From assembly GCF_900231835.1 (NCBI RefSeq), contig NZ_OCTN01000001.1, forward strand, positions 434,001 through 498,000: a DNA stretch of 64,000 nucleotides. The letters run 5' to 3'. Of the stretch, positions 1 to 64,000 are shown in pieces (positions within the stretch are counted from its first letter, which is position 1; each line of letters starts with the position of its first letter). Source of the stretch: Pontivivens marinum. GTDB taxonomy: Bacteria; Pseudomonadota; Alphaproteobacteria; Rhodobacterales; Rhodobacteraceae. Under the pieces are notes generated by a model. It did no database searches. It was not told the origin of the DNA and was given only the letters and a program-made list of their open reading frames with translations. The translations under genes and the position numbers were made by a program.

Positions 1-1034
1 TGCAGGTGATCCGCCTTGGTCGCGGCAAATAAAATCCGCTCTACCCGTCGGCCCAACAGTGCGGTTAGCCATGAATTGGGACCCGGGCGGAAGGCCTGCA
101 AAATATCGGCCATGGACTGACGCAAATCCTCGACAGCTTGCGGGCCGGAATGAATGGCGCCCAAGGCGTCCACCAATACCACTTGGCGATCAATACGAGA
201 GAAATGATCGCGGAAAAACGGCTTCACAACCAGGCGTTTATAGGCCTCGAACCTGCGCTCGAACTCCCGCCCCAGCGATCCCGAGCGATATTTCCCAACG
301 GGCAGCGGGGCAAAGGTCAGCGCGGGTGAGCCCTCCAGCTCACCGGGCATCAGAAACCTGCCGGGGGCAAAACCCGACAGGCCGGCACTCCGCACCGCCG
401 CTAGATACTCGGTAAAGGCCCGCGCCTGTTGCTGGGCTGCCCCCTCATCCAGCGGCGCATCGGGCACCACGGTTTCCAGCGCGCCCAACCACGGCGCGGC
501 CAGTGCCATACGGGCGGGCTGCTTTGCCCCGTCCAGCACCGATTGCGACCATTGCGCATAGGTCATCCCCATCAGCGGCAGGTCCAGCAACCATTCGCCA
601 GGGTAATCCACGATATCCAGATGCACCGTGCGCGGCCCGCTAAGCCCGCTGATCCAACTGCCGCGCCGTACCTTGAACGACAGGCGCAGCTGGCTGATCG
701 CGCGGGTGCTGTCGGGCCAATGCGGCTGCGGTCCGCTGAGCGCGGCGAGGTGACGCTCAAATTCAAATCGTGGCATGGTGTCGTCGGGCTGTGGTTGCAG
801 GAACGCGACCTCGATCCGGCCATCGGCCTGCGCCTGCAATTGCGGCATCCGGCCCCTGTTCAGCAGGTTCGCCACCAGCGACGTGATAAACACGGTTTTG
901 CCAGAGCGGCTCAACCCCGTCACGCCCAGTCGGATCACCGGATCAATCAGCGCCTCGCGGGCATTGCTTTGCGCATCCTCGACACCGCGCAGCAATCCGC
1001 CGGTGATATCTGCGGCAATATCGGTCAGTCCCAA
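1..1034 (-). CDS. YcjX-like (DUF463) P-loop ATPase, C-terminus off the left edge
   Basis: The minus strand reads without a stop from the left edge up to a TTG start at 1034, preceded by CGGAGGA at good spacing. About 344 residues are visible. Near residue 40 there is a Walker A motif, GLSRSGKT, followed by long segments typical of YcjX/DUF463 proteins (for example DIVDYPGEWLLDLPL and PGRFLMPGELEGSP). YcjX is a stress-associated GTPase/ATPase-like protein, often linked to the phage-shock genes in other bacteria; its biochemical role is poorly defined. The end of the gene lies outside the window. The family call is good; the TTG start is inferred from the ribosome binding site. Confidence 0.8.
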   Translation of the reverse strand, partial: MGLTDIAADITGGLLRGVEDAQSNAREALIDPVIRLGVTGLSRSGKTVFITSLVANLLNRGRMPQLQAQADGRIEVAFLQPQPDDTMPRFEFERHLAALSGPQPHWPDSTRAISQLRLSFKVRRGSWISGLSGPRTVHLDIVDYPGEWLLDLPLMGMTYAQWSQSVLDGAKQPARMALAAPWLGALETVVPDAPLDEGAAQQQARAFTEYLAAVRSAGLSGFAPGRFLMPGELEGSPALTFAPLPVGKYRSGSLGREFERRFEAYKRLVVKPFFRDHFSRIDRQVVLVDALGAIHSGPQAVEDLRQSMADILQAFRPGPNSWLTALLGRRVERILFAATKADHL

Positions 1035-1129
1035 AATGTCCTCCGAAAGCGTTCGTGTTCAATATGGAGTGTCGCGCACGTAGTTGCGAGGGTCTTGGCA
1101 AAAGGCGGCGCGCAGGGTAGGGCCAGCAC

Positions 1130-1927
1130 ATGCCCAGATACGCCCTACGCATCGAATATCACGGCCAACCGTTCAGCGGATGGCAACGTCAGGAAAACGC
1201 ACCGTCGGTTCAGGCCACGATCGAGGCGGCGCTGGCCAAATTCGTGCGCGATGCGCCCTTGGTTACAGGGGCCGGTCGTACCGATTCCGGTGTGCATGCC
1301 CGTGGACAGGTCGCGCATGTCGATCTGGATCGGGAATGGGATACCTATCGCCTTAGCCAAGCCATCAACCAGCATCTGCGCCCGCATCCCATCGCGATTA
1401 CCGCTGTGGCACGTGTGGATGATGAATGGCACGCGCGGTTTTCGGCGCTGAACCGAACCTATCTGTACCGCATCCTGTCACGCCGTTCACCCGCCGCAAT
1501 TGATGCGGGTCTTGTCTGGCAGGTTCGTCAGCGCATGGATGAGGGCGCGATGCAGCTAGGCGCGAACCGGATGTTGGGAAAGCACGACTTCACGACGTTC
1601 AGGTCCACCGCCTGTCAGGCCGCCAGCCCCGTTAAAACGCTGGACCGGTTAGACGTGGAGCGCGTGGGTGAGGAAATTCACCTGCATGTTTCCGCCAGAT
1701 CATTCCTGCACAATCAGGTCCGCAGCTTTGCCGGTACGTTAGAGCGTGTGGGCGCAGGTGCGTGGAGCGTGGATGACGTCACCCGCGCATTGGAAGCACG
1801 GGATCGCAAGGAATGCGGCACCGTCGCACCCGCCTGCGGTTTGTATATGATGAGCGTCGGTTACGAGCAGGACCCCTTTGCAAATCTGACCGAGGGGCCC
1901 CGCCCGACTTACACTAAAAGAGGCTGA
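1130..1927 (+). CDS. truA: tRNA pseudouridine(38-40) synthase TruA
   Basis: Isomerises uridine to pseudouridine at positions 38-40 in the anticodon arm of many tRNAs. The 265-residue length is normal for TruA. The catalytic loop [11 protein letters not shown] contains the nucleophile Asp52, and the N-terminal [13 protein letters not shown] strand and C-terminal SFLHNQVR segment are typical. The gene is transcribed away from the YcjX gene; its last 19 bases overlap the end of the convergent GST gene, a compact arrangement with no room for a separate terminator. Confidence 0.95.
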
Positions 1928-2754
1928 AGCAACGGCCACGCACCCGCATCGGCCACGCTCTTGTCACGACAGAACGTGTTGCAGAACCCGATGATGCGCC
2001 CGTCAATTTCCGCGAGGGAATTCGCGCGCACCGGCTTTCCCGAATAGGGGCACGTCTGATTGATCGGTGTTCCCAATGCAACGGCACGGGCGGCGATACG
2101 CTGCCCCGGCCAATCGCGGGTCGGTAAATCCAGATCATATCCGGGCTGCACGAAGCTCTCGGCCAGCCCCTGCGCACGCCATTGCCGCATGGGCAAATGC
2201 TCCAGATGTTTCTGTACATAGGCCCGCATAGCATCCGAAACTGGCAGGCCGTAGGTCACAATCCGCGTGGCCACGGGGGCAAAGAACACGTCCGCAATGG
2301 AGTAGCCCCCGAACAGCCAGCCATCCGCATCGGCCCACAGGACCGCCAACCGGTCCAGATCGCGCTGCACGGCATCGGTAACTTCGAACCCGTCATAAAC
2401 GTGGCGCAGGTTCATGCCACAGGTCCCACGCAAGGCGGTAAAGCCTGAATGCAGCTCCGCCACCATGGACCGCGCCCGCGCACGGGCAACTGGATCTGCG
2501 GGCCACATATGCGGATGCGCCTCGGCCAGTGTTTCGGCCATGGCCAGCGTGTCCCAGACCGCATGCCCGCCGGATACCATCTGCGGGACCAGCATGCTGC
2601 CACTGGACAGGCCCTGCAACGCGCCCTTTAATTCAGGCGAATACATTGGGTGCTGTTGTACCTGCACAGGTATGTCGAATGCGGCGAACAGCAGCCAGCC
2701 GCGCAGTGACCAGCTGGAATATGTGCGATCCCCGATTATCAGCGTCCATATCAT
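1909..2754 (-). CDS. Glutathione S-transferase family protein with C-terminal YHS-like Cys motif
   Basis: 281 residues from the ATG at 2754, which has AGGAGG 8 bases upstream; a longer reading frame from 2802 lacks this signal. The N-terminus ([17 protein letters not shown]) is a thioredoxin-fold GST domain with a Ser/Tyr-type active-site region, followed by the usual all-helical C-terminal domain. Beyond it, the last ~50 residues contain TCPYSGKPV and [10 protein letters not shown], a Cys arrangement like metal-binding YHS/TRASH domains, which ordinary GSTs lack. The substrate is unknown. It converges on truA and overlaps it by 19 bases. Confidence 0.82.
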
Positions 2755-2824
2755 GCGAAATCCTCCTGATTTACGATGCAGGCGCAGCCGTGCCGCGTCC
2801 AATCAGTATTCGCACTGAATGTGT

Positions 2825-3382
2825 TCAGGGTTGGTGATTAACACATTCCACCGCCCAATCCTGCCCGCCGAACCATTTCAGCCGCGTCAGGGACAGCGGT
2901 TCGATGCGAAAGGACAGCGCGGATTTCGCGGGCATCCCAGTGGCGATGGACAGCGCGGCGAGGATGACACCCATATGGGCCACCGCGATAACAGGGCCGG
3001 TCGGGTGTGCGGAGATGACCTCACGTATTCGTGAAGTCAGGTCATTCCAGCTCTCACCCTGTGGTGGGCGCGTATCGCCCGGCTGCTCCCAAAAGGCACG
3101 GGCGCGGGCGGCATCAACAGCCGGATCGTCAAAGGCCAGATCCTCCCACGCGCCGTAATTCAGTTCACGCAACCGCGGGTCCTGATGCGGCTTCAGACCG
3201 ATTTTTTGTGCAGTGCAACGGGCACGCATCAGGTCCGAGGACAGCACAGTCGCCGCTTTTGGTAAGGTTTTCGCCAGCCGACTCAGCGCCGCTACATCGG
3301 ATAAATCCGCCGGAATATCGGTGTGACCGACCATGCGCGCCGCGTGGGTCGGGCCGTGACGGACCCACCACCACTCCGTCAA
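2825..3382 (-). CDS. Histidine phosphatase family protein, probable alpha-ribazole phosphatase (CobC-like)
   Basis: 185 residues of the phosphoglycerate-mutase-like histidine phosphatase fold. The RHG motif (WWVRHGPTH) near the N-terminus carries the phosphorylated His; SSDLMRARCTAQ, LRELNYGAWED and the second His in VAHMGV complete the active site. The start overlaps the end of the cobU-type gene by 4 bases (ATGA). That coupling suggests it removes the 5'-phosphate from alpha-ribazole phosphate in cobalamin nucleotide-loop assembly. Histidine phosphatases are promiscuous, so the assignment rests mainly on context. Confidence 0.8.
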   Translation of the reverse strand: MTEWWWVRHGPTHAARMVGHTDIPADLSDVAALSRLAKTLPKAATVLSSDLMRARCTAQKIGLKPHQDPRLRELNYGAWEDLAFDDPAVDAARARAFWEQPGDTRPPQGESWNDLTSRIREVISAHPTGPVIAVAHMGVILAALSIATGMPAKSALSFRIEPLSLTRLKWFGGQDWAVECVNHQP

Positions 3383-3936
3383 ATCAGGTCCGCCGGCAAT
3401 TCGCCCTTGAGCACCAATGGCAGCCCCGCAGCGACAAAAACAGCTAGGCGAGATTCCGCCGCAACCATCTGGTTTAGGCGCCCCTGTGCGTCCCTGAACG
3501 CACGTCCGAGCTTATTTTCTGGAACCAAACCCATTCCTGTCTCGTTGGATACGCAGATGACATGCGCGTCACAGGCAGCCAATGCAGCCACCAAGTCGCG
3601 GCATGCCGCCTCTACGTCACGTTGAGCCAGCAGAATGTTGGACAGCCATAGGGTGAGACAGTCGATGAGCACAACTTCACCGGCCACACGGCTAGAAATG
3701 ACGTCCACTAGGTCCAGTGGCGCCTCGATCGTGGTCCAACCTGCGCCCCTATCCTCAACGTGCTGCGCAATCCGCGCCTGCATCTCTGCATCGAATGCTT
3801 GAGCAGTTGCAACATATGTCAGCGGTCCGCCAGCGCGCGCCGCATGTTGCGCCAGCCGCTCGGCGAAACGCGATTTCCCTGATCGGGCACCGCCAAGCAC
3901 CACTTGCAGGTTTGTTAAGACTTCTGCGCCAGACAT
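3379..3936 (-). CDS. cobU: Adenosylcobinamide kinase / adenosylcobinamide-phosphate guanylyltransferase
   Basis: Bifunctional enzyme of cobalamin assembly (CobU, called CobP in the aerobic pathway): phosphorylates adenosylcobinamide, then transfers GMP to it. A P-loop GGARSGKS near the N-terminus, the DCLTLWLSN segment and the SNETGMGLVPENKLGRAFRD region are characteristic. I prefer the ATG at 3936 (MSGAEVL) because AAGGA lies 8 bases upstream of it, whereas the ATG at 3945 sits directly on that signal. Length is then 185 residues. It is followed by the CobC-like phosphatase with a 4-base overlap; no other cobalamin genes are nearby. Confidence 0.92.
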   Translation of the reverse strand: MSGAEVLTNLQVVLGGARSGKSRFAERLAQHAARAGGPLTYVATAQAFDAEMQARIAQHVEDRGAGWTTIEAPLDLVDVISSRVAGEVVLIDCLTLWLSNILLAQRDVEAACRDLVAALAACDAHVICVSNETGMGLVPENKLGRAFRDAQGRLNQMVAAESRLAVFVAAGLPLVLKGELPADLI

Positions 3937-4032
3937 GGCGTGCATCCTTGGTTGATCCGATCTGCGTCCCCCACCGTATCAACCATATCCAAAGCAGGAT
4001 CAAACCTGCAATCGCAACAGCTGGAGAATGAC

Positions 4033-4911
4033 ATGGCTATGGAAGAATCCATCGCACGCTCGGTAACTCGCCACGCGATGAGCGCCGAAATGCTGGATGC
4101 TGAAACCGAACTGACACTGGCCCGCGCATGGCGCGATGACGGGTGTGAGCGGTCGCTGCACCGGTTGGTCAACGCCTATATGCGCCTCGCCGTGTCTATG
4201 GCCTCGAAATATCGCCGCTATGGCGCCTCGATGCCTGACCTGATTCAGGAGGCAGGCGTCGGCCTGATGAAGGCGGCGGAGAAATTCGACCCCGATCGCG
4301 GTGTCCGCTTCTCGACCTATGCCGTCTGGTGGATCAAGGCATCCATTCAGGATTACGTCATGCGCAACTGGTCCATGGTGCGCACCGGCTCCACCTCCAG
4401 CCAGAAGGCCCTGTTTTTCAACCTGCGCCGCGTTAAGGCTAAGTTGGAGCGTGAGGGACAGGGCATGGACCCCGTTTCCGGCCATGAGATGCGCGAGCTG
4501 ATCGCGACCGAGGTTGGCGTCCCCGTGCGTGATGTCGAGATGATGGAGGCCCGCCTCAGCGGTTCCGATTATTCGCTCAACGCGCAGCAGGCCGGTGATG
4601 AGGGCCGCGAATGGGTCGAAGCGCTAGAGGATGACGGCCCCCGCGCCGAGGAAACCGTCAGCAATGACGTGGACCTGATCCGCGTGCGCGGCTGGATCGC
4701 AGAGGCGATGGAGGCACTGACCACCCGCGAACGCATGATCGTGGTGGAGCGTAAGATGCGCGATGATCCACGTACCTTGGAGAGCCTCGGCAACCAGTTG
4801 GGATTGTCCAAGGAACGCATCCGGCAGCTTGAGGCACAGGCGCTGAAGAAACTGCGCTCCCGTCTGGAAATCAATGATGGTGCATCGGCGGGCATGCTTG
4901 CCCTTGCCTGA
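4033..4911 (+). CDS. rpoH: RNA polymerase heat-shock sigma factor RpoH (RpoH-II-like)
   Basis: 292-residue sigma-70-family factor. Region 2 (NAYMRLAVSMASKY, FDPDRGVRFSTYAVWWIKASIQDYVMRNW) and region 4 (SKERIRQLEAQALKKLRSRL) are clear. The RpoH box QKALFFNLRR at residues 124-133 identifies a sigma-32 protein. The short N-terminus starting MAMEESIARSVTRHAM resembles the RpoH-II paralogue of Rhodobacter, which responds to photooxidative stress, rather than RpoH-I; that subtype call is from memory. Start chosen at 4033, where GGAG precedes by 7 bases; the frame is open upstream to 3940 but without a ribosome binding site. A strong terminator follows. Confidence 0.92.
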   Translation: MAMEESIARSVTRHAMSAEMLDAETELTLARAWRDDGCERSLHRLVNAYMRLAVSMASKYRRYGASMPDLIQEAGVGLMKAAEKFDPDRGVRFSTYAVWWIKASIQDYVMRNWSMVRTGSTSSQKALFFNLRRVKAKLEREGQGMDPVSGHEMRELIATEVGVPVRDVEMMEARLSGSDYSLNAQQAGDEGREWVEALEDDGPRAEETVSNDVDLIRVRGWIAEAMEALTTRERMIVVERKMRDDPRTLESLGNQLGLSKERIRQLEAQALKKLRSRLEINDGASAGMLALA

Positions 4912-4938
4912 TACCCCCCATTAACGCGAAGATGTACA

Positions 4939-4965
4939 CGCCCGGTTCGAAAGAGCCGGGCGTTT
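4939..4965 (+). terminator. Intrinsic terminator after rpoH
   Basis: A 10-base-pair stem (CGCCCGGTTC / GAGCCGGGCG, one G-T wobble) closed by a GAAA tetraloop, followed by TTT. It lies 28 bases after the rpoH stop codon and just before the ChaN-like gene, so it most likely ends the rpoH transcript. Confidence 0.75.
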
Positions 4966-4988
4966 CAGCATGAATGACCGGAAATCCT

Positions 4989-5801
4989 ATGCCACAACCA
5001 CTACACTTCCTCGCCCCTGCCTTGCTCCTCGTGCTGGCAGCATGCGCGCCGCCGCCACCGGATTTTCGCGCGCAGGCAGATGTTGTGATTGTGGGTGAGG
5101 TGCACGGCACCCCCGCGCATCACGCACGACAGGCGCAGGTCGTGGCGGAACTACAGCCCGCCGCAATCGTGTTCGAGCAAATCTCCGGCTCGCAAACCGC
5201 ACGTCTGAATGGATTGTTGCAGACAGAAACCGATCCGGTCGTTCTGGCCAATGCATTGGATTGGGAAAATAGCGGCTGGCCCGGATTCTCGTTCTATCAT
5301 GACATCATGCTTGCGGCCCCAGATGCGCAAATCCTGGGCGGTGGGGCGGCCCGCAGCAATGTACGGCTGGCCAGTCGTGAGGGAGCAACCGTTGCCTTTG
5401 GCACGCAGGGCGCTGATTTCGCGCTAAACCAGCCCCTGCCACCGGCCCAACGGGCGGAGCGTGAATTGGCGCAGGTTGAGGCCCATTGCGGCGTCCTGCC
5501 CCGCAACGCCGCCGCCGGATTTGTGGAGGCGCAGCGCTATCGCGACGCCGTGCTGGCGCAAACCGTATTGCTGGCCCGGGAACGGACAAATGGCGGTGTG
5601 ATCGTGCTGATCACCGGGAACGGACATGCGCGTGTTGACTGGGGTGTTCCGGCATTGCTGGCCATTGCGGAACCAGACCTCAGCGTGTTCAGCATCGGAC
5701 AGGTTGGCATTGGCGACACAACACCGTTTAACGAGGTTCACATCGCAACGCTGCCTGAGGGGGATGATCCCTGCGAGGGCTTCACTATATCAGGCTCTTG
5801 A
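4989..5801 (+). CDS. ChaN family (haem-binding-type) lipoprotein
   Basis: 270 residues if started at 4989 (MPQPLHFLAP); an ATG 15 bases earlier is also in frame. The hydrophobic signal sequence ends in the lipobox LAAC, so the mature protein should be lipid-anchored. The body begins VVIVGEVHGTPAHH and VFEQIS and ends with VLITGNGHARVDWGVP, matching the ChaN/DUF399 family. ChaN of Campylobacter binds haem and is tied to iron uptake; whether this one does is not known. No iron transport genes are adjacent. Confidence 0.8.
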   Translation: MPQPLHFLAPALLLVLAACAPPPPDFRAQADVVIVGEVHGTPAHHARQAQVVAELQPAAIVFEQISGSQTARLNGLLQTETDPVVLANALDWENSGWPGFSFYHDIMLAAPDAQILGGGAARSNVRLASREGATVAFGTQGADFALNQPLPPAQRAERELAQVEAHCGVLPRNAAAGFVEAQRYRDAVLAQTVLLARERTNGGVIVLITGNGHARVDWGVPALLAIAEPDLSVFSIGQVGIGDTTPFNEVHIATLPEGDDPCEGFTISGS

Positions 5802-5849
5802 TGCAGGTGGCAGGGGCAGTTAGCTCTGATCCAGAACAGGGACAGAACC

Positions 5850-7040
5850 ATGACCGCAAAACGCGTACTTCTGATTATCTCAGGCGGAATCGCGGCTTAT
5901 AAAAGCCTCGAACTGATCCGGTTGTTTCGCGCCGATGGAATCGAGGTCAGCCCCGTGATGACCCGTGCGGCGGAGCAATTCGTAACGCCGCTCAGCGTGG
6001 CCGCATTGGCCGGTTCCCCCGTGCATCGCGACCTGTTCGACCTGACATCCGAGGCGGAGATGGGGCATATCCAACTGTCGCGCTCGGCTGATCTGATCGT
6101 TGTGGTGCCTGCGACCGCGAACCTGATGGCAAATATGGCCAATGGCGCGGCAACGGATATGGCTACCACTTTGCTGCTGGCGACCGATACGCCTGTGCTG
6201 ATTGCACCCGCGATGAATGTGCGAATGTGGACCCATGCGGCGACCCAGCGCAATCTGGCGACCCTGCGCGGCGATGGTATCACCGTGATCGGCCCGGATG
6301 ATGGCGACATGGCCTGTGGCGAGTTCGGCCCCGGCCGCATGTCCGAGCCAAAGGTGATTTTCGCTGCGGCCAAGGCGATGCTGCGCGATGGGCCTCTACT
6401 GGGGCGGCGTATCCTCGTGACATCCGGCCCGACGCATGAGCCGATTGATCCCGTGCGCTATATCGCCAACCGATCCTCGGGCACGCAGGGCACTGCTATA
6501 GCCGAGGCGTTGATGTCGCTGGGGGCCGAAGTGGTCTTTGTCACCGGCCCCGCCGACGCCCCCCGCCCGATTGGTGCTGAGGTGGTGGAGGTTGAAACCG
6601 CCCGCCAGATGGCCGCCGCCGTTGATGCCGCCCTGCCCTGCGATGCCGCCGTTTTCTGCGCCGCTGTCGCCGATTGGCATGTGGTGGATGCGGGCGATTC
6701 CAAGATCAAAAAGGACGCGGCGGGCACGTTGCCCAGCTTCGCCCTTGCCGAAAACCCTGATATCCTCGCCACTGTATCGCAAGGGGATAAGCGCCCCGCG
6801 CTGGTGGTTGGCTTTGCCGCCGAAACCGATGACGTCATCGCCAATGCAACGGCCAAGCGCCTACGCAAGGGATGCGACTGGATCGTTGCCAATGATGTCA
6901 GCCCCGCCACCGGCATCATGGGCGGCGCGCAAAACGCGGCCGTTCTGATCAGCGCCGATGGTGCAGACCCGTGGCCCCTGATGAGCAAGGCGGACACCGC
7001 CCATAAGCTCGCCACCCGAATTGCGGAGGCTTTGCAATGA
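5850..7040 (+). CDS. coaBC: Bifunctional phosphopantothenoylcysteine decarboxylase / phosphopantothenate-cysteine ligase
   Basis: Catalyses two steps of coenzyme A synthesis: CTP-dependent addition of cysteine to 4'-phosphopantothenate, then decarboxylation to 4'-phosphopantetheine. The N-terminal flavoprotein domain (ISGGIAAYKSLELIR, the catalytic His in GHIQLSR, PAMN motif, and GPDDGDMACGEFGPGRM) is followed by the CoaB synthetase domain starting ILVTSGPTHEPIDPVRYI with the KIKK segment. 396 residues, normal length. First gene of a run of four, each overlapping the next by 4 bases. Confidence 0.96.
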   Translation: MTAKRVLLIISGGIAAYKSLELIRLFRADGIEVSPVMTRAAEQFVTPLSVAALAGSPVHRDLFDLTSEAEMGHIQLSRSADLIVVVPATANLMANMANGAATDMATTLLLATDTPVLIAPAMNVRMWTHAATQRNLATLRGDGITVIGPDDGDMACGEFGPGRMSEPKVIFAAAKAMLRDGPLLGRRILVTSGPTHEPIDPVRYIANRSSGTQGTAIAEALMSLGAEVVFVTGPADAPRPIGAEVVEVETARQMAAAVDAALPCDAAVFCAAVADWHVVDAGDSKIKKDAAGTLPSFALAENPDILATVSQGDKRPALVVGFAAETDDVIANATAKRLRKGCDWIVANDVSPATGIMGGAQNAAVLISADGADPWPLMSKADTAHKLATRIAEALQ

Positions 7041-7537
7041 ACGGCCTGAAACTCTCTGTCCCGGATCGGGATGTGCATGTCACCCGGACCGAGGGCAGCG
7101 ACGCCGAAATCCCGCTGCCACGCTATGCCACTACAGGCGCGGCGGGCATGGACCTATACGCCAATTTCGGCATGAACAAACGCGGGCGCGGCGTGACCCT
7201 GATGCCAAATGGCCGCGCCTTGATCCCGACGGGCCTGATGGTTGATATCCCCCGTGGATACGAGTTGCAGGTCCGCCCCCGCTCGGGCCTTGCCCTGCGG
7301 CACGGTGTTACGGTGGCGAATGCGCCGGGCACGATTGATAGCGATTATCGCGGCGAAATCGGTGTGATCCTGATCAATCAGGGGCATGAGCTGTTCGACG
7401 TCAACCACGGCGACCGCATCGCACAAATCGTGCTGGCGCCCGTTACGCAAATCAGTTGGGTTGAAACAAAGCAATTGAGCCAGACGGAACGTGGCGAGGG
7501 CGGCTTTGGCTCCACCGGACGCGACGACACCGTATGA
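7037..7537 (+). CDS. dut: Deoxyuridine 5'-triphosphate nucleotidohydrolase
   Basis: Hydrolyses dUTP to dUMP and pyrophosphate, keeping uracil out of DNA and supplying dTMP synthesis. All five trimeric dUTPase motifs are present: AAGMDLYA, RPRSGLALRHG, GTIDSDYRGEI, GDRIAQIVLAP and the C-terminal P-loop-like RGEGGFGSTG. 166 residues. The ATG overlaps the coaBC stop (ATGA), so translation is probably coupled. Confidence 0.97.
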   Translation: MNGLKLSVPDRDVHVTRTEGSDAEIPLPRYATTGAAGMDLYANFGMNKRGRGVTLMPNGRALIPTGLMVDIPRGYELQVRPRSGLALRHGVTVANAPGTIDSDYRGEIGVILINQGHELFDVNHGDRIAQIVLAPVTQISWVETKQLSQTERGEGGFGSTGRDDTV

Positions 7538-8238
7538 GCGACCTGCTCGGCACCCTATCCGCAGGGGGGCTGCTAACTTTACTGATCGCGGGCGGGTTCG
7601 GCTTTGCCTTTGCACTGGTTGCGGATCAGGGGCGGCAGCGGGCGGCGCTGATCGGCGGCCTATGCGCGCTGGCGGTGGGTGCTATCCTGTCGGCCAGCCC
7701 TGTCTTTCGCGCAAATATGGCGGGATCTTTATCCGCGCTGCTATTGCTGTGCCTGTTTGCGTCGCCGGTGCTGTTCTACGCCTATATCCTGCGCCGCATC
7801 CGGCGACGGAATGCACCACAGGATACACGGCCCGCAGGGTTACGCCTGATCGAACGGGACGATGCGCTATTTGCCGAAACCCTGACCAAGTTGCGGGCCG
7901 AAAACGCGCAACAACCGAGCTATTCGCGCGACAGCTTCTCCATCGCGTGGCGTGAACAGGACGGCACCGTTCTGGCCAGTGTGCGCTGTGAGATGCTGAT
8001 GGGGTTGGCCGAAATTCGCGCATTATTTGTGGAGCCAACTGCCCGTGGGCGCGGATTGGGGCGCGACGTGCTGAACGCCGCCTTGGATGAGGCAAAATCA
8101 CGCGGTGCAACCCGTGCGGCGCTACATACCTTTGACTGGCAGGTGCCTGAATTTTACCGCCACCTTGGCTGGCACGAAACCGGCCAAACCGCATATCCTG
8201 CCGGCCCGATACGGCATCATTTCGAGAGGCCCCTATGA
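7534..8238 (+). CDS. Membrane-anchored GNAT-family N-acetyltransferase
   Basis: 234 residues in two parts. Residues ~8-86 form three hydrophobic segments (8-31, 36-55, 63-86), followed by basic residues RRIRRR on the likely cytoplasmic side. Residues ~100-234 are a GNAT domain with motif A ending RGRGLGRDVL for acetyl-CoA binding and a HTFDWQVPEFYRHLGW segment. The acceptor is unknown. It overlaps dut and moeB by 4 bases each, so it is co-translated with housekeeping genes of unrelated function. GNAT enzymes are usually soluble, so the anchor is notable. Confidence 0.78.
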   Translation: MSDLLGTLSAGGLLTLLIAGGFGFAFALVADQGRQRAALIGGLCALAVGAILSASPVFRANMAGSLSALLLLCLFASPVLFYAYILRRIRRRNAPQDTRPAGLRLIERDDALFAETLTKLRAENAQQPSYSRDSFSIAWREQDGTVLASVRCEMLMGLAEIRALFVEPTARGRGLGRDVLNAALDEAKSRGATRAALHTFDWQVPEFYRHLGWHETGQTAYPAGPIRHHFERPL

Positions 8239-8984
8239 CCCTCACCCCTGATGAATTGGACCGCTACGCCCGCCATATCGTCCTGCGTGAAATCGGCGGT
8301 GCGGGGCAGATGAAGCTGTCAGCCGCCCGTGTTCTGCTGGTCGGTGCCGGCGGGCTGGGCGCGCCTGCATCGATGTATCTGGCGGCGGCAGGCGTTGGCA
8401 CGATCGGCATCGTCGATGATGACCACGTGTCGCTGTCCAATCTGCAACGGCAGATCGTCCACGATACGGCCAGCATCAACACGCCTAAGGTGGAAAGCGC
8501 CGCCCGTTCCCTGCACCGCATCAATCCCAATATCGCGGTGGAGGGTCACGCCGAACGCCTGACCGCCGAAACCGGTCCTGAGTTGATCGATGGCTACGAC
8601 CTGATCCTCGACGGATCGGACAGTTTCGAAACCCGCTATCTGGTCAACGCCCTATGCGTCGCCGCTGGCAAACCACTGATTTCAGCCGCCATGACGCAGT
8701 GGGAGGGGCAGATCAGCCTGTATCATCCGGCAGCGGGCGCGCCCTGCTATGCCTGCGTGTTTCCACAGGTGCCCGCCGATGGCCTCGCCCTCAGTTGTGC
8801 GGAGGCAGGGATCGTCGGCGCGCTTGGCGGGATCATGGGGTCGATGATGGCGATGGAGGCGATCAAGCACATCACCGGCGCAGGTCAGACCCTGTCCGGT
8901 GCGCTGATGCTATATGATGCGCTATATGCCGATAGCCGCCGGATCGCGATTTCCCGCAATCCGGCCTGTTCAATCTGCGCCTAG
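8235..8984 (+). CDS. moeB: HesA/MoeB/ThiF-family adenylyltransferase (MoeB-like)
   Basis: 249 residues of the E1-like superfamily. The nucleotide-binding GAGGLGAPASMYLAAAGVG, the SNLQRQ arginine motif, DGSDSFETRYLVN and two Cys pairs (CYAC and the C-terminal CSIC) that bind zinc are all visible. MoeB adenylates the C-terminal glycine of MoaD in molybdopterin synthesis; ThiF does the same to ThiS. There is no rhodanese domain. MoeB and ThiF cannot be separated by motif alone, so the gene name is the usual one for this architecture. The last 4 bases overlap the convergent dehydrogenase gene. Confidence 0.85.
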   Translation: MTLTPDELDRYARHIVLREIGGAGQMKLSAARVLLVGAGGLGAPASMYLAAAGVGTIGIVDDDHVSLSNLQRQIVHDTASINTPKVESAARSLHRINPNIAVEGHAERLTAETGPELIDGYDLILDGSDSFETRYLVNALCVAAGKPLISAAMTQWEGQISLYHPAAGAPCYACVFPQVPADGLALSCAEAGIVGALGGIMGSMMAMEAIKHITGAGQTLSGALMLYDALYADSRRIAISRNPACSICA

Positions 8985-11470
8985 CCGTTGGCGCGGATCG
9001 TGACGTTGGTGGGGTCATAGGGGCTGTCCTCAACCACCTCGGCGTTCCACAACTCCTTGAACATCCGCACCTGTAGCTTGGTGCCGACCTGTGCCAAGGC
9101 GGGCTTGATATAACCGATGCCGATGGATTTACCGAAGGCGACGGAATACCCGCCCGAGGTTAGGCGACCGATCACCTCACCATCATGCAGCAGCGCCTCA
9201 CGCCCCCATGGATCCGCATCGGCAGGGCCGTCGATCAGCACGGTGACGCATTTCGCACGGATGCCGGTGTCCAGCATCGCCTGCTTGCCGCGATAGTCCT
9301 TGTCCATATCGACGAAGCGATCCAGCCCTGCCTCCAGCGGCGTTGCATCGCGCCCCAGATCGGACCCGAACGCCCGATAGCTTTTTTCCTGCCGCAGCCA
9401 GTTTTGCGCCCGTGCGCCGCAGAGTTTCAGGCCGTGCTTCTCACCCGCTTGCGTCAGCAGATCGAACAGGTAGTTCTGCATTTCGATCGGGTGGTGCAAC
9501 TCCCAGCCTAGCTCCCCCGTATAGGCCACGCGGATCGCCTTGACCGGACACATCCCCAGATCGATGTTTTTAGCCGACAACCACGGGAACGCCTTGTTGG
9601 TCAAGGCATTGGCCGGGTCCGCGTCCGAGATGATTTCCTTGAGGATATCGCGGCTGGCAGGACCGGCAATTGCAAACACGCCCCATTGGGTTGAAACGTC
9701 CTGCACCTCGATCCAGCCGAACTGCTCACGCTTCTTCGCGGCTTCCTTGACCATATAGTCGTGGTCATAGGCCTGCGCGGCACCGGCGGTGACGACGTAA
9801 TACTCGTCCTCTGCCTCACGCACGATGGTGAATTCGGTGCGGATCGTGCCCGCATCCGTCAGGCCATAGGTCAGGTTGATGCGGCCCACACGGGGCAGCT
9901 TGTTACAGGTTAACCAGTCGAGGAACTGCGTCGCGCCTGGTCCGGTGATCCGATGCTTAGTAAAGGCGGTCGCGTCGAACAAGCCTGCGGTTTCGCGCAC
10001 GGCCTTTGCCTCGGCCTCGGCATATTGCCACCAGCCGCCACGACGGAAGGATCGCGCGGCGTGGTCGTCAAATCCCATCGGTGCGAAATAGTTCGGACGT
10101 TCCCACCCGTTCACCTGCCCGAATTGCGCGCCAGCGGCGGCCATACGATCGTAGCACGGCGCAGTTCGCAGAGCGCGCGCGGCGGGGCGCTCCTCATCCG
10201 GATGATGCAGGATATAGACGTGTTCGTAGGATTCCTCGTTTTTCTTGGTCGCGTATTCGCGGTTCACCCATTTGCCAAAACGGCGCGGGTCCAGCGACCA
10301 CATGTCGATCTCGGCCTCGCCCTCGGTGATCAGTTGGCTGAGGTAGTGGCCAGCACCACCAGCAGCAGTAATCCCGAACGAGAATCCTTCGGCAAACCAG
10401 AAATTCTCCACCCCCGGCGCGGGGCCGATCAGGGGGTTGCCGTCGGGCGTATAACAAATCGGCCCGTTGAAATCGTCCTTGAGACCCGCGGTTTCCGAGG
10501 ATGGAATCCGGTGGATCATCGACATGTATTCTTCCTCGATCCGGTCCAGATCCAGCGGGAACAGATCAGCGCGGAAGCTATCTGGCACGCCGAACTTGAA
10601 GCACGCAGGCGCGTTCCGCTCATACGGGCCCATGATCCAGCCGCCGCGCTCCTCACGCACGTACCATTTGGCGTCGGCATCGCGCAGAACGGGATGCTCG
10701 CCATTGGTTTTTCGGTAGGCCTCCAGCGCAGGGTCAGCCTCGGTCACGATGAACTGATGCTCGACGGGGATCGCGGGAATGTAGGTGTTGATCATCGCGG
10801 CGGTGCGCTGCGCGTGGTTGCCAGTGGCGGTGATGACATGCTCGCAGGTGATGTCGAACAGTTCCTCACCCCCGATCAGGTTGCCGCCCTTTTCCACCAT
10901 GCGGCGGCAATGCACGACCCATTCATCGCCGCGACGGGTAAAGCCATCAACCTGCACGCGGCGGATCACCTCCACCCCGCGCTGGCGTGCGCCCTTGGCC
11001 ATGGCCTGCGTGACGTCAGCGGGGTTAATGTAGCCATCGGTGGGATGGTAAATCGCGCCCTCCAGGTCATCGGTCCGCACCAGCGGCCAGCGCTCCTGAA
11101 TTTGCGCGGGTGTCATCCACTCAAACGGCACACCAACCGATTCCGCCGTGGTGGCGTAGGTCATGTATTCGTCCATGCGCGCCTTGGACTGGGCCATGCG
11201 CAGGTTCCCCACGACCGAAAATCCGGCGTTCAGGCCGGTTTCGGCCTCAAGCTCCTTGTAGAACTTGATCGAGTAGTCGTGAATCCACGTCGTTGCGTAG
11301 CTCATGTTGAAATATGGCAGCAGGCCAGCGGCGTGCCATGTGGAGCCTGAGGTCAGCTCATCCCGTTCCAACAGCAAGGTGTCAGTCCAGCCCGCCTTTG
11401 CCATGTGATAGGCGATGGAGGCACCAACGGCCCCTCCTCCAACGACGACTGCGCGTGCATGCGTTCTCAT
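8981..11470 (-). CDS. Dimethylglycine/sarcosine dehydrogenase-like FAD and folate enzyme
   Basis: 829 residues from the ATG at 11470 (AAGGG 8 bases upstream); the frame is open to 11560 but without a signal. The N-terminal DAO domain has the dinucleotide motif VVGGGAVGASIAYH and GSTWHAAGL, whose His (about residue 46) aligns with the covalent FAD-His of mammalian DMGDH. The second half (from about residue 460) is an aminomethyltransferase (GCV_T) pair that would bind tetrahydrofolate. The likely reaction is oxidative demethylation of dimethylglycine or a similar N-methyl amine, as in glycine betaine breakdown. The exact substrate cannot be read from sequence. Confidence 0.88.
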   Translation of the reverse strand: MRTHARAVVVGGGAVGASIAYHMAKAGWTDTLLLERDELTSGSTWHAAGLLPYFNMSYATTWIHDYSIKFYKELEAETGLNAGFSVVGNLRMAQSKARMDEYMTYATTAESVGVPFEWMTPAQIQERWPLVRTDDLEGAIYHPTDGYINPADVTQAMAKGARQRGVEVIRRVQVDGFTRRGDEWVVHCRRMVEKGGNLIGGEELFDITCEHVITATGNHAQRTAAMINTYIPAIPVEHQFIVTEADPALEAYRKTNGEHPVLRDADAKWYVREERGGWIMGPYERNAPACFKFGVPDSFRADLFPLDLDRIEEEYMSMIHRIPSSETAGLKDDFNGPICYTPDGNPLIGPAPGVENFWFAEGFSFGITAAGGAGHYLSQLITEGEAEIDMWSLDPRRFGKWVNREYATKKNEESYEHVYILHHPDEERPAARALRTAPCYDRMAAAGAQFGQVNGWERPNYFAPMGFDDHAARSFRRGGWWQYAEAEAKAVRETAGLFDATAFTKHRITGPGATQFLDWLTCNKLPRVGRINLTYGLTDAGTIRTEFTIVREAEDEYYVVTAGAAQAYDHDYMVKEAAKKREQFGWIEVQDVSTQWGVFAIAGPASRDILKEIISDADPANALTNKAFPWLSAKNIDLGMCPVKAIRVAYTGELGWELHHPIEMQNYLFDLLTQAGEKHGLKLCGARAQNWLRQEKSYRAFGSDLGRDATPLEAGLDRFVDMDKDYRGKQAMLDTGIRAKCVTVLIDGPADADPWGREALLHDGEVIGRLTSGGYSVAFGKSIGIGYIKPALAQVGTKLQVRMFKELWNAEVVEDSPYDPTNVTIRANG

Positions 11471-11644
11471 CCGACAGACCCTTGAGCTGACTTGCGTTAC
11501 ATCTGGTTTAGCCTGTGACGGCGCCATGACACACGGGCTGTGCGACAGATAATCAAACAATTCCGACCTGCTGTACTGTCACGGGGTCTTGTCTGTACGA
11601 TAAGGCGTCACAAATAGCGGGGTAAGCAATCGAAGGCGCACCCC

Positions 11645-13633
11645 ATGACAAACAACCCGCTACTGACCCAATGGTCCACACCGCACGACATCCCGCCCTT
11701 CGACCAGATCGAGGTCGCGCATTTCGCGCCCGCCTTTGACGCCGCATTGGACGAGGCCCGCGCAACCTGCGCACAGATCGCCGCCAATCCCGACGCCCCC
11801 ACCTTTAGCAACACCATCGTTGGCATGGAGTTCGGCAGCGCCTTGCTGGACCGTGTCGCGTCGATTTTCTACCACCTTGCCGGAACGCAATCCGATCCCG
11901 CGATTGAGGAGCTGATGCGCGCCCTATCCCCGCGCATGGCCGCCTTCTCCAGCGAGATGTTGCAGGATCAGGCCCTGTTCGCCCGCGTCGATGCCTTGTG
12001 GCAGCAGCGTGACCGCTTTGACCTCGCGCCTGAGGAAGCCCGCGTGCTGGACCTGTACCACCGCATGTTCATCCGCGCCGGTGCCGCATTGGACGAGGAC
12101 GGGCGCAAACGCCTCAGCGCGATCATGCAGCGGCTGGCGGAACTGGGCACCAGCTTCACCCAGAACCTGCTGGCGGATGAGCGTGATTGGTCCGTCACCC
12201 TGACCGAGGATGATCTGACCGGCCTGCCCGACGATCTACGCAACACCATGCGCAGTGATGATGGCTGGAACCTGACGCTCTCCCGCTCCGTCGTGGTGCC
12301 GTTTCTGGAAAGCTCGACCTGCCGTGACCTGCGCGAAACCGCGTGGAAGGCATGGACCGCACGCGGCGCAAATGGTGGCCCTACGGATAACCGTGACGTG
12401 GCGGCTGAAATCCTCGCCCTACGGCACGAACGCGCGCAATTGCTGGGCTTCGCGGATTTCGCATCCTACAAACTTGACACCGAAATGGCCAAGACGCCGG
12501 ATAATGTCCGCGCGCTGTTGATGGATGTCTGGACCCGTGCGCAGGCCAAGGCGACGACGGATGCGGAACAACTGCGCGGGTTGATCGCGGCGGATGGCCA
12601 GAATCACGACCTTGCCGGTTGGGATTGGCGCCTATACGCCGAACGTCAGCGTGCCATTGAGCATAATTTCGACGCCGCCGCGTTAAAGCCGTACTTCACA
12701 TTGGGCGGCATGATCGAGGCAGCCTTCGACGTATCAGCCCGCCTGTTCGGGTTGAGCTTCCGCAAGCTCGACATCGCGCTGCCCCATCCCGATGCAATGG
12801 CGTGGGAGGTTCTGCGCGGCGAAGAACATGTCGGCGTTTTCATCGGTGATTACTTTGCCCGCGCTGGCAAACGGTCCGGCGCATGGTGTTCACGCCTGCG
12901 CGCACAGGCCGGTCCTGTTCGCCCAATCGTGACCAATGTGTGCAATTTCGCCAAGGGCGATCCAGCCCTGCTGACCTTTGACGATGCGCGCACGCTGTTC
13001 CACGAATTCGGCCACGCGCTGCACCACCTGCTGAGCGAAGCGACTTACCCGATGGTATCGGGCACCTCCGTCGCCCGCGATTTCGTCGAACTGCCCAGCC
13101 AGCTATATGAACACTGGTTGAGCGAGCCGGAAATCCTGCGCAAACATGCCCGTCATTATCGCACGGGGGAACCCATCCCGCAGGACCTGCTGGACAAATT
13201 GCTGGCGGCGGAGACCTTCGGACAGGGTTTTGCCACGGTGGAATATGTCGCCTCCGCGCTGGTCGATCTGGATTTCCACACCGGCACACCGCCAACAGAT
13301 CCGATGGCCGCGCAGGCGGAAACGCTGGAACGCATCGGCATGCCTGCCGCAATTCCGATGCGCCACGCAACGCCGCAATTCGCGCATATCTTTGCCGGTG
13401 ATGGATATTCCGCGGGTTACTACAGCTATATGTGGTCCGAGGTTATGGATGCGGATGCCTTCGCCGCGTTCCGCGAAACCGGCGATAGCTTCAATCCCGA
13501 AATGGCGGAAAAACTGGCCACCTATATCTATTCTGCCGGCGGCACCCGCCCGCCCGAGGAATTGTACACCGCATTTCGCGGGCGCATGCCGGGACCGGAG
13601 GCTCTGCTACAGGGTCGCGGCCTGACAGGTTAA
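11645..13633 (+). CDS. dcp: M3-family zinc metallopeptidase, peptidyl-dipeptidase Dcp
   Basis: 662 residues. The zinc motif HEFGHALHHLL sits near residue 455 with the downstream glutamate region expected in thermolysin-like M3 enzymes. The N-terminus (NPLL...WSTPHDIPPFDQIEVAHFAPAF) and the C-terminal FAHIFAGDGYSAGYYSYMW follow E. coli Dcp, which removes C-terminal dipeptides, more closely than oligopeptidase A. No signal peptide, so probably cytoplasmic. A solid terminator follows. Confidence 0.9.
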   Translation: MTNNPLLTQWSTPHDIPPFDQIEVAHFAPAFDAALDEARATCAQIAANPDAPTFSNTIVGMEFGSALLDRVASIFYHLAGTQSDPAIEELMRALSPRMAAFSSEMLQDQALFARVDALWQQRDRFDLAPEEARVLDLYHRMFIRAGAALDEDGRKRLSAIMQRLAELGTSFTQNLLADERDWSVTLTEDDLTGLPDDLRNTMRSDDGWNLTLSRSVVVPFLESSTCRDLRETAWKAWTARGANGGPTDNRDVAAEILALRHERAQLLGFADFASYKLDTEMAKTPDNVRALLMDVWTRAQAKATTDAEQLRGLIAADGQNHDLAGWDWRLYAERQRAIEHNFDAAALKPYFTLGGMIEAAFDVSARLFGLSFRKLDIALPHPDAMAWEVLRGEEHVGVFIGDYFARAGKRSGAWCSRLRAQAGPVRPIVTNVCNFAKGDPALLTFDDARTLFHEFGHALHHLLSEATYPMVSGTSVARDFVELPSQLYEHWLSEPEILRKHARHYRTGEPIPQDLLDKLLAAETFGQGFATVEYVASALVDLDFHTGTPPTDPMAAQAETLERIGMPAAIPMRHATPQFAHIFAGDGYSAGYYSYMWSEVMDADAFAAFRETGDSFNPEMAEKLATYIYSAGGTRPPEELYTAFRGRMPGPEALLQGRGLTG

Positions 13634-13644
13634 GCTTTTTAATT

Positions 13645-13673
13645 GCGGCTGGGGAAACCCAGCCGCGCTTTTC
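13645..13673 (+). terminator. Intrinsic terminator after dcp
   Basis: Nine-base-pair stem GCGGCTGGG / CCCAGCCGC closed by a GAAA tetraloop, followed by GCTTTT. It begins 12 bases after the dcp stop and faces the convergent gene ending at 13685. Confidence 0.8.
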
Positions 13674-13684
13674 ATCGATTTTAC

Positions 13685-14545
13685 TTAGAACCACTGGCCC
13701 GGTTCAATAATACCCAGCTCCAATAACTGTTCAGAACGCCATTCAAACGGGGTGGAGCGTCGCCACATAAATGTCTCGATCTCAAACATTGAGCCAGGAT
13801 TACGCTTCAAACTCTTTGCCACCCGAAACGAAGCAACAGCAACGGTAACGTTATGATGCCATGGACAGGACAGAGTATTCATCTCCGGCACGCTCAGGAT
13901 CAAATCATCCGATATGCGCAGCCCCTCAATTGCGCGAAATAATGAAACGCGGTCAATCCGGCGGCGTTCCCACGGCACGAATTCCTCGTATCGCCATGTT
14001 AAACCACCAAAAATATCGAATTGCCGATCCAGCTCCTGCCCATCGCGATACCGGTGAAAACCGTAATAGCCCGATCCATCAAAATGCGCGTTCTGGCGTG
14101 AAACACCATCCTGCGCGCGATCTAGATCAGCGGCATATAGGTCAACCGAATAGCCGAACACATGATCGCGCCGCTCCTCGGTCATGAAAGTTGTGAGGTC
14201 GCTAATCTTTCTACTCTCCATATAGGGGTAGAATAGAAATTCTGCGTTGAAGCCCCAATAAACCCAGCGTCCGGCAAGGCGATCAATCAAACGGTTCAGA
14301 ATCGCAATGGCGTCATCACGGGATCGAACGGGCTCATCGATTCTGGTAATCGCCTCGCCATCAGGAATAGCCGCATCGACAGCGAGTCGACCGACCAGCA
14401 AAACCTGAACGAATCCAAGGCGTAAATGGTGCGAGACCGTGGCGGCAACTTCGGAAACATCTTCGACAAAAATGATCGCCACCGGCTCACGCCCGGGTAG
14501 GCTACCGGATTCAGCGAGGAACTGGGATACACTGGCGAAGATCAT
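13685..14545 (-). CDS. Uncharacterised protein, possible glycosyltransferase-like fold
   Basis: 286 residues from the ATG at 14545, which has GGAG 5 bases upstream; a GTG at 14575 is in frame. I do not recognise the family firmly. Residues ~20-110 look like an alternating alpha/beta domain (VAIIFVEDV, GFVQVLLVG, RWVYWGFNAEFLFYP). The last of these resembles the strand-plus-DADEFL motif of GT-A glycosyltransferases, but the acidic DXD is not preserved (GFNAEF). No signal peptide or membrane segment. The region is somewhat less GC-rich than its neighbours. Standalone gene, convergent with dcp. Confidence 0.6.
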   Translation of the reverse strand: MIFASVSQFLAESGSLPGREPVAIIFVEDVSEVAATVSHHLRLGFVQVLLVGRLAVDAAIPDGEAITRIDEPVRSRDDAIAILNRLIDRLAGRWVYWGFNAEFLFYPYMESRKISDLTTFMTEERRDHVFGYSVDLYAADLDRAQDGVSRQNAHFDGSGYYGFHRYRDGQELDRQFDIFGGLTWRYEEFVPWERRRIDRVSLFRAIEGLRISDDLILSVPEMNTLSCPWHHNVTVAVASFRVAKSLKRNPGSMFEIETFMWRRSTPFEWRSEQLLELGIIEPGQWF

Positions 14546-14705
14546 ACTGCTCCAATATCGCAAATTACCGTGCACGCAACCATTTGATGGCAGTTATCCG
14601 CTCACTCAACTGGAATAACGTATTTGTTAAAGCAAAGCGCCCTCATTTATTGAACAGTTCGTGTAATTACATCCAGTTAGCATTGCGCACATTGACATCT
14701 TGTGA

Positions 14706-14733
14706 GAGAACCTCCGAACCTGAAAGGGTTCTC
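14706..14733. promoter_or_regulatory. Inverted repeat in the mucR leader
   Basis: GAGAACC and GGTTCTC, 7-base arms separated by 14 bases, 57 bases before the mucR start. No T-tract follows, so it is not a simple terminator. The 244-base gap holding it (14546-14789) is AT-rich near TAACGTATTTGTTA, the kind of DNA MucR proteins bind when repressing their own gene. Function is inferred only. Confidence 0.3.
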
Positions 14734-14789
14734 GGCCTGACGTTAAGTCAAAGTCGGGGGGGCAACATACTAGTTGAAAGGGCTTTCAA

Positions 14790-15203
14790 ATGTCCGAGGC
14801 AATGCAAATCGACAAAACGGAGATTCTGGCACTGACGTCAGAAATCGTATCCTCCCATGTCGCAAATAATCCGGTCGCTATGAGCGAGCTTCCCGGCTTT
14901 ATCGAATCAGTATTCGGAAAGCTGCACGATCTCGCACAAGGTACTGCCGAAGAAGAGATCGAACTGGTTCCTGCCGTTCCGGTCAAGAAATCGGTAACAA
15001 ATGAATACATCATTTGTCTTGAGGACGGACGTAAACTCAAGATGCTCAAGCGCCATCTGGCAACTGCATTTGGCATGACGCCTGATGATTACCGTGCAAA
15101 GTGGAACCTGCCTTCGGATTACCCGATGGTTGCACCTGCTTACGCACAAAAACGTCAGGAATTGGCCAAAAAAATTGGCCTTGGTCGCAAACCAAAAAAG
15201 TGA
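14790..15203 (+). CDS. mucR: MucR/Ros family transcriptional regulator
   Basis: 137 residues, typical MucR/Ros length. The N-terminal helix region (LTSEIVSSHVANNPVAMSELPGFI) mediates oligomerisation in relatives, and the C-terminal part (VTNEYIICLEDGRKLKMLKRHL, then FGMTPDDYRAKW and SDYPMVAP) is the DNA-binding domain. Of the usual four zinc ligands, Cys, Asp (CLED) and the first His (KRHL) are present; the last His is Ala (HLATA), as I recall for Rhodobacterales members. MucR proteins are H-NS-like regulators of exopolysaccharide, motility and quorum-sensing genes. AAAGGG precedes the start. Confidence 0.93.
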   Translation: MSEAMQIDKTEILALTSEIVSSHVANNPVAMSELPGFIESVFGKLHDLAQGTAEEEIELVPAVPVKKSVTNEYIICLEDGRKLKMLKRHLATAFGMTPDDYRAKWNLPSDYPMVAPAYAQKRQELAKKIGLGRKPKK

Positions 15204-15237
15204 TGCGGTTGCGGGGACGCCCGCATCTGGCTAAATG

Positions 15238-15277
15238 ACGGCGTGACCTCCGGGACGGGGTTGCGCCGTTTTCTTTT
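15238..15277 (+). terminator. Intrinsic terminator after mucR
   Basis: Outer arms ACGGCG / CGCCGT with an inner ACC/GGT pairing, followed by TTTTCTTTT. Another hairpin (GATGCGG / CCGCATC, 15202-15227) lies just before it. The T-rich tail ends 15 bases before the miaB start. Confidence 0.65.
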
Positions 15278-15291
15278 GCAAAGGTCGTATT

Positions 15292-16617
15292 ATGTCCGCT
15301 CCCAAAAAGCTGTTTGTTAAGACTTATGGCTGTCAGATGAACGTCTATGACAGTGAACGCATGGTCGGCGCATTGGGAACTGCGGGCTATGAACAGGTAC
15401 AGGATCCGGCCGAGGCTGACATGATCCTGCTCAACACCTGCCATATTCGTGAAAAGGCGGCGGAGAAGGTTTACTCCGAGTTGGGCCGGATGCGCCCGCT
15501 AAAGGATGCAAAACCCGACCTGAAAATCGGCGTAGCCGGCTGTGTGGCACAGGCCGAGGGCGCAGAAATCATGCGCCGACAGCCTATGGTCGATCTGGTC
15601 GTTGGTCCGCAGGCCTATCACCGCCTACCCGCGATGGAGGCAAAGGTGCAGGCCGGCGAAACCGCGCTGGACACCGATTTTCCCGAGGAAGACAAATTCG
15701 ATCACCTGCCCGCGCCGCGCGGGCCCAAGGCGAGCCGCGCCCCAACCGCGTTCCTGACCGTGCAGGAGGGCTGCGATAAATTCTGCGCCTTCTGCGTTGT
15801 TCCCTACACGCGCGGGGCCGAGGTCAGCCGCCCCGGTGCCCGCCTTTTGGCCGAGGCACGTGATCTGGTTGAACGTGGCGTAGCCGATATTACCCTTCTA
15901 GGTCAGAACGTTAACGGATATCACGGTGCTGGCATCGATGGCGACTGGACCCTTGCCCGATTGATTCGTGAGCTCGCCAAAATCGACGGTTTGGAGCGGA
16001 TTCGCTACACAACGTCGCACCCCAACGACATGACCGATGACCTGATCGACGCACATGGCGAGGTTGAAAAACTGATGCCTTACCTGCACCTGCCCGTACA
16101 ATCAGGCAGTGACGCGGTACTGGCCGGAATGAACCGTCGCCACACCGCTGAGGAATATTTGCGCCTGATTGAGCGCATCCGCGCCGCTCGGCCAGACATC
16201 GCCATGTCCGGTGATTTCATTGTTGGCTTCCCCGGTGAAACCGAGGCTGACTTCGCAGATACAATCGCATTATGTGAGGAGGTCCGCTACGCCTCCGCAT
16301 TCTCGTTCAAATATTCCGCGCGCCCCGGAACGCCGGCGGCGGGGCGTACCTTTGTCGGGGATGATGTCGCCTCGGAACGGCTGGGCCGATTGCAGGCGCT
16401 AATCACCGATCATCAGCGCAGCTTCCAACGCGCGCAGGTGGGTAAGCGCATGTCCTTGCTTGTGGAAAAGGCGGGGCGTGAGCCGGGTCAAATGATCGGC
16501 AAAACCCCATGGCTGCACGCCGCTCATTTCGACGGGCCACAAACAACGCAGGGTAACGTGGTTGAGGTTGAGATCATCGGCTCGAACACCAACTCCCTAT
16601 CCGCCCGCGCGATCTAG
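15292..16617 (+). CDS. miaB: tRNA-2-methylthio-N6-dimethylallyladenosine synthase MiaB
   Basis: Radical SAM methylthiotransferase that adds a methylthio group to i6A37 in tRNAs reading U-starting codons. 441 residues. The N-terminal UPF0004 domain has the three auxiliary-cluster cysteines ([20 protein letters not shown]); the radical SAM motif is CDKFCAFC; the C-terminal TRAM domain binds tRNA. It carries its own start 15 bases after the mucR terminator. Confidence 0.96.
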
Positions 16618-16619
16618 AC

Positions 16620-17111
16620 CTATTCCGGCAAGTTCTGGTCCAACCCCCACAGCCCGCTTTCGCGGACCCAACCGTCATGGCCACCTGTCTCGACCTGACA
16701 CCAGCCATCGACGCATTCGCCGAGTTGCGCAATCACGCCCACCTCGGCGATCGCGGCCAAGGGGGCCTCGATATTCGGCTCACGGTGCAGCCGCGCATTT
16801 TCACCGTCGATGATTACGGTCCGCACGCCTGACAGCAGGGCGAAGTGAATCCAGCCGCCCTCACCATCGCGATCCCGCACGTTGCGCCAGTTTTCATATT
16901 CCGAAATCACGCGCAGCGGCATACCACGCCGGACAAACCGCCAGTCTATCCGGTATTCCACGCCCGGGCCACGCCGGACATTTGCCTGCCCTGCCTTTAG
17001 GCTGACAAATCGCGGCAGGGGCAATCCCGTCTCATGCCCGATGCTTTGCGCCGCCAATGGCGACGCGAAACATGCAGCAGCTAGACAGAAAGCACGTCGG
17101 GTCAGGTGCAT
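16620..17111 (-). CDS. Exported SH3-domain protein
   Basis: 163 residues from the ATG at 17111, giving a clean signal peptide (MHLTRRAFCLAAACFASPLAA then QS). The mature part contains two bacterial SH3-like repeats: SLKAGQANVRRGPGVEYRIDW with WRNVRDRDGEGGWIH, and ENARLHREPNIEAPL with GWCQVETGGHDGWVRE. Such proteins are usually periplasmic and bind cell-wall peptides, but the ligand is unknown. It is convergent with miaB (2-base gap) and divergent from the dehydrogenase at 17192, sharing an 80-base promoter region. Confidence 0.82.
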   Translation of the reverse strand: MHLTRRAFCLAAACFASPLAAQSIGHETGLPLPRFVSLKAGQANVRRGPGVEYRIDWRFVRRGMPLRVISEYENWRNVRDRDGEGGWIHFALLSGVRTVIIDGENARLHREPNIEAPLAAIAEVGVIAQLGECVDGWCQVETGGHDGWVRESGLWGLDQNLPE

Positions 17112-17191
17112 CTTTGTGGATTTCCGGTTCAGTTCGCGGTCCGCTGACCATAAGCTGCGCAAACGGGGAAATCACGCCGAAAGGGAACATA

Positions 17192-18178
17192 ATGCCAGCG
17201 CAAAAGCTAAAGGTCGCGATCACGCGCCGCCTGCCTGAACCGGTCGAGACTCGGCTGGCCGAACTCTTTGACGTTACCCTGTGCGACAGCGACACCGCCC
17301 TCCCGCGGGAGGAGCTGGCCGCCCGCATGGCAGAAGTTGATGTTCTGATCCCGACCTTGGGCGACCGCATCGACGCCAAGCTGCTATCCGGTGCGGGTGA
17401 GCGGCTAAAGCTGATCGCAAATTACGGCGCTGGCGTGGACCATATCGACGTGGAAACCGCCCGTGCGCGCGGCATCGCGGTCAGCAACACGCCCGGCGTT
17501 TTGACCGAGGATACCGCCGACATGACCATGGCGCTGATTCTCGGCGTATCACGTCGGTTGAAGGAGGGCGTCACCCTGATGCAATCCGGCGACTGGCATG
17601 GATGGAGCCCGATGGCCCTGATGGGCAACCGCCTAGGTGGCAAACGTCTGGGCATTCTGGGCATGGGGCGTATCGGTCAGGCCGTTGCCAAACGTGCGCA
17701 GGCCTTTGGCATGTCCGTCCACTACCACAATCGCCGCCGCCTGCGCCCCGAGGCGGAGGAGGAGATCGGTGCCCGCTGGTGGGATAGCCTTGATCAGATG
17801 CTCGCACGGGTTGATATCCTCAGCGTGAATGCCCCCCACACGCCTGCCACATTCCACTTGCTGAACGCACGTCGCCTGAAATTGATGAAGCCGACAGCCT
17901 TTGTCGTGAACACCAGCCGTGGTGAGGTTATCGACGAAAACGCCCTGACGCGCGCGCTGCGCAATGGCGAACTGGCCGGCGCCGCGCTGGACGTGTTCGA
18001 ACATGGCGCCAGCGTTAACCCTCGCCTGCGTGACCTGCCAAATGTGTTGCTATTACCACACATGGGCTCCGCCACTGTTGAGGGCCGGTTGGAGATGGGT
18101 GAGAAAGTTCTGCTGAATATCAAGACCTTCGCCGACGGGCACCGCCCACCGGATTTGGTCGTGCCGAGTATGCTTTAA
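17192..18178 (+). CDS. D-isomer-specific 2-hydroxyacid dehydrogenase (glyoxylate/hydroxypyruvate reductase type)
   Basis: 328 residues from 17192, where AAGGGA precedes by 6 bases; the upstream in-frame extension overlaps the divergent gene and is rejected. NAD(P)-binding motif GILGMGRIGQAVAKRA is central; the catalytic Arg lies in VNTSRGEVID, and the His in LLPHMGSATVEGR. Sequence style matches bacterial glyoxylate reductase / D-glycerate dehydrogenase (GhrB-like). It probably interconverts glyoxylate and glycolate or hydroxypyruvate and glycerate; cofactor choice is not assigned. Confidence 0.88.
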   Translation: MPAQKLKVAITRRLPEPVETRLAELFDVTLCDSDTALPREELAARMAEVDVLIPTLGDRIDAKLLSGAGERLKLIANYGAGVDHIDVETARARGIAVSNTPGVLTEDTADMTMALILGVSRRLKEGVTLMQSGDWHGWSPMALMGNRLGGKRLGILGMGRIGQAVAKRAQAFGMSVHYHNRRRLRPEAEEEIGARWWDSLDQMLARVDILSVNAPHTPATFHLLNARRLKLMKPTAFVVNTSRGEVIDENALTRALRNGELAGAALDVFEHGASVNPRLRDLPNVLLLPHMGSATVEGRLEMGEKVLLNIKTFADGHRPPDLVVPSML

Positions 18179-18265
18179 AACAAAGCTATCAACGTATCAA
18201 AATACACGCTGCATTAACGATTGTTACTGCAAACAAGGGGGGTATAAAAACTAGGAGTCCCTCCC

Positions 18266-18646
18266 TTGAATACCAAACTATACGTCGGCGCAGCAATTTT
18301 GCTCGCCACTATTTCCGGCTGTGCAAGCAGTTCTGACGAAATTATGCCCGCCTATGTTTCACCTATTCAATATGATAGCTATTCGTGCAGCCAGCTTGCA
18401 CAGGAAAATAACCGCATCGCCAGTCGCTTGAACCATTTGACGGGTGAACAGGACGATCGCGCAAGCAGTGACGCAGTTGCCACTGGTGTTGCAATTATCC
18501 TGTTCTGGCCTGCTGCTTTCTTTATTGAGGGTGACGATCTAGCCCCTGAAATTGCTCAACTAAAAGGGCAGTTTGACGCGATCGATCAGGCGGCAGTGCG
18601 CAATGACTGCACCAATTTCAGCCGTCGCGCCCCGTCCGCAATCTAA
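18266..18646 (+). CDS. Small lipoprotein of unknown function
   Basis: 126 residues. The best start is TTG at 18266, with AGGAG 9 bases upstream. The signal sequence ends in the lipobox ISGC (Cys at about residue 19). The mature part has YVSPIQYDSYSCSQL, a helical stretch, a hydrophobic segment VATGVAIILFWPAAFFI and a final Cys. I remember similar proteobacterial proteins with this YxSYxCxQL and LFWPAxFF layout, but no function is known. The last 4 bases overlap the convergent oxidoreductase gene. Base composition is more AT-rich than its neighbours. Confidence 0.72.
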   Translation: MNTKLYVGAAILLATISGCASSSDEIMPAYVSPIQYDSYSCSQLAQENNRIASRLNHLTGEQDDRASSDAVATGVAIILFWPAAFFIEGDDLAPEIAQLKGQFDAIDQAAVRNDCTNFSRRAPSAI

Positions 18647-19647
18647 CGATTCAGGACCAGCTCAGCAGCCCTCGCCGCCATCGCTGGAGAGGTCTGCACG
18701 CCGTATCCCCCCTGACCGGCGAGCCATAAAAAGCCCTCCGCGCCCCAGTTACAAACCGGGGTGCGGTCGGGCGCAAAGGTCCGCAAACCGGCCCATGACC
18801 GCTCCACCCGTGTGACCGGTTCGGTGACTGCCTGCTCGTAGCGGTCCAACCCCTCCGCCAGCACCATATCATCGGGCCATGCATCCATCGGCGCGACCTC
18901 GTCCTCCTCAGCAGGCGAAACCATCATGCGGCCCGCCTCGGGCTTGGCATAGAACGTCTCACTCGCGGATAGCAGCATCGGCCATGCGGAAATGTCGTGC
19001 CCCGCAGGCGCAGGCAGAATCGCGGCGGACCGTCGGCACGGGCGCAGGCCCAGCGGCACGACACCGGCCAGAACCGCAATCTGATCCGCCCATGCACCCG
19101 CCGCATTCACAACAATCGGGGCCGCAAATGCCCCCTTGCTGGTCTGCACGGTCCAGCCCTGCTGCAACGCCGTAACCTCGGCCCCTGTAACCACCTCACC
19201 GCCATGGCTGCGCAAGGTAGCGCGCAGATCGCCCATACGCCGATCCACGTCGATATCGCTGGCATCCACCTCATAGGCGGCGCGATTCACGTAATCGGGG
19301 CGCAGGATGGGAAAACGACGACACGCCTCCTCGGCACTGATTTCCTCCATCCCCTTTGATCCAGCCAGATGCGCCTCAAGGGCGGCATCCTCACCACTGG
19401 CAGCAACAATCAAAACGCCACGTTGCGTCAGATAGGGTGTTAGCGCGGCACGACTGGCGCGCGACATTTCCCGAACAGCGGCGTTCCCGTAGTTTTCAAC
19501 GAATAGCGCGGCTGATCGGCCCGTGGCGTGCATGCCCGGATGGGCCTCACGCTCCAGCACGATCACATGGCGGTGTGGCGCGATTTCAGCGGCGGCTGAC
19601 AGGCCCGCAATGCCCGCACCGATGATGATAACATCCGCCTGCGCCAT
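18643..19647 (-). CDS. FAD-dependent amino-acid oxidase-like oxidoreductase (DAO family)
   Basis: 334 residues. FAD-binding motif [18 protein letters not shown] starts at residue 5; ATGRSAALFVENYG and the C-terminal FLWLAGQGGYGVQTSPAM are typical of glycine oxidase/D-amino-acid dehydrogenase-like enzymes. Substrate unknown. It is the last gene of a four-gene minus-strand set (HAD dehalogenase, alpha/beta hydrolase, PLP dehydratase, this enzyme), with only 3 bases between it and the dehydratase, which suggests joint catabolism of an amino-acid-like compound. Confidence 0.82.
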   Translation of the reverse strand: MAQADVIIIGAGIAGLSAAAEIAPHRHVIVLEREAHPGMHATGRSAALFVENYGNAAVREMSRASRAALTPYLTQRGVLIVAASGEDAALEAHLAGSKGMEEISAEEACRRFPILRPDYVNRAAYEVDASDIDVDRRMGDLRATLRSHGGEVVTGAEVTALQQGWTVQTSKGAFAAPIVVNAAGAWADQIAVLAGVVPLGLRPCRRSAAILPAPAGHDISAWPMLLSASETFYAKPEAGRMMVSPAEEDEVAPMDAWPDDMVLAEGLDRYEQAVTEPVTRVERSWAGLRTFAPDRTPVCNWGAEGFLWLAGQGGYGVQTSPAMAARAAELVLNR

Positions 19648-19650
19648 AAT

Positions 19651-20622
19651 TTACCCCTCCAAGGTGCCCAATGCCCGCGTGAACATCGCCGCATCGACAT
19701 TGCCACCGGTTGCCACGCAAATCACCGTATCACCCTGCAACTGATCGCCCTGAAACAGCGCCGCGGCCAAGGCGACAGCGCCCCCCGGTTCGACCACAAT
19801 TTTCAACCGCTGAAAGGCCAGCCCGACGGCGCGTAGGGCATCCTCGTCACTCACGCACATACCCGGGCCACATCGCTGCGCCATGATCGGGAACGGAATG
19901 TCCCCCGCCTGTGGCGTGATCACCGCATCGCAGATGGAGCCGGTCAGCGCCGCGTTCCGCTCAATCTTACCCGACCGCAAGGACCGCGCCACATCGTCAA
20001 AGCCCGCAGGCTCCACCGGCCGCACCCGCAGCGCGGTTTCGCTAACGCCCAGCGACACGCCACCCGTCAGGCCACCACCGCCGCAGCAAACCAGCACATC
20101 TGCGCTCTCAATCCCCAGCGCAGCAGCATCCTGTGCGATCTCCAACCCGACGGTGCCCTGCCCTGCGACCACATCGGGATTGTCGAACGGCTTGACCAAG
20201 GAAAGCCCCCGCGCCGCAGATAGCTCCGCGCCGATGGCGTCACGATCCTCGGTCGCGCGATCATACAGAACCACCTCGGCACCCAAGGCGCGGGTGTTGG
20301 CGATCTTCAGCTTGGGCGCGTCCTCTGGCATAATGATAACCGATGGAATCCCCGCAGCGCGCGCCGCATAGGCAACGCCCTGTGCGTGGTTGCCGGACGA
20401 AAACGCGATGACGCCACGCGCTCGCTCCTCCTCAGGCAATTGCGAAATCGCAAACCATGCCCCGCGCAATTTGAACGAGCCTGTATGTTGCAAGCATTCC
20501 GCCTTAACGAAAACCCGCCGCCCTGCGATTTCATCCAGAAATGGAGAGCTAAGCAAAGGCGTGCGCCGTGCAACACCATCCAGAACGGCCGCAGCCTGTT
20601 TTACGCGGGCCAAAGTGGTCAT
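19651..20622 (-). CDS. PLP-dependent threonine/serine dehydratase-like enzyme
   Basis: 323 residues, fold type II PLP enzyme. The PLP lysine is in GSFKLRGA; SSGNHAQGVAYAA is the substrate loop; CCGGGGLTGG binds the phosphate. There is no C-terminal ACT domain, so it resembles catabolic threonine dehydratase, serine racemase or hydroxyaspartate ammonia-lyase rather than biosynthetic IlvA. The start overlaps the hydrolase stop by 4 bases. Substrate not assigned. Confidence 0.85.
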   Translation of the reverse strand: MTTLARVKQAAAVLDGVARRTPLLSSPFLDEIAGRRVFVKAECLQHTGSFKLRGAWFAISQLPEEERARGVIAFSSGNHAQGVAYAARAAGIPSVIIMPEDAPKLKIANTRALGAEVVLYDRATEDRDAIGAELSAARGLSLVKPFDNPDVVAGQGTVGLEIAQDAAALGIESADVLVCCGGGGLTGGVSLGVSETALRVRPVEPAGFDDVARSLRSGKIERNAALTGSICDAVITPQAGDIPFPIMAQRCGPGMCVSDEDALRAVGLAFQRLKIVVEPGGAVALAAALFQGDQLQGDTVICVATGGNVDAAMFTRALGTLEG

Positions 20623-21446
20623 CGGATCGTCTCCATCAGCTTGTCAAATGTGTCGAGGCTTTCGCTCTCATCCAAAAACGGAACATGGGCACGGTTGGGC
20701 ACCGTCGCCGCAATCATATCAGGGCGTGCCGCCTGCATCGCGGCAAAGGTTTCCACGCTCAACAACTCGGAATTCGCACCCCGCAATGCGGCGAGGGGAA
20801 CGCCCTGTAGCGCGTCGAAAAACGGCCATAGATCGGGCGCAGGTCCACCCGCAGCAACCGCATCACGCAGCGCGGGATCATAGCGCAGCGATAGACCGTC
20901 CTCGTCCTCAATATACCACCGTTGCGCCCAAACGCGCCACGCGGCGGCGTCAATATCGGGGAAGCTGCGCGCATTCAGCCGCGCCAAACCGGCAGCCGCC
21001 TGATCATAGGTTTTGGCCGCAGGCCGCTTACCCAGATAGTCCATGATGACATCCAGACCGCTCTGCTCAATTTTAGGTCCAACATCGTTGAGCAAAACAC
21101 CGGCCAGCCGATCCTTGGCCATTGCGGCGATCAGCATAGCAATGATCCCCCCGCGCGAGGTGCCAACGATCACGGCCTTTTCAATGCCCAGATGGTTCAA
21201 CAGCTCGATGACGTCCCGCCCCTCAACCGGCACGGTGTAACCCTCCAGCGGTTTGGGATCGTGATCCGAGGCACCACGCCCGCGCAGGTCCATGCGGATG
21301 ATCCGCACAGCGCCACATCGGGCGGCCAGAAACGGCTCGAAATCACTCATGCTACGGGTCAGACCGGCCAAGCATAGCACCGGCACACCCTGCCCCTGAT
21401 CGTCAAAGGCGATGTTCAGGCCGTCGCTGCTGGTAAACGAGCTCAC
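20619..21446 (-). CDS. Alpha/beta hydrolase
   Basis: 275 residues from a GTG at 21446 that overlaps the preceding stop (GTGA). Standard alpha/beta hydrolase features: oxyanion region CLAGLTRSMSDF, DLRGRGASDHDP, nucleophile elbow GTSRGG, and the late catalytic His in PNRAHVPFLDE. Substrate unknown. The frame extends upstream to 21581, but that part overlaps the HAD gene and is not credible. Confidence 0.83.
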   Translation of the reverse strand: MSSFTSSDGLNIAFDDQGQGVPVLCLAGLTRSMSDFEPFLAARCGAVRIIRMDLRGRGASDHDPKPLEGYTVPVEGRDVIELLNHLGIEKAVIVGTSRGGIIAMLIAAMAKDRLAGVLLNDVGPKIEQSGLDVIMDYLGKRPAAKTYDQAAAGLARLNARSFPDIDAAAWRVWAQRWYIEDEDGLSLRYDPALRDAVAAGGPAPDLWPFFDALQGVPLAALRGANSELLSVETFAAMQAARPDMIAATVPNRAHVPFLDESESLDTFDKLMETIR

Positions 21447-22123
21447 TTCGCCACCATGGGAATAGTCGTCAGATCGCTGAGGATCGTATCCGGCGTGCCC
21501 CACAACCGATCGACTGGCAAACCTGCGCGATTGACCCATGCCGTGCGGAAGCCATAGCCCGCCGCCGCCCCTGCATCCCACCCGTTTGAGGAGACAAACA
21601 GCACCTCCTCCTTGGCACAGCCAAACCGCCCGCCAACTAGGTCGTAAACGCTGGGATGGGGCTTAAACACACCGACATCCTCAACGCTCAACACATCGTC
21701 CAGCACGTCCCCGATACCGGCGGAGCTAACGGCCCCCTGCAACATCGCGGGTGAGCCATTGGACAGGATCGCCGTAGACAGGCCCGCCTGCTTCAACGCG
21801 GCCAACATTGCCGGAACCTCGGGATATGCGCCCAGTTCCCAATATAGCTGTAACAACCGCTCGCGCAGCTCAGGCGTAGCTAAACCTGCGGCCTCCAGCG
21901 CCCAATCCAGACCATCCTGCGTGACATCCCAGAAATCGCGGTGATGGCCCGCAACGGCGCGCAGCCACGTATATTCCAATTGTTTTGCCCGCCAATCAGC
22001 GGCGATCCTCGGCCAGTGCTTTGCGAAATCCTCACGCCCCGGTTCAGCAGCAGCGACACGCGCAGCGGCGGCTACATCAAACAGCGTTCCATAGGCGTCA
22101 AAGACACAGGTCGTAATCGTCAT
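21443..22123 (-). CDS. Type II haloacid dehalogenase (HAD superfamily)
   Basis: 226 residues from the ATG at 22123 with AAAGGAG 7 bases upstream. The HAD motifs read FDAYGTLFDV (nucleophile Asp), SNGSPAML, the Lys in VFKPHPSVYDL and SSNGWDAGAAAGYGF. The Tyr after the nucleophile and the SSNGWD loop are typical of (S)-2-haloacid dehalogenases. First gene of the four-gene minus-strand set. True activity on haloacids cannot be told from sequence; many annotated members act on other substrates. Confidence 0.85.
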   Translation of the reverse strand: MTITTCVFDAYGTLFDVAAAARVAAAEPGREDFAKHWPRIAADWRAKQLEYTWLRAVAGHHRDFWDVTQDGLDWALEAAGLATPELRERLLQLYWELGAYPEVPAMLAALKQAGLSTAILSNGSPAMLQGAVSSAGIGDVLDDVLSVEDVGVFKPHPSVYDLVGGRFGCAKEEVLFVSSNGWDAGAAAGYGFRTAWVNRAGLPVDRLWGTPDTILSDLTTIPMVAK

Positions 22124-22264
22124 GGCAGAACTCCTTTGCCCGCAGACTGCGGAATGCCGCCCCCCTGTGCAAGCACCGCATTGTGACCCCAACATTATTG
22201 TGAGCAGCGAAACCTTCGCCTCATCCGCACCGTGCTTGGGGCAACACGATGATGGAGAGCCGCA

Positions 22265-22474
22265 ATGAAATCCCTGATGTCGCTGTCGCTGATCATGGTT
22301 GCAGGCATCGCATGGGTCACTGGCCCCGATGCACCTGTTGAGCAGCCCATGCCCAGCTTTCGATTGGTGCCGATATCATCCCCCGGCACGCCACCTCTCC
22401 TGCAACGCGGCGCATCGTTCAGCACGTCATGGCGACCGGCAAGCGCCTCAACTTATTTCGGGCAAGCAGGCTGA
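22265..22474 (+). CDS. Possible small exported protein
   Basis: 69 codons. The N-terminus (MKSLMSLSLIMVAGIAWVTGPDAPV) looks like a signal peptide or a single membrane segment, and GGAGAG precedes the ATG at good spacing. The rest is Pro/Ser-rich with no recognised motif. It lies in the gap between the HAD gene and the VOC gene, reading towards the latter. No homologue is known to me, so coding status is uncertain. Confidence 0.4.
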   Translation: MKSLMSLSLIMVAGIAWVTGPDAPVEQPMPSFRLVPISSPGTPPLLQRGASFSTSWRPASASTYFGQAG

Positions 22475-22509
22475 AAATTGTGGTATCCTCCACCCGAATG
22501 GAGGACCCA

Positions 22510-22893
22510 ATGAGCGATCATCACGGCACTATCTTCTGGACCGAACTGGCCACCCGCGACGTTGCAGCAGCACGCGAATATTACGCTGCCACCTGCGGCT
22601 GGACCTATGATGAAATGACCATGCAGGATGGCGGCACCTACGTCACCGCAATGAAGGGCGAGCAGATGGTTTGCGGCATTTTCGATATGTCACGCGAACC
22701 AATGATGGCTGAATTACCACCCCATTGGAGCACCTATATCGGTGTGGAGGATGTGGATCAGGTGGTCGCGCAAGCTGCGAAACGGGGTGCTACGGTCATA
22801 CGCCCCGCATGGGACATACCGCATGTCGGGCGCATCGCGATCATCGCTGATCCCAGCGGCGCACCCGTTGGTATTATGACGCCATCGGAATAA
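22510..22893 (+). CDS. VOC superfamily (glyoxalase/bleomycin-resistance fold) protein
   Basis: 127 residues from 22510, with GGAGG 7 bases upstream (inside an earlier in-frame ATG at 22498). The single VOC domain shows the beta-alpha-beta-beta-beta repeats: FWTELATRDVAAAREYYAATCGWTY and the second half STYIGVEDVDQVVAQAAKRGATVIRPAWDI ... DPSGAPVGI. Members dimerise around a metal site. No substrate can be assigned; the usual His/Glu ligands are not clearly conserved. Confidence 0.8.
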   Translation: MSDHHGTIFWTELATRDVAAAREYYAATCGWTYDEMTMQDGGTYVTAMKGEQMVCGIFDMSREPMMAELPPHWSTYIGVEDVDQVVAQAAKRGATVIRPAWDIPHVGRIAIIADPSGAPVGIMTPSE

Positions 22894-22898
22894 TCGCG

Positions 22899-22917
22899 GC
22901 GGGGCACATGGCCCCGC
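22899..22917. terminator. Hairpin between convergent VOC and fabI genes
   Basis: Seven-base-pair perfect stem GCGGGGC / GCCCCGC with a 5-base loop, located in the 30-base gap between the two stop codons. Neither side has a T-tract, so it may act as a processing or stability element rather than a standard terminator. Confidence 0.4.
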
Positions 22918-22923
22918 AACGCA

Positions 22924-23724
22924 TTACATATTCTCGGGCTGTGGCATTCCGGTAATGTTGAAGCCACCATCGACGAACAGGCATTCACCCGTTGTCGATC
23001 CGCCAAGCGGGCTGAGCATATACAGGGCCGCACCACCAACATCATCCAGCGATGCATTGGCCCGCAGCGGGCTGTTTTGCTCCGCCTGCTTGTAGATCTT
23101 GCGCGCGTCGCCAATCGCCGCACCGGCTAGGGTCCGCATCGGGCCGGGGGACACCGCGTTCACGCGGATGCCGTCACGCCCCAGATCGTTCGCCAGATAG
23201 CGCACGGTGGATTCCAGCGCCGCCTTGGCCACACCCATCACGTTGTAATTCGGCGTAACACGCTGCGCGCCCAGATAGCTGAGCGTCAAGATCGCGCCAC
23301 CCGATTTCATCATCGGCGCGGCACGGCGGCTGACGTCGATCAGCGAATAGCACGAGATATCCAGCGAGTTCAGGAAATTCGCCCGCGAGGTATCGCTAAA
23401 GCGCCCCGTCAGTTCCTTTTTATCCGCATAGGCAATCGCGTGGACGACAAAATCCAGCTCGCCCCATTCGCTGTTGAGCTGTTCAAATGCCGCGTCCATC
23501 GACGCCTCATCTGTGACATCACAATCAACGATCATCGACGACCCGACGCTTTGCGCCAGTGGCAGAACCCGCTTGCCGAATGCTTCACCCTGATAGGTGA
23601 ACGCCATTTCCGCGCCATGGGCGGCCAACGTGCGGGCAATGCCCCACGCGATGCTTTTCTCATTCGCGACGCCCATGACCAGGCCTCGTTTACCTGCCAT
23701 CAGGTCCGAGATCTTCTCAACCAT
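22924..23724 (-). CDS. fabI: Enoyl-[acyl-carrier-protein] reductase (NADH)
   Basis: Performs the final reduction in each cycle of type II fatty acid synthesis. 266 residues. It has the FabI-type cofactor motif [13 protein letters not shown], the YNVMGVAK catalytic site (Tyr and Lys), and [17 protein letters not shown] near the substrate loop. The start lies 8 bases inside the end of fabB, so translation is coupled. Last gene of fabA-fabB-fabI. Confidence 0.96.
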
Positions 23725-24943
23725 TATACTTACTCAACAACATCGAACCATTTGTACCGCCGAACCCGAACGAGTTCGTCATAACCGTATCCAGCCCTGC
23801 ATTCTCAACCAGCGAGGTCGCGATTTCCTCAGGCTTCAGCGCGGGGTCCAGTGTCTCCACGTTGATCGAGGGGGCAATGAAATCATCGCGCAGCATCAGC
23901 AGGCAGTAAATCGCCTCCTGCGCGCCGGTCGCACCCTGACTGTGACCCGTCATGGATTTGGTGGAGCTGACAACAGGCGTGGAGCCATCACCGAACACGC
24001 GGCGAACCGCCTCAATCTCACCCACATCGCCCACAGGGGTCGAGGTGCCGTGCGCGTTGATATAGCTGACCTTACGCTGACCGATCGTGTCCAATGCCAA
24101 GCGCATCGCACGCTCACCACCCTCACCCGATGGCGCAACCATATCGGCACCGTCAGATGTCGCGCCAAAGCCGGTTACTTCTGCGTAAATCTTCGCGCCA
24201 CGGGCCTTTGCGTGCTCCAGCTCCTCGAGCACCAGCATACCGCCACCGCCCGCGATCACAAAACCGTCACGGGTTGCGTCAAACGCGCGCGAAGCCTTTT
24301 CAGGCGTGTCGTTATATTTCGAGGACATCGCCCCCATCGCGTCGAACAGGCAGGACAGCGTCCAGTCCAGTTCCTCACCACCGCCCGCAAACATTACGTC
24401 CTGCTTGCCGAACTGGATTTGCTCCGCAGCCGACCCGATGCAATGCAGCGAGGTAGAGCACGCCGAGGTGATCGAGTAGTTGATCCCCTTGATCTTGAAC
24501 GCCGTGGACAGGTTCGCACTGACGGTCGAGGACATGCCCCGTGGCACCATCAATGGTCCTATCCGCTTGGGCGAATTGTTCTTCAGCACGATCTGGTGCG
24601 CCGCAAACAGGTTCGCCGTGGACGGGCCACCCGAACCGGCAATCAGACCGGTGCGCGGGTTGGAGATATCGCTCTCCTCCAGCCCCGCATCCGCGATGGC
24701 CTGCTGCATGGCGATATGTGCATAGGCAGCACCGGCGCCCATAAAGCGCAGGGTGCGCTTCTCGACATGGGCGGCCAGATCGATCTGGGGCGCGCCACTG
24801 ATCTGGCTGCGGAATCCCCGCTCCGCCATTTCAGCATCGGCCGCAATGCCCGAGCGTCCCGCCTTTAGGCTGGCTGCAACTTCTTCGGCGGAATTGCCGA
24901 TCGAGGACACAATCCCCAGTCCGGTAATGACGACACGGCGCAT
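23717..24943 (-). CDS. fabB: 3-oxoacyl-[acyl-carrier-protein] synthase I
   Basis: Condensing enzyme that elongates unsaturated acyl chains made by FabA. 408 residues from the ATG at 24943 (GGGGAG 7 bases upstream; an in-frame start at 24973 is weaker). The Cys-His-His triad is visible in [20 protein letters not shown] and [10 protein letters not shown], and the C-terminal [13 protein letters not shown] closes the active site. The arrangement directly downstream of fabA supports FabB over FabF. Confidence 0.95.
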
Positions 24944-24983
24944 GGCGCTCTCCCCTAATATTTTCTGAACCAACGGCGCAGGA

Positions 24984-25493
24984 TCACTCGTCCTTGAACA
25001 GGCCGACCTTCATATCCGTGGTTGTGTAAATGGTCTCACCATCCGCCTTCATCACACCATTGGCGACGGCCAGCTTTAGCTTGCGATCAATGACGCGGGT
25101 GAAATCGACGTGATAGGTAATCAGCTTAACGTCCGGGGTGACCATGCCGGTGAACTTCACCTCGCCCACACCCAGCGCACGACCCTTGCCCTGCATACCG
25201 CGCCACCCCAGGTTGAAACCCGTCAGCTGCCACAGCGCGTCCAGACCCAGGCATCCCGGCATGACCGGATCACCGATAAAGTGGCACTGGAAGAACCACA
25301 GGTCAGGCTTGATATCAAACTCGGCAACGACATGGCCTTTACCATGCTCACCACCATCGGCGCTGATATCGGTCACGCGGTCCATCATCAGCATCGGCGG
25401 CGAGGGCAGCTGCGGGTTGCCCGGGCCGAACATCTCGCCCCGCGCGCATTGCATAAGGCCGTCAAAATCGATGCTGGTGGGCCGGTCTGTCAT
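24984..25493 (-). CDS. fabA: 3-hydroxydecanoyl-[acyl-carrier-protein] dehydratase/isomerase
   Basis: Dehydrates 3-hydroxydecanoyl-ACP and isomerises trans-2- to cis-3-decenoyl-ACP, the branch point to unsaturated fatty acids. 169 residues. Active-site His71 is in [18 protein letters not shown], with the Asp at residue 85 in the same motif. First gene of fabA-fabB-fabI; only 40 bases separate it from fabB. Confidence 0.96.
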
Positions 25494-25569
25494 ATCGTGC
25501 GCTCTCTTATTGCTACAATTCGGTAATGTTGCTCACGCCCTCTTACCATTGGACAAGAGGCCCTCGCAA

Positions 25570-26625
25570 TCAACGAATCCGCCCTGTGATGCATCCGGTT
25601 TGCACATCGAACAGCCAGCTACGCCCGCTACGCTGAAATTCCGTATCATCGTGCAATGCAGCAAAGTCGGCGCAAATCCGGAAACTGCGATCATCCAACC
25701 GTTCATACCGATACGGTGCATCCGTTTCAGGATCACGCAAAGTGACCGGCGCGACGTCCTGCATGGGGCAAAACGCGATCGCCTCCTCAACATTCAGGCC
25801 CAGCGGCAGGGCACCCGCGTCAGGGCACCGCAGATGGGTGGCAAGATTGCGAATATCCGCGAAACGCTGCTCATCCAGCCGCTGATCGCGGACCGAGGCA
25901 GGCACCCCCGTCGCCAGCAGCGTCCATACGACCAAGCCCGCAGTCACAGCAGCACCAACCCACAGCACCAACCGCTTTGCCCGACCGTCGCTGGCGGGGT
26001 CCAGATCACTGCGCCCGATGCACCAAACCCCACCCGCGACCAGCGCAACCACCAACGCCTTGAGGATAAACCGCAACGTCAGCTCACCATTCAGCAGCGC
26101 GTAGATTGAGTAAATGGCATCGCAGGCAAAGGTTATCGCCGCGACCATCAACATCAGGCCCAACGCGCCCCTGCGCACCCTCGCCGCGCGCTTGACCTGA
26201 TTGCGCGCCAAATCGCGATCAATCCATGTCACCAGCAGGCCATAGACCGGCGCGGCAACGATCAACGTGGCCAAGGCCCAACGCGCCTGCTCTGCCCGAC
26301 CTGCCGATGCACGATCCAACGGCTCAGGCAGCAGAAACTCCAGCAGACCATGGGTCAACGTCACGATATTAAATGCCGTGATGGACAGCGCCGCCAGCAA
26401 TAGCAGATAGACCAGCAGATCCAGCACCGAGAAGCTGGCACGCGGCTGCGGCACCGGCGGCATATTCTCAGCACGCGGCCCCAAATCGGCCCAACCCGAT
26501 AGCGCATCGTCAATATCGCGGGCGGGCCAACCGGCACTGATCAACTGCGCACGCACAGTGGAATGGTCCAATCCACGCTCCAATGCGCGCTCAACATACA
26601 GTGAAACCGGGTCAATCCTGGCCAA
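25570..26625 (-). CDS. Membrane protein with DUF5671-like region
   Basis: 351 residues. The N-terminal ~55 residues are soluble (DPVSLYVERALERGLDHSTVRAQL), resembling a short helical domain seen before DUF5671. Residues ~65-250 contain about six hydrophobic segments. The C-terminal ~100 residues are soluble with three Cys (LRCPDAGALP, AFCPMQD, FRICADF) and may face the periplasm. Function unknown. It lies between fabA and the divergent irr gene, same strand as fabA and 76 bases before it, so it may be co-transcribed with the fab genes. Confidence 0.72.
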   Translation of the reverse strand: MARIDPVSLYVERALERGLDHSTVRAQLISAGWPARDIDDALSGWADLGPRAENMPPVPQPRASFSVLDLLVYLLLLAALSITAFNIVTLTHGLLEFLLPEPLDRASAGRAEQARWALATLIVAAPVYGLLVTWIDRDLARNQVKRAARVRRGALGLMLMVAAITFACDAIYSIYALLNGELTLRFILKALVVALVAGGVWCIGRSDLDPASDGRAKRLVLWVGAAVTAGLVVWTLLATGVPASVRDQRLDEQRFADIRNLATHLRCPDAGALPLGLNVEEAIAFCPMQDVAPVTLRDPETDAPYRYERLDDRSFRICADFAALHDDTEFQRSGRSWLFDVQTGCITGRIR

Positions 26626-26679
26626 ATCTTATGCTCCCATGTGACGTTCCGCCGCCTGCGCTGGTAATACGTGACGAAA

Positions 26680-26700
26680 TTCATATACTATAGGTATGAA
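26680..26700. promoter_or_regulatory. Inverted repeat overlapping the irr promoter region
   Basis: TTCATA-N9-TATGAA, perfect 6-base arms, 22 bases before the irr start and between two divergent genes. The spacer contains TATACT, a possible -10 element, so a bound protein could block transcription. It differs from the Irr box I remember from other alphaproteobacteria. Operator function is inferred. Confidence 0.4.
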
Positions 26701-26721
26701 CTCAAAATTGAAGTGCATCGC

Positions 26722-27153
26722 ATGACCCAGAACACCGCCTCGACGCTATCTCCCCGCCGTGCCCATCAGTGGCTGGCACAGGCAGATCTGCGCCCAACGC
26801 GGCAGCGGCTCAGCCTGGCCGAACTGCTGATCGGGGACGGCCAGAACCGGCACGTTACGGCTGAAAGCCTGCACCATTCTGCCTGCCGCGCCGATGTCTC
26901 GGTGTCCCTTGCCACAGTCTATAACACCCTGCGCGCCTTTTGCGATGCGGGCCTGATGACTGAGATTACGGTGGACGGCACACGGTCCTATTTCGACACA
27001 CGCATCGACGATCACCCCCATTACTATTGGGAGGAGGACGGCACCGTCACCGATGCCCCCACCGATTCCGTGAAATTCGAACGCCTGCCCGAACCGCCCG
27101 AGGGCGCGGAGATCGCAAAGGTCGATGTCGTCATCCGCCTGCGCAAAAGCTGA
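26722..27153 (+). CDS. irr: Fur-family iron response regulator Irr
   Basis: 143 residues from the ATG at 26722. A Fur-type winged helix (LAQADLRPTRQRLSLAELL, VSLATVYNTLRAFCDAGL) is followed by the dimer domain with DHPHYYWEEDGTVTDAP, a hallmark of alphaproteobacterial Irr rather than Fur. Irr senses haem status and represses or activates iron and haem genes when iron is low. Its position beside fabA-fabB-fabI, on the opposite strand, is a recurring arrangement in alphaproteobacteria; here one extra gene separates them. The Shine-Dalgarno is weak. Confidence 0.9.
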   Translation: MTQNTASTLSPRRAHQWLAQADLRPTRQRLSLAELLIGDGQNRHVTAESLHHSACRADVSVSLATVYNTLRAFCDAGLMTEITVDGTRSYFDTRIDDHPHYYWEEDGTVTDAPTDSVKFERLPEPPEGAEIAKVDVVIRLRKS

Positions 27154-27257
27154 GCGGGCGCAATCCAAATAACAGGCCGCATCGCATTCACCCCTTGTGA
27201 AGCGGCCCATAGCGCGCCACCTTTATTGCACCGCAATTCCGACCGGGAAGGATTCCC

Positions 27258-28280
27258 TTGGCGTCTGAGATCGTGACCACACCGCCCACCGCTGACAACG
27301 CCCGGATCGAGCAGATCGTCAGCTTCCCTGACAACATGCTGCTGATCGAACTGATCGGCCCCCATGGCGTGAACCTTGCCAAGATCGAGCAATTGCTCGG
27401 CGTGGCCATCAGCCATCGCGGCAATGAATTTTCGATCACAGGTGAAGGCGCAGATGTCACCCGCACCGCCGAAACGCTCAGCACGTTATATGAGCGGCTG
27501 GAGCAGGGAAAACAGGTCGAATCCGGTGATGTAGACGCCGCCATCCGGTTGGGCCGTTCCGCCGTAGGCACCGAACCCCAGCCCGGCGATCAGGTCGAAA
27601 TGTTCCCCGGCGCCGGTGATCGCGTACAATTGCGCACCCGTAAGAAAATCGTTGAGCCGCGCACCCAGACCCAAAAGGCCTATGTCCAGCAACTGATGGA
27701 ACATGAGCTGGTCTTCGGCCTTGGCCCTGCGGGCACGGGTAAAACCTATCTGGCCGTGGCCGCCGCCATGCAATATTTTCTGGACGGCGATGTTGACCGC
27801 ATCATCCTGTCGCGTCCGGCGGTTGAGGCTGGTGAACGGCTCGGCTTTCTGCCCGGCGATATGAAGGAAAAAGTCGATCCCTATATGCAGCCGCTCTACG
27901 ATGCGCTGAACGACTTTATGCCGGCCAAGCAGGTTGAAAAACTGATCGAGGATAAGCGCATCGAAATCGCGCCCCTCGCCTTTATGCGCGGTCGCACGCT
28001 GTCCAACGCCTTCGTTATTCTGGATGAGGCGCAAAACGCCACCACCATGCAGATGAAGATGTTCCTGACCCGTCTGGGCGAAAATTCCCGCATGGCGATC
28101 AATGGCGATATGAGCCAGATCGATTTGCAGCGCGGCGTCACCAGTGGACTGGTCGAGGCGGAGCGCGTGCTGCGCGGCGTTAAGGGCATCGGCTTCACCC
28201 ACTTCACCTCCGCTGACGTGGTGCGGCACAAATTGGTGCAGCGCATTATCGAGGCATATGACCGCGACCCTGCCACCTGA
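27258..28280 (+). CDS. phoH: PhoH family ATPase
   Basis: 340 residues starting with TTG at 27258, preceded by GGAAGGA at 6 bases. An N-terminal KH-like segment is followed by the PhoH ATPase domain: Walker A GPAGTGKT, SRPAVEAGERLGFLPGDMKEKVDPYM and the Walker B-like VILDEAQNAT. PhoH-like proteins in this context are thought to act with YbeY and RNA metabolism, although the precise activity is unsettled. The stop overlaps the ybeY start (TGATG). Confidence 0.93.
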   Translation: MASEIVTTPPTADNARIEQIVSFPDNMLLIELIGPHGVNLAKIEQLLGVAISHRGNEFSITGEGADVTRTAETLSTLYERLEQGKQVESGDVDAAIRLGRSAVGTEPQPGDQVEMFPGAGDRVQLRTRKKIVEPRTQTQKAYVQQLMEHELVFGLGPAGTGKTYLAVAAAMQYFLDGDVDRIILSRPAVEAGERLGFLPGDMKEKVDPYMQPLYDALNDFMPAKQVEKLIEDKRIEIAPLAFMRGRTLSNAFVILDEAQNATTMQMKMFLTRLGENSRMAINGDMSQIDLQRGVTSGLVEAERVLRGVKGIGFTHFTSADVVRHKLVQRIIEAYDRDPAT

Positions 28281-28774
28281 TGACCACGCTCGATATCGTT
28301 CTTGAGGATGACCGCTGGGAACAGCTTCCTCTCACCCGCATCGCAGATACCGCCACCCGCGCGGCCCTATCCGCCGTCACCGCGTCCGAGGGGTACGAAA
28401 TCGTGCTGATGGCCTGCGGTGATGCGCGGATTGCGGAACTGAACGCCGAATTTCGGGGCAAGCCAACGCCGACCAACGTGCTCAGCTGGCCTGCCTTTGA
28501 CCTCGCACCGCTATCCGCCGGTGAAACACCGCCCTCGCCCCCCGCACCCGATGGGTTCGACGACGCGCTAGGCGATATCGCACTGGCATATGAGACCTGT
28601 GTGCGTGAGGCACGCGAACAGGGTAAGTCCGTTGAGGACCATTTGACCCACCTGATCTTGCACGCAACACTGCATTTACTCGGCTATGACCACGAAACTG
28701 ACGAAGATGCGACACTTATGGAAGCAATCGAGACTCGCGCTCTTGCCTCTATCGGTATAGCCGACCCATATTAG
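28280..28774 (+). CDS. ybeY: Endoribonuclease YbeY (rRNA maturation factor)
   Basis: 164 residues. The zinc site HATLHLLGYDH (H-x3-H-x5-H) near the C-terminus defines the family, and FRGKPTPTNVLSWPA is the conserved central motif. YbeY takes part in 16S rRNA 3'-end maturation and ribosome quality control. It starts on the phoH stop codon, so the two are translationally coupled; a CorC-like gene and lnt follow, a common gene order in alphaproteobacteria. Confidence 0.95.
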   Translation: MTTLDIVLEDDRWEQLPLTRIADTATRAALSAVTASEGYEIVLMACGDARIAELNAEFRGKPTPTNVLSWPAFDLAPLSAGETPPSPPAPDGFDDALGDIALAYETCVREAREQGKSVEDHLTHLILHATLHLLGYDHETDEDATLMEAIETRALASIGIADPY

Positions 28775-28814
28775 CACCAGCAGGCACGCCGCCTGCACTA
28801 TGAGCGCGAGGACG

Positions 28815-29732
28815 ATGAACGACAGTTCCGAAGGCCAATCTGGCGCGGCGCAGAGCGCGCAGCCAGATGAGGCGAGTGAGAGACAGGCCCCCCTTACATG
28901 GGCGGGCAAGCTGGGCCGTTTTCTAAGCGGCAACAGCGCAGAAGAAATCGACGAATCAGGGCAAAGCGCGATGGAGCGCGTGTCCGAGGCAGGCGCGCGT
29001 GAAATGCTCGTCAATCTGGGTAAGATGCGCGACATGCGTGTCGAGGACGTCGCCGTCCCCCGTGCCGATATCGTCGCGATTTCCAAGGATGATGACCTAG
29101 ACACAATCATGCAGGTCTACCGCGACAGCGGCTATACCCGCCTGCCCGTCTATGACGACACTTTGGACGATCCACAGGGCTTTTTGCACCTCAAGGACCT
29201 GACACTGCGCTACGGCTTTGGCGCGGATACCACAAATATGGACATCATGGCGCTAATCCGGCGCATCCTGTTTGTGCCGCCCTCCATGCCCTTGGGCGCG
29301 CTGCTGCAACGGATGCAGAACACGCGCATCCATATTGCGCTGGTGATTGATGAATATGGCGGCGTTGACGGCTTGGTCACGATCGAGGATCTGCTGGAGG
29401 AAATCGTCGGCGATATCGAGGATGAGCACGACACCGAGGAAGCCAGCATGTGGCGCGAGGAAAGCCCCGGCATCTTCATCGCCAATGCCCGCGCCGAATT
29501 AACGGATTTCGAGAAGGTCGCAGGCGTCGATCTGCTGTCGGACAAGCTGGATGAGGAGGTCGATACCCTCGGCGGCCTGGTCTTCATGCTGATCGGGCGC
29601 GTACCGGAACGGGCCGAGGTTATCTCGCATCCTGACGGCCACGATTTCGAGGTCGTCGATGCCGATGCCCGCCGGATCAAGCGTCTGCGCGTGCGTATCG
29701 CCGATCAGGAACAAAGGGTTGAGCCTGCATGA
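28815..29732 (+). CDS. CBS-domain hemolysin/CorC family protein
   Basis: 305 residues from the ATG at 28815 (GAGG just upstream); an ATG at 28800 is also possible. It has no membrane segments: a charged N-terminal tail, two CBS domains (VEDVAVPRADIVAISKDD ... TRLPVYDDTLDDPQGFLHLKDL, then HIALVIDEYGGVDGLVTIEDLLEEIVGDI) and a C-terminal CorC_HlyC domain (LSDKLDEEVDTLGGLVFMLIGRVP). Relatives are called CorC and linked to magnesium/cobalt efflux, but the role is uncertain. Its stop overlaps lnt by 4 bases. Confidence 0.88.
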   Translation: MNDSSEGQSGAAQSAQPDEASERQAPLTWAGKLGRFLSGNSAEEIDESGQSAMERVSEAGAREMLVNLGKMRDMRVEDVAVPRADIVAISKDDDLDTIMQVYRDSGYTRLPVYDDTLDDPQGFLHLKDLTLRYGFGADTTNMDIMALIRRILFVPPSMPLGALLQRMQNTRIHIALVIDEYGGVDGLVTIEDLLEEIVGDIEDEHDTEEASMWREESPGIFIANARAELTDFEKVAGVDLLSDKLDEEVDTLGGLVFMLIGRVPERAEVISHPDGHDFEVVDADARRIKRLRVRIADQEQRVEPA

Positions 29733-31288
29733 ACCCACAGATTGCCAGCATCCCGCAGGCCCTAACCAGCCTTGCGGCCCTGCAACGTTGGGGGCGATTG
29801 CTGGTCATCGTACTGGCGGGGGCCTGCCTGACATTCGCACAGCAACCATGGGGATTCTGGCCCGCGCTGCTTTTCGCGCTGCCCGTCATCATCTGGCTGT
29901 GGTGGGCGCGCCCCGGTTTCTGGCAGGCCGCATTAACCGGCTGGGCCGCTGGATTCGGCATGATGCTGGTCGGATTGTCATGGATTGCTGAGGCTTTCCT
30001 CGTCGACATTGCCCGCCATGGCTGGATGATCCCCTTTGCGATTGGCGGACTATCCGCTGGCTTGGCCCTGTTCTGGGGGGCCGCCTTTGCACTGGCCCGC
30101 TGGATCGCGCCCCGCCCCGGAGTGTTGTCGGTGGTGGTGCTCGCACTTAGCCTGACCGCGCTGGAAATGGCGCGGACTTATGTGCTGACCGGCTTCCCAT
30201 GGGGCATGCTCGCCTATGGCTGGATGAACACGCCGGTGGCGCAAATCTCGGCCTCGGTCGGGCCACATATGCTGAACCTGCTAACGCTGCTGATCGCGGG
30301 CCTGCTGGCCTGTAATGGACGTTCGCAATGGCCCACAATTGCCGCCGCAACCCTTCTGATGGCGATATGGCAAATCGGTGCAACACGACTGGCACAGCCG
30401 GTTCCCCTGCGCGCCGATGAATACACAGTGCGCGTCGTGCAACCCAATGCAAATCAACGTGAAAAATGGCTGCCTGAACATATTCCGACCTTCTATAACC
30501 GCGCATTGGATGCCAGCCGTGGCGGTGATTACGACGCCGTCATCTGGCCCGAAACCGCCGTCCCGCAACGGATCGAAACCCCCGCCGTACAACTGGCCGG
30601 TTTGATCTATGCGTGGGACGATATTTCGCAGGCAACCGATGGCCGCCCCGCTATTGTGGGCACCCGCCGGACAGAACCGGAGCCGGACTGGATCAACTGG
30701 TACAACTCCCTCGCGATTGTGGGACAGCGCGGCGAAATCCTCGGCCAATATGACAAGCATTCACTGGTTCCAGCGGGTGAATACCTGCCCTTCGAACGCC
30801 AACTTGCGCGCCTCGGCCTGCGGGCCATCGCGTCCAATACACCGGGTGGATATGTCCCCGGCGAAGGCCCGCAATCCATCGCGATTGACGGCATGCCACG
30901 GGTGTTGCCGCTGATCTGCTACGAGGCGATCTTCCCCCATGAATTGCGCACATCCGGCCCGCGCCCTGAATGGATTGTGCACATCACCAATGACGCATGG
31001 TTCGGAAATACTGCTGGCCCGTGGCAACATCTGGCGCAGGCACGGTTCCGCGCAATTGAGCAGGGGCTGCCACTGGCCCGTGCGGCCAATACCGGCATCT
31101 CAGCAATAATCGATCCCTATGGACGGCTTTTGCAAACGCTTCCGATTGGTGAGGACGGGTATTTGGAGGGTATTCTACCCGCACCGATTGCCCAGCCGCT
31201 ATATGCGCAAACCGGTGACCTACCGGGGGTGACACTGGTGCTGGCCGGATTGGCCGGATTCGCTGCGGCAAGACGTCGCGCCACATAG
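29729..31288 (+). CDS. lnt: Apolipoprotein N-acyltransferase
   Basis: Inner-membrane enzyme that adds the third acyl chain to lipoproteins. 519 residues: about six N-terminal membrane segments and a periplasmic nitrilase-like domain. The catalytic Glu-Lys-Cys residues appear in IWPETAVP, YDKHSLVPAGEYLPF and PLICYEAIF. It ends with a membrane segment. Fourth gene of phoH-ybeY-corC-lnt, overlapping its neighbour by 4 bases. Confidence 0.95.
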   Translation: MNPQIASIPQALTSLAALQRWGRLLVIVLAGACLTFAQQPWGFWPALLFALPVIIWLWWARPGFWQAALTGWAAGFGMMLVGLSWIAEAFLVDIARHGWMIPFAIGGLSAGLALFWGAAFALARWIAPRPGVLSVVVLALSLTALEMARTYVLTGFPWGMLAYGWMNTPVAQISASVGPHMLNLLTLLIAGLLACNGRSQWPTIAAATLLMAIWQIGATRLAQPVPLRADEYTVRVVQPNANQREKWLPEHIPTFYNRALDASRGGDYDAVIWPETAVPQRIETPAVQLAGLIYAWDDISQATDGRPAIVGTRRTEPEPDWINWYNSLAIVGQRGEILGQYDKHSLVPAGEYLPFERQLARLGLRAIASNTPGGYVPGEGPQSIAIDGMPRVLPLICYEAIFPHELRTSGPRPEWIVHITNDAWFGNTAGPWQHLAQARFRAIEQGLPLARAANTGISAIIDPYGRLLQTLPIGEDGYLEGILPAPIAQPLYAQTGDLPGVTLVLAGLAGFAAARRRAT

Positions 31289-31311
31289 CGATTCGCCTCA
31301 CAGCGTTAATT

Positions 31312-31342
31312 TGTGATCACATGAAAAATTCGTGTGATCACA
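31312..31342. promoter_or_regulatory. Tandem TGTGATCACA palindromes upstream of sucC
   Basis: Two exact copies of the perfect palindrome TGTGATCACA at 31312-31321 and 31333-31342, centres 21 bases apart, so both fall on the same face of the helix. The same pair occurs before sdhC at 61968. They lie 185-215 bases before sucC and upstream of the best promoter candidate at 31389, a position that would suit an activator. Confidence 0.6.
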
Positions 31343-31388
31343 ATTGCGAAAATTTCACCCAACTTCCCCAATTCATACCGCAAATCAT

Positions 31389-31417
31389 TTGAAAAAACCG
31401 TTCAGCCACCATACCGT
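31389..31417 (+). promoter_or_regulatory. Candidate sucC promoter
   Basis: TTGAAA (31389-31394), 17-base spacer, TACCGT (31412-31417). The -35 is good, the -10 poor. It lies between the palindrome pair and sucC, leaving a leader of about 100 bases. Prediction only. Confidence 0.3.
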
Positions 31418-31526
31418 AGCGCCCGACAGGATCGGACCTCCGATCGCTTCATACCGTGCCACATGGCGCGGCTCGCACTGATCGGATCGGGCCAGACCCC
31501 GTCCAGCCACTACAAAGGATTGCGCG

Positions 31527-32720
31527 ATGAACATTCACGAGTATCAGGCCAAGCAACTGCTAAAGGCCTATGGCGCCCCCGTTTCCGACGGCCGCGTTGT
31601 GCTCAAGGCTGATGAAGCCAAGACAGCGGCTGGCGAACTCGACGGCCCATTGTGGGTTGTTAAGGCGCAGATCCACGCAGGTGGCCGCGGCAAGGGTTCC
31701 TTCAAGGAAGAGAGCGCTGGCGAAAAGGGCGGCGTCCGCCTCGCCCGTTCGGCTGAGGAAGCCGCTGATGAAGCGCACAAGATGCTGGGCCGCACATTGG
31801 TCACACATCAGACCGGCCCGGCAGGCAAGCAAGTAAACCGCATCTACATCGAGGACGGCTCGGATATCGAGCGTGAATTGTACCTCTCGATGCTGGTTGA
31901 CCGTGAAACCTCGCGCATCTCCTTCGTCTGCTCGACCGAGGGCGGCATGGACATCGAGGAAGTTGCTGCCTCCACCCCCGAGAAGATCATCAGCTTCTCC
32001 GTCGATCCGGCATCCGGCCTGTCCGGCTTCCACGGCCGCCGCGTCGCCTTCGCCCTCGGGCTTGAGGGCGGTCAGGTCAAGCAGTGCGTCAAACTCATCA
32101 ACCAGCTGTACAAGCTGTTCGTTGAGAAAGACCTCGAAATGCTCGAGATCAACCCGCTGATCGTCACCGACAAGGGTGACCTGAAATGTCTCGACTGCAA
32201 AATGGGCTTCGACGGCAACGCGCTGTATCGCCACTCCGACGTCATGGCCCTGCGCGATGAGACCGAGGAAGACGCCAAGGAACTGGCCGCGTCCAAGTTC
32301 GACCTGAACTACATCGCCCTCGACGGTGAAATCGGCTGCATGGTGAACGGCGCCGGTCTGGCCATGGCAACCATGGACATCATCAAGCTGTACGGCGCCG
32401 AGCCTGCAAACTTCCTCGACGTTGGTGGCGGTGCGACCAAGGAAAAGGTGACCGAGGCGTTCAAGATCATCACCTCCGATCCGCAGGTGAAGGGCATTCT
32501 GGTCAATATCTTCGGCGGCATCATGCGCTGCGACGTCATCGCCGAGGGCGTGATCGCCGCGGTTCAGGAGGTCGGCCTGCAAGTTCCGCTGGTTGTCCGT
32601 CTTGAGGGCACGAATGTCGAGAAGGGCAAGGAGATCATCAACACCTCCGGCCTCGCCGTCATCGCCGCCGATAACCTCGCCGACGCTGCTGAGAAAATCG
32701 TGAAGGCCGTCAAAGGCTAA
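31527..32720 (+). CDS. sucC: Succinyl-CoA synthetase beta subunit
   Basis: ADP/GDP-forming subunit of succinyl-CoA ligase in the TCA cycle. 397 residues. The ATP-grasp domain begins [19 protein letters not shown], with IEINPL near the centre and the C-terminal CoA-ligase domain ([30 protein letters not shown]). AAAGGA precedes the start. First gene of the suc operon; a hairpin-rich repeat separates it from sucD. Confidence 0.97.
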
Positions 32721-32722
32721 GC

Positions 32723-32798
32723 CGTAGGGTGGGTGGTTCCGGCACGGCCGGTTTCACCCACCATCTCCATATATGGTGGGGCGCGTCCCCACCCTACG
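32723..32798. repeat. REP-like palindromic element between sucC and sucD
   Basis: Outer arms CGTAGGGTGGG (32723-32733) and CCCACCCTACG (32788-32798) are perfect 11-base complements. Inside, GGTGGGTG (32728-32735) can pair with CACCCACC (32755-32762), CCCACCAT (32757-32764) with ATGGTGGG (32773-32780), and GGTGGGG (32775-32781) with CCCCACC (32787-32793). This layout of alternating GGTGGG and CCCACC arms resembles dispersed intergenic palindromes seen in many proteobacteria. It fills almost the whole gap and could affect mRNA stability between two subunits needed in equal amounts. Confidence 0.7.
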
Positions 32799-32818
32799 CC
32801 AGTTTCAAGGAGGCCCTC

Positions 32819-33703
32819 ATGGCCGTACTCGTCAACGAAAACACCAAGGTGATCTGTCAGGGCCTCACCGGCTCGCAGGGCACATTCCACTCCGAGCAAG
32901 CGATTGCCTACGGCACGCAAATGGTCGGCGGCGTCACCCCGGGTAAGGGCGGTTCGTCCCATATCGGCCTGCCCGTATACGACACAGTGGCCGAGGCGCG
33001 TTGGGCAACCAAGGCGAACGCAACCGCGATCTACGTGCCCCCACCCTTCGCAGCCGATGCGATCCTTGAGGCGATCGACGCCGAGATGGAACTGATCGTC
33101 TGCATCACCGAGGGCATCCCCGTTCTCGACATGATGAAGGTAAAGCGCGCGCTTGAGGGATCGTCCTCGATCCTGATCGGCCCGAACTGCCCGGGTGTTA
33201 TCACACCTGACGCCTGCAAGATCGGCATCATGCCTGGCCACATCCACAAGCGTGGCTCGGTCGGCGTTGTGTCCCGCTCCGGCACCCTGACATACGAGGC
33301 TGTTGGCCAAACCACAGCGGCGGGTCTGGGCCAGTCGACCTGTATCGGTATCGGCGGCGACCCCATCAAGGGCATGGAGCACATCGACGCGCTCGAATTG
33401 CTGCTGGGCGATCCAGAGACTGAATCCATCATCATGATCGGTGAGATCGGCGGCTCGGCCGAGGAAGAAGCCGCACAGTTCTACGCGGATGAGGTCAAAG
33501 CTGGCCGTGGTAAGCCAATCGCAGGCTTCATCGCGGGCCGCACGGCCCCTCCCGGACGCCGCATGGGCCACGCTGGCGCGATCATCGCCGGCGGCAAGGG
33601 CGGTGCAGAGGACAAGATCGAAGCCATGCGCATGGCCGGTTTCTCCATCGCCGAAAGCCCTGCTGATCTGGGCAAGGCCGTGCTGGAAGCTATCGGTAAA
33701 TAA
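32819..33703 (+). CDS. sucD: Succinyl-CoA synthetase alpha subunit
   Basis: 294 residues from the ATG at 32819, with AAGGAGG 7 bases upstream; the frame is open through the upstream repeat but that part is not coding. The CoA-binding fold ([26 protein letters not shown]) comes first, and the phosphorylated active-site His lies in [16 protein letters not shown]. It pairs with SucC. A perfect 11-base-pair hairpin follows its stop. Confidence 0.97.
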
Positions 33704-33710
33704 ATCTACC

Positions 33711-33736
33711 GGTCGGGCGCACCACTGCGCCCGACC
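33711..33736. promoter_or_regulatory. Strong hairpin after sucD without T-tract
   Basis: GGTCGGGCGCA / TGCGCCCGACC, an 11-base-pair perfect stem with loop CCAC, 8 bases after the sucD stop. It is followed by TAATTCACCC, so it is not a classical terminator. It may be an mRNA stability or processing element dividing sucCD from the downstream part of the operon. Confidence 0.55.
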
Positions 33737-33762
33737 TAATTCACCCGCATCACGGACCGGGC

Positions 33763-34524
33763 ATGCTGCTGTCGCACACTCATAAGCTCATCTTTCTCAA
33801 GACGCGAAAGAGCGCTTCAACCTCGGTTGAGATGCTGCTGGAATCGTTTTGCCGGAATGATGGCGCCGATGTGTTGGAACGCACTGCACAACGGATCAGC
33901 GATGCCGGCATTGTTGGCAGCAGACGCGACCTTAGCTGCGCTGATGACATATGGTGGAACCACATGCCTGCGCAGGATGTGCGCGATAATCTGCCCTGCG
34001 ATATCTGGAACAGCTACCTAAAAATCACCACCGTCAGAAACCCGTTTTCCGCGGTGCATTCGCTGTTCAACTACCACACGAAACGCAGCATACCGCGTGG
34101 ATTCATCGCGTTGCTGCTCTACAAATTGCGCTTTCGCCACTGGGTGCGCCGCCGCCTTCGCAAGGAATGGTTCGGCGATGAACATATCGTGTCAATAAAT
34201 GGACAACTGGTGATTGACCGCTTCGTGCATTTTGAGCATTTGGGCGAAGACTTGGCGGATTTGATCGCAGAACTTGACCTGCCGATCGACGCGACCACCT
34301 TGCCGCGGACGAAGATTTCTAAACAAGCGGGAATCGCTTACGATATGACTGACCTCTACGATACGCGCACTGCGGATATCGTGCGTGCGCGTTACAACTG
34401 GGCCTTTAACGGGTTGGGGTATTCTCCTCGGCTTGAGGATTCAGCCCTTCCACCCGCCCGATTTCAGCGCGCGGATAAATCACGGGTAGCCACTCCCGAT
34501 AGCCCCGCCCGGAGTTCGATATGA
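33763..34524 (+). CDS. Sulfotransferase-like protein in the suc operon
   Basis: 253 residues. The N-terminus (KLIFLKTRKSASTSVEMLLESF) matches the 5'-phosphosulfate loop of PAPS-dependent sulfotransferases, and TTVRNPFSAVHSLFNYH looks like the 3'-phosphate motif (RxPxxxxxS). A basic central stretch (HWVRRRLRKEW) and VDRFVHFEHL-type residues follow. No signal peptide. The acceptor is unknown, perhaps a surface glycan. It lies between sucD and sucA, and its stop overlaps the sucA start (ATGA), so it is translated with the OGDH complex although its function seems unrelated. Confidence 0.75.
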   Translation: MLLSHTHKLIFLKTRKSASTSVEMLLESFCRNDGADVLERTAQRISDAGIVGSRRDLSCADDIWWNHMPAQDVRDNLPCDIWNSYLKITTVRNPFSAVHSLFNYHTKRSIPRGFIALLLYKLRFRHWVRRRLRKEWFGDEHIVSINGQLVIDRFVHFEHLGEDLADLIAELDLPIDATTLPRTKISKQAGIAYDMTDLYDTRTADIVRARYNWAFNGLGYSPRLEDSALPPARFQRADKSRVATPDSPARSSI

Positions 34525-37478
34525 CCGACCAGAGTTCCAACGACCAGCAACGCGCTACGTCCTTTCTACAGGGGCATAACGCGGAATATGTGGAACAGCT
34601 CCACGCGAATTATGCTGCCGACCCTGCGTCGGTGGATGAAAGCTGGCAGGATTTTTTCCGCCAGTTGGATGAGGACGACACCGCGCGCAAGGCCGCGACC
34701 GGTCCCTCATGGGCGCGCAATGACTGGCCCCCTGTTCCCTCCGGCGACATGGTTGCCGCGCTGACCGGCGAATGGGATGAGGCCGCACCAGCGGACATCG
34801 CCAAAAAGGTAACGACCAAGGCGGCGGATAAGGGTGTGACCCTGAACGACGCGCAGGTTCGCCAGTCGGTGATCGACAGCATCCGCGCGATCATGCTGAT
34901 CCGCGCCTACCGTATTCGGGGCCATCTGGCCGCCAATCTGGACCCGCTGAACCTAAAGGATCCCGAGGATCACCCGGAGCTGAAGCCCGAAACCTATGGC
35001 TTCACCAAGGACGATTACGACCGCAAAATCTTCCTCGACAAGGTTCTGGGGCTAGAGGTCGCAACCCTGCGCGAAATCCTCGACATCGTCAAAAGCACCT
35101 ATTGCGGCACATTCGCGATGCAGTACATGCACATCTCGAACGCCGAGGAGGCTGGCTGGCTCAAGGAACGGATCGAGGGCTACGGCAAGGAAATCGCCTT
35201 CACCCGTGAGGGGCGTAAGGCGATCCTGAACAAATTGGTTGAGGCCGAGGGCTTCGAGAAATTCCTGCACGTCAAATATATGGGCACGAAGCGTTTCGGT
35301 CTGGATGGCGGCGAGAGCCTGATCCCTGCGATGGAGCAGATCATCAAACGCGGTGGCGCGCTTGGTGTGCAGGACATCGTGGTCGGCATGCCGCACCGTG
35401 GCCGCCTGTCGGTTCTGGCCAACGTGATGGGCAAACCCTATCAGGCGATCTTCAACGAATTTCAGGGCGGCAGCTACAAACCTGATGAGGTCGAAGGCTC
35501 GGGCGATGTGAAATACCATCTCGGCGCGTCCTCGGACCGTTCGTTTGATGGTAACAATGTCCACCTGTCGCTGACCGCGAACCCTTCGCACCTTGAGGCG
35601 GTAAACCCCGTCGTTCTGGGCAAGGTCCGCGCGAAACAGGAACAGCTCAACGATATCGAGCGCACCAAGGTGCTGCCGATCCTGCTGCACGGCGATGCCG
35701 CCTTTGCAGGTCAGGGCGTTGTGGCGGAATGTTTCGGTTTGTCGGGCCTCAAGGGGCACCGCACCGGCGGCACGATCCATATCGTTGTGAACAACCAGAT
35801 CGGCTTCACCACTTCGCCGCATAACTCGCGGTCCTCGCCCTATCCAACCGATATCGCGATGATGGTTGAGGCGCCGATCTTCCACGTGAACGGCGATGAT
35901 CCGGAGGCCGTGGTCCACGCCGCCCGCGTCGCGACCGAGTTCCGCCAGAAGTTCCACAAGGATGTCGTCATCGACATCTTCTGCTACCGTCGCTTTGGTC
36001 ACAACGAGGGGGATGAACCGATGTTCACCCAGCCTCTGATGTACACAGCGATCAAGAAGCAGAAAACCACGCTGCAACTCTATACGGAGCGTCTGGTCCG
36101 CGACGGCCTGATCCCCGAGGGTGAGATCGAGGACGCCAAAACCGCGTTCCAGGCCCGCCTGAACGAGGAATTCGAGGCAGGCAAGGATTACAAACCGAAC
36201 AAGGCCGACTGGCTGGACGGTCGCTGGTCCGGCATGGGCAAGGCTAATCAGGCAAACTACCAGCGCGGCACCACTGCCGTTGCCGAGGATCAGTTGCGCA
36301 CCGTTGGCGCCGCGCTAACCCGCCTGCCCGATGGCTATAGCCCGCACCGCACAGTGTCGCGCCTGCTCACCTCCAAAAAGGAGATGATCGATAGCGGCAA
36401 GAATATCGACTGGGCCACAGCCGAGGCTCTGGCCTTTGGCAGCCTGCTGACCGAGGGATATCCGGTCCGCCTGTCCGGTCAGGATTCCACACGCGGCACG
36501 TTCTCACAGCGCCATTCCGGCATTATCGACCAGCAGACCGAGGAACGGTATCTGCCGCTCAACCATATCTCGTCCGATCAGGCGGAATATGACGTTGTTG
36601 ACTCGATGCTGTCCGAATATGCGGTGCTTGGCTTTGAATATGGCTACTCGCTGGCGGAACCGAACACGCTGACCCTGTGGGAGGCACAGTTCGGTGACTT
36701 CGCCAACGGTGCGCAGATCATGATCGATCAGTTCATCTCCTCGGGTGAAAGCAAATGGCTGCGGATGTCCGGCCTCGTGATGCTGCTGCCCCATGGGTAT
36801 GAGGGTCAGGGACCGGAGCATTCGTCGGCGCGTCTGGAACGCTTCCTGCAAATGTGTGGCGGTGATAACTGGATCGTCGCGAACTGCACGACACCGGCGA
36901 ACTACTTCCACATCCTGCGCCGCCAGATGCACCGCTCGTTCCGTAAGCCGCTGGTTCTGGTCACGCCAAAATCGCTGCTGCGTCACAAGATGGCCGTCAG
37001 CACGCTTGCCGAAATGTCCGAGGGTTCGTCCTTCCACCGCGTTTTGTGGGATGATGCGCAGCACGGCAATTCGCAGATGCAATTGGCCGAGGACGCAAAG
37101 ATCAAGCGCGTCGTCATGTGTTCGGGCAAGGTTTACTACGACCTGCTGGCCGCACGTGATGAGCAGGAGCTGGACGATGTCTACCTTCTGCGGATCGAGC
37201 AGTTCTACCCGTTCCCCGCTCAATCGTTGAGCAAGGAGCTGGCACGCTTCCCCGATGCGGAAATCATCTGGTGTCAGGAGGAGCCCAAAAATCAGGGCCC
37301 TTGGACATTCATCGAACCGAACATCGAATGGGTTCTGGGCCGCACCGGTTCCAAGGCCCAGCGTCCGCGCTATGCCGGTCGCGCCGCAGCCGCCTCGCCC
37401 GCCACGGGCTTGGCCTCGCAACACAAAAAAGAACAGGACGCGCTCGTAAACGATGCGCTGACCGGAAAAGGAAACTGA
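34521..37478 (+). CDS. sucA: 2-oxoglutarate dehydrogenase E1 component
   Basis: Thiamine-diphosphate-dependent decarboxylase of the 2-oxoglutarate dehydrogenase complex. 985 residues. The N-terminal E2-binding segment ([27 protein letters not shown]), [17 protein letters not shown], the ThDP motif region [13 protein letters not shown] ... NNQIGFTT, and the C-terminal transketolase-like part ([25 protein letters not shown] region) are all present. GGAG precedes the start, inside the sulfotransferase gene. One base separates its stop from the next ATG. Confidence 0.97.
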
Positions 37479-37479
37479 T

Positions 37480-38949
37480 ATGAGCACCGAAGTCCGCGTC
37501 CCCGCCCTGGGCGAGTCCGTAACCGAAGCAACCGTAGCTACATGGTTCAAAAAGCCCGGCGATGCCGTCGAGGTCGATGAGATGCTGTGTGAGCTGGAGA
37601 CCGATAAGGTCACGGTTGAGGTTCCTTCCCCCTCCGCAGGCACCTTGGGTGAAATCGTGGTGGCTGAGGGCGAAACCGTCGGCCCCGACGCCCTGCTGGC
37701 AACAATCGCCGCAGGCGGCGCCGCTGCCGCACCGGCCAAAGCCGAGGCTGCGCCTGCCGCCGCCGAAAGCATCGACATTCCCGTCCCCTCGCTGGGCGAA
37801 TCCGTGACCGAGGCGACAGTCGCCACATGGTACAAAAAGGTCGGCGATAGCGTCGAAGCGGATGAGATGATCGCCGAGCTGGAAACCGACAAGGTTTCCG
37901 TCGAGGTTCCCGCACCACAGGCAGGCACCATCACCGCGATCCACATCGCGGAGGGCGACACAGTTGCCGCTGGCGGTATCCTCGCTGCAATGTCCTCGGG
38001 TGGAGCGGCCGCCGCTCCTGCCGCTGCCGCACCAGCAGCCCCTGCCGCGGCACCTGCTGCATCGGGCAAGGATGTTGAGAATGCACCATCGGCCAACAAG
38101 CTGATGGCGGAAAAGGGCATCGACCCCTCCTCCGTTTCCGGCTCCGGCCGCGATGGCCGCATCATGAAAGAGGACGTGATGAACGCCGTTGCGAAACCCG
38201 CAGCAGCCGCACCGGCAGCCCCCCGCGCGCCAGTCTCCGCTGACGATGCCGTGCGTGAGGAGCGGGTGAAGATGACCCGCCTGCGCCAGACCATCGCCCG
38301 CCGCCTAAAGGACGCGCAGAACACCGCCGCCATGCTGACCACCTATAACGAGGTGGACATGAAGGCGGTCATGGACCTGCGCAACAAGTACAAGGCGGAA
38401 TTCGAGAAGAAGCACGGCGTCCGCCTCGGCTTCATGTCCTTCTTCACCAAGGCATGTATCCACGCGCTCAAGGAAGTTCCTGAGGTTAACGCAGAGATCG
38501 ACGGCACCGACGTTGTGTACAAGAAATTCGTACATATGGGCGTCGCCGCCGGTACGCCAACGGGCCTCGTCGTTCCGGTTATCCGCGATGCGGACCAGAT
38601 GTCCTTTGCCGGCATCGAAAAAGAGATCGGCAAAATGGGCAAAAAGGCCCGCGACGGCAAACTGTCCATGGCAGAGATGCAGGGCGGCACGTTCACCATC
38701 TCGAATGGCGGCGTTTACGGCTCGCTGATGTCCTCGCCCATCCTGAACCCACCGCAGTCCGGTATCCTCGGCATGCATAAAATTCAGGACCGCCCCGTGG
38801 TGGTAAACGGCGAAATCGTCATCCGCCCGATGATGTATCTGGCCCTCAGCTACGATCACCGCATCGTGGACGGCAAAGGCGCAGTAACCTTCCTCGTCCG
38901 CGTGAAGGAAGCTCTCGAGGATCCGCAGCGCCTGCTGATGGACCTGTAA
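37480..38949 (+). CDS. sucB: 2-oxoglutarate dehydrogenase E2 component with two lipoyl domains
   Basis: Dihydrolipoyl succinyltransferase core of the complex. 489 residues: lipoyl domain 1 (~2-77, lipoyl Lys43 in ETDK), lipoyl domain 2 (~98-173, Lys138), an Ala/Pro linker, an E3-binding domain (~203-238, [16 protein letters not shown]), and the acyltransferase domain (~260-489) with the catalytic His in [13 protein letters not shown]. coli SucB has one lipoyl domain; the two here are very similar, suggesting a tandem duplication. The starts and linkers show no frame disturbance. Confidence 0.96.
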
Positions 38950-38955
38950 TATTTC

Positions 38956-38985
38956 GGGCGGCGTGGCATCCAGTCTACGCCGCCC
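38956..38985. promoter_or_regulatory. Hairpin after sucB without T-tract
   Basis: GGGCGGCGT / ACGCCGCCC, a nine-base-pair perfect stem with a 12-base loop, starting 7 bases after the sucB stop. No T run follows (ACCCCACT). Probably a transcript stability element or weak attenuator before the downstream glycosyltransferase-lpd part. Confidence 0.5.
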
Positions 38986-39005
38986 ACCCCACTAGAAGGT
39001 CGATT

Positions 39006-39212
39006 ATGACCCCCGAACACAGATCTTGCCCTAGCCGGCCCATTACATGCCGCTCGGTCTATCCTAATGGCGTTTCGCGTGAACGCGCAGTTCGGCATCG
39101 CCCAAACATCGCCCGCACCGTTAACATTTTCACGGATCACGATCGCTGCCAGCCGCAGAGCAGCCTAATAGCAGCCACAGCGCAGCCACCTATTTCGAGT
39201 GTTAACCAATGA
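39006..39212 (+). CDS. Doubtful small ORF preceding the glycosyltransferase-like gene
   Basis: 68 codons. AGAAGG lies 6 bases before the ATG, and the stop overlaps the next gene's ATG (ATGA), which is what coupled translation would look like. The product is rich in Arg, Pro and Ser with no recognised motif and no obvious fold, so it could equally be a chance open frame in the 259-base sucB-glycosyltransferase gap or a leader ORF whose translation matters more than its product. Confidence 0.25.
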   Translation: MTPEHRSCPSRPITCRSVYPNGVSRERAVRHRPNIARTVNIFTDHDRCQPQSSLIAATAQPPISSVNQ

Positions 39213-40195
39213 CCGCTGCCACTGCCCCCATCCTCGTGACATGCATGAAAAACGAGGGCATTTTTCTGCTGGAATGGGTCGCCTATCACCGCGCCATCGG
39301 CTTTGACGCGATCACGATCAACACCCATGAATGCAGCGACGGCACCGACCTGATTTGCGATCACCTCGCCGAACTTGGCCTGATCGAACACGTCAGAAAC
39401 GAAGTGCCGACAGGTGCGAACGCGCAGCGTAATGCCTTGGAAAACCTGCTGAAACGCCCTGACATTCACGCACGCGATTGGCTTTTGCATATCGCGGCGG
39501 ATGAATTTCTGGCCATTTCCGTGGGTGAGGGCAAGCTGAACGACCTGCTTGAAACCATGCCCAAAACCGCCGACGTGCTGGCACTGCACTGGCGCAGCCT
39601 TGGCAATGGTCAGGATCTGGAATGGTCCCCCAGCATGGTTATCGAAAACTGGACTGGCAGCCGCCCCAAACCGCCGGTGCGGCTGGATCGCCATAAGTCC
39701 ATGTTTAAGCCTAGTAAATTCCAGTCGGCAATCGACCACATGCCCAAAAAGCCGACGACAACAAATATCGAAATCGTGAATTCCGCAGGGCAAATCCTGC
39801 CCTCGCATTCCGTTCACCACGCGGTCCGCGAATCCTATCGCGCAGGGCCCGAAAAGGCGACATGGCAGAACGCCTCGATCCATCATTACGCGCTGAAAAC
39901 ACAGGATGTTTTCCGCTTAAAGGGGATGCGCGATAGCGGCGCAGGCACCGTGGATCAGAAATATGCGATTGGGGGAAAGCTGTGGCAGCGCAATCGTGGT
40001 GGCGGCACGAAATGCGACACTGCCCTACGCCATCTAACTGAAACAAAAGACGTTCTTGCTGATATGCGCGCGGACCAAACACTCTCGCAGCTGGAAAAAG
40101 CGGCTCAGGGTTGGTTTATCGCGCGACGCGACCAAATGTACAAACAGGACCGCATAAACGCGGAAACGACCACCGAAGGGAATCACCATGGCTGA
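39209..40195 (+). CDS. Glycosyltransferase family 2-like protein in the suc operon
   Basis: 328 residues. The N-terminus [34 protein letters not shown] and the later [14 protein letters not shown] match the Glyco_tranf_2_4-type domain: NDP-sugar-binding strand, then a DxD-like AADEF segment. Later [15 protein letters not shown] is also typical. No signal peptide, so it would act in the cytoplasm on an unknown acceptor. Its stop overlaps the lpd start by 8 bases, and it sits between sucB and lpd. Together with the sulfotransferase it is the second apparent surface-modification gene in this TCA operon. Confidence 0.8.
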
Positions 40196-41573
40196 ATATG
40201 ACGTCATCATCATCGGAGCAGGCCCCGGCGGCTATGTTTGCGCGATCCGTTGTGCCCAACTGGGCCTGAAAACCGCTTGTGTTGAGGGACGTGAAACCCT
40301 CGGCGGTACTTGCCTGAACGTGGGCTGCATTCCGTCCAAGGCGATGCTGCACGCATCGGAATTGTACCACGAGGCCACCACCAACTTCACCAAAATGGGC
40401 CTGATGGGTCAAAGCCCGTCAATCGACCTGCCAAAAATGCTGGAATACAAGCAGGACTCGGTGAACTCGAACACTGGCGGCATCGAATTCCTGTTCAAAA
40501 AGAACAAGGTAGATTGGATCAAGGGCTACGGTTCCATCCCCGAGGCTGGCAAGGTCACGGTCGGCGACACCACCCACACCGCCAAGCATATCGTCATCGC
40601 AACCGGCTCCGAGGCCGCCAGCCTGCCCGGCGTTGAGGTTGACGAAAAGGTCGTCGTAACCTCGACCGGCGCGCTGGAGCTGAGCAAGGTTCCAAACAAG
40701 ATGGTCGTCATCGGCGGCGGCGTGATCGGACTGGAGCTTGGCTCCGTCTATTCCCGTCTCGGCGCAGAGGTCACAGTGATCGAATTCCAGGACGCAATCG
40801 TTCCGGGTGCCGATGGTGAAATCCAAAAGAACTTCCTGAAAATGCTCAAGAAACAGGGCCTCAAATTCGAACTGGGCGCCGCCGTTTCCGGCACTACGAT
40901 CAAAAACAAGAAGGCGACCGTCAGCTATAAAAAGCGCAAGGACGATAGCGAGCACGAGATCGACGCAGATATCGTTCTGCTGGCCACCGGTCGCCGCCCC
41001 TACACCGATAATCTCGGCCTCGATGCGCTCGGCGTTGAGATGGAGCGTGGCATGATCAAAACGGACGGTCACTGGGGCACCAACGTCAAAGGCATCTACG
41101 CCATTGGCGACGTGATCGCAGGCCCGATGCTGGCCCATAAGGCCGAGGATGAGGGCATGGCCGTCGCCGAAACAATCGCCGGTCAAAAGGGCCACGTTAA
41201 CTACGGGGTAATCCCCGGCGTGATATACACCCATCCAGAGGTCGCCAATGTCGGCAAGACCGAGGAACAGCTCAAGGAAGAGGGCCGTAAATACAAGGTC
41301 GGCAAATTCCCCTTCATGGGCAATGCACGGGCCAAGAGCCATTTTGCGGGCGAAGGCTTCGTGAAGATGATCGTCGATGCGGAAACAGACCGCATTCTGG
41401 GCGCGCATGTCATCGGCCCAATGGCCGGCGATCTGATCCACGAGGTTTGCGTTGCCATGGAATTCGGCGCCGCGGCTGAGGATCTGGCTCGTACCTGCCA
41501 CGCGCATCCGACCTTCTCCGAGGCGATGCGTGAGGCCGCGCTGGCCTGCGGCGATGGCGCAATCCACGCCTGA
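40188..41573 (+). CDS. lpdA: Dihydrolipoyl dehydrogenase (E3)
   Basis: Reoxidises the lipoyl groups of the 2-oxoglutarate dehydrogenase complex and passes electrons to NAD+. 461 residues. FAD motif [15 protein letters not shown], redox-active disulfide [16 protein letters not shown] motif [15 protein letters not shown], and the C-terminal His-Glu pair ([11 protein letters not shown]). AAGGGA precedes the start. Last gene of the suc operon. Confidence 0.96.
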
Positions 41574-41581
41574 ACAACACT

Positions 41582-41611
41582 GTTCGGGCGGTTGCGTTTA
41601 GCCGCCCGAAC
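41582..41611 (+). terminator. Hairpin after lpd, end of the suc operon
   Basis: Perfect ten-base-pair stem GTTCGGGCGG / CCGCCCGAAC with a 10-base loop, 8 bases after the lpd stop. No T-tract follows (GCTACGG). Given the change of gene type just after it, this is the likely operon end, but the terminator mechanism is uncertain. Confidence 0.5.
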
Positions 41612-41645
41612 GCTACGGTCCCCTCACAACAATGAGGAGAGCGTG

Positions 41646-42923
41646 ATGAGAATTCTGACAGCCTTGGCGGTGCTTTTGATGCCGATTACGGCAAGTGCGC
41701 AGAACCGGATCGACTTGGTCCGCCCTGACGCGCCACAGCTTGCCGCACGCGGCGAATACGCCATTGGCGTGCGCACCGTGACATTGACCAATCCCGACGT
41801 GATCGACATCGTCAACGTAACGGCGGATGCACAGCCCCGCTACGACCGCCCGCTGACCGTTGAAATCTGGTACCCGGCCCACGCACAGGATGGTGACACG
41901 ACGCTGACGACATTCCTGCGCGACGGCACCACACAGGCCCAGTTGCAAGGGCAAGCGGTTCGCGATGCAGAGGCGCTGGAGGGTGAATTCCCCTTGGTCA
42001 TCCTGTCTCACGGCTATCCCGGAAACCGCTATTTGATGAGCCACCTGGGCGATAATCTGGCATCCAAGGGCTATGTCGTTGCCTCCATCGACCACACGGA
42101 TTCGATCTATTCCGACCTCGGCGCATTTGGTTCAACCCTGTATAACCGCCCAGTGGATCAGCATTTTATACTGGATACCTTACTAGGTCAGGACAGCCCG
42201 ATTGCGGGTCAGGTTCTAACGGATCGGACTGTCATCGTCGGCTATTCGATGGGCGGCTACGGCGCGCTGATCTCCGCCGGTGCGGGCGTTACACAAACCA
42301 GCGTTGACTATAGCTGGGGCGCGCCGCAGGGGCTGCTGGCGCGGCATCTGGCGGGCTCTGACAGCCACCAGCAGCTAATGGATGACCGGTTGAAGGGTAT
42401 CGTCACCATCGGTGCATGGGGCCGCAATCAGGCATTCTGGGACGCTGAGGGCCTGTCAGGCATCGACATCCCCACGCTCATCATGGCGGGCAGCGTGGAT
42501 GACGTCTCGGACTATCAAAACGGCCTGCGTCCGATCTTTGAGGAAATGACCGGCACCGATCGGCATCTGCTGACCTTTGAGAACGCGAACCACAACGCCG
42601 CAGCCCCCATGCCTGCCCCCGCGAACAGTTGGGAAATGTCCGAGGCCCTCGGCTTCACCCCGTTTGAGCATTACGAGGATGCGGTCTGGAACCAAACGCG
42701 GATGAACAATATCGCACAGCACTTCGTCACGGCCTTTGTAGATCAGCACCTCAAGGGGATGCAGGATCGCGCCAGCTATTTCGACCTGACCGAATATGCC
42801 GCGGATGGTGTGATCGCGCTGGAGGAGGACGGCACCCCGACAGCAGAGCACACCTATTGGCAGGGCTTCCCCGCCCGTTCCGCCGTTGGCCTGCGGATGG
42901 AGCATCGCAGCGCCGGAAATTAG
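41646..42923 (+). CDS. Exported alpha/beta hydrolase (dienelactone hydrolase-like)
   Basis: 425 residues from the ATG at 41646, with GAGGAGA 7 bases upstream; the open frame begins earlier at 41592 without a signal. The N-terminus MRILTALAVLLMPITASAQN is a signal peptide. LVILSHGYPGNRYLMSHLG forms the oxyanion region, GYSMGGYGAL is the nucleophile elbow, and FENANHNAA carries the catalytic His. Resembles platelet-activating-factor acetylhydrolase/dienelactone hydrolase-like enzymes. Likely periplasmic; substrate unknown. Confidence 0.82.
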   Translation: MRILTALAVLLMPITASAQNRIDLVRPDAPQLAARGEYAIGVRTVTLTNPDVIDIVNVTADAQPRYDRPLTVEIWYPAHAQDGDTTLTTFLRDGTTQAQLQGQAVRDAEALEGEFPLVILSHGYPGNRYLMSHLGDNLASKGYVVASIDHTDSIYSDLGAFGSTLYNRPVDQHFILDTLLGQDSPIAGQVLTDRTVIVGYSMGGYGALISAGAGVTQTSVDYSWGAPQGLLARHLAGSDSHQQLMDDRLKGIVTIGAWGRNQAFWDAEGLSGIDIPTLIMAGSVDDVSDYQNGLRPIFEEMTGTDRHLLTFENANHNAAAPMPAPANSWEMSEALGFTPFEHYEDAVWNQTRMNNIAQHFVTAFVDQHLKGMQDRASYFDLTEYAADGVIALEEDGTPTAEHTYWQGFPARSAVGLRMEHRSAGN

Positions 42924-43594
42924 GGTACGGATATCGCGGGCAAAATATCGATCCCGAAAACGTATACAGCAAACGGCAGTGGGGCCATTGGCAGCCCCAC
43001 CGCCAACACGAACTTCACCGGATGAAAGGCCCGCGACAGCCCCGCCAACAGCGATATTCCGCCCGCGCCGCCAATCAGCACATTCCCCGGCAAAACCACC
43101 AATACGGCCAGCGCGACATAGCGCCAGCCGATCAGCCGCGCGACCCATGGATGCGCACCGAACAGGCCCAGCAGGCGCTCCTGCTCTGAAAAACCCGCTC
43201 CCGCCTGTAGGTATCGCAGCTTTTCCTGCAAGCCAACCCTGACCAGCAGCGGCGCAAACCAAGCACGCGGTGCAATCCGGCCCAGGCTGAACGTAAAGGT
43301 CAGGCCGCACACACTGGCCAGCCAGACGACAGGCGCCGTTTGCGGGCCGAACACCATCATAATGGCAAAGCCCAGCGTCACCCCCGGCACAAATGGCAGT
43401 GCCAGCAGCATGGCGTAGCCAAAGAGCAGCATCGCCAGCAGGTTATGTTTCACCGAATAGGCCAGCAGATCGCCACGCACCTGCGTCAGCCCCGTATATT
43501 CCGATATGGCCAGCAGAACCGCCCCCGCGATCAACACGAGGACGATAATCCGGCCAATAACGATCAAAAAACGGGAGGAGTGAGGATCAGCCAC
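42920..43594 (-). CDS. TVP38/TMEM64 (VTT domain) membrane protein
   Basis: 224 residues with about five hydrophobic segments. The central LLALPFVPGVTLGFAIMMVFG and the C-terminal LPGNVLIGGAGGISLLAGLSR follow the VTT/SNARE-associated domain of DedA-like proteins. Such proteins are implicated in lipid transport and membrane homeostasis, but this member's role is unknown. The stop overlaps the convergent hydrolase stop by 4 bases. Confidence 0.8.
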   Translation of the reverse strand: MADPHSSRFLIVIGRIIVLVLIAGAVLLAISEYTGLTQVRGDLLAYSVKHNLLAMLLFGYAMLLALPFVPGVTLGFAIMMVFGPQTAPVVWLASVCGLTFTFSLGRIAPRAWFAPLLVRVGLQEKLRYLQAGAGFSEQERLLGLFGAHPWVARLIGWRYVALAVLVVLPGNVLIGGAGGISLLAGLSRAFHPVKFVLAVGLPMAPLPFAVYVFGIDILPAISVP

Positions 43595-43640
43595 GCGACA
43601 TCACCCCGAACACAGCCCGCTATCAGGCCGCGTGGGCACC

Positions 43641-44429
43641 TTACCCATGCGCCCCTGCGGCAAGCTCCGCGACGAAGGCCAGAACCTGCTCAGCGCTGTC
43701 ACCACGGGCCATACGCTCCACTATGGCGGAACCGACAACGACGCCATCGGCAACCTTTGCCATTTCGGCGGCTGCCTCGGGTGTTTTGATGCCGAAACCA
43801 ACACAAACGGGCAGATCGGTCTGCGCCTGAATGCGGGCAATCTCTGGTCCAACGCTGGCGGCAGATGCCTCAGCCGAGCCGGTAATGCCGGTGATCGACA
43901 CGTAGTACACAAAGCCGGAGGTGTTTTGCAGTACCTTCGGCAAACGCTTGTCATCGGTGGTTGGGGTGGCCAAACGGATGAAGTTCAGGCCAGCCTCCTG
44001 CGCGGGCAGGCACAGCTCGGAATCTTCCTCAGGGGGCAGATCCACGATGATCAGGCCGTCGGCGCCTGCCTCGGATGCCTCAGCCAGAAACAGGTCCACG
44101 CCCTTGGAGAAAATCGGGTTGTAATAGCCCATCAGCACGATTGGCGTGGTGTTATCACCGGTGCGAAATTCGCGCACCATCGCCAGTGTTTTGTCCAGTG
44201 TCATGCCCGCCTCAAGCGCGCGCTGACCGGCCAGTTGGATCGCGGGACCATCCGCCATAGGGTCGGTGAACGGCATCCCGATTTCGATGATATCCACACC
44301 GGCTGCGGGCAATCCACGCAGGACATCGGCGCTCATCTGCGGCGATGGATCGCCCGCCATGATGAAGGATACAAAAGCGGTGCGCTCGGCCTTTGCCAGC
44401 TCTGCGAATTTGGTGTCGATGCGGGTCAT
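43641..44429 (-). CDS. trpA: Tryptophan synthase alpha subunit
   Basis: Cleaves indole-3-glycerol phosphate to indole for the TrpB partner. 262 residues. Catalytic Glu49 (IIEIGMPF) and Asp60 (TDPMADGP) are present, along with GYYNPI and the phosphate-binding [12 protein letters not shown] precedes the start. It is separated from trpB by a small DUF2158-like gene rather than being coupled to it directly, which is unusual for a trpB-trpA pair. Confidence 0.96.
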
Positions 44430-44553
44430 GGGGCCTCGGTTCCGATCTATGCTTGGCGCTGATATTCAAACGGGGCGCGCCCGATCACAAGCCCGCCCCG
44501 TCACATCTTATGCAGAAATATTCCGATTGCCGGAATTAACCGGCATGGAAGAC

Positions 44554-44928
44554 TCAGTCTTTGCGGAAAAACTTGTTCTCGCGTGGCTTACCGTCCCAGC
44601 CGGGCTTGCCACGGGGCTTGTCGTCACGGTCGCCGCCGCGATCACGGTCGCCGCCCTTGTAGCCGCCACGGTCGCCGCCCTTGTTAAAGCCGCCGCGATC
44701 GCCGCCTTTGTTAAAGCCACCACGGTCGCCGCCCTTGTTGAAGCCGCCGCCGCGTGTGTCCTCGCGCTGTTCCCACTTTTTCAGCAGAACGGTCGCGAAT
44801 GTGTCGCGGCCGATGACGCCCTCGTTGCACCATACGGTCGACGCGGTGTCGCCATCGGTGGATTCAACTGCCATACGCATCGAGCCTGCGGTGAGTACGA
44901 CGATATCGCCGATCTGAAAGTCAGCCAT
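44554..44928 (-). CDS. DUF2158 (YodC-like) protein with RGG-type repeat tail
   Basis: 124 residues. Residues ~3-54 (FQIGDIVVLTAGSMRMAVES ... TVWCNEGVIGRDTF) fit the small YodC/DUF2158 beta domain. Residues 58-124 are a low-complexity tail with three GGFNKGGDR units (61-87), then GGYKGGDR and RDRGGDRDDKPRGK, like RGG/RG-rich RNA-binding tails. AAGGA lies 7 bases before the ATG. It sits between trpB (42 bases away) and trpA. A role in RNA binding is suggested only by tail composition. Cys34 is the only Cys. Confidence 0.72.
   Translation of the reverse strand: MADFQIGDIVVLTAGSMRMAVESTDGDTASTVWCNEGVIGRDTFATVLLKKWEQREDTRGGGFNKGGDRGGFNKGGDRGGFNKGGDRGGYKGGDRDRGGDRDDKPRGKPGWDGKPRENKFFRKD
44644..44748 (-). 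repeat. 27-base tandem repeats encoding GGFNKGGDR units
   Basis: Three 27-base units (44668-44748 on the minus strand) plus a shortened fourth (44644-44667), differing by a few third-position changes. The silent differences argue the repeat is kept at the protein level. Such repeats can expand or contract by slippage, so unit number may vary between strains. Confidence 0.85.
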
Positions 44929-44970
44929 TTTTTCTATCCTTCACAGGGGGCATTTAACCCCGTCCATATA

Positions 44971-46191
44971 TCAAATATTTTCACCCAGCGCCTCGGCCAC
45001 GGTGAAGATGTCCTTGTCGCCCCGACCGCACATATTCATGACCAGCAGATGGTCCGAGGGTAGAGTCGGTGCAAGCTTGGCTACATGCGCCAAAGCGTGG
45101 CTTGGTTCAAGGGCCGGAATGATTCCTTCCGTAACGCAACACATCTGGAATGCGTCCAGTGCCTCACGATCGGTGGCGGAAACATATTCGACGCGGCCAA
45201 TATCGTTCAACCACGAATGCTCTGGCCCGATGCCCGGATAGTCCAGACCAGCGGAGATCGAATGCCCCTCCAGGATTTGGCCATCATCATCCTGCAACAG
45301 ATAGGTCCGGTTGCCGTGCAGTACACCCGGACGCCCGCCGGTTAGCGAGGCAGCATGCTCCATCCGGTCATCTACGCCGTGGCCACCGGCCTCTACCCCG
45401 ATGATCCGAACATCCTCATCATCCAAAAACGGGAAGAACAAGCCCATCGCGTTTGATCCACCACCGATACACGCAACAAGGCTATCCGGCAGACGGCCCT
45501 CACGCTCCATGATCTGCTCTTTGACTTCCTTGCCGATGATCGACTGGAAATCACGCACCATCGCGGGATAGGGGTGCGGGCCAGCAACCGTGCCGATGCA
45601 GTAGAACGTATCGTCCACATTGGTCACCCAGTCGCGCAACGCCTCGTTCATCGCATCCTTTAGCGTACCACGGCCCGAGGTCACGGGAATAACCTTCGCG
45701 CCCAGCAGGTTCATGCGGAAGACGTTCGGCTTTTGCCGCTCCACATCGGTTGCGCCCATGAACACGATGCATTCCAGACCGAAGCGCGCGCAAACTGTCG
45801 CTGTCGCAACGCCGTGCTGACCCGCGCCGGTTTCCGCGATGATCCGCTTCTTACCCATGCGCCGCGCCAGCAGGATTTGGCCCAGCACGTTGTTAATCTT
45901 GTGCGCGCCGGTGTGGTTCAGCTCATCTCGCTTCAGGTATACCTTGGCCCCGCCGAATTTCTCGGTCAGGCGCTCGGCGAAATAGAGTGGGCTGGGGCGG
46001 CCGACATAGTGTTTCCACAGATCGTCCATTTGCGCCCAAAAGGTCGGGTCCGTCTTGGCCTTCTCGTACTCTGCCTCCAGATCGAGGATCAGCGGCATCA
46101 GCGTTTCGGAGACAAAACGCCCCCCGAACTGGCCGAACCGTCCCTGTGCGTCAGGACCGGCGGAATAGGAGTTAGGCGCGTGGCTGGTCAT
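44971..46191 (-). CDS. trpB: Tryptophan synthase beta subunit
   Basis: PLP enzyme joining indole and serine to tryptophan. 406 residues. PLP Lys98 is in NHTGAHKIN, the glycine-rich phosphate loop is [10 protein letters not shown], and [12 protein letters not shown] is the catalytic loop. AGGA precedes the start. A 292-base gap upstream, between it and trpF, holds a possible small RNA on the other strand. Confidence 0.97.
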
Positions 46192-46389
46192 TTTGGGTCG
46201 TCCTGATGCTAGATTTCTATGTCGTTCTACAGTGCGCGACGGCCTGCGTCGATATCTGCAAGCGGTTGGAATTCAGTGCTGAACAAAAAAAGTGCGGTCA
46301 GCATGAAACTTTCCGGCTGAAACATAGTTTCTACTATATCGGGCCAAACATGACGATCATTTCAATCTGTCCCTGAAATGCTCCTCATC

Positions 46390-46485
46390 GCCCGATAGGC
46401 AGGTCGGTGGTGCGTCCTGCCGCGTGTGGAATTTCTGCATGTCCCTATACGCCGCTCGTTCCCCGGGAACGGGCGGCGCTTTTTT
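46390..46485 (+). ncRNA. Candidate small RNA in the trpF-trpB gap
   Basis: The gap contains a plus-strand hairpin GGCAGG / CCTGCC (about 46398-46422) followed by a strong plus-strand intrinsic terminator, yet no plus-strand gene is known before it. The 5' end is not determined; a TACTAT-like -10 sits at about 46332, which would give a transcript of about 145 bases. The terminator tail overlaps the trpF stop, so the RNA would be antisense to the end of trpF mRNA. Prediction only. Confidence 0.4.
46451..46485 (+). terminator. Plus-strand intrinsic terminator between trpF and trpB
   Basis: Stem GCCGCTCGTTCC / GGAACGGGCGGC (one mismatch) with a short loop, followed by GCTTTTTT. The T-tract is on the plus strand; the minus-strand side has none. 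Both neighbouring genes are minus-strand, so it must serve a plus-strand transcript. Confidence 0.75.
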
Positions 46486-47146
46486 ATACCAGCCGTGGCG
46501 GCATTGGCCCTAGCTGCGCAATGAACCGGTCAATCTTGTCCAGATCCTTCACGCCAGCCGCGCTCTCAACCCCACTGGAAACATCCAGCTGGTTCGCTCC
46601 GGTCAGATTCGCTGCGCGCAATGCATTGTCCGGCGTCAGGCCACCGGCCAACATCCATGGAGTGGGCCAGCGCCGCCCCGAGAGCAGCGACCAGTCAAAG
46701 GCAACGCCGTTCCCACCGGGTAGATCAGCACCTTTGGGCGGCTTTGCGTCGATCAGCAGCTGATCTGCAACCTCGGCATAGATATCAATCTGCTCCAGAT
46801 CCTCAGCCCCGCGAATGCCCACGGCCTTCATCACCGGCAGGCCATACCGAGCGCGAATCTCGGCCACGCGCTCAGGGGTTTCGTTGCCATGTAGCTGCAA
46901 CATGTCCAGCGGCACCGCATCGTTGATCGCATCAAGCGTTTCGTTGTCGGCATCAACCACCAGAGCAACTTTGCACACACCCGGCGGCACATCGGCCGCC
47001 AGTTCGCGCGCTAGCTCAATGGAAATATTGCGGGGCGACTTGGGGAAAAACACGAAGCCGACATAGGCCGCCCCCGCATTAACCGCCGCCGCAACGCTGT
47101 CAACCGTGGTTAGGCCGCAGATTTTTGCACGTATTGCAGTGGTCAC
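46484..47146 (-). CDS. trpF: Phosphoribosylanthranilate isomerase
   Basis: Third committed step of tryptophan synthesis, an Amadori rearrangement on a TIM barrel. 220 residues. The catalytic Cys lies in [17 protein letters not shown] is on strand 3-4, and the catalytic Asp in FDWS and the phosphate-binding [10 protein letters not shown] and VSSGVES loops follow. It overlaps lapA by 4 bases. Confidence 0.96.
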
Positions 47147-47478
47147 TTCAACAGCTCCAGCACGTCATCCTCCACCGCGCCGCTATCACGACGCAGGGTG
47201 GTCACCTCACGCTCCAGCGCGACAATCTGACGCCGACGCTGTTTCGCAACTGTGCGGGTGCGCTGATCGCGCAACCATTCCCAGAACCAGCCAAGGGCAA
47301 AGCCCCCGGTCGCCATAACGATCATCACGACCGATAGCGGCATCTGCTGATTCCATGTGGTCAAGAAACCCAGCTGCGATGGCAGCAATTCCACTGTCAC
47401 CGTTTCACGGTTTGCAATAATCAGCAAAACGATCAGCACAGCCAGAATGGCCAGCAGGGTCATCTTCAAAATGCGCAT
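47143..47478 (-). CDS. LapA-domain (DUF1049) membrane protein
   Basis: 111 residues. Two membrane segments ([24 protein letters not shown] and [21 protein letters not shown]) and a cytoplasmic helical tail ([22 protein letters not shown]) that probably forms a coiled coil. LapA in E. coli works with LapB in regulating lipopolysaccharide synthesis; no lapB is adjacent here. It lies 23 bases after ihfB. Confidence 0.82.
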
Positions 47479-47501
47479 ATCAAGTCTCCCTCAGCGCGGG
47501 A

Positions 47502-47783
47502 TCACTTGCCGTTCAAACGGTCCCGCAGCAATTTGCCTGTCTTGAAGAAAGGTACGTGTTTTTCCTCGACGTCAACAGCTTCCCCTGTTCTGGGGTTCCG
47601 TCCAAGGCGCGCTTCGCGCTGTTTTACGGAAAATGCACCAAAACCTCGTAACTCAACCCGGTTGCCGGAGGCCATCGCCTCAATGATCTCATCGAATACG
47701 GTTCCGACAATACGTTCAACATCCCGTTGGTATAAGTGTGGGTTCTCTTCGGCGATTTTCTGAATAAGCTCCGATTTAATCAA
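47502..47783 (-). CDS. ihfB: Integration host factor beta subunit
   Basis: 93-residue nucleoid protein of the HU/IHF family that bends DNA at specific sites together with IHF alpha. [26 protein letters not shown] forms the helical base; [27 protein letters not shown] is the DNA-binding arm with the intercalating Pro; [14 protein letters not shown] is the usual end. The order rpsA-ihfB is common. It heads ihfB-lapA-trpF. Confidence 0.95.
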
Positions 47784-47997
47784 GGTTCAATATCCCTCGT
47801 ACGGCGGTTGGCCCGCGTTCACAATTTCAGACATCTGTGACACGTCCCGAACCTACGTGGCAAACCGAAAATGCCAACGAAATAAGGCTTTTAGCTGAGT
47901 TCTGCCGCCACAATTCGCTCAACCATGGGTGTAACTCGTTGTAATATAGTTATATTGTCGGGAATTTCTGTACCAAATGGTACACTTTCCACAGAAT

Positions 47998-48030
47998 GGA
48001 AAAGGGCACCGCTGCGATGCAGCGATGCCC
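47998..48030 (-). terminator. Intrinsic terminator after rpsA
   Basis: On the minus strand, GGGCATCGCTGC / GCAGCGGTGCCC (12-base arms, one mismatch) with a 3-base loop, followed by TTTT. It begins 22 bases after the rpsA stop. The rest of the 269-base rpsA-ihfB gap shows no other clear element, though it should contain the ihfB promoter. Confidence 0.75.
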
Positions 48031-48052
48031 CTAAAACGACTATTGTCGTGAC

Positions 48053-49735
48053 TTACTCGTCGTCACGGCCCTTCAGCGCCGCGCCGAGGATGTCGCCCAA
48101 GGACGCGCCAGAATCAGAGGAACCGTACTGCTCAACGGCTTCCTTCTCTTCTGCGATCTCACGTGCCTTGATCGAGAGGCCAAGACGACGGGACGCCTTG
48201 TCGATCTGGGTGATGCGCGCATCAACCTTGTCACCGACGGAGAAACGCTCGGGGCGCTGCTCGGAACGGTCACGCGACAGGTCGGAACGACGGATGAAGG
48301 CCTTCATGCCATCATACTCGACCTCGATGCCGCCCTCTTCGATGGAGGTGACGTTGACGGTCACAACCTGGCCACGCTTGATACCATCAACCGCGCCGTC
48401 GAAGCTCTCGTCCAGTGCCTTGATCGACAGGGAGATACGCTCACGCTCCGGGTCGATCTCGGTGACCTTCGCGCGAACGATGTCGCCCTTCTTGTAGTCC
48501 TCGATGGCCTCTTCGCCACGGCGATCCCAGTCGATATCGCTGAGGTGAACCATGCCGTCGATGTCGCCATCCAGACCAATGAACAGACCGAATTCGGTGA
48601 TGTTCTTGACCTCGCCCTCGACCTCGGTGCCGGGAGGATACGCAGCTTCGAAGTTCTCCCAAGGGTTACCCTGAGTTTGCTTGAGGCCGAGCGACACGCG
48701 ACGCTTCGCGGTGTCGATCTCCAGAACCATGACTTCCACTTCCTGCGAGGTGGAGACAATCTTGCCCGGGTGAACGTTCTTCTTCGTCCAGGACATTTCG
48801 GAGACGTGTACCAGACCCTCAACACCAGGCTCCAGCTCAACGAATGCGCCGTAGTCAGTGATGTTGGTAACGCGACCGGTGTGACGGCTGTCGATTGGGA
48901 ACTTGCCCTCGACATCATCCCATGGATCAGCCTGAAGCTGCTTCATGCCGAGCGAGATACGCTGGGTATCTTTGTTGATCTTAACGACCTGAACCTTGAC
49001 GGACTCGCCGATGTTCAGAATCTCGTTCGGGTGGTTCACACGGCGCCATGCCATGTCGGTAACGTGCAACAGCCCGTCAACGCCGCCCAGATCGACGAAT
49101 GCGCCGTACTCGGTGATGTTCTTAACAACACCCTCGATCACGTCACCTTCGGTCAGCTTGCCAACGATCTCGGCGCGCTGCTCGGCGCGGGACTCTTCGA
49201 GAACCGCACGACGCGATACAACGATGTTACCGCGACGGCGGTCCATCTTCAGTACCTGGAATGGCTGGGGCAGACCCATCAATGGGCCGGCATCGCGCAC
49301 GGGGCGCACATCAACCTGCGAACCTGGCAGGAACGCAACAGCGCCGCCCAGATCCACGGTGAAGCCACCCTTGACGCGACCGAAGATTGCGCCCTCGACG
49401 CGCTCCTCTTTCTCGTATGCTTTCTCCAGACGGTCCCATGCCTCTTCGCGGCGGGCCTTATCGCGGGAGATGACAGCTTCGCCACGGGCGTTTTCAACGC
49501 GCTCGAGGTAAACCTCAACTTCGTCGCCTGGGGCGATTTCAGCTTCCTGGCCGGGCTGTGCGAATTCTTTCAGCTCGACACGGCCTTCCATTTTGTAGCC
49601 GATGTCGATGATGGCCTGTCCAGCTTCGATAGCGATGACAGTACCTTTGACAACAGTTCCCTCTTCGGGGGTTGTCAGCTCGAAGCTCTCGTTCAACAGT
49701 GCTTCGAAATCTTCCATACTTGTTTGAGTAGCCAT
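48053..49735 (-). CDS. rpsA: 30S ribosomal protein S1
   Basis: 560 residues with six S1 RNA-binding domains, for example GTVVKGTVIAIEAGQAIIDIGYK, VVKNITEYGAFVDLGGVDGLLH and GRVTNITDYGAFVELEPGVEGLVH. S1 unfolds mRNA and helps place it on the 30S subunit. The start is at 49735, with AGGAG 11 bases upstream. An inverted repeat in the leader may control it, since S1 represses its own translation in E. coli. Confidence 0.97.
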   Translation of the reverse strand: MATQTSMEDFEALLNESFELTTPEEGTVVKGTVIAIEAGQAIIDIGYKMEGRVELKEFAQPGQEAEIAPGDEVEVYLERVENARGEAVISRDKARREEAWDRLEKAYEKEERVEGAIFGRVKGGFTVDLGGAVAFLPGSQVDVRPVRDAGPLMGLPQPFQVLKMDRRRGNIVVSRRAVLEESRAEQRAEIVGKLTEGDVIEGVVKNITEYGAFVDLGGVDGLLHVTDMAWRRVNHPNEILNIGESVKVQVVKINKDTQRISLGMKQLQADPWDDVEGKFPIDSRHTGRVTNITDYGAFVELEPGVEGLVHVSEMSWTKKNVHPGKIVSTSQEVEVMVLEIDTAKRRVSLGLKQTQGNPWENFEAAYPPGTEVEGEVKNITEFGLFIGLDGDIDGMVHLSDIDWDRRGEEAIEDYKKGDIVRAKVTEIDPERERISLSIKALDESFDGAVDGIKRGQVVTVNVTSIEEGGIEVEYDGMKAFIRRSDLSRDRSEQRPERFSVGDKVDARITQIDKASRRLGLSIKAREIAEEKEAVEQYGSSDSGASLGDILGAALKGRDDE

Positions 49736-49837
49736 ACTGGCGCAGTCTCCTAAAGGTCGATTTTCACGGGCCTGGCGGTTGGTTCCGCCGGTCTTTCAAA
49801 GGTTGATGTCGGACCGGCCAAACGGTGCACAAAACCA

Positions 49838-49858
49838 CCCGATCGAAATTCGATCGGG
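49838..49858. promoter_or_regulatory. Palindrome in the rpsA leader / cmk-rpsA gap
   Basis: CCCGATCG-AAATT-CGATCGGG, an 8-base-pair hairpin (10-base arms if the loop is closed to one base). On the minus strand it is followed by GTGGTTTTG, a weak T-rich tail. It lies about 100 bases before the rpsA start, so it could be a weak cmk terminator or part of an S1 autoregulatory leader. Confidence 0.45.
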
Positions 49859-49933
49859 GATTCGCATACTGAACGGAGTCCGGGCGACGGGCGGGTCTAT
49901 ACGCTGTTTAGCGCAAGAGGGCAAGCATAGGGC

Positions 49934-50554
49934 TTAACGCTGCGCCTCGATGTGATGAATAGCCTGCGCCACGGCATCCTCAATCGACATATGCGTTGTG
50001 TCAAACACCACCGCATCATCCGCCGGACGCATCGGCGCCGCATCGCGTGAGGCATCGCGGCGGTCGCGTTCACGCAGATCCTCCAGCACGTCCTCAAGGC
50101 TAAGGTCAGGTCGCGTGCGCACCAATTCCGCGTGACGCCGCTTTGCCCGTTCCTCGTCCGAGGCGGTCACAAACAGCTTCGCCTCGGCTTCGGGACAGAC
50201 AACCGTGCCGATATCACGGCCATCCAGAACAGCCCCACCGGCGCGGCGAGCAAAGGCATGTTGCCAATCCAGCAGCGCCGCACGCACGGCGGGCATTGCG
50301 GCAACAACCGATGCAGCCTGCCCCGCATCTGCGGTGCGCAGGTCGTCCCGCTCCAGATCATCCTCGGTCAGGGTGCGGGCCGCACGCTCCGCCGCCGCAA
50401 GGTCCAGCGCGCCAAAGGACAGCGCCCGCGCACCGGTTGCACGGTACAGCAAGCCGGTATCCAGATGGGCAAAGCCGAAATGGGCCGAGACCGCCTTGGC
50501 AATCGTTCCCTTTCCAGCCGCGGCTGGCCCGTCGATGGCAATTGTGAAGCTCAC
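49934..50554 (-). CDS. cmk: Cytidylate kinase
   Basis: Phosphorylates CMP and dCMP. 206 residues from a GTG at 50554, preceded by GGGAGA. The P-loop reads [16 protein letters not shown], with [22 protein letters not shown] and the Arg-rich lid region [11 protein letters not shown]. Upstream of rpsA as in many proteobacteria (aroA-cmk-rpsA-ihfB order), with a GFA gene inserted. Confidence 0.95.
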
Positions 50555-50619
50555 ACCGCTCTCCCGCTTGTTTCCTACATCATTTCGGTGCGCGACAGGG
50601 TCACGTCAAGAATGCAGGT

Positions 50620-51027
50620 CTATTTCGTCGTCATCACATCATCGGCCTGCGGGTAGACCGGCAGATCGTCGGTGATCTCGTAATAGCTGCCCTTATCCGC
50701 CGCAAAGATATGTCCGCGCAGTTGCAAATCCGTCTGCCCGTCCAGCGTTCCAGCCCAGATCGAGATATTCTCGCCGCCGCCATCCCAGAACATGGACGAC
50801 CCGCAATCAGGGCAAAACCCGCGCCGTGCAGTGCCGGAACTGGCGAACCATTTCACATCACCCGCGATTTTCAGATCCCCCCGCGCGGCGGAGGTCGCGG
50901 CACCGTAATGCCCCGATGTTTTGCGGCATTGCACACAGTGGCAGGCAACCACAGGACGCAAGCTGCCCCGCACCTGATATTTAACCGCGCCGCACAGGCA
51001 GCTGCCGCGATGACGTTCGCTCATCAT
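50620..51027 (-). CDS. GFA family protein (CENP-V/Gfa zinc fold)
   Basis: 135 residues. Zinc-binding Cys are in GSCLCGAVKY, ACHCVQCRKTSG and GFCPDCGSSMFW, the standard GFA pattern. The family was named for glutathione-dependent formaldehyde activation, but most members have no proven activity. It starts 1 base after the aroA stop, so it is translated with aroA, and it separates aroA from cmk. Confidence 0.88.
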   Translation of the reverse strand: MMSERHRGSCLCGAVKYQVRGSLRPVVACHCVQCRKTSGHYGAATSAARGDLKIAGDVKWFASSGTARRGFCPDCGSSMFWDGGGENISIWAGTLDGQTDLQLRGHIFAADKGSYYEITDDLPVYPQADDVMTTK

Positions 51028-51028
51028 A

Positions 51029-52363
51029 TCACCCGTTATGCCGCTGGAAGGACGCGCCCATTTCTTCCATCAGGGGCAGGAAGTTCGGGAAGCTGGTCTC
51101 AACCACCGTCGCATCATCAATGCGCACGGGGTTTTGCGTGGCCATGCCGAGGCAGAAAAAGCTCATCGCGATGCGGTGATCCAGACGGGTGCCGACGGTC
51201 GCGCCGCCCGGAACCTTGCCGCCCATGCCGTAAACGGTGAAGCTGTCCTCGGTTTCCTCAACCTTTACGCCGCATGCCTCCAGCCCACGGGCCATGGCGT
51301 CGATGCGGTCGGATTCCTTGACCCGCAATTCCTTGACGCCGCGCATCACGGTGACACCCTCGGCCAAGGCGGCAACGACGGACAGGATCGGATATTCGTC
51401 GATCATAGAGGCCGCGCGCTCTGGCGGAACCTCGATCCCCTTCATCGGGCCGAAGCGGGCGCGCAGATCGGCAACAGGCTCACCGCCCTCCTCGCGCTCA
51501 TTCTCGAATGTCAGGTCGGCACCCATTTCGCGCAGAGTGGTGTACAGCCCCGCCCGCGTCGGGTTCAGGCCGATACCGGGCACCAGCACGTCGGACCCCT
51601 CGCAGATCAGCGCGGCACAGACGGGAAACGCAGCCGAGGACGGATCACGCGGCACGGCAATAACTTGCGGCTTCAACTCCGGCTGCCCCTTGAGCGTGAT
51701 GACCAGCCCGTCCGTCTCCACCTGCGCGCCAAAACCTCGCAGCATCCGTTCCGTATGATCGCGGGTCGCCTCGATCTCCTCAACCACGGTATCACCCGGC
51801 GCGTTCAGACCGGCCAACAGCACAGCGGATTTCACCTGTGCGGAGGGCACCGGAACCTTGTAATACACCGGCACCGGCGTTGCGGCACCTGCCAGCGTCA
51901 GCGGCAACCGCCCACCGGACCGGCCATGGGCAACCGCGCCGAACAGCGCCAACGGATCGGTCACGCGGCCCATAGGGCGCGAACGCAGGCTGGCATCGCC
52001 GGTAAATGTCGTCGAGAATCCATGAGTCGCCACGGTGCCCATCAACAGGCGCACGCCCGTGCCGGAATTACCGCAATCGATCACGTCCTCAGGTTCGGAA
52101 AACCCGCCAACGCCCACGCCATGGATCGACCAATCGCCCTGCCCGTGGCGGATAACCTCGGCGCCCAATGCCTGCATCGCCTTGGCCGTGTCGAGCACAT
52201 CTGCCCCTTCGAGCAAGCCAGACACCTTGGTTTCCCCCACCGCCATCGCGCCAAAGATCAGCGAGCGGTGCGAGACCGACTTATCACCTGGGATCGAGGC
52301 AGTGCCGTTGAGGGACGCGCCGGGTACGGCGCTCATCGGACGGGGTTCACCGGTATGGGACAT
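51029..52363 (-). CDS. aroA: 3-phosphoshikimate 1-carboxyvinyltransferase (EPSP synthase)
   Basis: Joins PEP to shikimate-3-phosphate in aromatic amino acid synthesis. 444 residues. [17 protein letters not shown] starts the first domain; [12 protein letters not shown] and [10 protein letters not shown] line the PEP site and resemble the class II (CP4-like) group. The residue corresponding to the CP4 resistance Ala is Gly here (GNSGT). LRVKESDRI is the usual C-terminal motif. AGGAG precedes the ATG by 5-6 bases. Confidence 0.95.
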
Positions 52364-52459
52364 GGGAGCTCCTGAATATTTGTGCCTGCTATAGCCCGCA
52401 ACGCCGTTACGGGGCAGACCAAAAATATCAGCAGGAGGGGTTTTTCGGCGCGTAAACGT

Positions 52460-53203
52460 TCAAACGCGCCGGAAAGTTAGGTAATGGGGCACACGATCCT
52501 CACGGATCGCCTTGGCCTCGTAACGGGTGCGGGTCCAATCGGACCACGGCTCACGCCAATCGGTCGGCCCCTCGGCCAGCCATTCGAATTCCGGCATATT
52601 GTGCACAACCTCTAGCGTGTGGCGCACATAATCGGGAATGTCGGTCGCTACCCGCAAATGCGAGCCGGATTTCAGACACCGTGCAAGGGCGGTGAAATTC
52701 TCGATGCTGGCGAAACGGCGACGATGGTGCCGTGTCTTGGGCCATGGATCGGGGTACAGCAGGAACGCCTTGTCCAGACTGTCCTCGGGCAAGACCTCCA
52801 TCAGATCGCGTGCATCCCCTGCGTGAATGCGCACGTTCTCCAACTTGTCATCCCGCATTTTGCTGAGCAATTGCGCGACGCCGTTCATATACGGTTCACA
52901 CCCGATAATACCCACATCGGGGTTCAGGCCCGCCTGATGGAACATATGCTCACCCGCGCCGAACCCGACCTCTAGCCAGACGGGCGCATCCCGCCCGAAC
53001 AGCTCGGTCAGATCCATAGGCGTGCGATCCGGGTTATCCTCACGGGTGACGCCCTGCGGCGCAATCTCGCCGAGGGTTACCTCCATGTCATGCGCCTGGG
53101 CCGCGCGCAGCTTTTTGCCGTGGCGCCGTCCATAGAAGTTGCGCCACTCGGTCCCATCCTCACGGACGGGACCAATACCCTTTGTCGGAGATTTCTTTGG
53201 CAT
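52460..53203 (-). CDS. trmB: tRNA (guanine46-N7)-methyltransferase
   Basis: SAM-dependent enzyme making m7G46 in the tRNA variable loop. 247 residues. SAM motif I VWLEVGFGAGEHM, GCEPYMNGVAQ, and the signature LLYPDPWPKTRHHRRRF are present; WSDWTRTRYEAKA near the end is also typical. The start codon shares one base with the metK stop (TGATG), so it depends on metK translation and perhaps on its riboswitch. Confidence 0.96.
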   Translation of the reverse strand: MPKKSPTKGIGPVREDGTEWRNFYGRRHGKKLRAAQAHDMEVTLGEIAPQGVTREDNPDRTPMDLTELFGRDAPVWLEVGFGAGEHMFHQAGLNPDVGIIGCEPYMNGVAQLLSKMRDDKLENVRIHAGDARDLMEVLPEDSLDKAFLLYPDPWPKTRHHRRRFASIENFTALARCLKSGSHLRVATDIPDYVRHTLEVVHNMPEFEWLAEGPTDWREPWSDWTRTRYEAKAIREDRVPHYLTFRRV

Positions 53204-54354
53204 CAGACCGCGCGCTTCAACGCGTCAACAAGGTTGGTGCGCTCCCACGAGAAACCACCATCCGCATCGGGTTCACGCCCGAAATGACCATAGGCCGCAG
53301 TGCGCTGATAGATCGCGCGGTTCAGGCTCAGCTTTTCACGAATGCCCTTGGGCGTCAGGTCCATAACTTGGGCCACAGCGCTCTCGATCACGCTTTCATG
53401 TACGGTGCCTGTGCCATGCGTATCGACATAGATCGACAGCGGTGCGGCAACGCCAATCGCGTAGCTCAACTGCAAGGTACAGCGGCTGGCCAGACCGGCA
53501 GCCACGATGTTCTTGGCCAGATAGCGCGCGGCATAGGCTGCGGAGCGGTCCACCTTGGTCCAGTCCTTGCCCGAAAACGCACCGCCACCATGGGGCGCAG
53601 CACCGCCATACGTGTCCACAATGATCTTACGGCCCGTCAGGCCAGCATCGCCATCAGGCCCGCCGATGACGAACTTACCGGTGGGGTTAACGTGCCAAAC
53701 GGTTTGCGGCGTGATCCACCCCTCGGGCAGAACTTCACGAATATAGGGCTCAACCACATCGCGCACATCGGCGCTGGTCATGGAGTGGTCCATGTGCTGC
53801 GTGGACAGCACGATCGAGGACACATCAACCGGCATCCCGTTTTCATAACGCACCGAGAGCTGCGATTTCGCGTCAGGGCCCAGTACGGCCGCATCACCCG
53901 ACTTACGTGCGTCGGCCAAACGCTTCAGGATCGCATGCGAGAACTGGATCGGCGCTGGCATCAGTGCGTCCGTTTCACTGCATGCATAACCGAACATGAT
54001 GCCCTGATCGCCAGCACCGTCTGTATCAACGCCCTGTGCAATTTCACTGGACTGTTCGTGCAGCAGGTTGGTGACCTCCATGGTTTCCCAGTGGAAGCCC
54101 TCCTGCTCGTAGCCAATACCCTTGACCGTTTCGCGTGCGATTTCCTCAACACGGCGCATAACGGATTCAGGGCCGCGCACCTCACCACCGATCACAACGC
54201 GATTGGTGGTTGCGAATGTTTCGCATGCAACCCGCGAGAACGGCTCCTCCGCTAGAAATGCATCAAGGATCGCATCCGAGATTTGATCGCAAACCTTATC
54301 GGGATGTCCCTCGGAAACGGATTCCGAAGTAAAGAGATAGTTCTGGCGGGTCAT
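53203..54354 (-). CDS. metK: S-adenosylmethionine synthetase
   Basis: Makes SAM from methionine and ATP. 383 residues. The N-terminal [21 protein letters not shown] contains the catalytic His; [10 protein letters not shown], the [23 protein letters not shown]-loop region and [11 protein letters not shown] are family signatures. A candidate SAM/SAH riboswitch covers its Shine-Dalgarno. trmB, a SAM user, is coupled behind it. Confidence 0.97.
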
Positions 54355-54357
54355 GAG

Positions 54358-54411
54358 AAGCGCTCCGAATTAAAAATACACTTCCGATGAAGCAGGAAGC
54401 CGCCGCATCGA
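54358..54411 (-). promoter_or_regulatory. SAM/SAH-type riboswitch before metK
   Basis: On the minus strand, a short stem GATG / CATC encloses the core CGGCTTCCTG, followed by an A/T-rich linker and AATTCGGAGCG. The GGAG in that last piece is the metK Shine-Dalgarno, 8 bases before the ATG. This order (CGGCTTCCTG core, AT linker, GGAGC) is how I remember the small pseudoknot SAM/SAH riboswitch of Rhodobacterales, where ligand binding hides the Shine-Dalgarno. Identified by eye; no covariance search was run. Confidence 0.75.
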
Positions 54412-54812
54412 AATGGAGGCCCGTTGGCCTCAAAGGCGGGGTGATACGCTTTCTTGCCCAAAACGCAATCCTTAACTGGGCAGCGCGGATTCGCCTGCGA
54501 CACCATGCGCCACCCCGATTGCGGGGGTCTGATTCCGGTGGTGCGGTTAGAGGCACCTGAAAATTCGTCAAAATCCGACCACAAAAAATCCGACTTTTAT
54601 CCTTTAAATTCAGTAAATTAAGACAGGTCAGAAAATTAAATCCATCCCCCCTGCATTTTTTTCTTTTCTCAACGGCAAAAGCATCCTATCTCCCCGATCA
54701 GACGCCAACGCACGCGCCTCTGGCACGGCATTTTTTGCACGGTTACGCAGCGACGGTAACGTCTCCCTTGGAAGTGAGCGGTCATATATGGCCGGGTCTA
54801 TTGGAGATGACC
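54412..54812. promoter_or_regulatory. Divergent leader and promoter region between metK and the decarboxylase gene
   Basis: About 400 bases without a convincing gene. For metK (minus), TTGACG (54566-54571) and TAACCG (54544-54549), 16 bases apart, form a weak promoter. For the decarboxylase (plus), the final 100 bases are rich in short hairpins: GTTAC / GTAAC around 54740-54760 and GGTCA / TGGCC around 54780-54793, ending in the GGAG of the next gene. The speF leader RNA motif known from alphaproteobacterial ornithine decarboxylase genes would lie here; I cannot confirm it by eye. Confidence 0.4.
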
Positions 54813-56009
54813 ATGAACGCTTTTGTAACCGACCTTTCCGGTCGCACCCGTACACCTGTATCTTCGTTTTCGGAGATGGCAGTCACCACCCGCGTTGAGA
54901 AGTTCATCGCCAATACCCAGTTCGACAAGCCGACGCTTGTTCTGGACACCGATGTAGTTGAGCGGAATTTCCTCGCCCTGCGCGCAGGTTTGGGCCACGC
55001 CCACATCCACTACGCGGTAAAGGCGAACCCTGATCGTGCAATCCTGTCGCGTCTGGTCGCGCTGGGGTCCGGCTTTGACGCCGCCTCGCGGGCCGAGATT
55101 GAGCAGTGCCTCGCATTGGGTGCCACGCCAGAGCAGATTTCCTTCGGCAACACGGTCAAACGTGCCTCCGACATTGCATTCGCACATGGTGCAGGCATCA
55201 ACCTGTTCGCCGCAGATGCCGAGGAAGAGCTGGAGAAAATCGCGGATCACGCACCCGGCGCGCAGGTTTACATTCGCCTGATCGTGGATGCGTCCGAGGC
55301 TGACTGGCCGCTAAGCCGTAAGTTCGGTTGCGCCCGTGACAAGGCTGTTTCCCTGCTGGATATGGCGCGCGAACTGGGCCTGAACCCAATCGGCTTCTCG
55401 TTCCATGTCGGCTCGCAGACCCGCAAATCGTCCATGTGGCGCACAACCCTCGACCAAATCGCTGAGATTTGGGCCGAGGCACACCGCGCCGGCCACGACC
55501 TGTCCTTGCTGAACATCGGCGGCGGCTTCCCTGCGTTCTATGGTGACGCGATCGAAGACCCAACCACCTATGCCGCATCGGTCATGGCGGAAATCGAGCA
55601 GCGTTTCGGCCATGTTGCACACATCATGGCAGAGCCGGGCCGTGGTCTGGTGGCAGAGGCAGGCGCGATTGCAGCAGAGGTTCTGCTGGTCTCGCGCAAG
55701 TCGGATAACGATATGCACCGCTGGGTGTTTCTGGACATCGGTAAATTCTCCGGTCTGGCAGAAACCATCGACGAGGCGATCCGCTACCAGTTCATCACGG
55801 GCCGCGATCATGAGCAGACAGGCCCCTGCATTCTGGCAGGCCCATCCTGCGACAGCGCCGATGTGCTGTACGAGAAGCGTCCGGTGAACCTGCCACTGGG
55901 CCTGCGTTCGGGTGATAAAGTCATCATCCGCAACTGCGGCGCCTATACCTCGACCTATTCGTCGGTCGGGTTCAACGGCTTCCCTCCACTGGACGTCGTT
56001 GTCATCTAA
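54813..56009 (+). CDS. Ornithine/lysine-type PLP decarboxylase (fold III)
   Basis: 398 residues from the ATG at 54813, with GGAG 6 bases upstream; the frame is open to 54735. The PLP Lys lies in HYAVKANPD at about residue 70, GFDAASRAEIEQCL follows, FHVGSQ and NIGGGFPAFY bind the phosphate, and CDSADVLYEKR has the active-site Cys and Asp. This is the eukaryotic-type ornithine decarboxylase family found in alphaproteobacteria; substrate could be ornithine, lysine or both. It feeds polyamine synthesis. A terminator follows. Confidence 0.9.
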   Translation: MNAFVTDLSGRTRTPVSSFSEMAVTTRVEKFIANTQFDKPTLVLDTDVVERNFLALRAGLGHAHIHYAVKANPDRAILSRLVALGSGFDAASRAEIEQCLALGATPEQISFGNTVKRASDIAFAHGAGINLFAADAEEELEKIADHAPGAQVYIRLIVDASEADWPLSRKFGCARDKAVSLLDMARELGLNPIGFSFHVGSQTRKSSMWRTTLDQIAEIWAEAHRAGHDLSLLNIGGGFPAFYGDAIEDPTTYAASVMAEIEQRFGHVAHIMAEPGRGLVAEAGAIAAEVLLVSRKSDNDMHRWVFLDIGKFSGLAETIDEAIRYQFITGRDHEQTGPCILAGPSCDSADVLYEKRPVNLPLGLRSGDKVIIRNCGAYTSTYSSVGFNGFPPLDVVVI

Positions 56010-56102
56010 CACCCCTGTGCAGCCACTTGGCGGCGGGGCACTGTAGGCGGAGCGCGCCATTCTACGCGCTCCTGCATCCCCAACGCATAACGCCGACACA
56101 TT

Positions 56103-56140
56103 CGACCCAGCCGCACCCCGCGACTGGGTCGTTTTCGTTT
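56103..56140 (+). terminator. Intrinsic terminator after the decarboxylase gene
   Basis: CGACCCAG / CTGGGTCG, extended inward by CGC / GCG, followed by TTTTCGTTT. It lies about 95 bases after the stop codon. Confidence 0.8.
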
Positions 56141-56166
56141 GGGCACCTGATACCCGCCCCGAAACG

Positions 56167-56197
56167 AAAAAAGCCCCCGGCGTGAACCGAGGGCTTT
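56167..56197 (-). terminator. Intrinsic terminator after mdh
   Basis: Read on the minus strand: AAAGCCCTCGG / CCGGGGGCTTT (one mismatch), followed by a run of six T. It lies 24 bases after the mdh stop. It can also act weakly in the plus direction, as a back-up to the terminator at 56103. Confidence 0.8.
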
Positions 56198-56220
56198 CTC
56201 ATTCTTCAGTCGGGATCAAA

Positions 56221-57508
<1,288 letters not shown>

Positions 57509-57958
57509 ATGCGCCCGAATGCGCCCCTGAAGTGCCCGCGTGTCTTTTCCCACAGTGAACAAGTTCTGGGTGCGCCGCTCGCCGTGACCCTTACCGGACG
57601 TCGGATTTTAATCGCTGAGGATGAGGGGCTGCTGGCCCTCGATATGGAATTTGCGCTGATTGATGCAGGGGCCACAGTGCTGGGACCGGTTATTGACGTG
57701 CAGGACGGACTGGAACTGCTAACGGCAAACCCTGATATTGATGCCGCAATCCTCGATCTGGACCTGCGCGGCAACCCCGTCTATCCGATTGCCGATGCCT
57801 TGCGCGAACGCGGCGTCCCCTTTGTTTTTCACACCGGGTTGGGCAGCACGGACGATCTGCATGCGCGATATGGCAATGAAACCCGCATATTTACCAAGCC
57901 ATCCCACATGGAAAGCGTCATCGGCGCATTGGTTCAGATGATCCCGGGCCCGCGCTGA
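57509..57958 (+). CDS. Single-domain response regulator receiver protein
   Basis: 149 residues: a ~25-residue lead, then one receiver domain (ILIAEDEGLLALDMEFAL) with the phospho-acceptor Asp in AILDLDLRG and the Lys in FTKPSHMES. No output domain. AAAGGA precedes the ATG. Single receivers of this AEDE/LDLDL type in alphaproteobacteria often take part in general stress or phosphorelay signalling, but its partner kinase is not nearby. The next gene starts directly after its stop (TGAATG). Confidence 0.83.
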   Translation: MRPNAPLKCPRVFSHSEQVLGAPLAVTLTGRRILIAEDEGLLALDMEFALIDAGATVLGPVIDVQDGLELLTANPDIDAAILDLDLRGNPVYPIADALRERGVPFVFHTGLGSTDDLHARYGNETRIFTKPSHMESVIGALVQMIPGPR

Positions 57959-58711
57959 ATGGAACTGGACGCGACATTCTTTGCCTTTGCCGTGCCCGCC
58001 ATCCTGTTTGCAGGGATTTCGAGGGGTGGCTTTGGCTCCGGTCCGGCCTTTGCTGCGACTCCGTTTCTAGCGCTGGTTATCCCGCCGCAACTGGCGGTGG
58101 GAGTGCTGCTGCCCCTATTCATGCTGTCCGACCTGACGAATTTACGGCCCTATTGGCGCAAATGGTCGTGGCCTGATGCCCGTGCGCTGATGGTCGGAAT
58201 GCTGCCCGGTGTTGTCACCGGGGTCGTGCTATTCAAATACACCAATGATGATTCCGTGCGGGTGGTGATTGGCGTCATTGCAATCACCTTCGTCCTGTTT
58301 CAATTGGCCAAGGGACGCGGGCTGATCTCCTCGGCAACCCGTCCCTTTTCCGCCAAGCGTGGGGGATTCTGGGGCTTCGTTGCCGGCTTCACCTCATTTG
58401 TCAGCCATTCCGGCGGCCCGCCCGCGACGGTGTATTTGCTGGGGCGCAGCTTGGACAAGCAAACCTATCAGGCAACCACCGTGATCGCCTTTTGGTGGGT
58501 AAACTTGGTCAAGTTTTTTCCCTATATGGCGCTCGGGCTGTTCACGCGCGAAACCATGATTGCCAACCTGTTTCTGGCACCGGTAATCGTCATCGGCACA
58601 TTGATCGGCGTGGTTGCGCATAAGAAAGTGCCCGAGCGGCTGTTTTTCGGCCTGACCTATATCTTTCTAACGATCACCGCGTTGAAGCTGTTCTGGGACG
58701 CTGCGACCTGA
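57959..58711 (+). CDS. Sulfite exporter TauE/SafE family membrane protein
   Basis: 250 residues, about seven or eight hydrophobic segments, with the TSUP repeats visible as PAILFAGISRGGFGSGPAFAA and GFVAGFTSFVSHSGGPPATVYLL. Members export sulfite, sulfoacetate or other small organic anions. No sulfur genes are adjacent, so the substrate is open. It begins immediately after the receiver gene, suggesting the two are made together. Confidence 0.85.
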   Translation: MELDATFFAFAVPAILFAGISRGGFGSGPAFAATPFLALVIPPQLAVGVLLPLFMLSDLTNLRPYWRKWSWPDARALMVGMLPGVVTGVVLFKYTNDDSVRVVIGVIAITFVLFQLAKGRGLISSATRPFSAKRGGFWGFVAGFTSFVSHSGGPPATVYLLGRSLDKQTYQATTVIAFWWVNLVKFFPYMALGLFTRETMIANLFLAPVIVIGTLIGVVAHKKVPERLFFGLTYIFLTITALKLFWDAAT

Positions 58712-59026
58712 TCAGCTGATCCGCCCCGTTGTCAGGGGGCCGGGTGCGGCGATCCAGTGCTCGCCCTGCGCCAATAAACAGGTGCGCCCATCTGGCAGGG
58801 TTACGGTCACGCTCCACGATCCGGTTTCGTCCGAGGCGTAAACCTCGACAATGCCACGCGGGTCCAGGCCGATTGCACGGCGAACCTCGCCATATTCATC
58901 GGTCAGCGCATTAATCGCCGCGTTGCGTGGACCGCATTCAACGGTCTGCGCCTGTGCATCTGCGGCCAAAACGCCTGCAAAAAACAAAATGAGTGAGCTG
59001 GAAAGCAACGTCTGAAATTTGGTCAT
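58712..59026 (-). CDS. Small exported protein of unknown function
   Basis: 104 residues. A signal peptide (MTKFQTLLSSSLILFFAGVLAADAQA, likely cleaved before QTVECG) precedes a compact domain with two Cys (VECGPR and RTCLLAQ) that may form a disulfide. ETGSWSVTVTLPDGRTCLLAQGEHW suggests a beta-rich fold. I do not recognise a named family. Its stop abuts the convergent TauE stop. Confidence 0.68.
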   Translation of the reverse strand: MTKFQTLLSSSLILFFAGVLAADAQAQTVECGPRNAAINALTDEYGEVRRAIGLDPRGIVEVYASDETGSWSVTVTLPDGRTCLLAQGEHWIAAPGPLTTGRIS

Positions 59027-59263
59027 GCAATATCCTATCGACCCCGAAAATTGGGGTGCTGAAAACGACTCTGTTGTGGGAGGACCGTGAAAATGCAGGG
59101 CCCGATCACAGTTTGGCCCACAGGTGGTTAACAGGAGGTTAGCGATCCCACCCTCACATTAAGCCGCCGAACGTGCTCATTGTGAAATATTGTTGCGCAC
59201 CCACTTGCGCAGCTCATCCGCAAATGTATGCTGCAACGCAACGCAATTCGTCCGGATAGCCCA

Positions 59264-60121
59264 ATGATTCATCGCCCCCGTCGCTCCGTTCTTTACATGC
59301 CCGGCTCCAAATCCCGCGCGCTGGACAAGGCGGCAACCCTGCCCGCCGACGCGCTGATCCTCGATCTGGAGGATGCCGTAACTCCGGCAGAGAAGTCCGC
59401 CGCACGCGATCTGGTCGCCGAGCGGGTGAAAGCACGCCCCTTTGGCCCACGTGAGGTGATAATCCGCATCAATGGCGCCGATACCGAATGGGGCGCGGCC
59501 GATCTGGCCGCCGCTGCCGCCGCGAAGCCGGATGCGATCCTGTTGCCCAAGGTTGAAAGCCCGGATGACATCGCCGCCGCCCGCGCCGTCGCCGGTGACA
59601 TTCCGATCTGGGCGATGATGGAAACCCCGCTAGGTATGCTGAATGCCGCGCAAATCGCAGGCACCACCGGCCTGACCTGTATGGTGATGGGCACGAATGA
59701 TCTGGTGAAGGATCTGCATGCCTGCCACGTCGCTGGTCGCGAACCGCTGCTCGCCGCGCTGGGACTGGCCATGCTGGCGGCTCGCGCCAATAATCTGGCC
59801 ATTATCGACGGCGTCTATAATGCGTTCAAGGATGATGAAGGCCTGCGCGCTGAATGCCAGCAGGGCCGCGCTATGGGATTTGACGGCAAAACCCTGATCC
59901 ACCCCGCCCAACTGGCCGTTGCAAACGACGTTTTCGGCCCCTCGGTCGAAGCACTGGACGAGGCACACGCCCAAATCGCCGCCCATGAACAGGTTGCGGA
60001 AACCGGCGGCGGCGTTGCCGTTGTGAACGGGCGTATCGTCGAAAACCTACACGTGGAAAACGCCAAACGCCTCTTGGCCGAGGCAGAAGCAATTGCCGCA
60101 TTGGAGGCTGCTGCGCGCTAG
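59264..60121 (+). CDS. mcl2: CitE-like HpcH/HpaI family: probable (3S)-malyl-CoA thioesterase (Mcl2) or malyl-CoA lyase
   Basis: 285 residues from the ATG at 59264 (CGGA 8 bases upstream). CitE-type TIM barrel: RRSVLYMPGSKSRALDKA, ILDLEDAVTPAEK (metal-binding Glu/Asp), IMMETPLGMLNA region and GFDGKTLIHPAQ. The length and the beginning fit the Rhodobacter Mcl2 thioesterase better than the ~318-residue Mcl1 lyase. It lies three genes before a mesaconyl-CoA hydratase gene, so it belongs with the ethylmalonyl-CoA pathway for acetyl-CoA assimilation. The choice between thioesterase and lyase is by memory of length and context. Confidence 0.75.
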   Translation: MIHRPRRSVLYMPGSKSRALDKAATLPADALILDLEDAVTPAEKSAARDLVAERVKARPFGPREVIIRINGADTEWGAADLAAAAAAKPDAILLPKVESPDDIAAARAVAGDIPIWAMMETPLGMLNAAQIAGTTGLTCMVMGTNDLVKDLHACHVAGREPLLAALGLAMLAARANNLAIIDGVYNAFKDDEGLRAECQQGRAMGFDGKTLIHPAQLAVANDVFGPSVEALDEAHAQIAAHEQVAETGGGVAVVNGRIVENLHVENAKRLLAEAEAIAALEAAAR

Positions 60122-60163
60122 GCTACCCTGCCGCAAATCAGTCCTGCCAGCCGGAGCCAGCCC

Positions 60164-60715
60164 ATGTTCTTTGCCATCCTTATCCTCGGTGTTGCCCTGT
60201 GGTGGGCTGCACATTTGTTCAAACGCATCGCGCCTGATGCCCGCAGTAATATGGGGGATAAGGGGCGCGGGGTTATTGCCGCCTTGGTCGGGATATCGGT
60301 GCTGCTGATGATCGTCGGCTTTCGCGGGACGGAGTTCATCGCCGTCTGGTATCCGCCCGCATGGACCGTGCATCTGAACAACCTGATGATGCTGGGCGCC
60401 ATATTCCTATTGGGCGCAGGTCATTCAAAGGGCCGCGCCCGCACATGGTTTCGCCACCCTATGTTGATGGGCATTATCGTCTGGACGTCGGCACATTTGC
60501 TGGTCAACGGTGACCTCGCTGCGATAATCCTGTTTGGCGGTCTGGGCCTGTGGGCGCTGACCTCCATCGCGGTCATCAATCGGGCGGAGCCGGTTTGGCA
60601 ACGCCCCGAGGCCGGACCGGCCAAGGGCGACATCCGGCTGGTTGTGATCACACTCGTTATGTTTGCCGTCTTTACCGGCATTCACTCTCTCTTTGTCTCT
60701 CCATTTCCGGGGTAA
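60164..60715 (+). CDS. NnrU-like integral membrane protein
   Basis: 183 residues with about five membrane segments. HLFKRIAPDARSNMGDKGRG, NLMMLGAIFLLGAGHSKGRARTWFRHPML and WTSAHLLVNGDLAAIILFGGL match the NnrU domain. NnrU was first described beside nitric-oxide/nitrite reduction genes, but no such genes are here and its activity is unknown. It is related to isoprenylcysteine-methyltransferase-like membrane proteins. Between mcl2 and mch. Confidence 0.82.
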   Translation: MFFAILILGVALWWAAHLFKRIAPDARSNMGDKGRGVIAALVGISVLLMIVGFRGTEFIAVWYPPAWTVHLNNLMMLGAIFLLGAGHSKGRARTWFRHPMLMGIIVWTSAHLLVNGDLAAIILFGGLGLWALTSIAVINRAEPVWQRPEAGPAKGDIRLVVITLVMFAVFTGIHSLFVSPFPG

Positions 60716-60718
60716 ATC

Positions 60719-60922
60719 ATGATTGCTTATCGACTACTCACGCTCGAGGATTCCTCGGCCTTTTGCCACAAAGTGACCGAGGCGCTCAGCAAGGGCTGGA
60801 CCCTATATGGCAGCCCGACCTATGCCTTCGACGCTGAAAAGGGCGTTATGATGTGCGCGCAGGCCGTGACCAAGGAAGTCGCAGGCGATTACGATCCTGA
60901 CAAAAAGCTCGGCCAGCTATGA
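60719..60922 (+). CDS. DUF1737 small protein
   Basis: 67 residues: YRLLTLEDSSAFCHKVTEALSKGWTLYGSPTYAFD fits the DUF1737 pattern (a conserved G-W-x-L-x-G-x-P centre). Function unknown. Its start lies 3 bases after the nnrU-like stop, and its stop overlaps mch by 4 bases, so it is firmly in the mcl2-mch operon. Confidence 0.82.
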   Translation: MIAYRLLTLEDSSAFCHKVTEALSKGWTLYGSPTYAFDAEKGVMMCAQAVTKEVAGDYDPDKKLGQL

Positions 60923-61950
60923 AAACCACGGCAGGCCGCTTTTTCGAGGATTACCGCGTGGGAGAGATCATCCCCCACGCAATTCCGCGCACCGTTGGCA
61001 CAGGGGAACGGGCGCTGTACCACGCGCTATACCCTGCCCGCCACGCGCTGCATTCTGCGGATAGTTTCGCGCAAAGCTGCGGCCTGCCGACCAGCCCGCT
61101 GGACGATCTGGTTGCCTTCCATGTCGTCTTTGGCAAATCGGTCCCTGATATTTCCCTGAACGCGGTGGCGAACCTTGGCTATGCCGAAGCCCGCTTTCAC
61201 CGCCCCGTTTGGCCGAATGATACGCTGACAGCGCGATCCACAGTTATTGGGGTCAAACAAAACTCGAACGGCAAAACCGGCGTGGTCTGGGTGCATACAG
61301 AGGGGTTCAACCAGCACGGCGATCTGGTGCTGGACTTCAAGCGATGGGTGATGCTGCGCAAGGGGAACCTCGACGCGCCTGCGCCTGAGGCGGTCCTGCC
61401 TGAATTGACGACCGTTGTCCCCGCCGCTGACCTGAAAATCCCGCATGGTCTGGATTTCAGCCGCTATGATACGGGGTTGGCAGGCTCCACCCACACCGCC
61501 GCTGATTACGAAATCGGTGAGAAGATCGACCACGTAGACGGCGTCACGATTGAGGAGGCCGAACATATGCTGGCCACCCGTTTGTGGCAAAACACGGCAA
61601 AGGTCCATTTTGACGCGACCAATCGCGACGATGGCCGCCGCCTGATCTATGGCGGTCACGTTATCAGCATGGCCCGCGCGCTCAGCTATAATGGCCTCGC
61701 CAATGCGCAAATGATTGTAGCGATAAATGGCGGTGCCCATGCCAATCCGTGCTTTGCCGGCGATACCGTGCGTGCGTGGTCCGAGGTGCTGGATATTGCC
61801 CCAACCACGGCCCCCAATGTCGCCGCAATCCGTCTACGCTTGGTCGCGACCACGGGCGATAGCGGTGCGTTCCCACTGCGCGGCGAGGATGGAAAATACC
61901 GCTCCGACGTGCTGCTCGACCTAGACTATTGGGCACTGATGCCTGCGTAA
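60919..61950 (+). CDS. mch: Mesaconyl-CoA hydratase (MaoC-like)
   Basis: 343 residues, double hot-dog MaoC dehydratase. GRFFEDYRVGEIIPHAIPRTV begins the protein, FGKSVPDISLNAVANLGYAE follows, and EEAEHMLATRLWQNTAKVHFDAT carries the catalytic residues. This matches Rhodobacter Mch, which interconverts mesaconyl-C1-CoA and beta-methylmalyl-CoA in the ethylmalonyl-CoA pathway. It lies just before sdhC, separated by a regulatory gap. Confidence 0.9.
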   Translation: MKTTAGRFFEDYRVGEIIPHAIPRTVGTGERALYHALYPARHALHSADSFAQSCGLPTSPLDDLVAFHVVFGKSVPDISLNAVANLGYAEARFHRPVWPNDTLTARSTVIGVKQNSNGKTGVVWVHTEGFNQHGDLVLDFKRWVMLRKGNLDAPAPEAVLPELTTVVPAADLKIPHGLDFSRYDTGLAGSTHTAADYEIGEKIDHVDGVTIEEAEHMLATRLWQNTAKVHFDATNRDDGRRLIYGGHVISMARALSYNGLANAQMIVAINGGAHANPCFAGDTVRAWSEVLDIAPTTAPNVAAIRLRLVATTGDSGAFPLRGEDGKYRSDVLLDLDYWALMPA

Positions 61951-61967
61951 CAGGGAATCGCCAAACC

Positions 61968-61997
61968 TGTGATCACACCAAATATTTTGTGATCACA
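61968..61997. promoter_or_regulatory. Tandem TGTGATCACA palindromes upstream of sdhC
   Basis: Two exact copies at 61968-61977 and 61988-61997, centres 20 bases apart, the same pattern as before sucC. They lie 24-53 bases upstream of the -35 of the candidate sdh promoter and 18 bases after the mch stop, so sdhC is the likely target. Confidence 0.65.
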
Positions 61998-62020
61998 CTG
62001 GCATTCCCGCGCTGGATTTT

Positions 62021-62050
62021 TTGATCAATTGCGCGTAACGCCCGTAATAG
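62021..62050 (+). promoter_or_regulatory. Candidate sdhC promoter
   Basis: TTGATC (62021-62026), 18-base spacer, TAATAG (62045-62050), both close to consensus. Start would be near 62057, leaving about 90 bases of leader. The palindrome pair would be centred near -85 and -65, a usual activator position. Confidence 0.5.
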
Positions 62051-62147
62051 ACGCTTTGGCTTACGCTGGAACTGTTCTAGATTGCGCAGTGAATGGCCCG
62101 ACATTTGGGCCCGAACCTATATTGCCGTAACTTTCCTTGGAGGACCT

Positions 62148-62531
62148 ATGGCCGACGTGAACCGGGGCAACCGACCGCTTTCACCGCATTTGGGGATCTA
62201 TAAACCTCAGCTGACATCGCTCACCTCCATCCTGACACGGATCACCGGCAACGCATTGCTGCTGGCCGCGCTGATGATCGTATGGTGGTTCGTTGCACTG
62301 GCCAGCGGGCCAGAGGCATTCGCAACCGCAACATGGTGGATCACCTCCTTTGTTGGCGATCTGATCATGCTCGGGTCCGCATGGGCGCTGTGGTATCACA
62401 CGCTGGCCGGTATCCGTCACCTGTACTGGGATTCCGGTCGCGGGCTGGAAATGGAAACGGCCGAGAAGCTGGGCAAGGCGGTCATCATCGGTTCGTTCGT
62501 GCTGACCCTTCTGACAATCATCGTGGTTTGA
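62148..62531 (+). CDS. sdhC: Succinate dehydrogenase cytochrome b556 subunit
   Basis: 127 residues from the ATG at 62148 (GGAGG 5 bases upstream). NRPLSPHLGIYKPQLTSLTSILTRITG is the quinone-site start of SdhC, three membrane segments follow, and the haem ligand His lies in WYHTLAGIRHLYWD. Membrane anchor of complex II. First gene of sdhCDA(B). Confidence 0.94.
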   Translation: MADVNRGNRPLSPHLGIYKPQLTSLTSILTRITGNALLLAALMIVWWFVALASGPEAFATATWWITSFVGDLIMLGSAWALWYHTLAGIRHLYWDSGRGLEMETAEKLGKAVIIGSFVLTLLTIIVV

Positions 62532-62542
62532 GGAGAGACACC

Positions 62543-62914
62543 ATGGATTTCCGTACAGACCGCAAACGCGTTGATGGACTTGGCTCGGCCAAGGATGGAA
62601 CCGAGCATCACTGGAAGATGACGCTTTCCTCCTGGGGCCTGCTGATTCTGATCCCGCTGTTCATCTTTACCTTCGGCTCCACGCTGGGCTCGGATTACGA
62701 GACCGCAGTTGCCGTTTATTCCCGGCCCTTCCCGGCCATTGTTGCCATCCTGACACTGGTCGTCGGATGGATGCATTTCAAAGGCGGCGTGCAGGTGCTG
62801 ATCGAGGACTACACACACGGGTCCACACGCACCACACTGATCGTCATCACTACCTGCCTGAGCTACGCCGCTGCGGTCGCTGGCACCTTTGCCATCGTCT
62901 CCATCGCGCTCTGA
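62543..62914 (+). CDS. sdhD: Succinate dehydrogenase hydrophobic membrane anchor
   Basis: 123 residues from the ATG at 62543, with GAGGAGA upstream. Three membrane segments; HFKGGVQVLIEDYTH is the family's haem/quinone motif (His and the following Asp-Tyr). Pairs with SdhC to hold the SdhAB head at the inner membrane. 11 bases from sdhC, 11 bases from sdhA. Confidence 0.93.
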   Translation: MDFRTDRKRVDGLGSAKDGTEHHWKMTLSSWGLLILIPLFIFTFGSTLGSDYETAVAVYSRPFPAIVAILTLVVGWMHFKGGVQVLIEDYTHGSTRTTLIVITTCLSYAAAVAGTFAIVSIAL

Positions 62915-62925
62915 GAGGATAATTC

Positions 62926-64000
62926 ATGTCTGCTTACGAATTTACCGATCACGTCTATGACGTTGTTGTCGTGGGTGCCGGCGGCGCGGGTCTGCGCGCG
63001 ACGCTCGGCATGGCCGAACAAGGCCTGCGCACGGCCTGTATTTCCAAGGTTTTCCCAACCCGTTCCCACACAGTTGCCGCACAGGGCGGCATTGCGGCCA
63101 GCCTCGGCAATATGGGGCCGGATTCGTGGAAATGGCACATGTACGACACCGTTAAGGGGTCTGACTGGCTGGGCGATACCGACGCAATGGAATACCTCGC
63201 ACGTGAGGCACCCAAGGCGGTTTACGAGCTGGAGCATTACGGCGTTCCATTCTCGCGCACCGAGGAGGGCAAGATTTACCAGCGTCCCTTCGGCGGCCAC
63301 ACCACAGAATTCGGCGAAGGCCCCCCCGTTCAGCGCACATGCGCCGCAGCGGACCGGACCGGCCACGCCATCCTGCACACGCTGTACGGTCAGTCGCTGA
63401 AACAGCAGGCTGAATTCTACATCGAATATTTCGCCACCGACCTGATCATGTCCGAGGACGGCGTTTGTCAGGGCGTCATCGCGTGGAAGCTGGACGACGG
63501 CACAATGCACCGTTTCAGCGCCAAGACTGTGGTTCTGGCGACCGGTGGTTATGGCCGTGCGTTCTTCTCCGCGACCTCCGCGCATACCTGCACCGGCGAT
63601 GGCGGCGGCATGGTTGCCCGTCAGGGACTGGCGCTACAGGATATGGAATTTGTGCAATTCCACCCGACCGGCATTTACGGCGCTGGCTGCCTGATTACCG
63701 AGGGCGCGCGCGGTGAGGGTGGTTATCTGACCAACTCCGAGGGCGAACGCTTTATGGAGCGTTACGCGCCCACCTATAAGGATCTGGCATCGCGCGACGT
63801 GGTTTCACGCTGCATGACGATGGAAATCCGTGAGGGACGCGGCGTGGGCAAGGAGGGGGATCACATCCACCTGCACCTTGACCACCTACCAGCCGAGGCT
63901 CTAGCGGAACGCCTGCCCGGTATTTCCGAGAGCGCACGCATCTTCGCCGGTGTTGACGTGACCAAGGAGCCGATTCCGGTTCTGCCAACGGTTCACTACA
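62926..64000 (+). CDS. sdhA: Succinate dehydrogenase flavoprotein subunit, C-terminus off the right edge
   Basis: The first 358 residues are in the window. FAD motif [21 protein letters not shown], covalent FAD-His48 in [34 protein letters not shown], and the active-site region [22 protein letters not shown]. Oxidises succinate to fumarate. The remaining ~240 residues and sdhB should follow beyond the window. Confidence 0.96.

Follow-up and report, generated by a model that had tools for sequence, protein, structure and literature searches.

The closest described system is the AkgR regulon of Rhodobacter sphaeroides. The palindrome GTGATCAC is identified, in the relevant text of one article, among the binding sites of the R. 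sphaeroides transcriptional activator AkgR (PMC6365646), and another gives sucCD, sdh and the 2-oxoglutarate dehydrogenase genes as predicted targets of the GntR regulator RSP_0981 (PMC4344238). The same palindrome is proposed for PS417_07240 of Pseudomonas simiae, a deoxyribonate regulator 32% identical to AkgR (PMC6365646), and CceR is a central carbon regulator with a demonstrated role in the glycolysis and gluconeogenesis of Paracoccus denitrificans (PMC11323563). According to these texts, motif, regulator and targets are already in print for R. sphaeroides. We take RSP_0981 to be AkgR. A literature search by TGTGATCACA, and by GTGATCAC together with GntR, did not find a pairing of sites, the original AkgR paper lying outside that search; the matches to TGTGATCACA were set aside, as their titles point to unrelated sequences, one of them a primer. 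Strict pairing and A/T patches phased at 10 bp may be undescribed.

Here we analyze a 64-kb stretch of the Pontivivens marinum genome (the window, always meant at its full length), in which two pairs of TGTGATCACA precede the TCA-cycle genes sucC and sdhC. As predicted from sequence comparison, both pairs very probably serve as operators for AkgR, an activator from the GntR/FCD family that acts on TCA-cycle genes. The preliminary description had put AkgR forward as a candidate, and the published motif and targets cited above agree with it. By this prediction, a regulon of TCA-cycle genes known from a single Rhodobacter species would reach across much of a large bacterial family, with exact, testable operators in a fixed geometry. 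That geometry opens to test how a GntR activator acts from well upstream of the -35, and the need for two dimers. The sites and the genes behind the pairs are as follows.

31312..31321, no strand: distal AkgR-type palindrome TGTGATCACA of the sucC pair; exact match, with the 21-bp spacing to its partner kept in relatives.
31333..31342, no strand: proximal AkgR-type palindrome TGTGATCACA of the sucC pair; exact match, kept in relatives.
31527..32720, plus strand: sucC, succinyl-CoA synthetase beta subunit, first gene of sucCD...sucA; Pfam ATP-grasp_2 and Ligase_CoA.
60643..60652, no strand: lone TGTGATCACA in the 3' part of an NnrU-family gene; exact match, codons V-I-T.
61968..61977, no strand: distal AkgR-type palindrome TGTGATCACA of the sdhC pair; exact match, kept in relatives.
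61988..61997, no strand: proximal AkgR-type palindrome TGTGATCACA of the sdhC pair; exact match, 20 bp from its partner.
62148..62531, plus strand: sdhC, succinate dehydrogenase cytochrome subunit; Pfam Sdh_cyt, with the ATG at 62148 after GGAGG by eye.

The gene calls for sucC, sucD and sdhC are upheld by Pfam. Two exact copies 21 bp apart (centre to centre) before sucC and two 20 bp apart before sdhC had been noted in the preliminary description, and all four are present where it placed them. It had also held the pairs hard to explain by chance, which the counts bear out: the window holds five exact TGTGATCACA, and 100 dinucleotide-preserving shuffles gave a mean of 0.07 and at most 1. The whole genome (3.73 Mb) has 10 copies. 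The genome scan that had been proposed, run for pairs with a spacer of 8–13 bp, returned only the two before sucC and sdhC, both inside the window. Because a crude scaling of the window shuffle rate predicts approximately 4 copies per genome, the six unpaired copies are near the chance number, and the signal is in the pairs, not in the single motif.

Five of the six unpaired copies lie in coding sequence or at a gene end: the copy at 60643, one at the end of a GST-like ORF, one in a SIS-like ORF and two in an aldehyde-dehydrogenase-like ORF (the last three names assigned by eye). The 60643 copy ends 267 bp ahead of the start of a mesaconyl-CoA-hydratase-like gene and was considered as its operator; this was rejected, given that the V-I-T reading frame favours a coding coincidence. 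One-mismatch sites occur at similar places in 2 of the 13 fetched regions having such a gene (L092 and L103), and the copy is probably a chance coding match. The sixth copy is intergenic, 216 bp before an AMP-binding enzyme of the acyl-CoA ligase type (locus L010, position 1501), and is a possible further AkgR target by prediction.

Across the family, the exact pair with an 8–13 bp spacer is found in 186 of 295 genomes. A class-wide scan of 385 genomes found it in six: four of the five family members and two of the 380 genomes outside the family (G308 and G669), both with 12-bp spacers and more than 1.5 kb away from any suc or sdh gene. Among 48 distinct pairs, taken from pair-selected loci and the window, 35 stand before sucC, 13 before sdhC and none elsewhere, with spacers of 11 bp in 44 and 10 bp in 4. 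The reversed pattern gave no match in the P. marinum genome, single or paired, no pair in the 295 family genomes and, among 30 genomes, 4 single sites versus 145 for the true pattern, a soft control since the reversed word contains CTAG, which is rare here (37 CTAG versus 493 GATC in the window).

Rates per promoter were taken from genomes G100–G129 only, chosen by handle number and not selected for the pair, with a sucC locus in 28 of 30 and an sdhA locus in 29 of 30 (the sucC-paralog loci L263 and L264 excluded). With at most two summed mismatches and a spacing searched over 10–60 bp, the pair occurs upstream of sucC in 25 of 28 genomes, every time at 21 bp, and upstream of sdhC in 22 of 29, at 21 bp in 20 and at 20 bp in 2. 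The 20-bp pair before sdhC in the window is hence the rarer spacing form. None of 11,400 shuffled upstream sequences, in which only base composition is preserved, carried a pair. Counting exact copies alone, the pair is found at 17 of 28 sucC and 5 of 29 sdhC loci. The scan of relatives that the preliminary description had called for therefore came out in its favour, and the pair layout is common to much of the family. In the genus mate G211 the exact pair was not found in the scan with 8–13 bp spacers. The relative G125 has 29 palindrome copies, three of them within 52 bp (G125:C6:303624-303675), a copy number that suggests either that its regulon is enlarged or that a second regulator shares the motif.

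Promoter positions were sought in a footprint of 58 sucC and 39 sdhC sequences aligned on the pair, some of them from pair-selected loci, with the following features in the window.

31322..31332, no strand: 11-bp spacer of the sucC pair with a central A/T tract; alignment of relatives.
31343..31388, plus strand: region between the sucC pair and promoter, with A/T patches approximately 10 bp apart in relatives; 58 sucC sequences.
31389..31394, plus strand: candidate sucC -35, TTGAAA; footprint of relatives.
31412..31417, plus strand: candidate sucC -10, TACCGT, 17 bp past the -35; weak, picked by eye at the place the footprint suggests.
62056..62061, plus strand: candidate sdhC -35, TTGGCT; footprint of 39 sdhC sequences.
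62078..62083, plus strand: candidate sdhC -10, TAGATT, 16 bp past the -35; footprint of relatives.

Within the spacer, the AT fraction is 0.75–0.89 at positions 3–8 (56 sucC pairs with 21-bp spacing). Counted from the proximal-site end, A/T-rich patches lie near +10, +21, +31 and +40 in both promoter sets, with an autocorrelation at lag 10 of 0.56 for sucC and 0.52 for sdhC (raw values without a shuffled baseline); the window's own 31343..31388 matches this pattern only in part, as judged by eye. In the sucC footprint a T-rich -35-like patch lies at +47 and a -10-like patch at approximately +70 from the proximal-site end, and in the sdhC footprint a G/T-rich -35-like patch lies at +59 and a -10-like patch at approximately +81. 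The distance from pair to promoter is therefore greater at sdhC than at sucC, by about one turn of the helix (10 to 12 bp). A consensus promoter scan reported no promoter at the sucC or sdhC places, so that the -35 and -10 assignments, made from the footprint, are weak; they would fit activator-dependent promoters. The preliminary description had placed both pairs upstream of candidate -35 boxes, and this stands as far as the footprint goes, with the -35 starting 47 or 59 bp past the pair, and finds no backing in the consensus scan.

An element CGTGAC...AAAA recurs in many sdhC leaders of relatives, approximately +55 to +76 after the pair; we take it as the -35 region, and it could alternatively be the site of another regulator. 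Both operons also contain an extra ORF, one between sucD and sucA (33763-34524) and one between sdhA and sdhB just past the window (L026 4819-5622). The first residues of each look sulfotransferase-like by eye, and Pfam gave no match for either.

The P. marinum genome has 15 FCD-domain genes. One of them is the predicted AkgR ortholog:

G000:C12:1006722-1007366: AkgR ortholog (L022/L107), GntR HTH plus FCD, a single gene in the P. marinum genome; Pfam and homolog search.

This gene lies 541 kb from sucC. A comparison of 20 fetched suc/sdh regions with all 15 FCD proteins turned up the L022 type alone. Its relatives stand near the suc operon in five of the 20, and four of these five carry a palindrome where the gene begins, exact in three and with a mismatch in one, the fifth start being cut off. 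Homologs of L022 were found in 274 of 295 family genomes (E below 1e-30). The preliminary description had proposed to match a regulator by co-occurrence, and the exact pair is present in 184 of the 274 genomes with the ortholog versus 2 of the 21 without (Fisher p 2e-7, which ignores shared descent; G264 is counted among the 21 by inference, as a missing handle). The 90 ortholog-bearing genomes without an exact pair are explained partly by single mismatches. Among G100–G129, the pair is present in all 24 genomes whose ortholog is close (E below 1e-55), and none of the three without a sucC pair (G101, G102 and G109) has a close ortholog. G114 has the pair and a weak ortholog match only (100% complete, in 320 contigs), and G256 and G264 have the pair without a clear ortholog, at a completeness of 93% and 77%.

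Among 80 genomes, selected mainly by size and checked for the sdhB neighbourhood, sdhB was found in 79, and the regulator lies within 3 kb of it in G026, G051, G091 and G175. G051 has seven contigs, and three small ones were tested with 6-kb pieces. Two of these pieces match plasmids of C. sphaeroides 2.4.1 at 100% identity, as they do plasmids in other C. sphaeroides records; the third piece gave no match. Because of these identities we take G051 to be Cereibacter sphaeroides 2.4.1 or a nearly identical strain. Its gene order runs sucA-sucD-sucC, mdh, a lyase, mesaconyl-CoA hydratase and sdhC-A-B, followed by the regulator facing sdhB, and its sdhC pair is exact, with one mismatch in the sucC pair. 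The 20 kb around suc and sdh yielded a single FCD-type gene, the GntR gene beside sdhB, and the P. marinum ortholog is 67% identical to it over 202 residues. From its place just beyond sdhB, and by gene order set against the tags RSP_0962 to RSP_0981 as given in the published text, this gene fits RSP_0981.

A palindrome also stands at the regulator's own gene in many relatives. In the best 80 of at least 591 regulator loci, which lean to one group, mainly Roseobacter, the own-gene site is present in all 80 (74 exact, 6 with one mismatch), and the whole 1.476 Mb of these 80 loci has 76 exact sites in total. It is found in 23 of the 30 loci closest to the window's protein. In the stretch that begins 250 or 300 bp before akgR and reaches 40 bp into the gene, no site was found in P. 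marinum, in the genus mate G211 (L108) or in C. sphaeroides, the best match having four mismatches. Because C. sphaeroides is also without a site at akgR, an own-gene site is not a defining feature of the AkgR regulon, and self-regulation is not general. In a tree of 35 regulator proteins, including one site-less row with its gene start cut off (L088), site-bearing and site-less genes are not separated, and well-supported branches force at least two changes. Taken with the pair kept at both promoters and its co-occurrence with the ortholog, the own-gene sites in relatives strengthen the case for AkgR.

Who else might bind the pair, or whether anything does, can be judged on the same data. That the pairs reflect chance, or a general sequence bias related to GATC, would suit the near-chance number of unpaired copies and the abundance of GATC in the window; the window shuffles and the fixed spacing before both operons in relatives already refute it, with the shuffled upstreams and the soft reversed-pattern control pointing the same way, and its probability is negligible. 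Neither a random scatter of the motif without a link to central metabolism nor a lack of conservation in relatives, the two outcomes that the preliminary description had named against itself, was seen. A regulator of the CRP/FNR type is suggested by TGTGA...TCACA, which resembles a pair of CRP half-sites. CRP halves are TGTGA and TCACA with 6 bp between them, and the halves here abut without a gap, so the TGTGA-N6-TCACA spacing is absent; the pair moreover co-occurs with a GntR gene and has a counterpart site at that gene, which makes a CRP/FNR-type protein highly improbable.

The remaining alternatives stay within the GntR/FCD family. A different member could bind the pair, the best being L016 (G000:C14:161794-162429), our first guess for AkgR: a relative at 57% identity or more is present in 88 of 100 family genomes, P. 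marinum included, and GntR proteins can share motifs, as the palindrome proposed for PS417_07240 at 32% identity to AkgR illustrates (PMC6365646). However, the L016 type was not found in the 20 fetched suc/sdh regions. Three genomes (G090, G033 and G061) have the pair and no L016 ortholog, with the L022 type matched in all three. Among the 15 FCD loci of P. marinum (approximately 3.4 kb each), a one-mismatch site occurs only in L014 and L017, with none in L016 and none in L022. L016 was rejected as AkgR on these grounds, and we consider binding by another such regulator quite unlikely. Many FCD regulators are repressors, and AkgR itself might bind sucC and sdhC as a repressor released by a ligand. 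This we also regard as unlikely, given that the text naming AkgR of R. sphaeroides describes it as a transcriptional activator (PMC6365646) and that the pair stands ahead of the footprint -35, not over it.

Under the preferred reading, activation by AkgR, each 10-bp palindrome would most likely take one AkgR dimer, and with centres 20 or 21 bp apart, that is, two helical turns, both dimers would bind along the same side of the DNA. The centre of the nearer dimer would fall approximately 51 bp before the -35 at sucC and approximately 63 bp before it at sdhC. At the promoters of sucCD-sucA and sdhC the paired dimers may then assist RNA polymerase, perhaps via the A/T patches phased at approximately 10 bp between pair and -35. 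In most relatives examined, the single site at the akgR start would probably limit akgR expression, and P. marinum has lost this copy. We infer from the sequence patterns that AkgR binds in P. marinum, that its dimers cooperate, that the sign is activating and that autorepression occurs in relatives. A more tentative idea, which we find possible and would not favour over its negation, is that the number and geometry of sites set the sign of AkgR: two palindromes two turns apart with phased A/T patches would form a composite activator module at sucC and sdhC (with the sdhC promoter about one turn farther), and a single palindrome at the akgR start would repress.

Compared with the known systems, the likeness to CceR lies in the regulation of central carbon metabolism; unlike AkgR, CceR belongs to the LacI family. 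PS417_07240 of P. simiae is like the regulator proposed here in being a GntR protein proposed at the palindrome GTGATCAC, whereas the published text places its palindrome at positions -47 to -40 of the regulator gene itself, and its pathway is different. From the R. sphaeroides AkgR regulon the present case differs by genus, within the same family, and by the place of akgR, which lies 541 kb from sucC here and beside sdhB there. Of the features of that regulon, a site at the regulator's own gene is missing in P. marinum, and the GTGATCAC core at the promoters, suc and sdh as targets, the ortholog and its co-occurrence with the pair are all found. The likeness to R. sphaeroides, so far as its regulon is described in the texts cited, thus includes the palindrome GTGATCAC, a GntR-family regulator with its ortholog present and the suc and sdh operons as targets, and extends to akgR itself, which stands without a site in both genomes.
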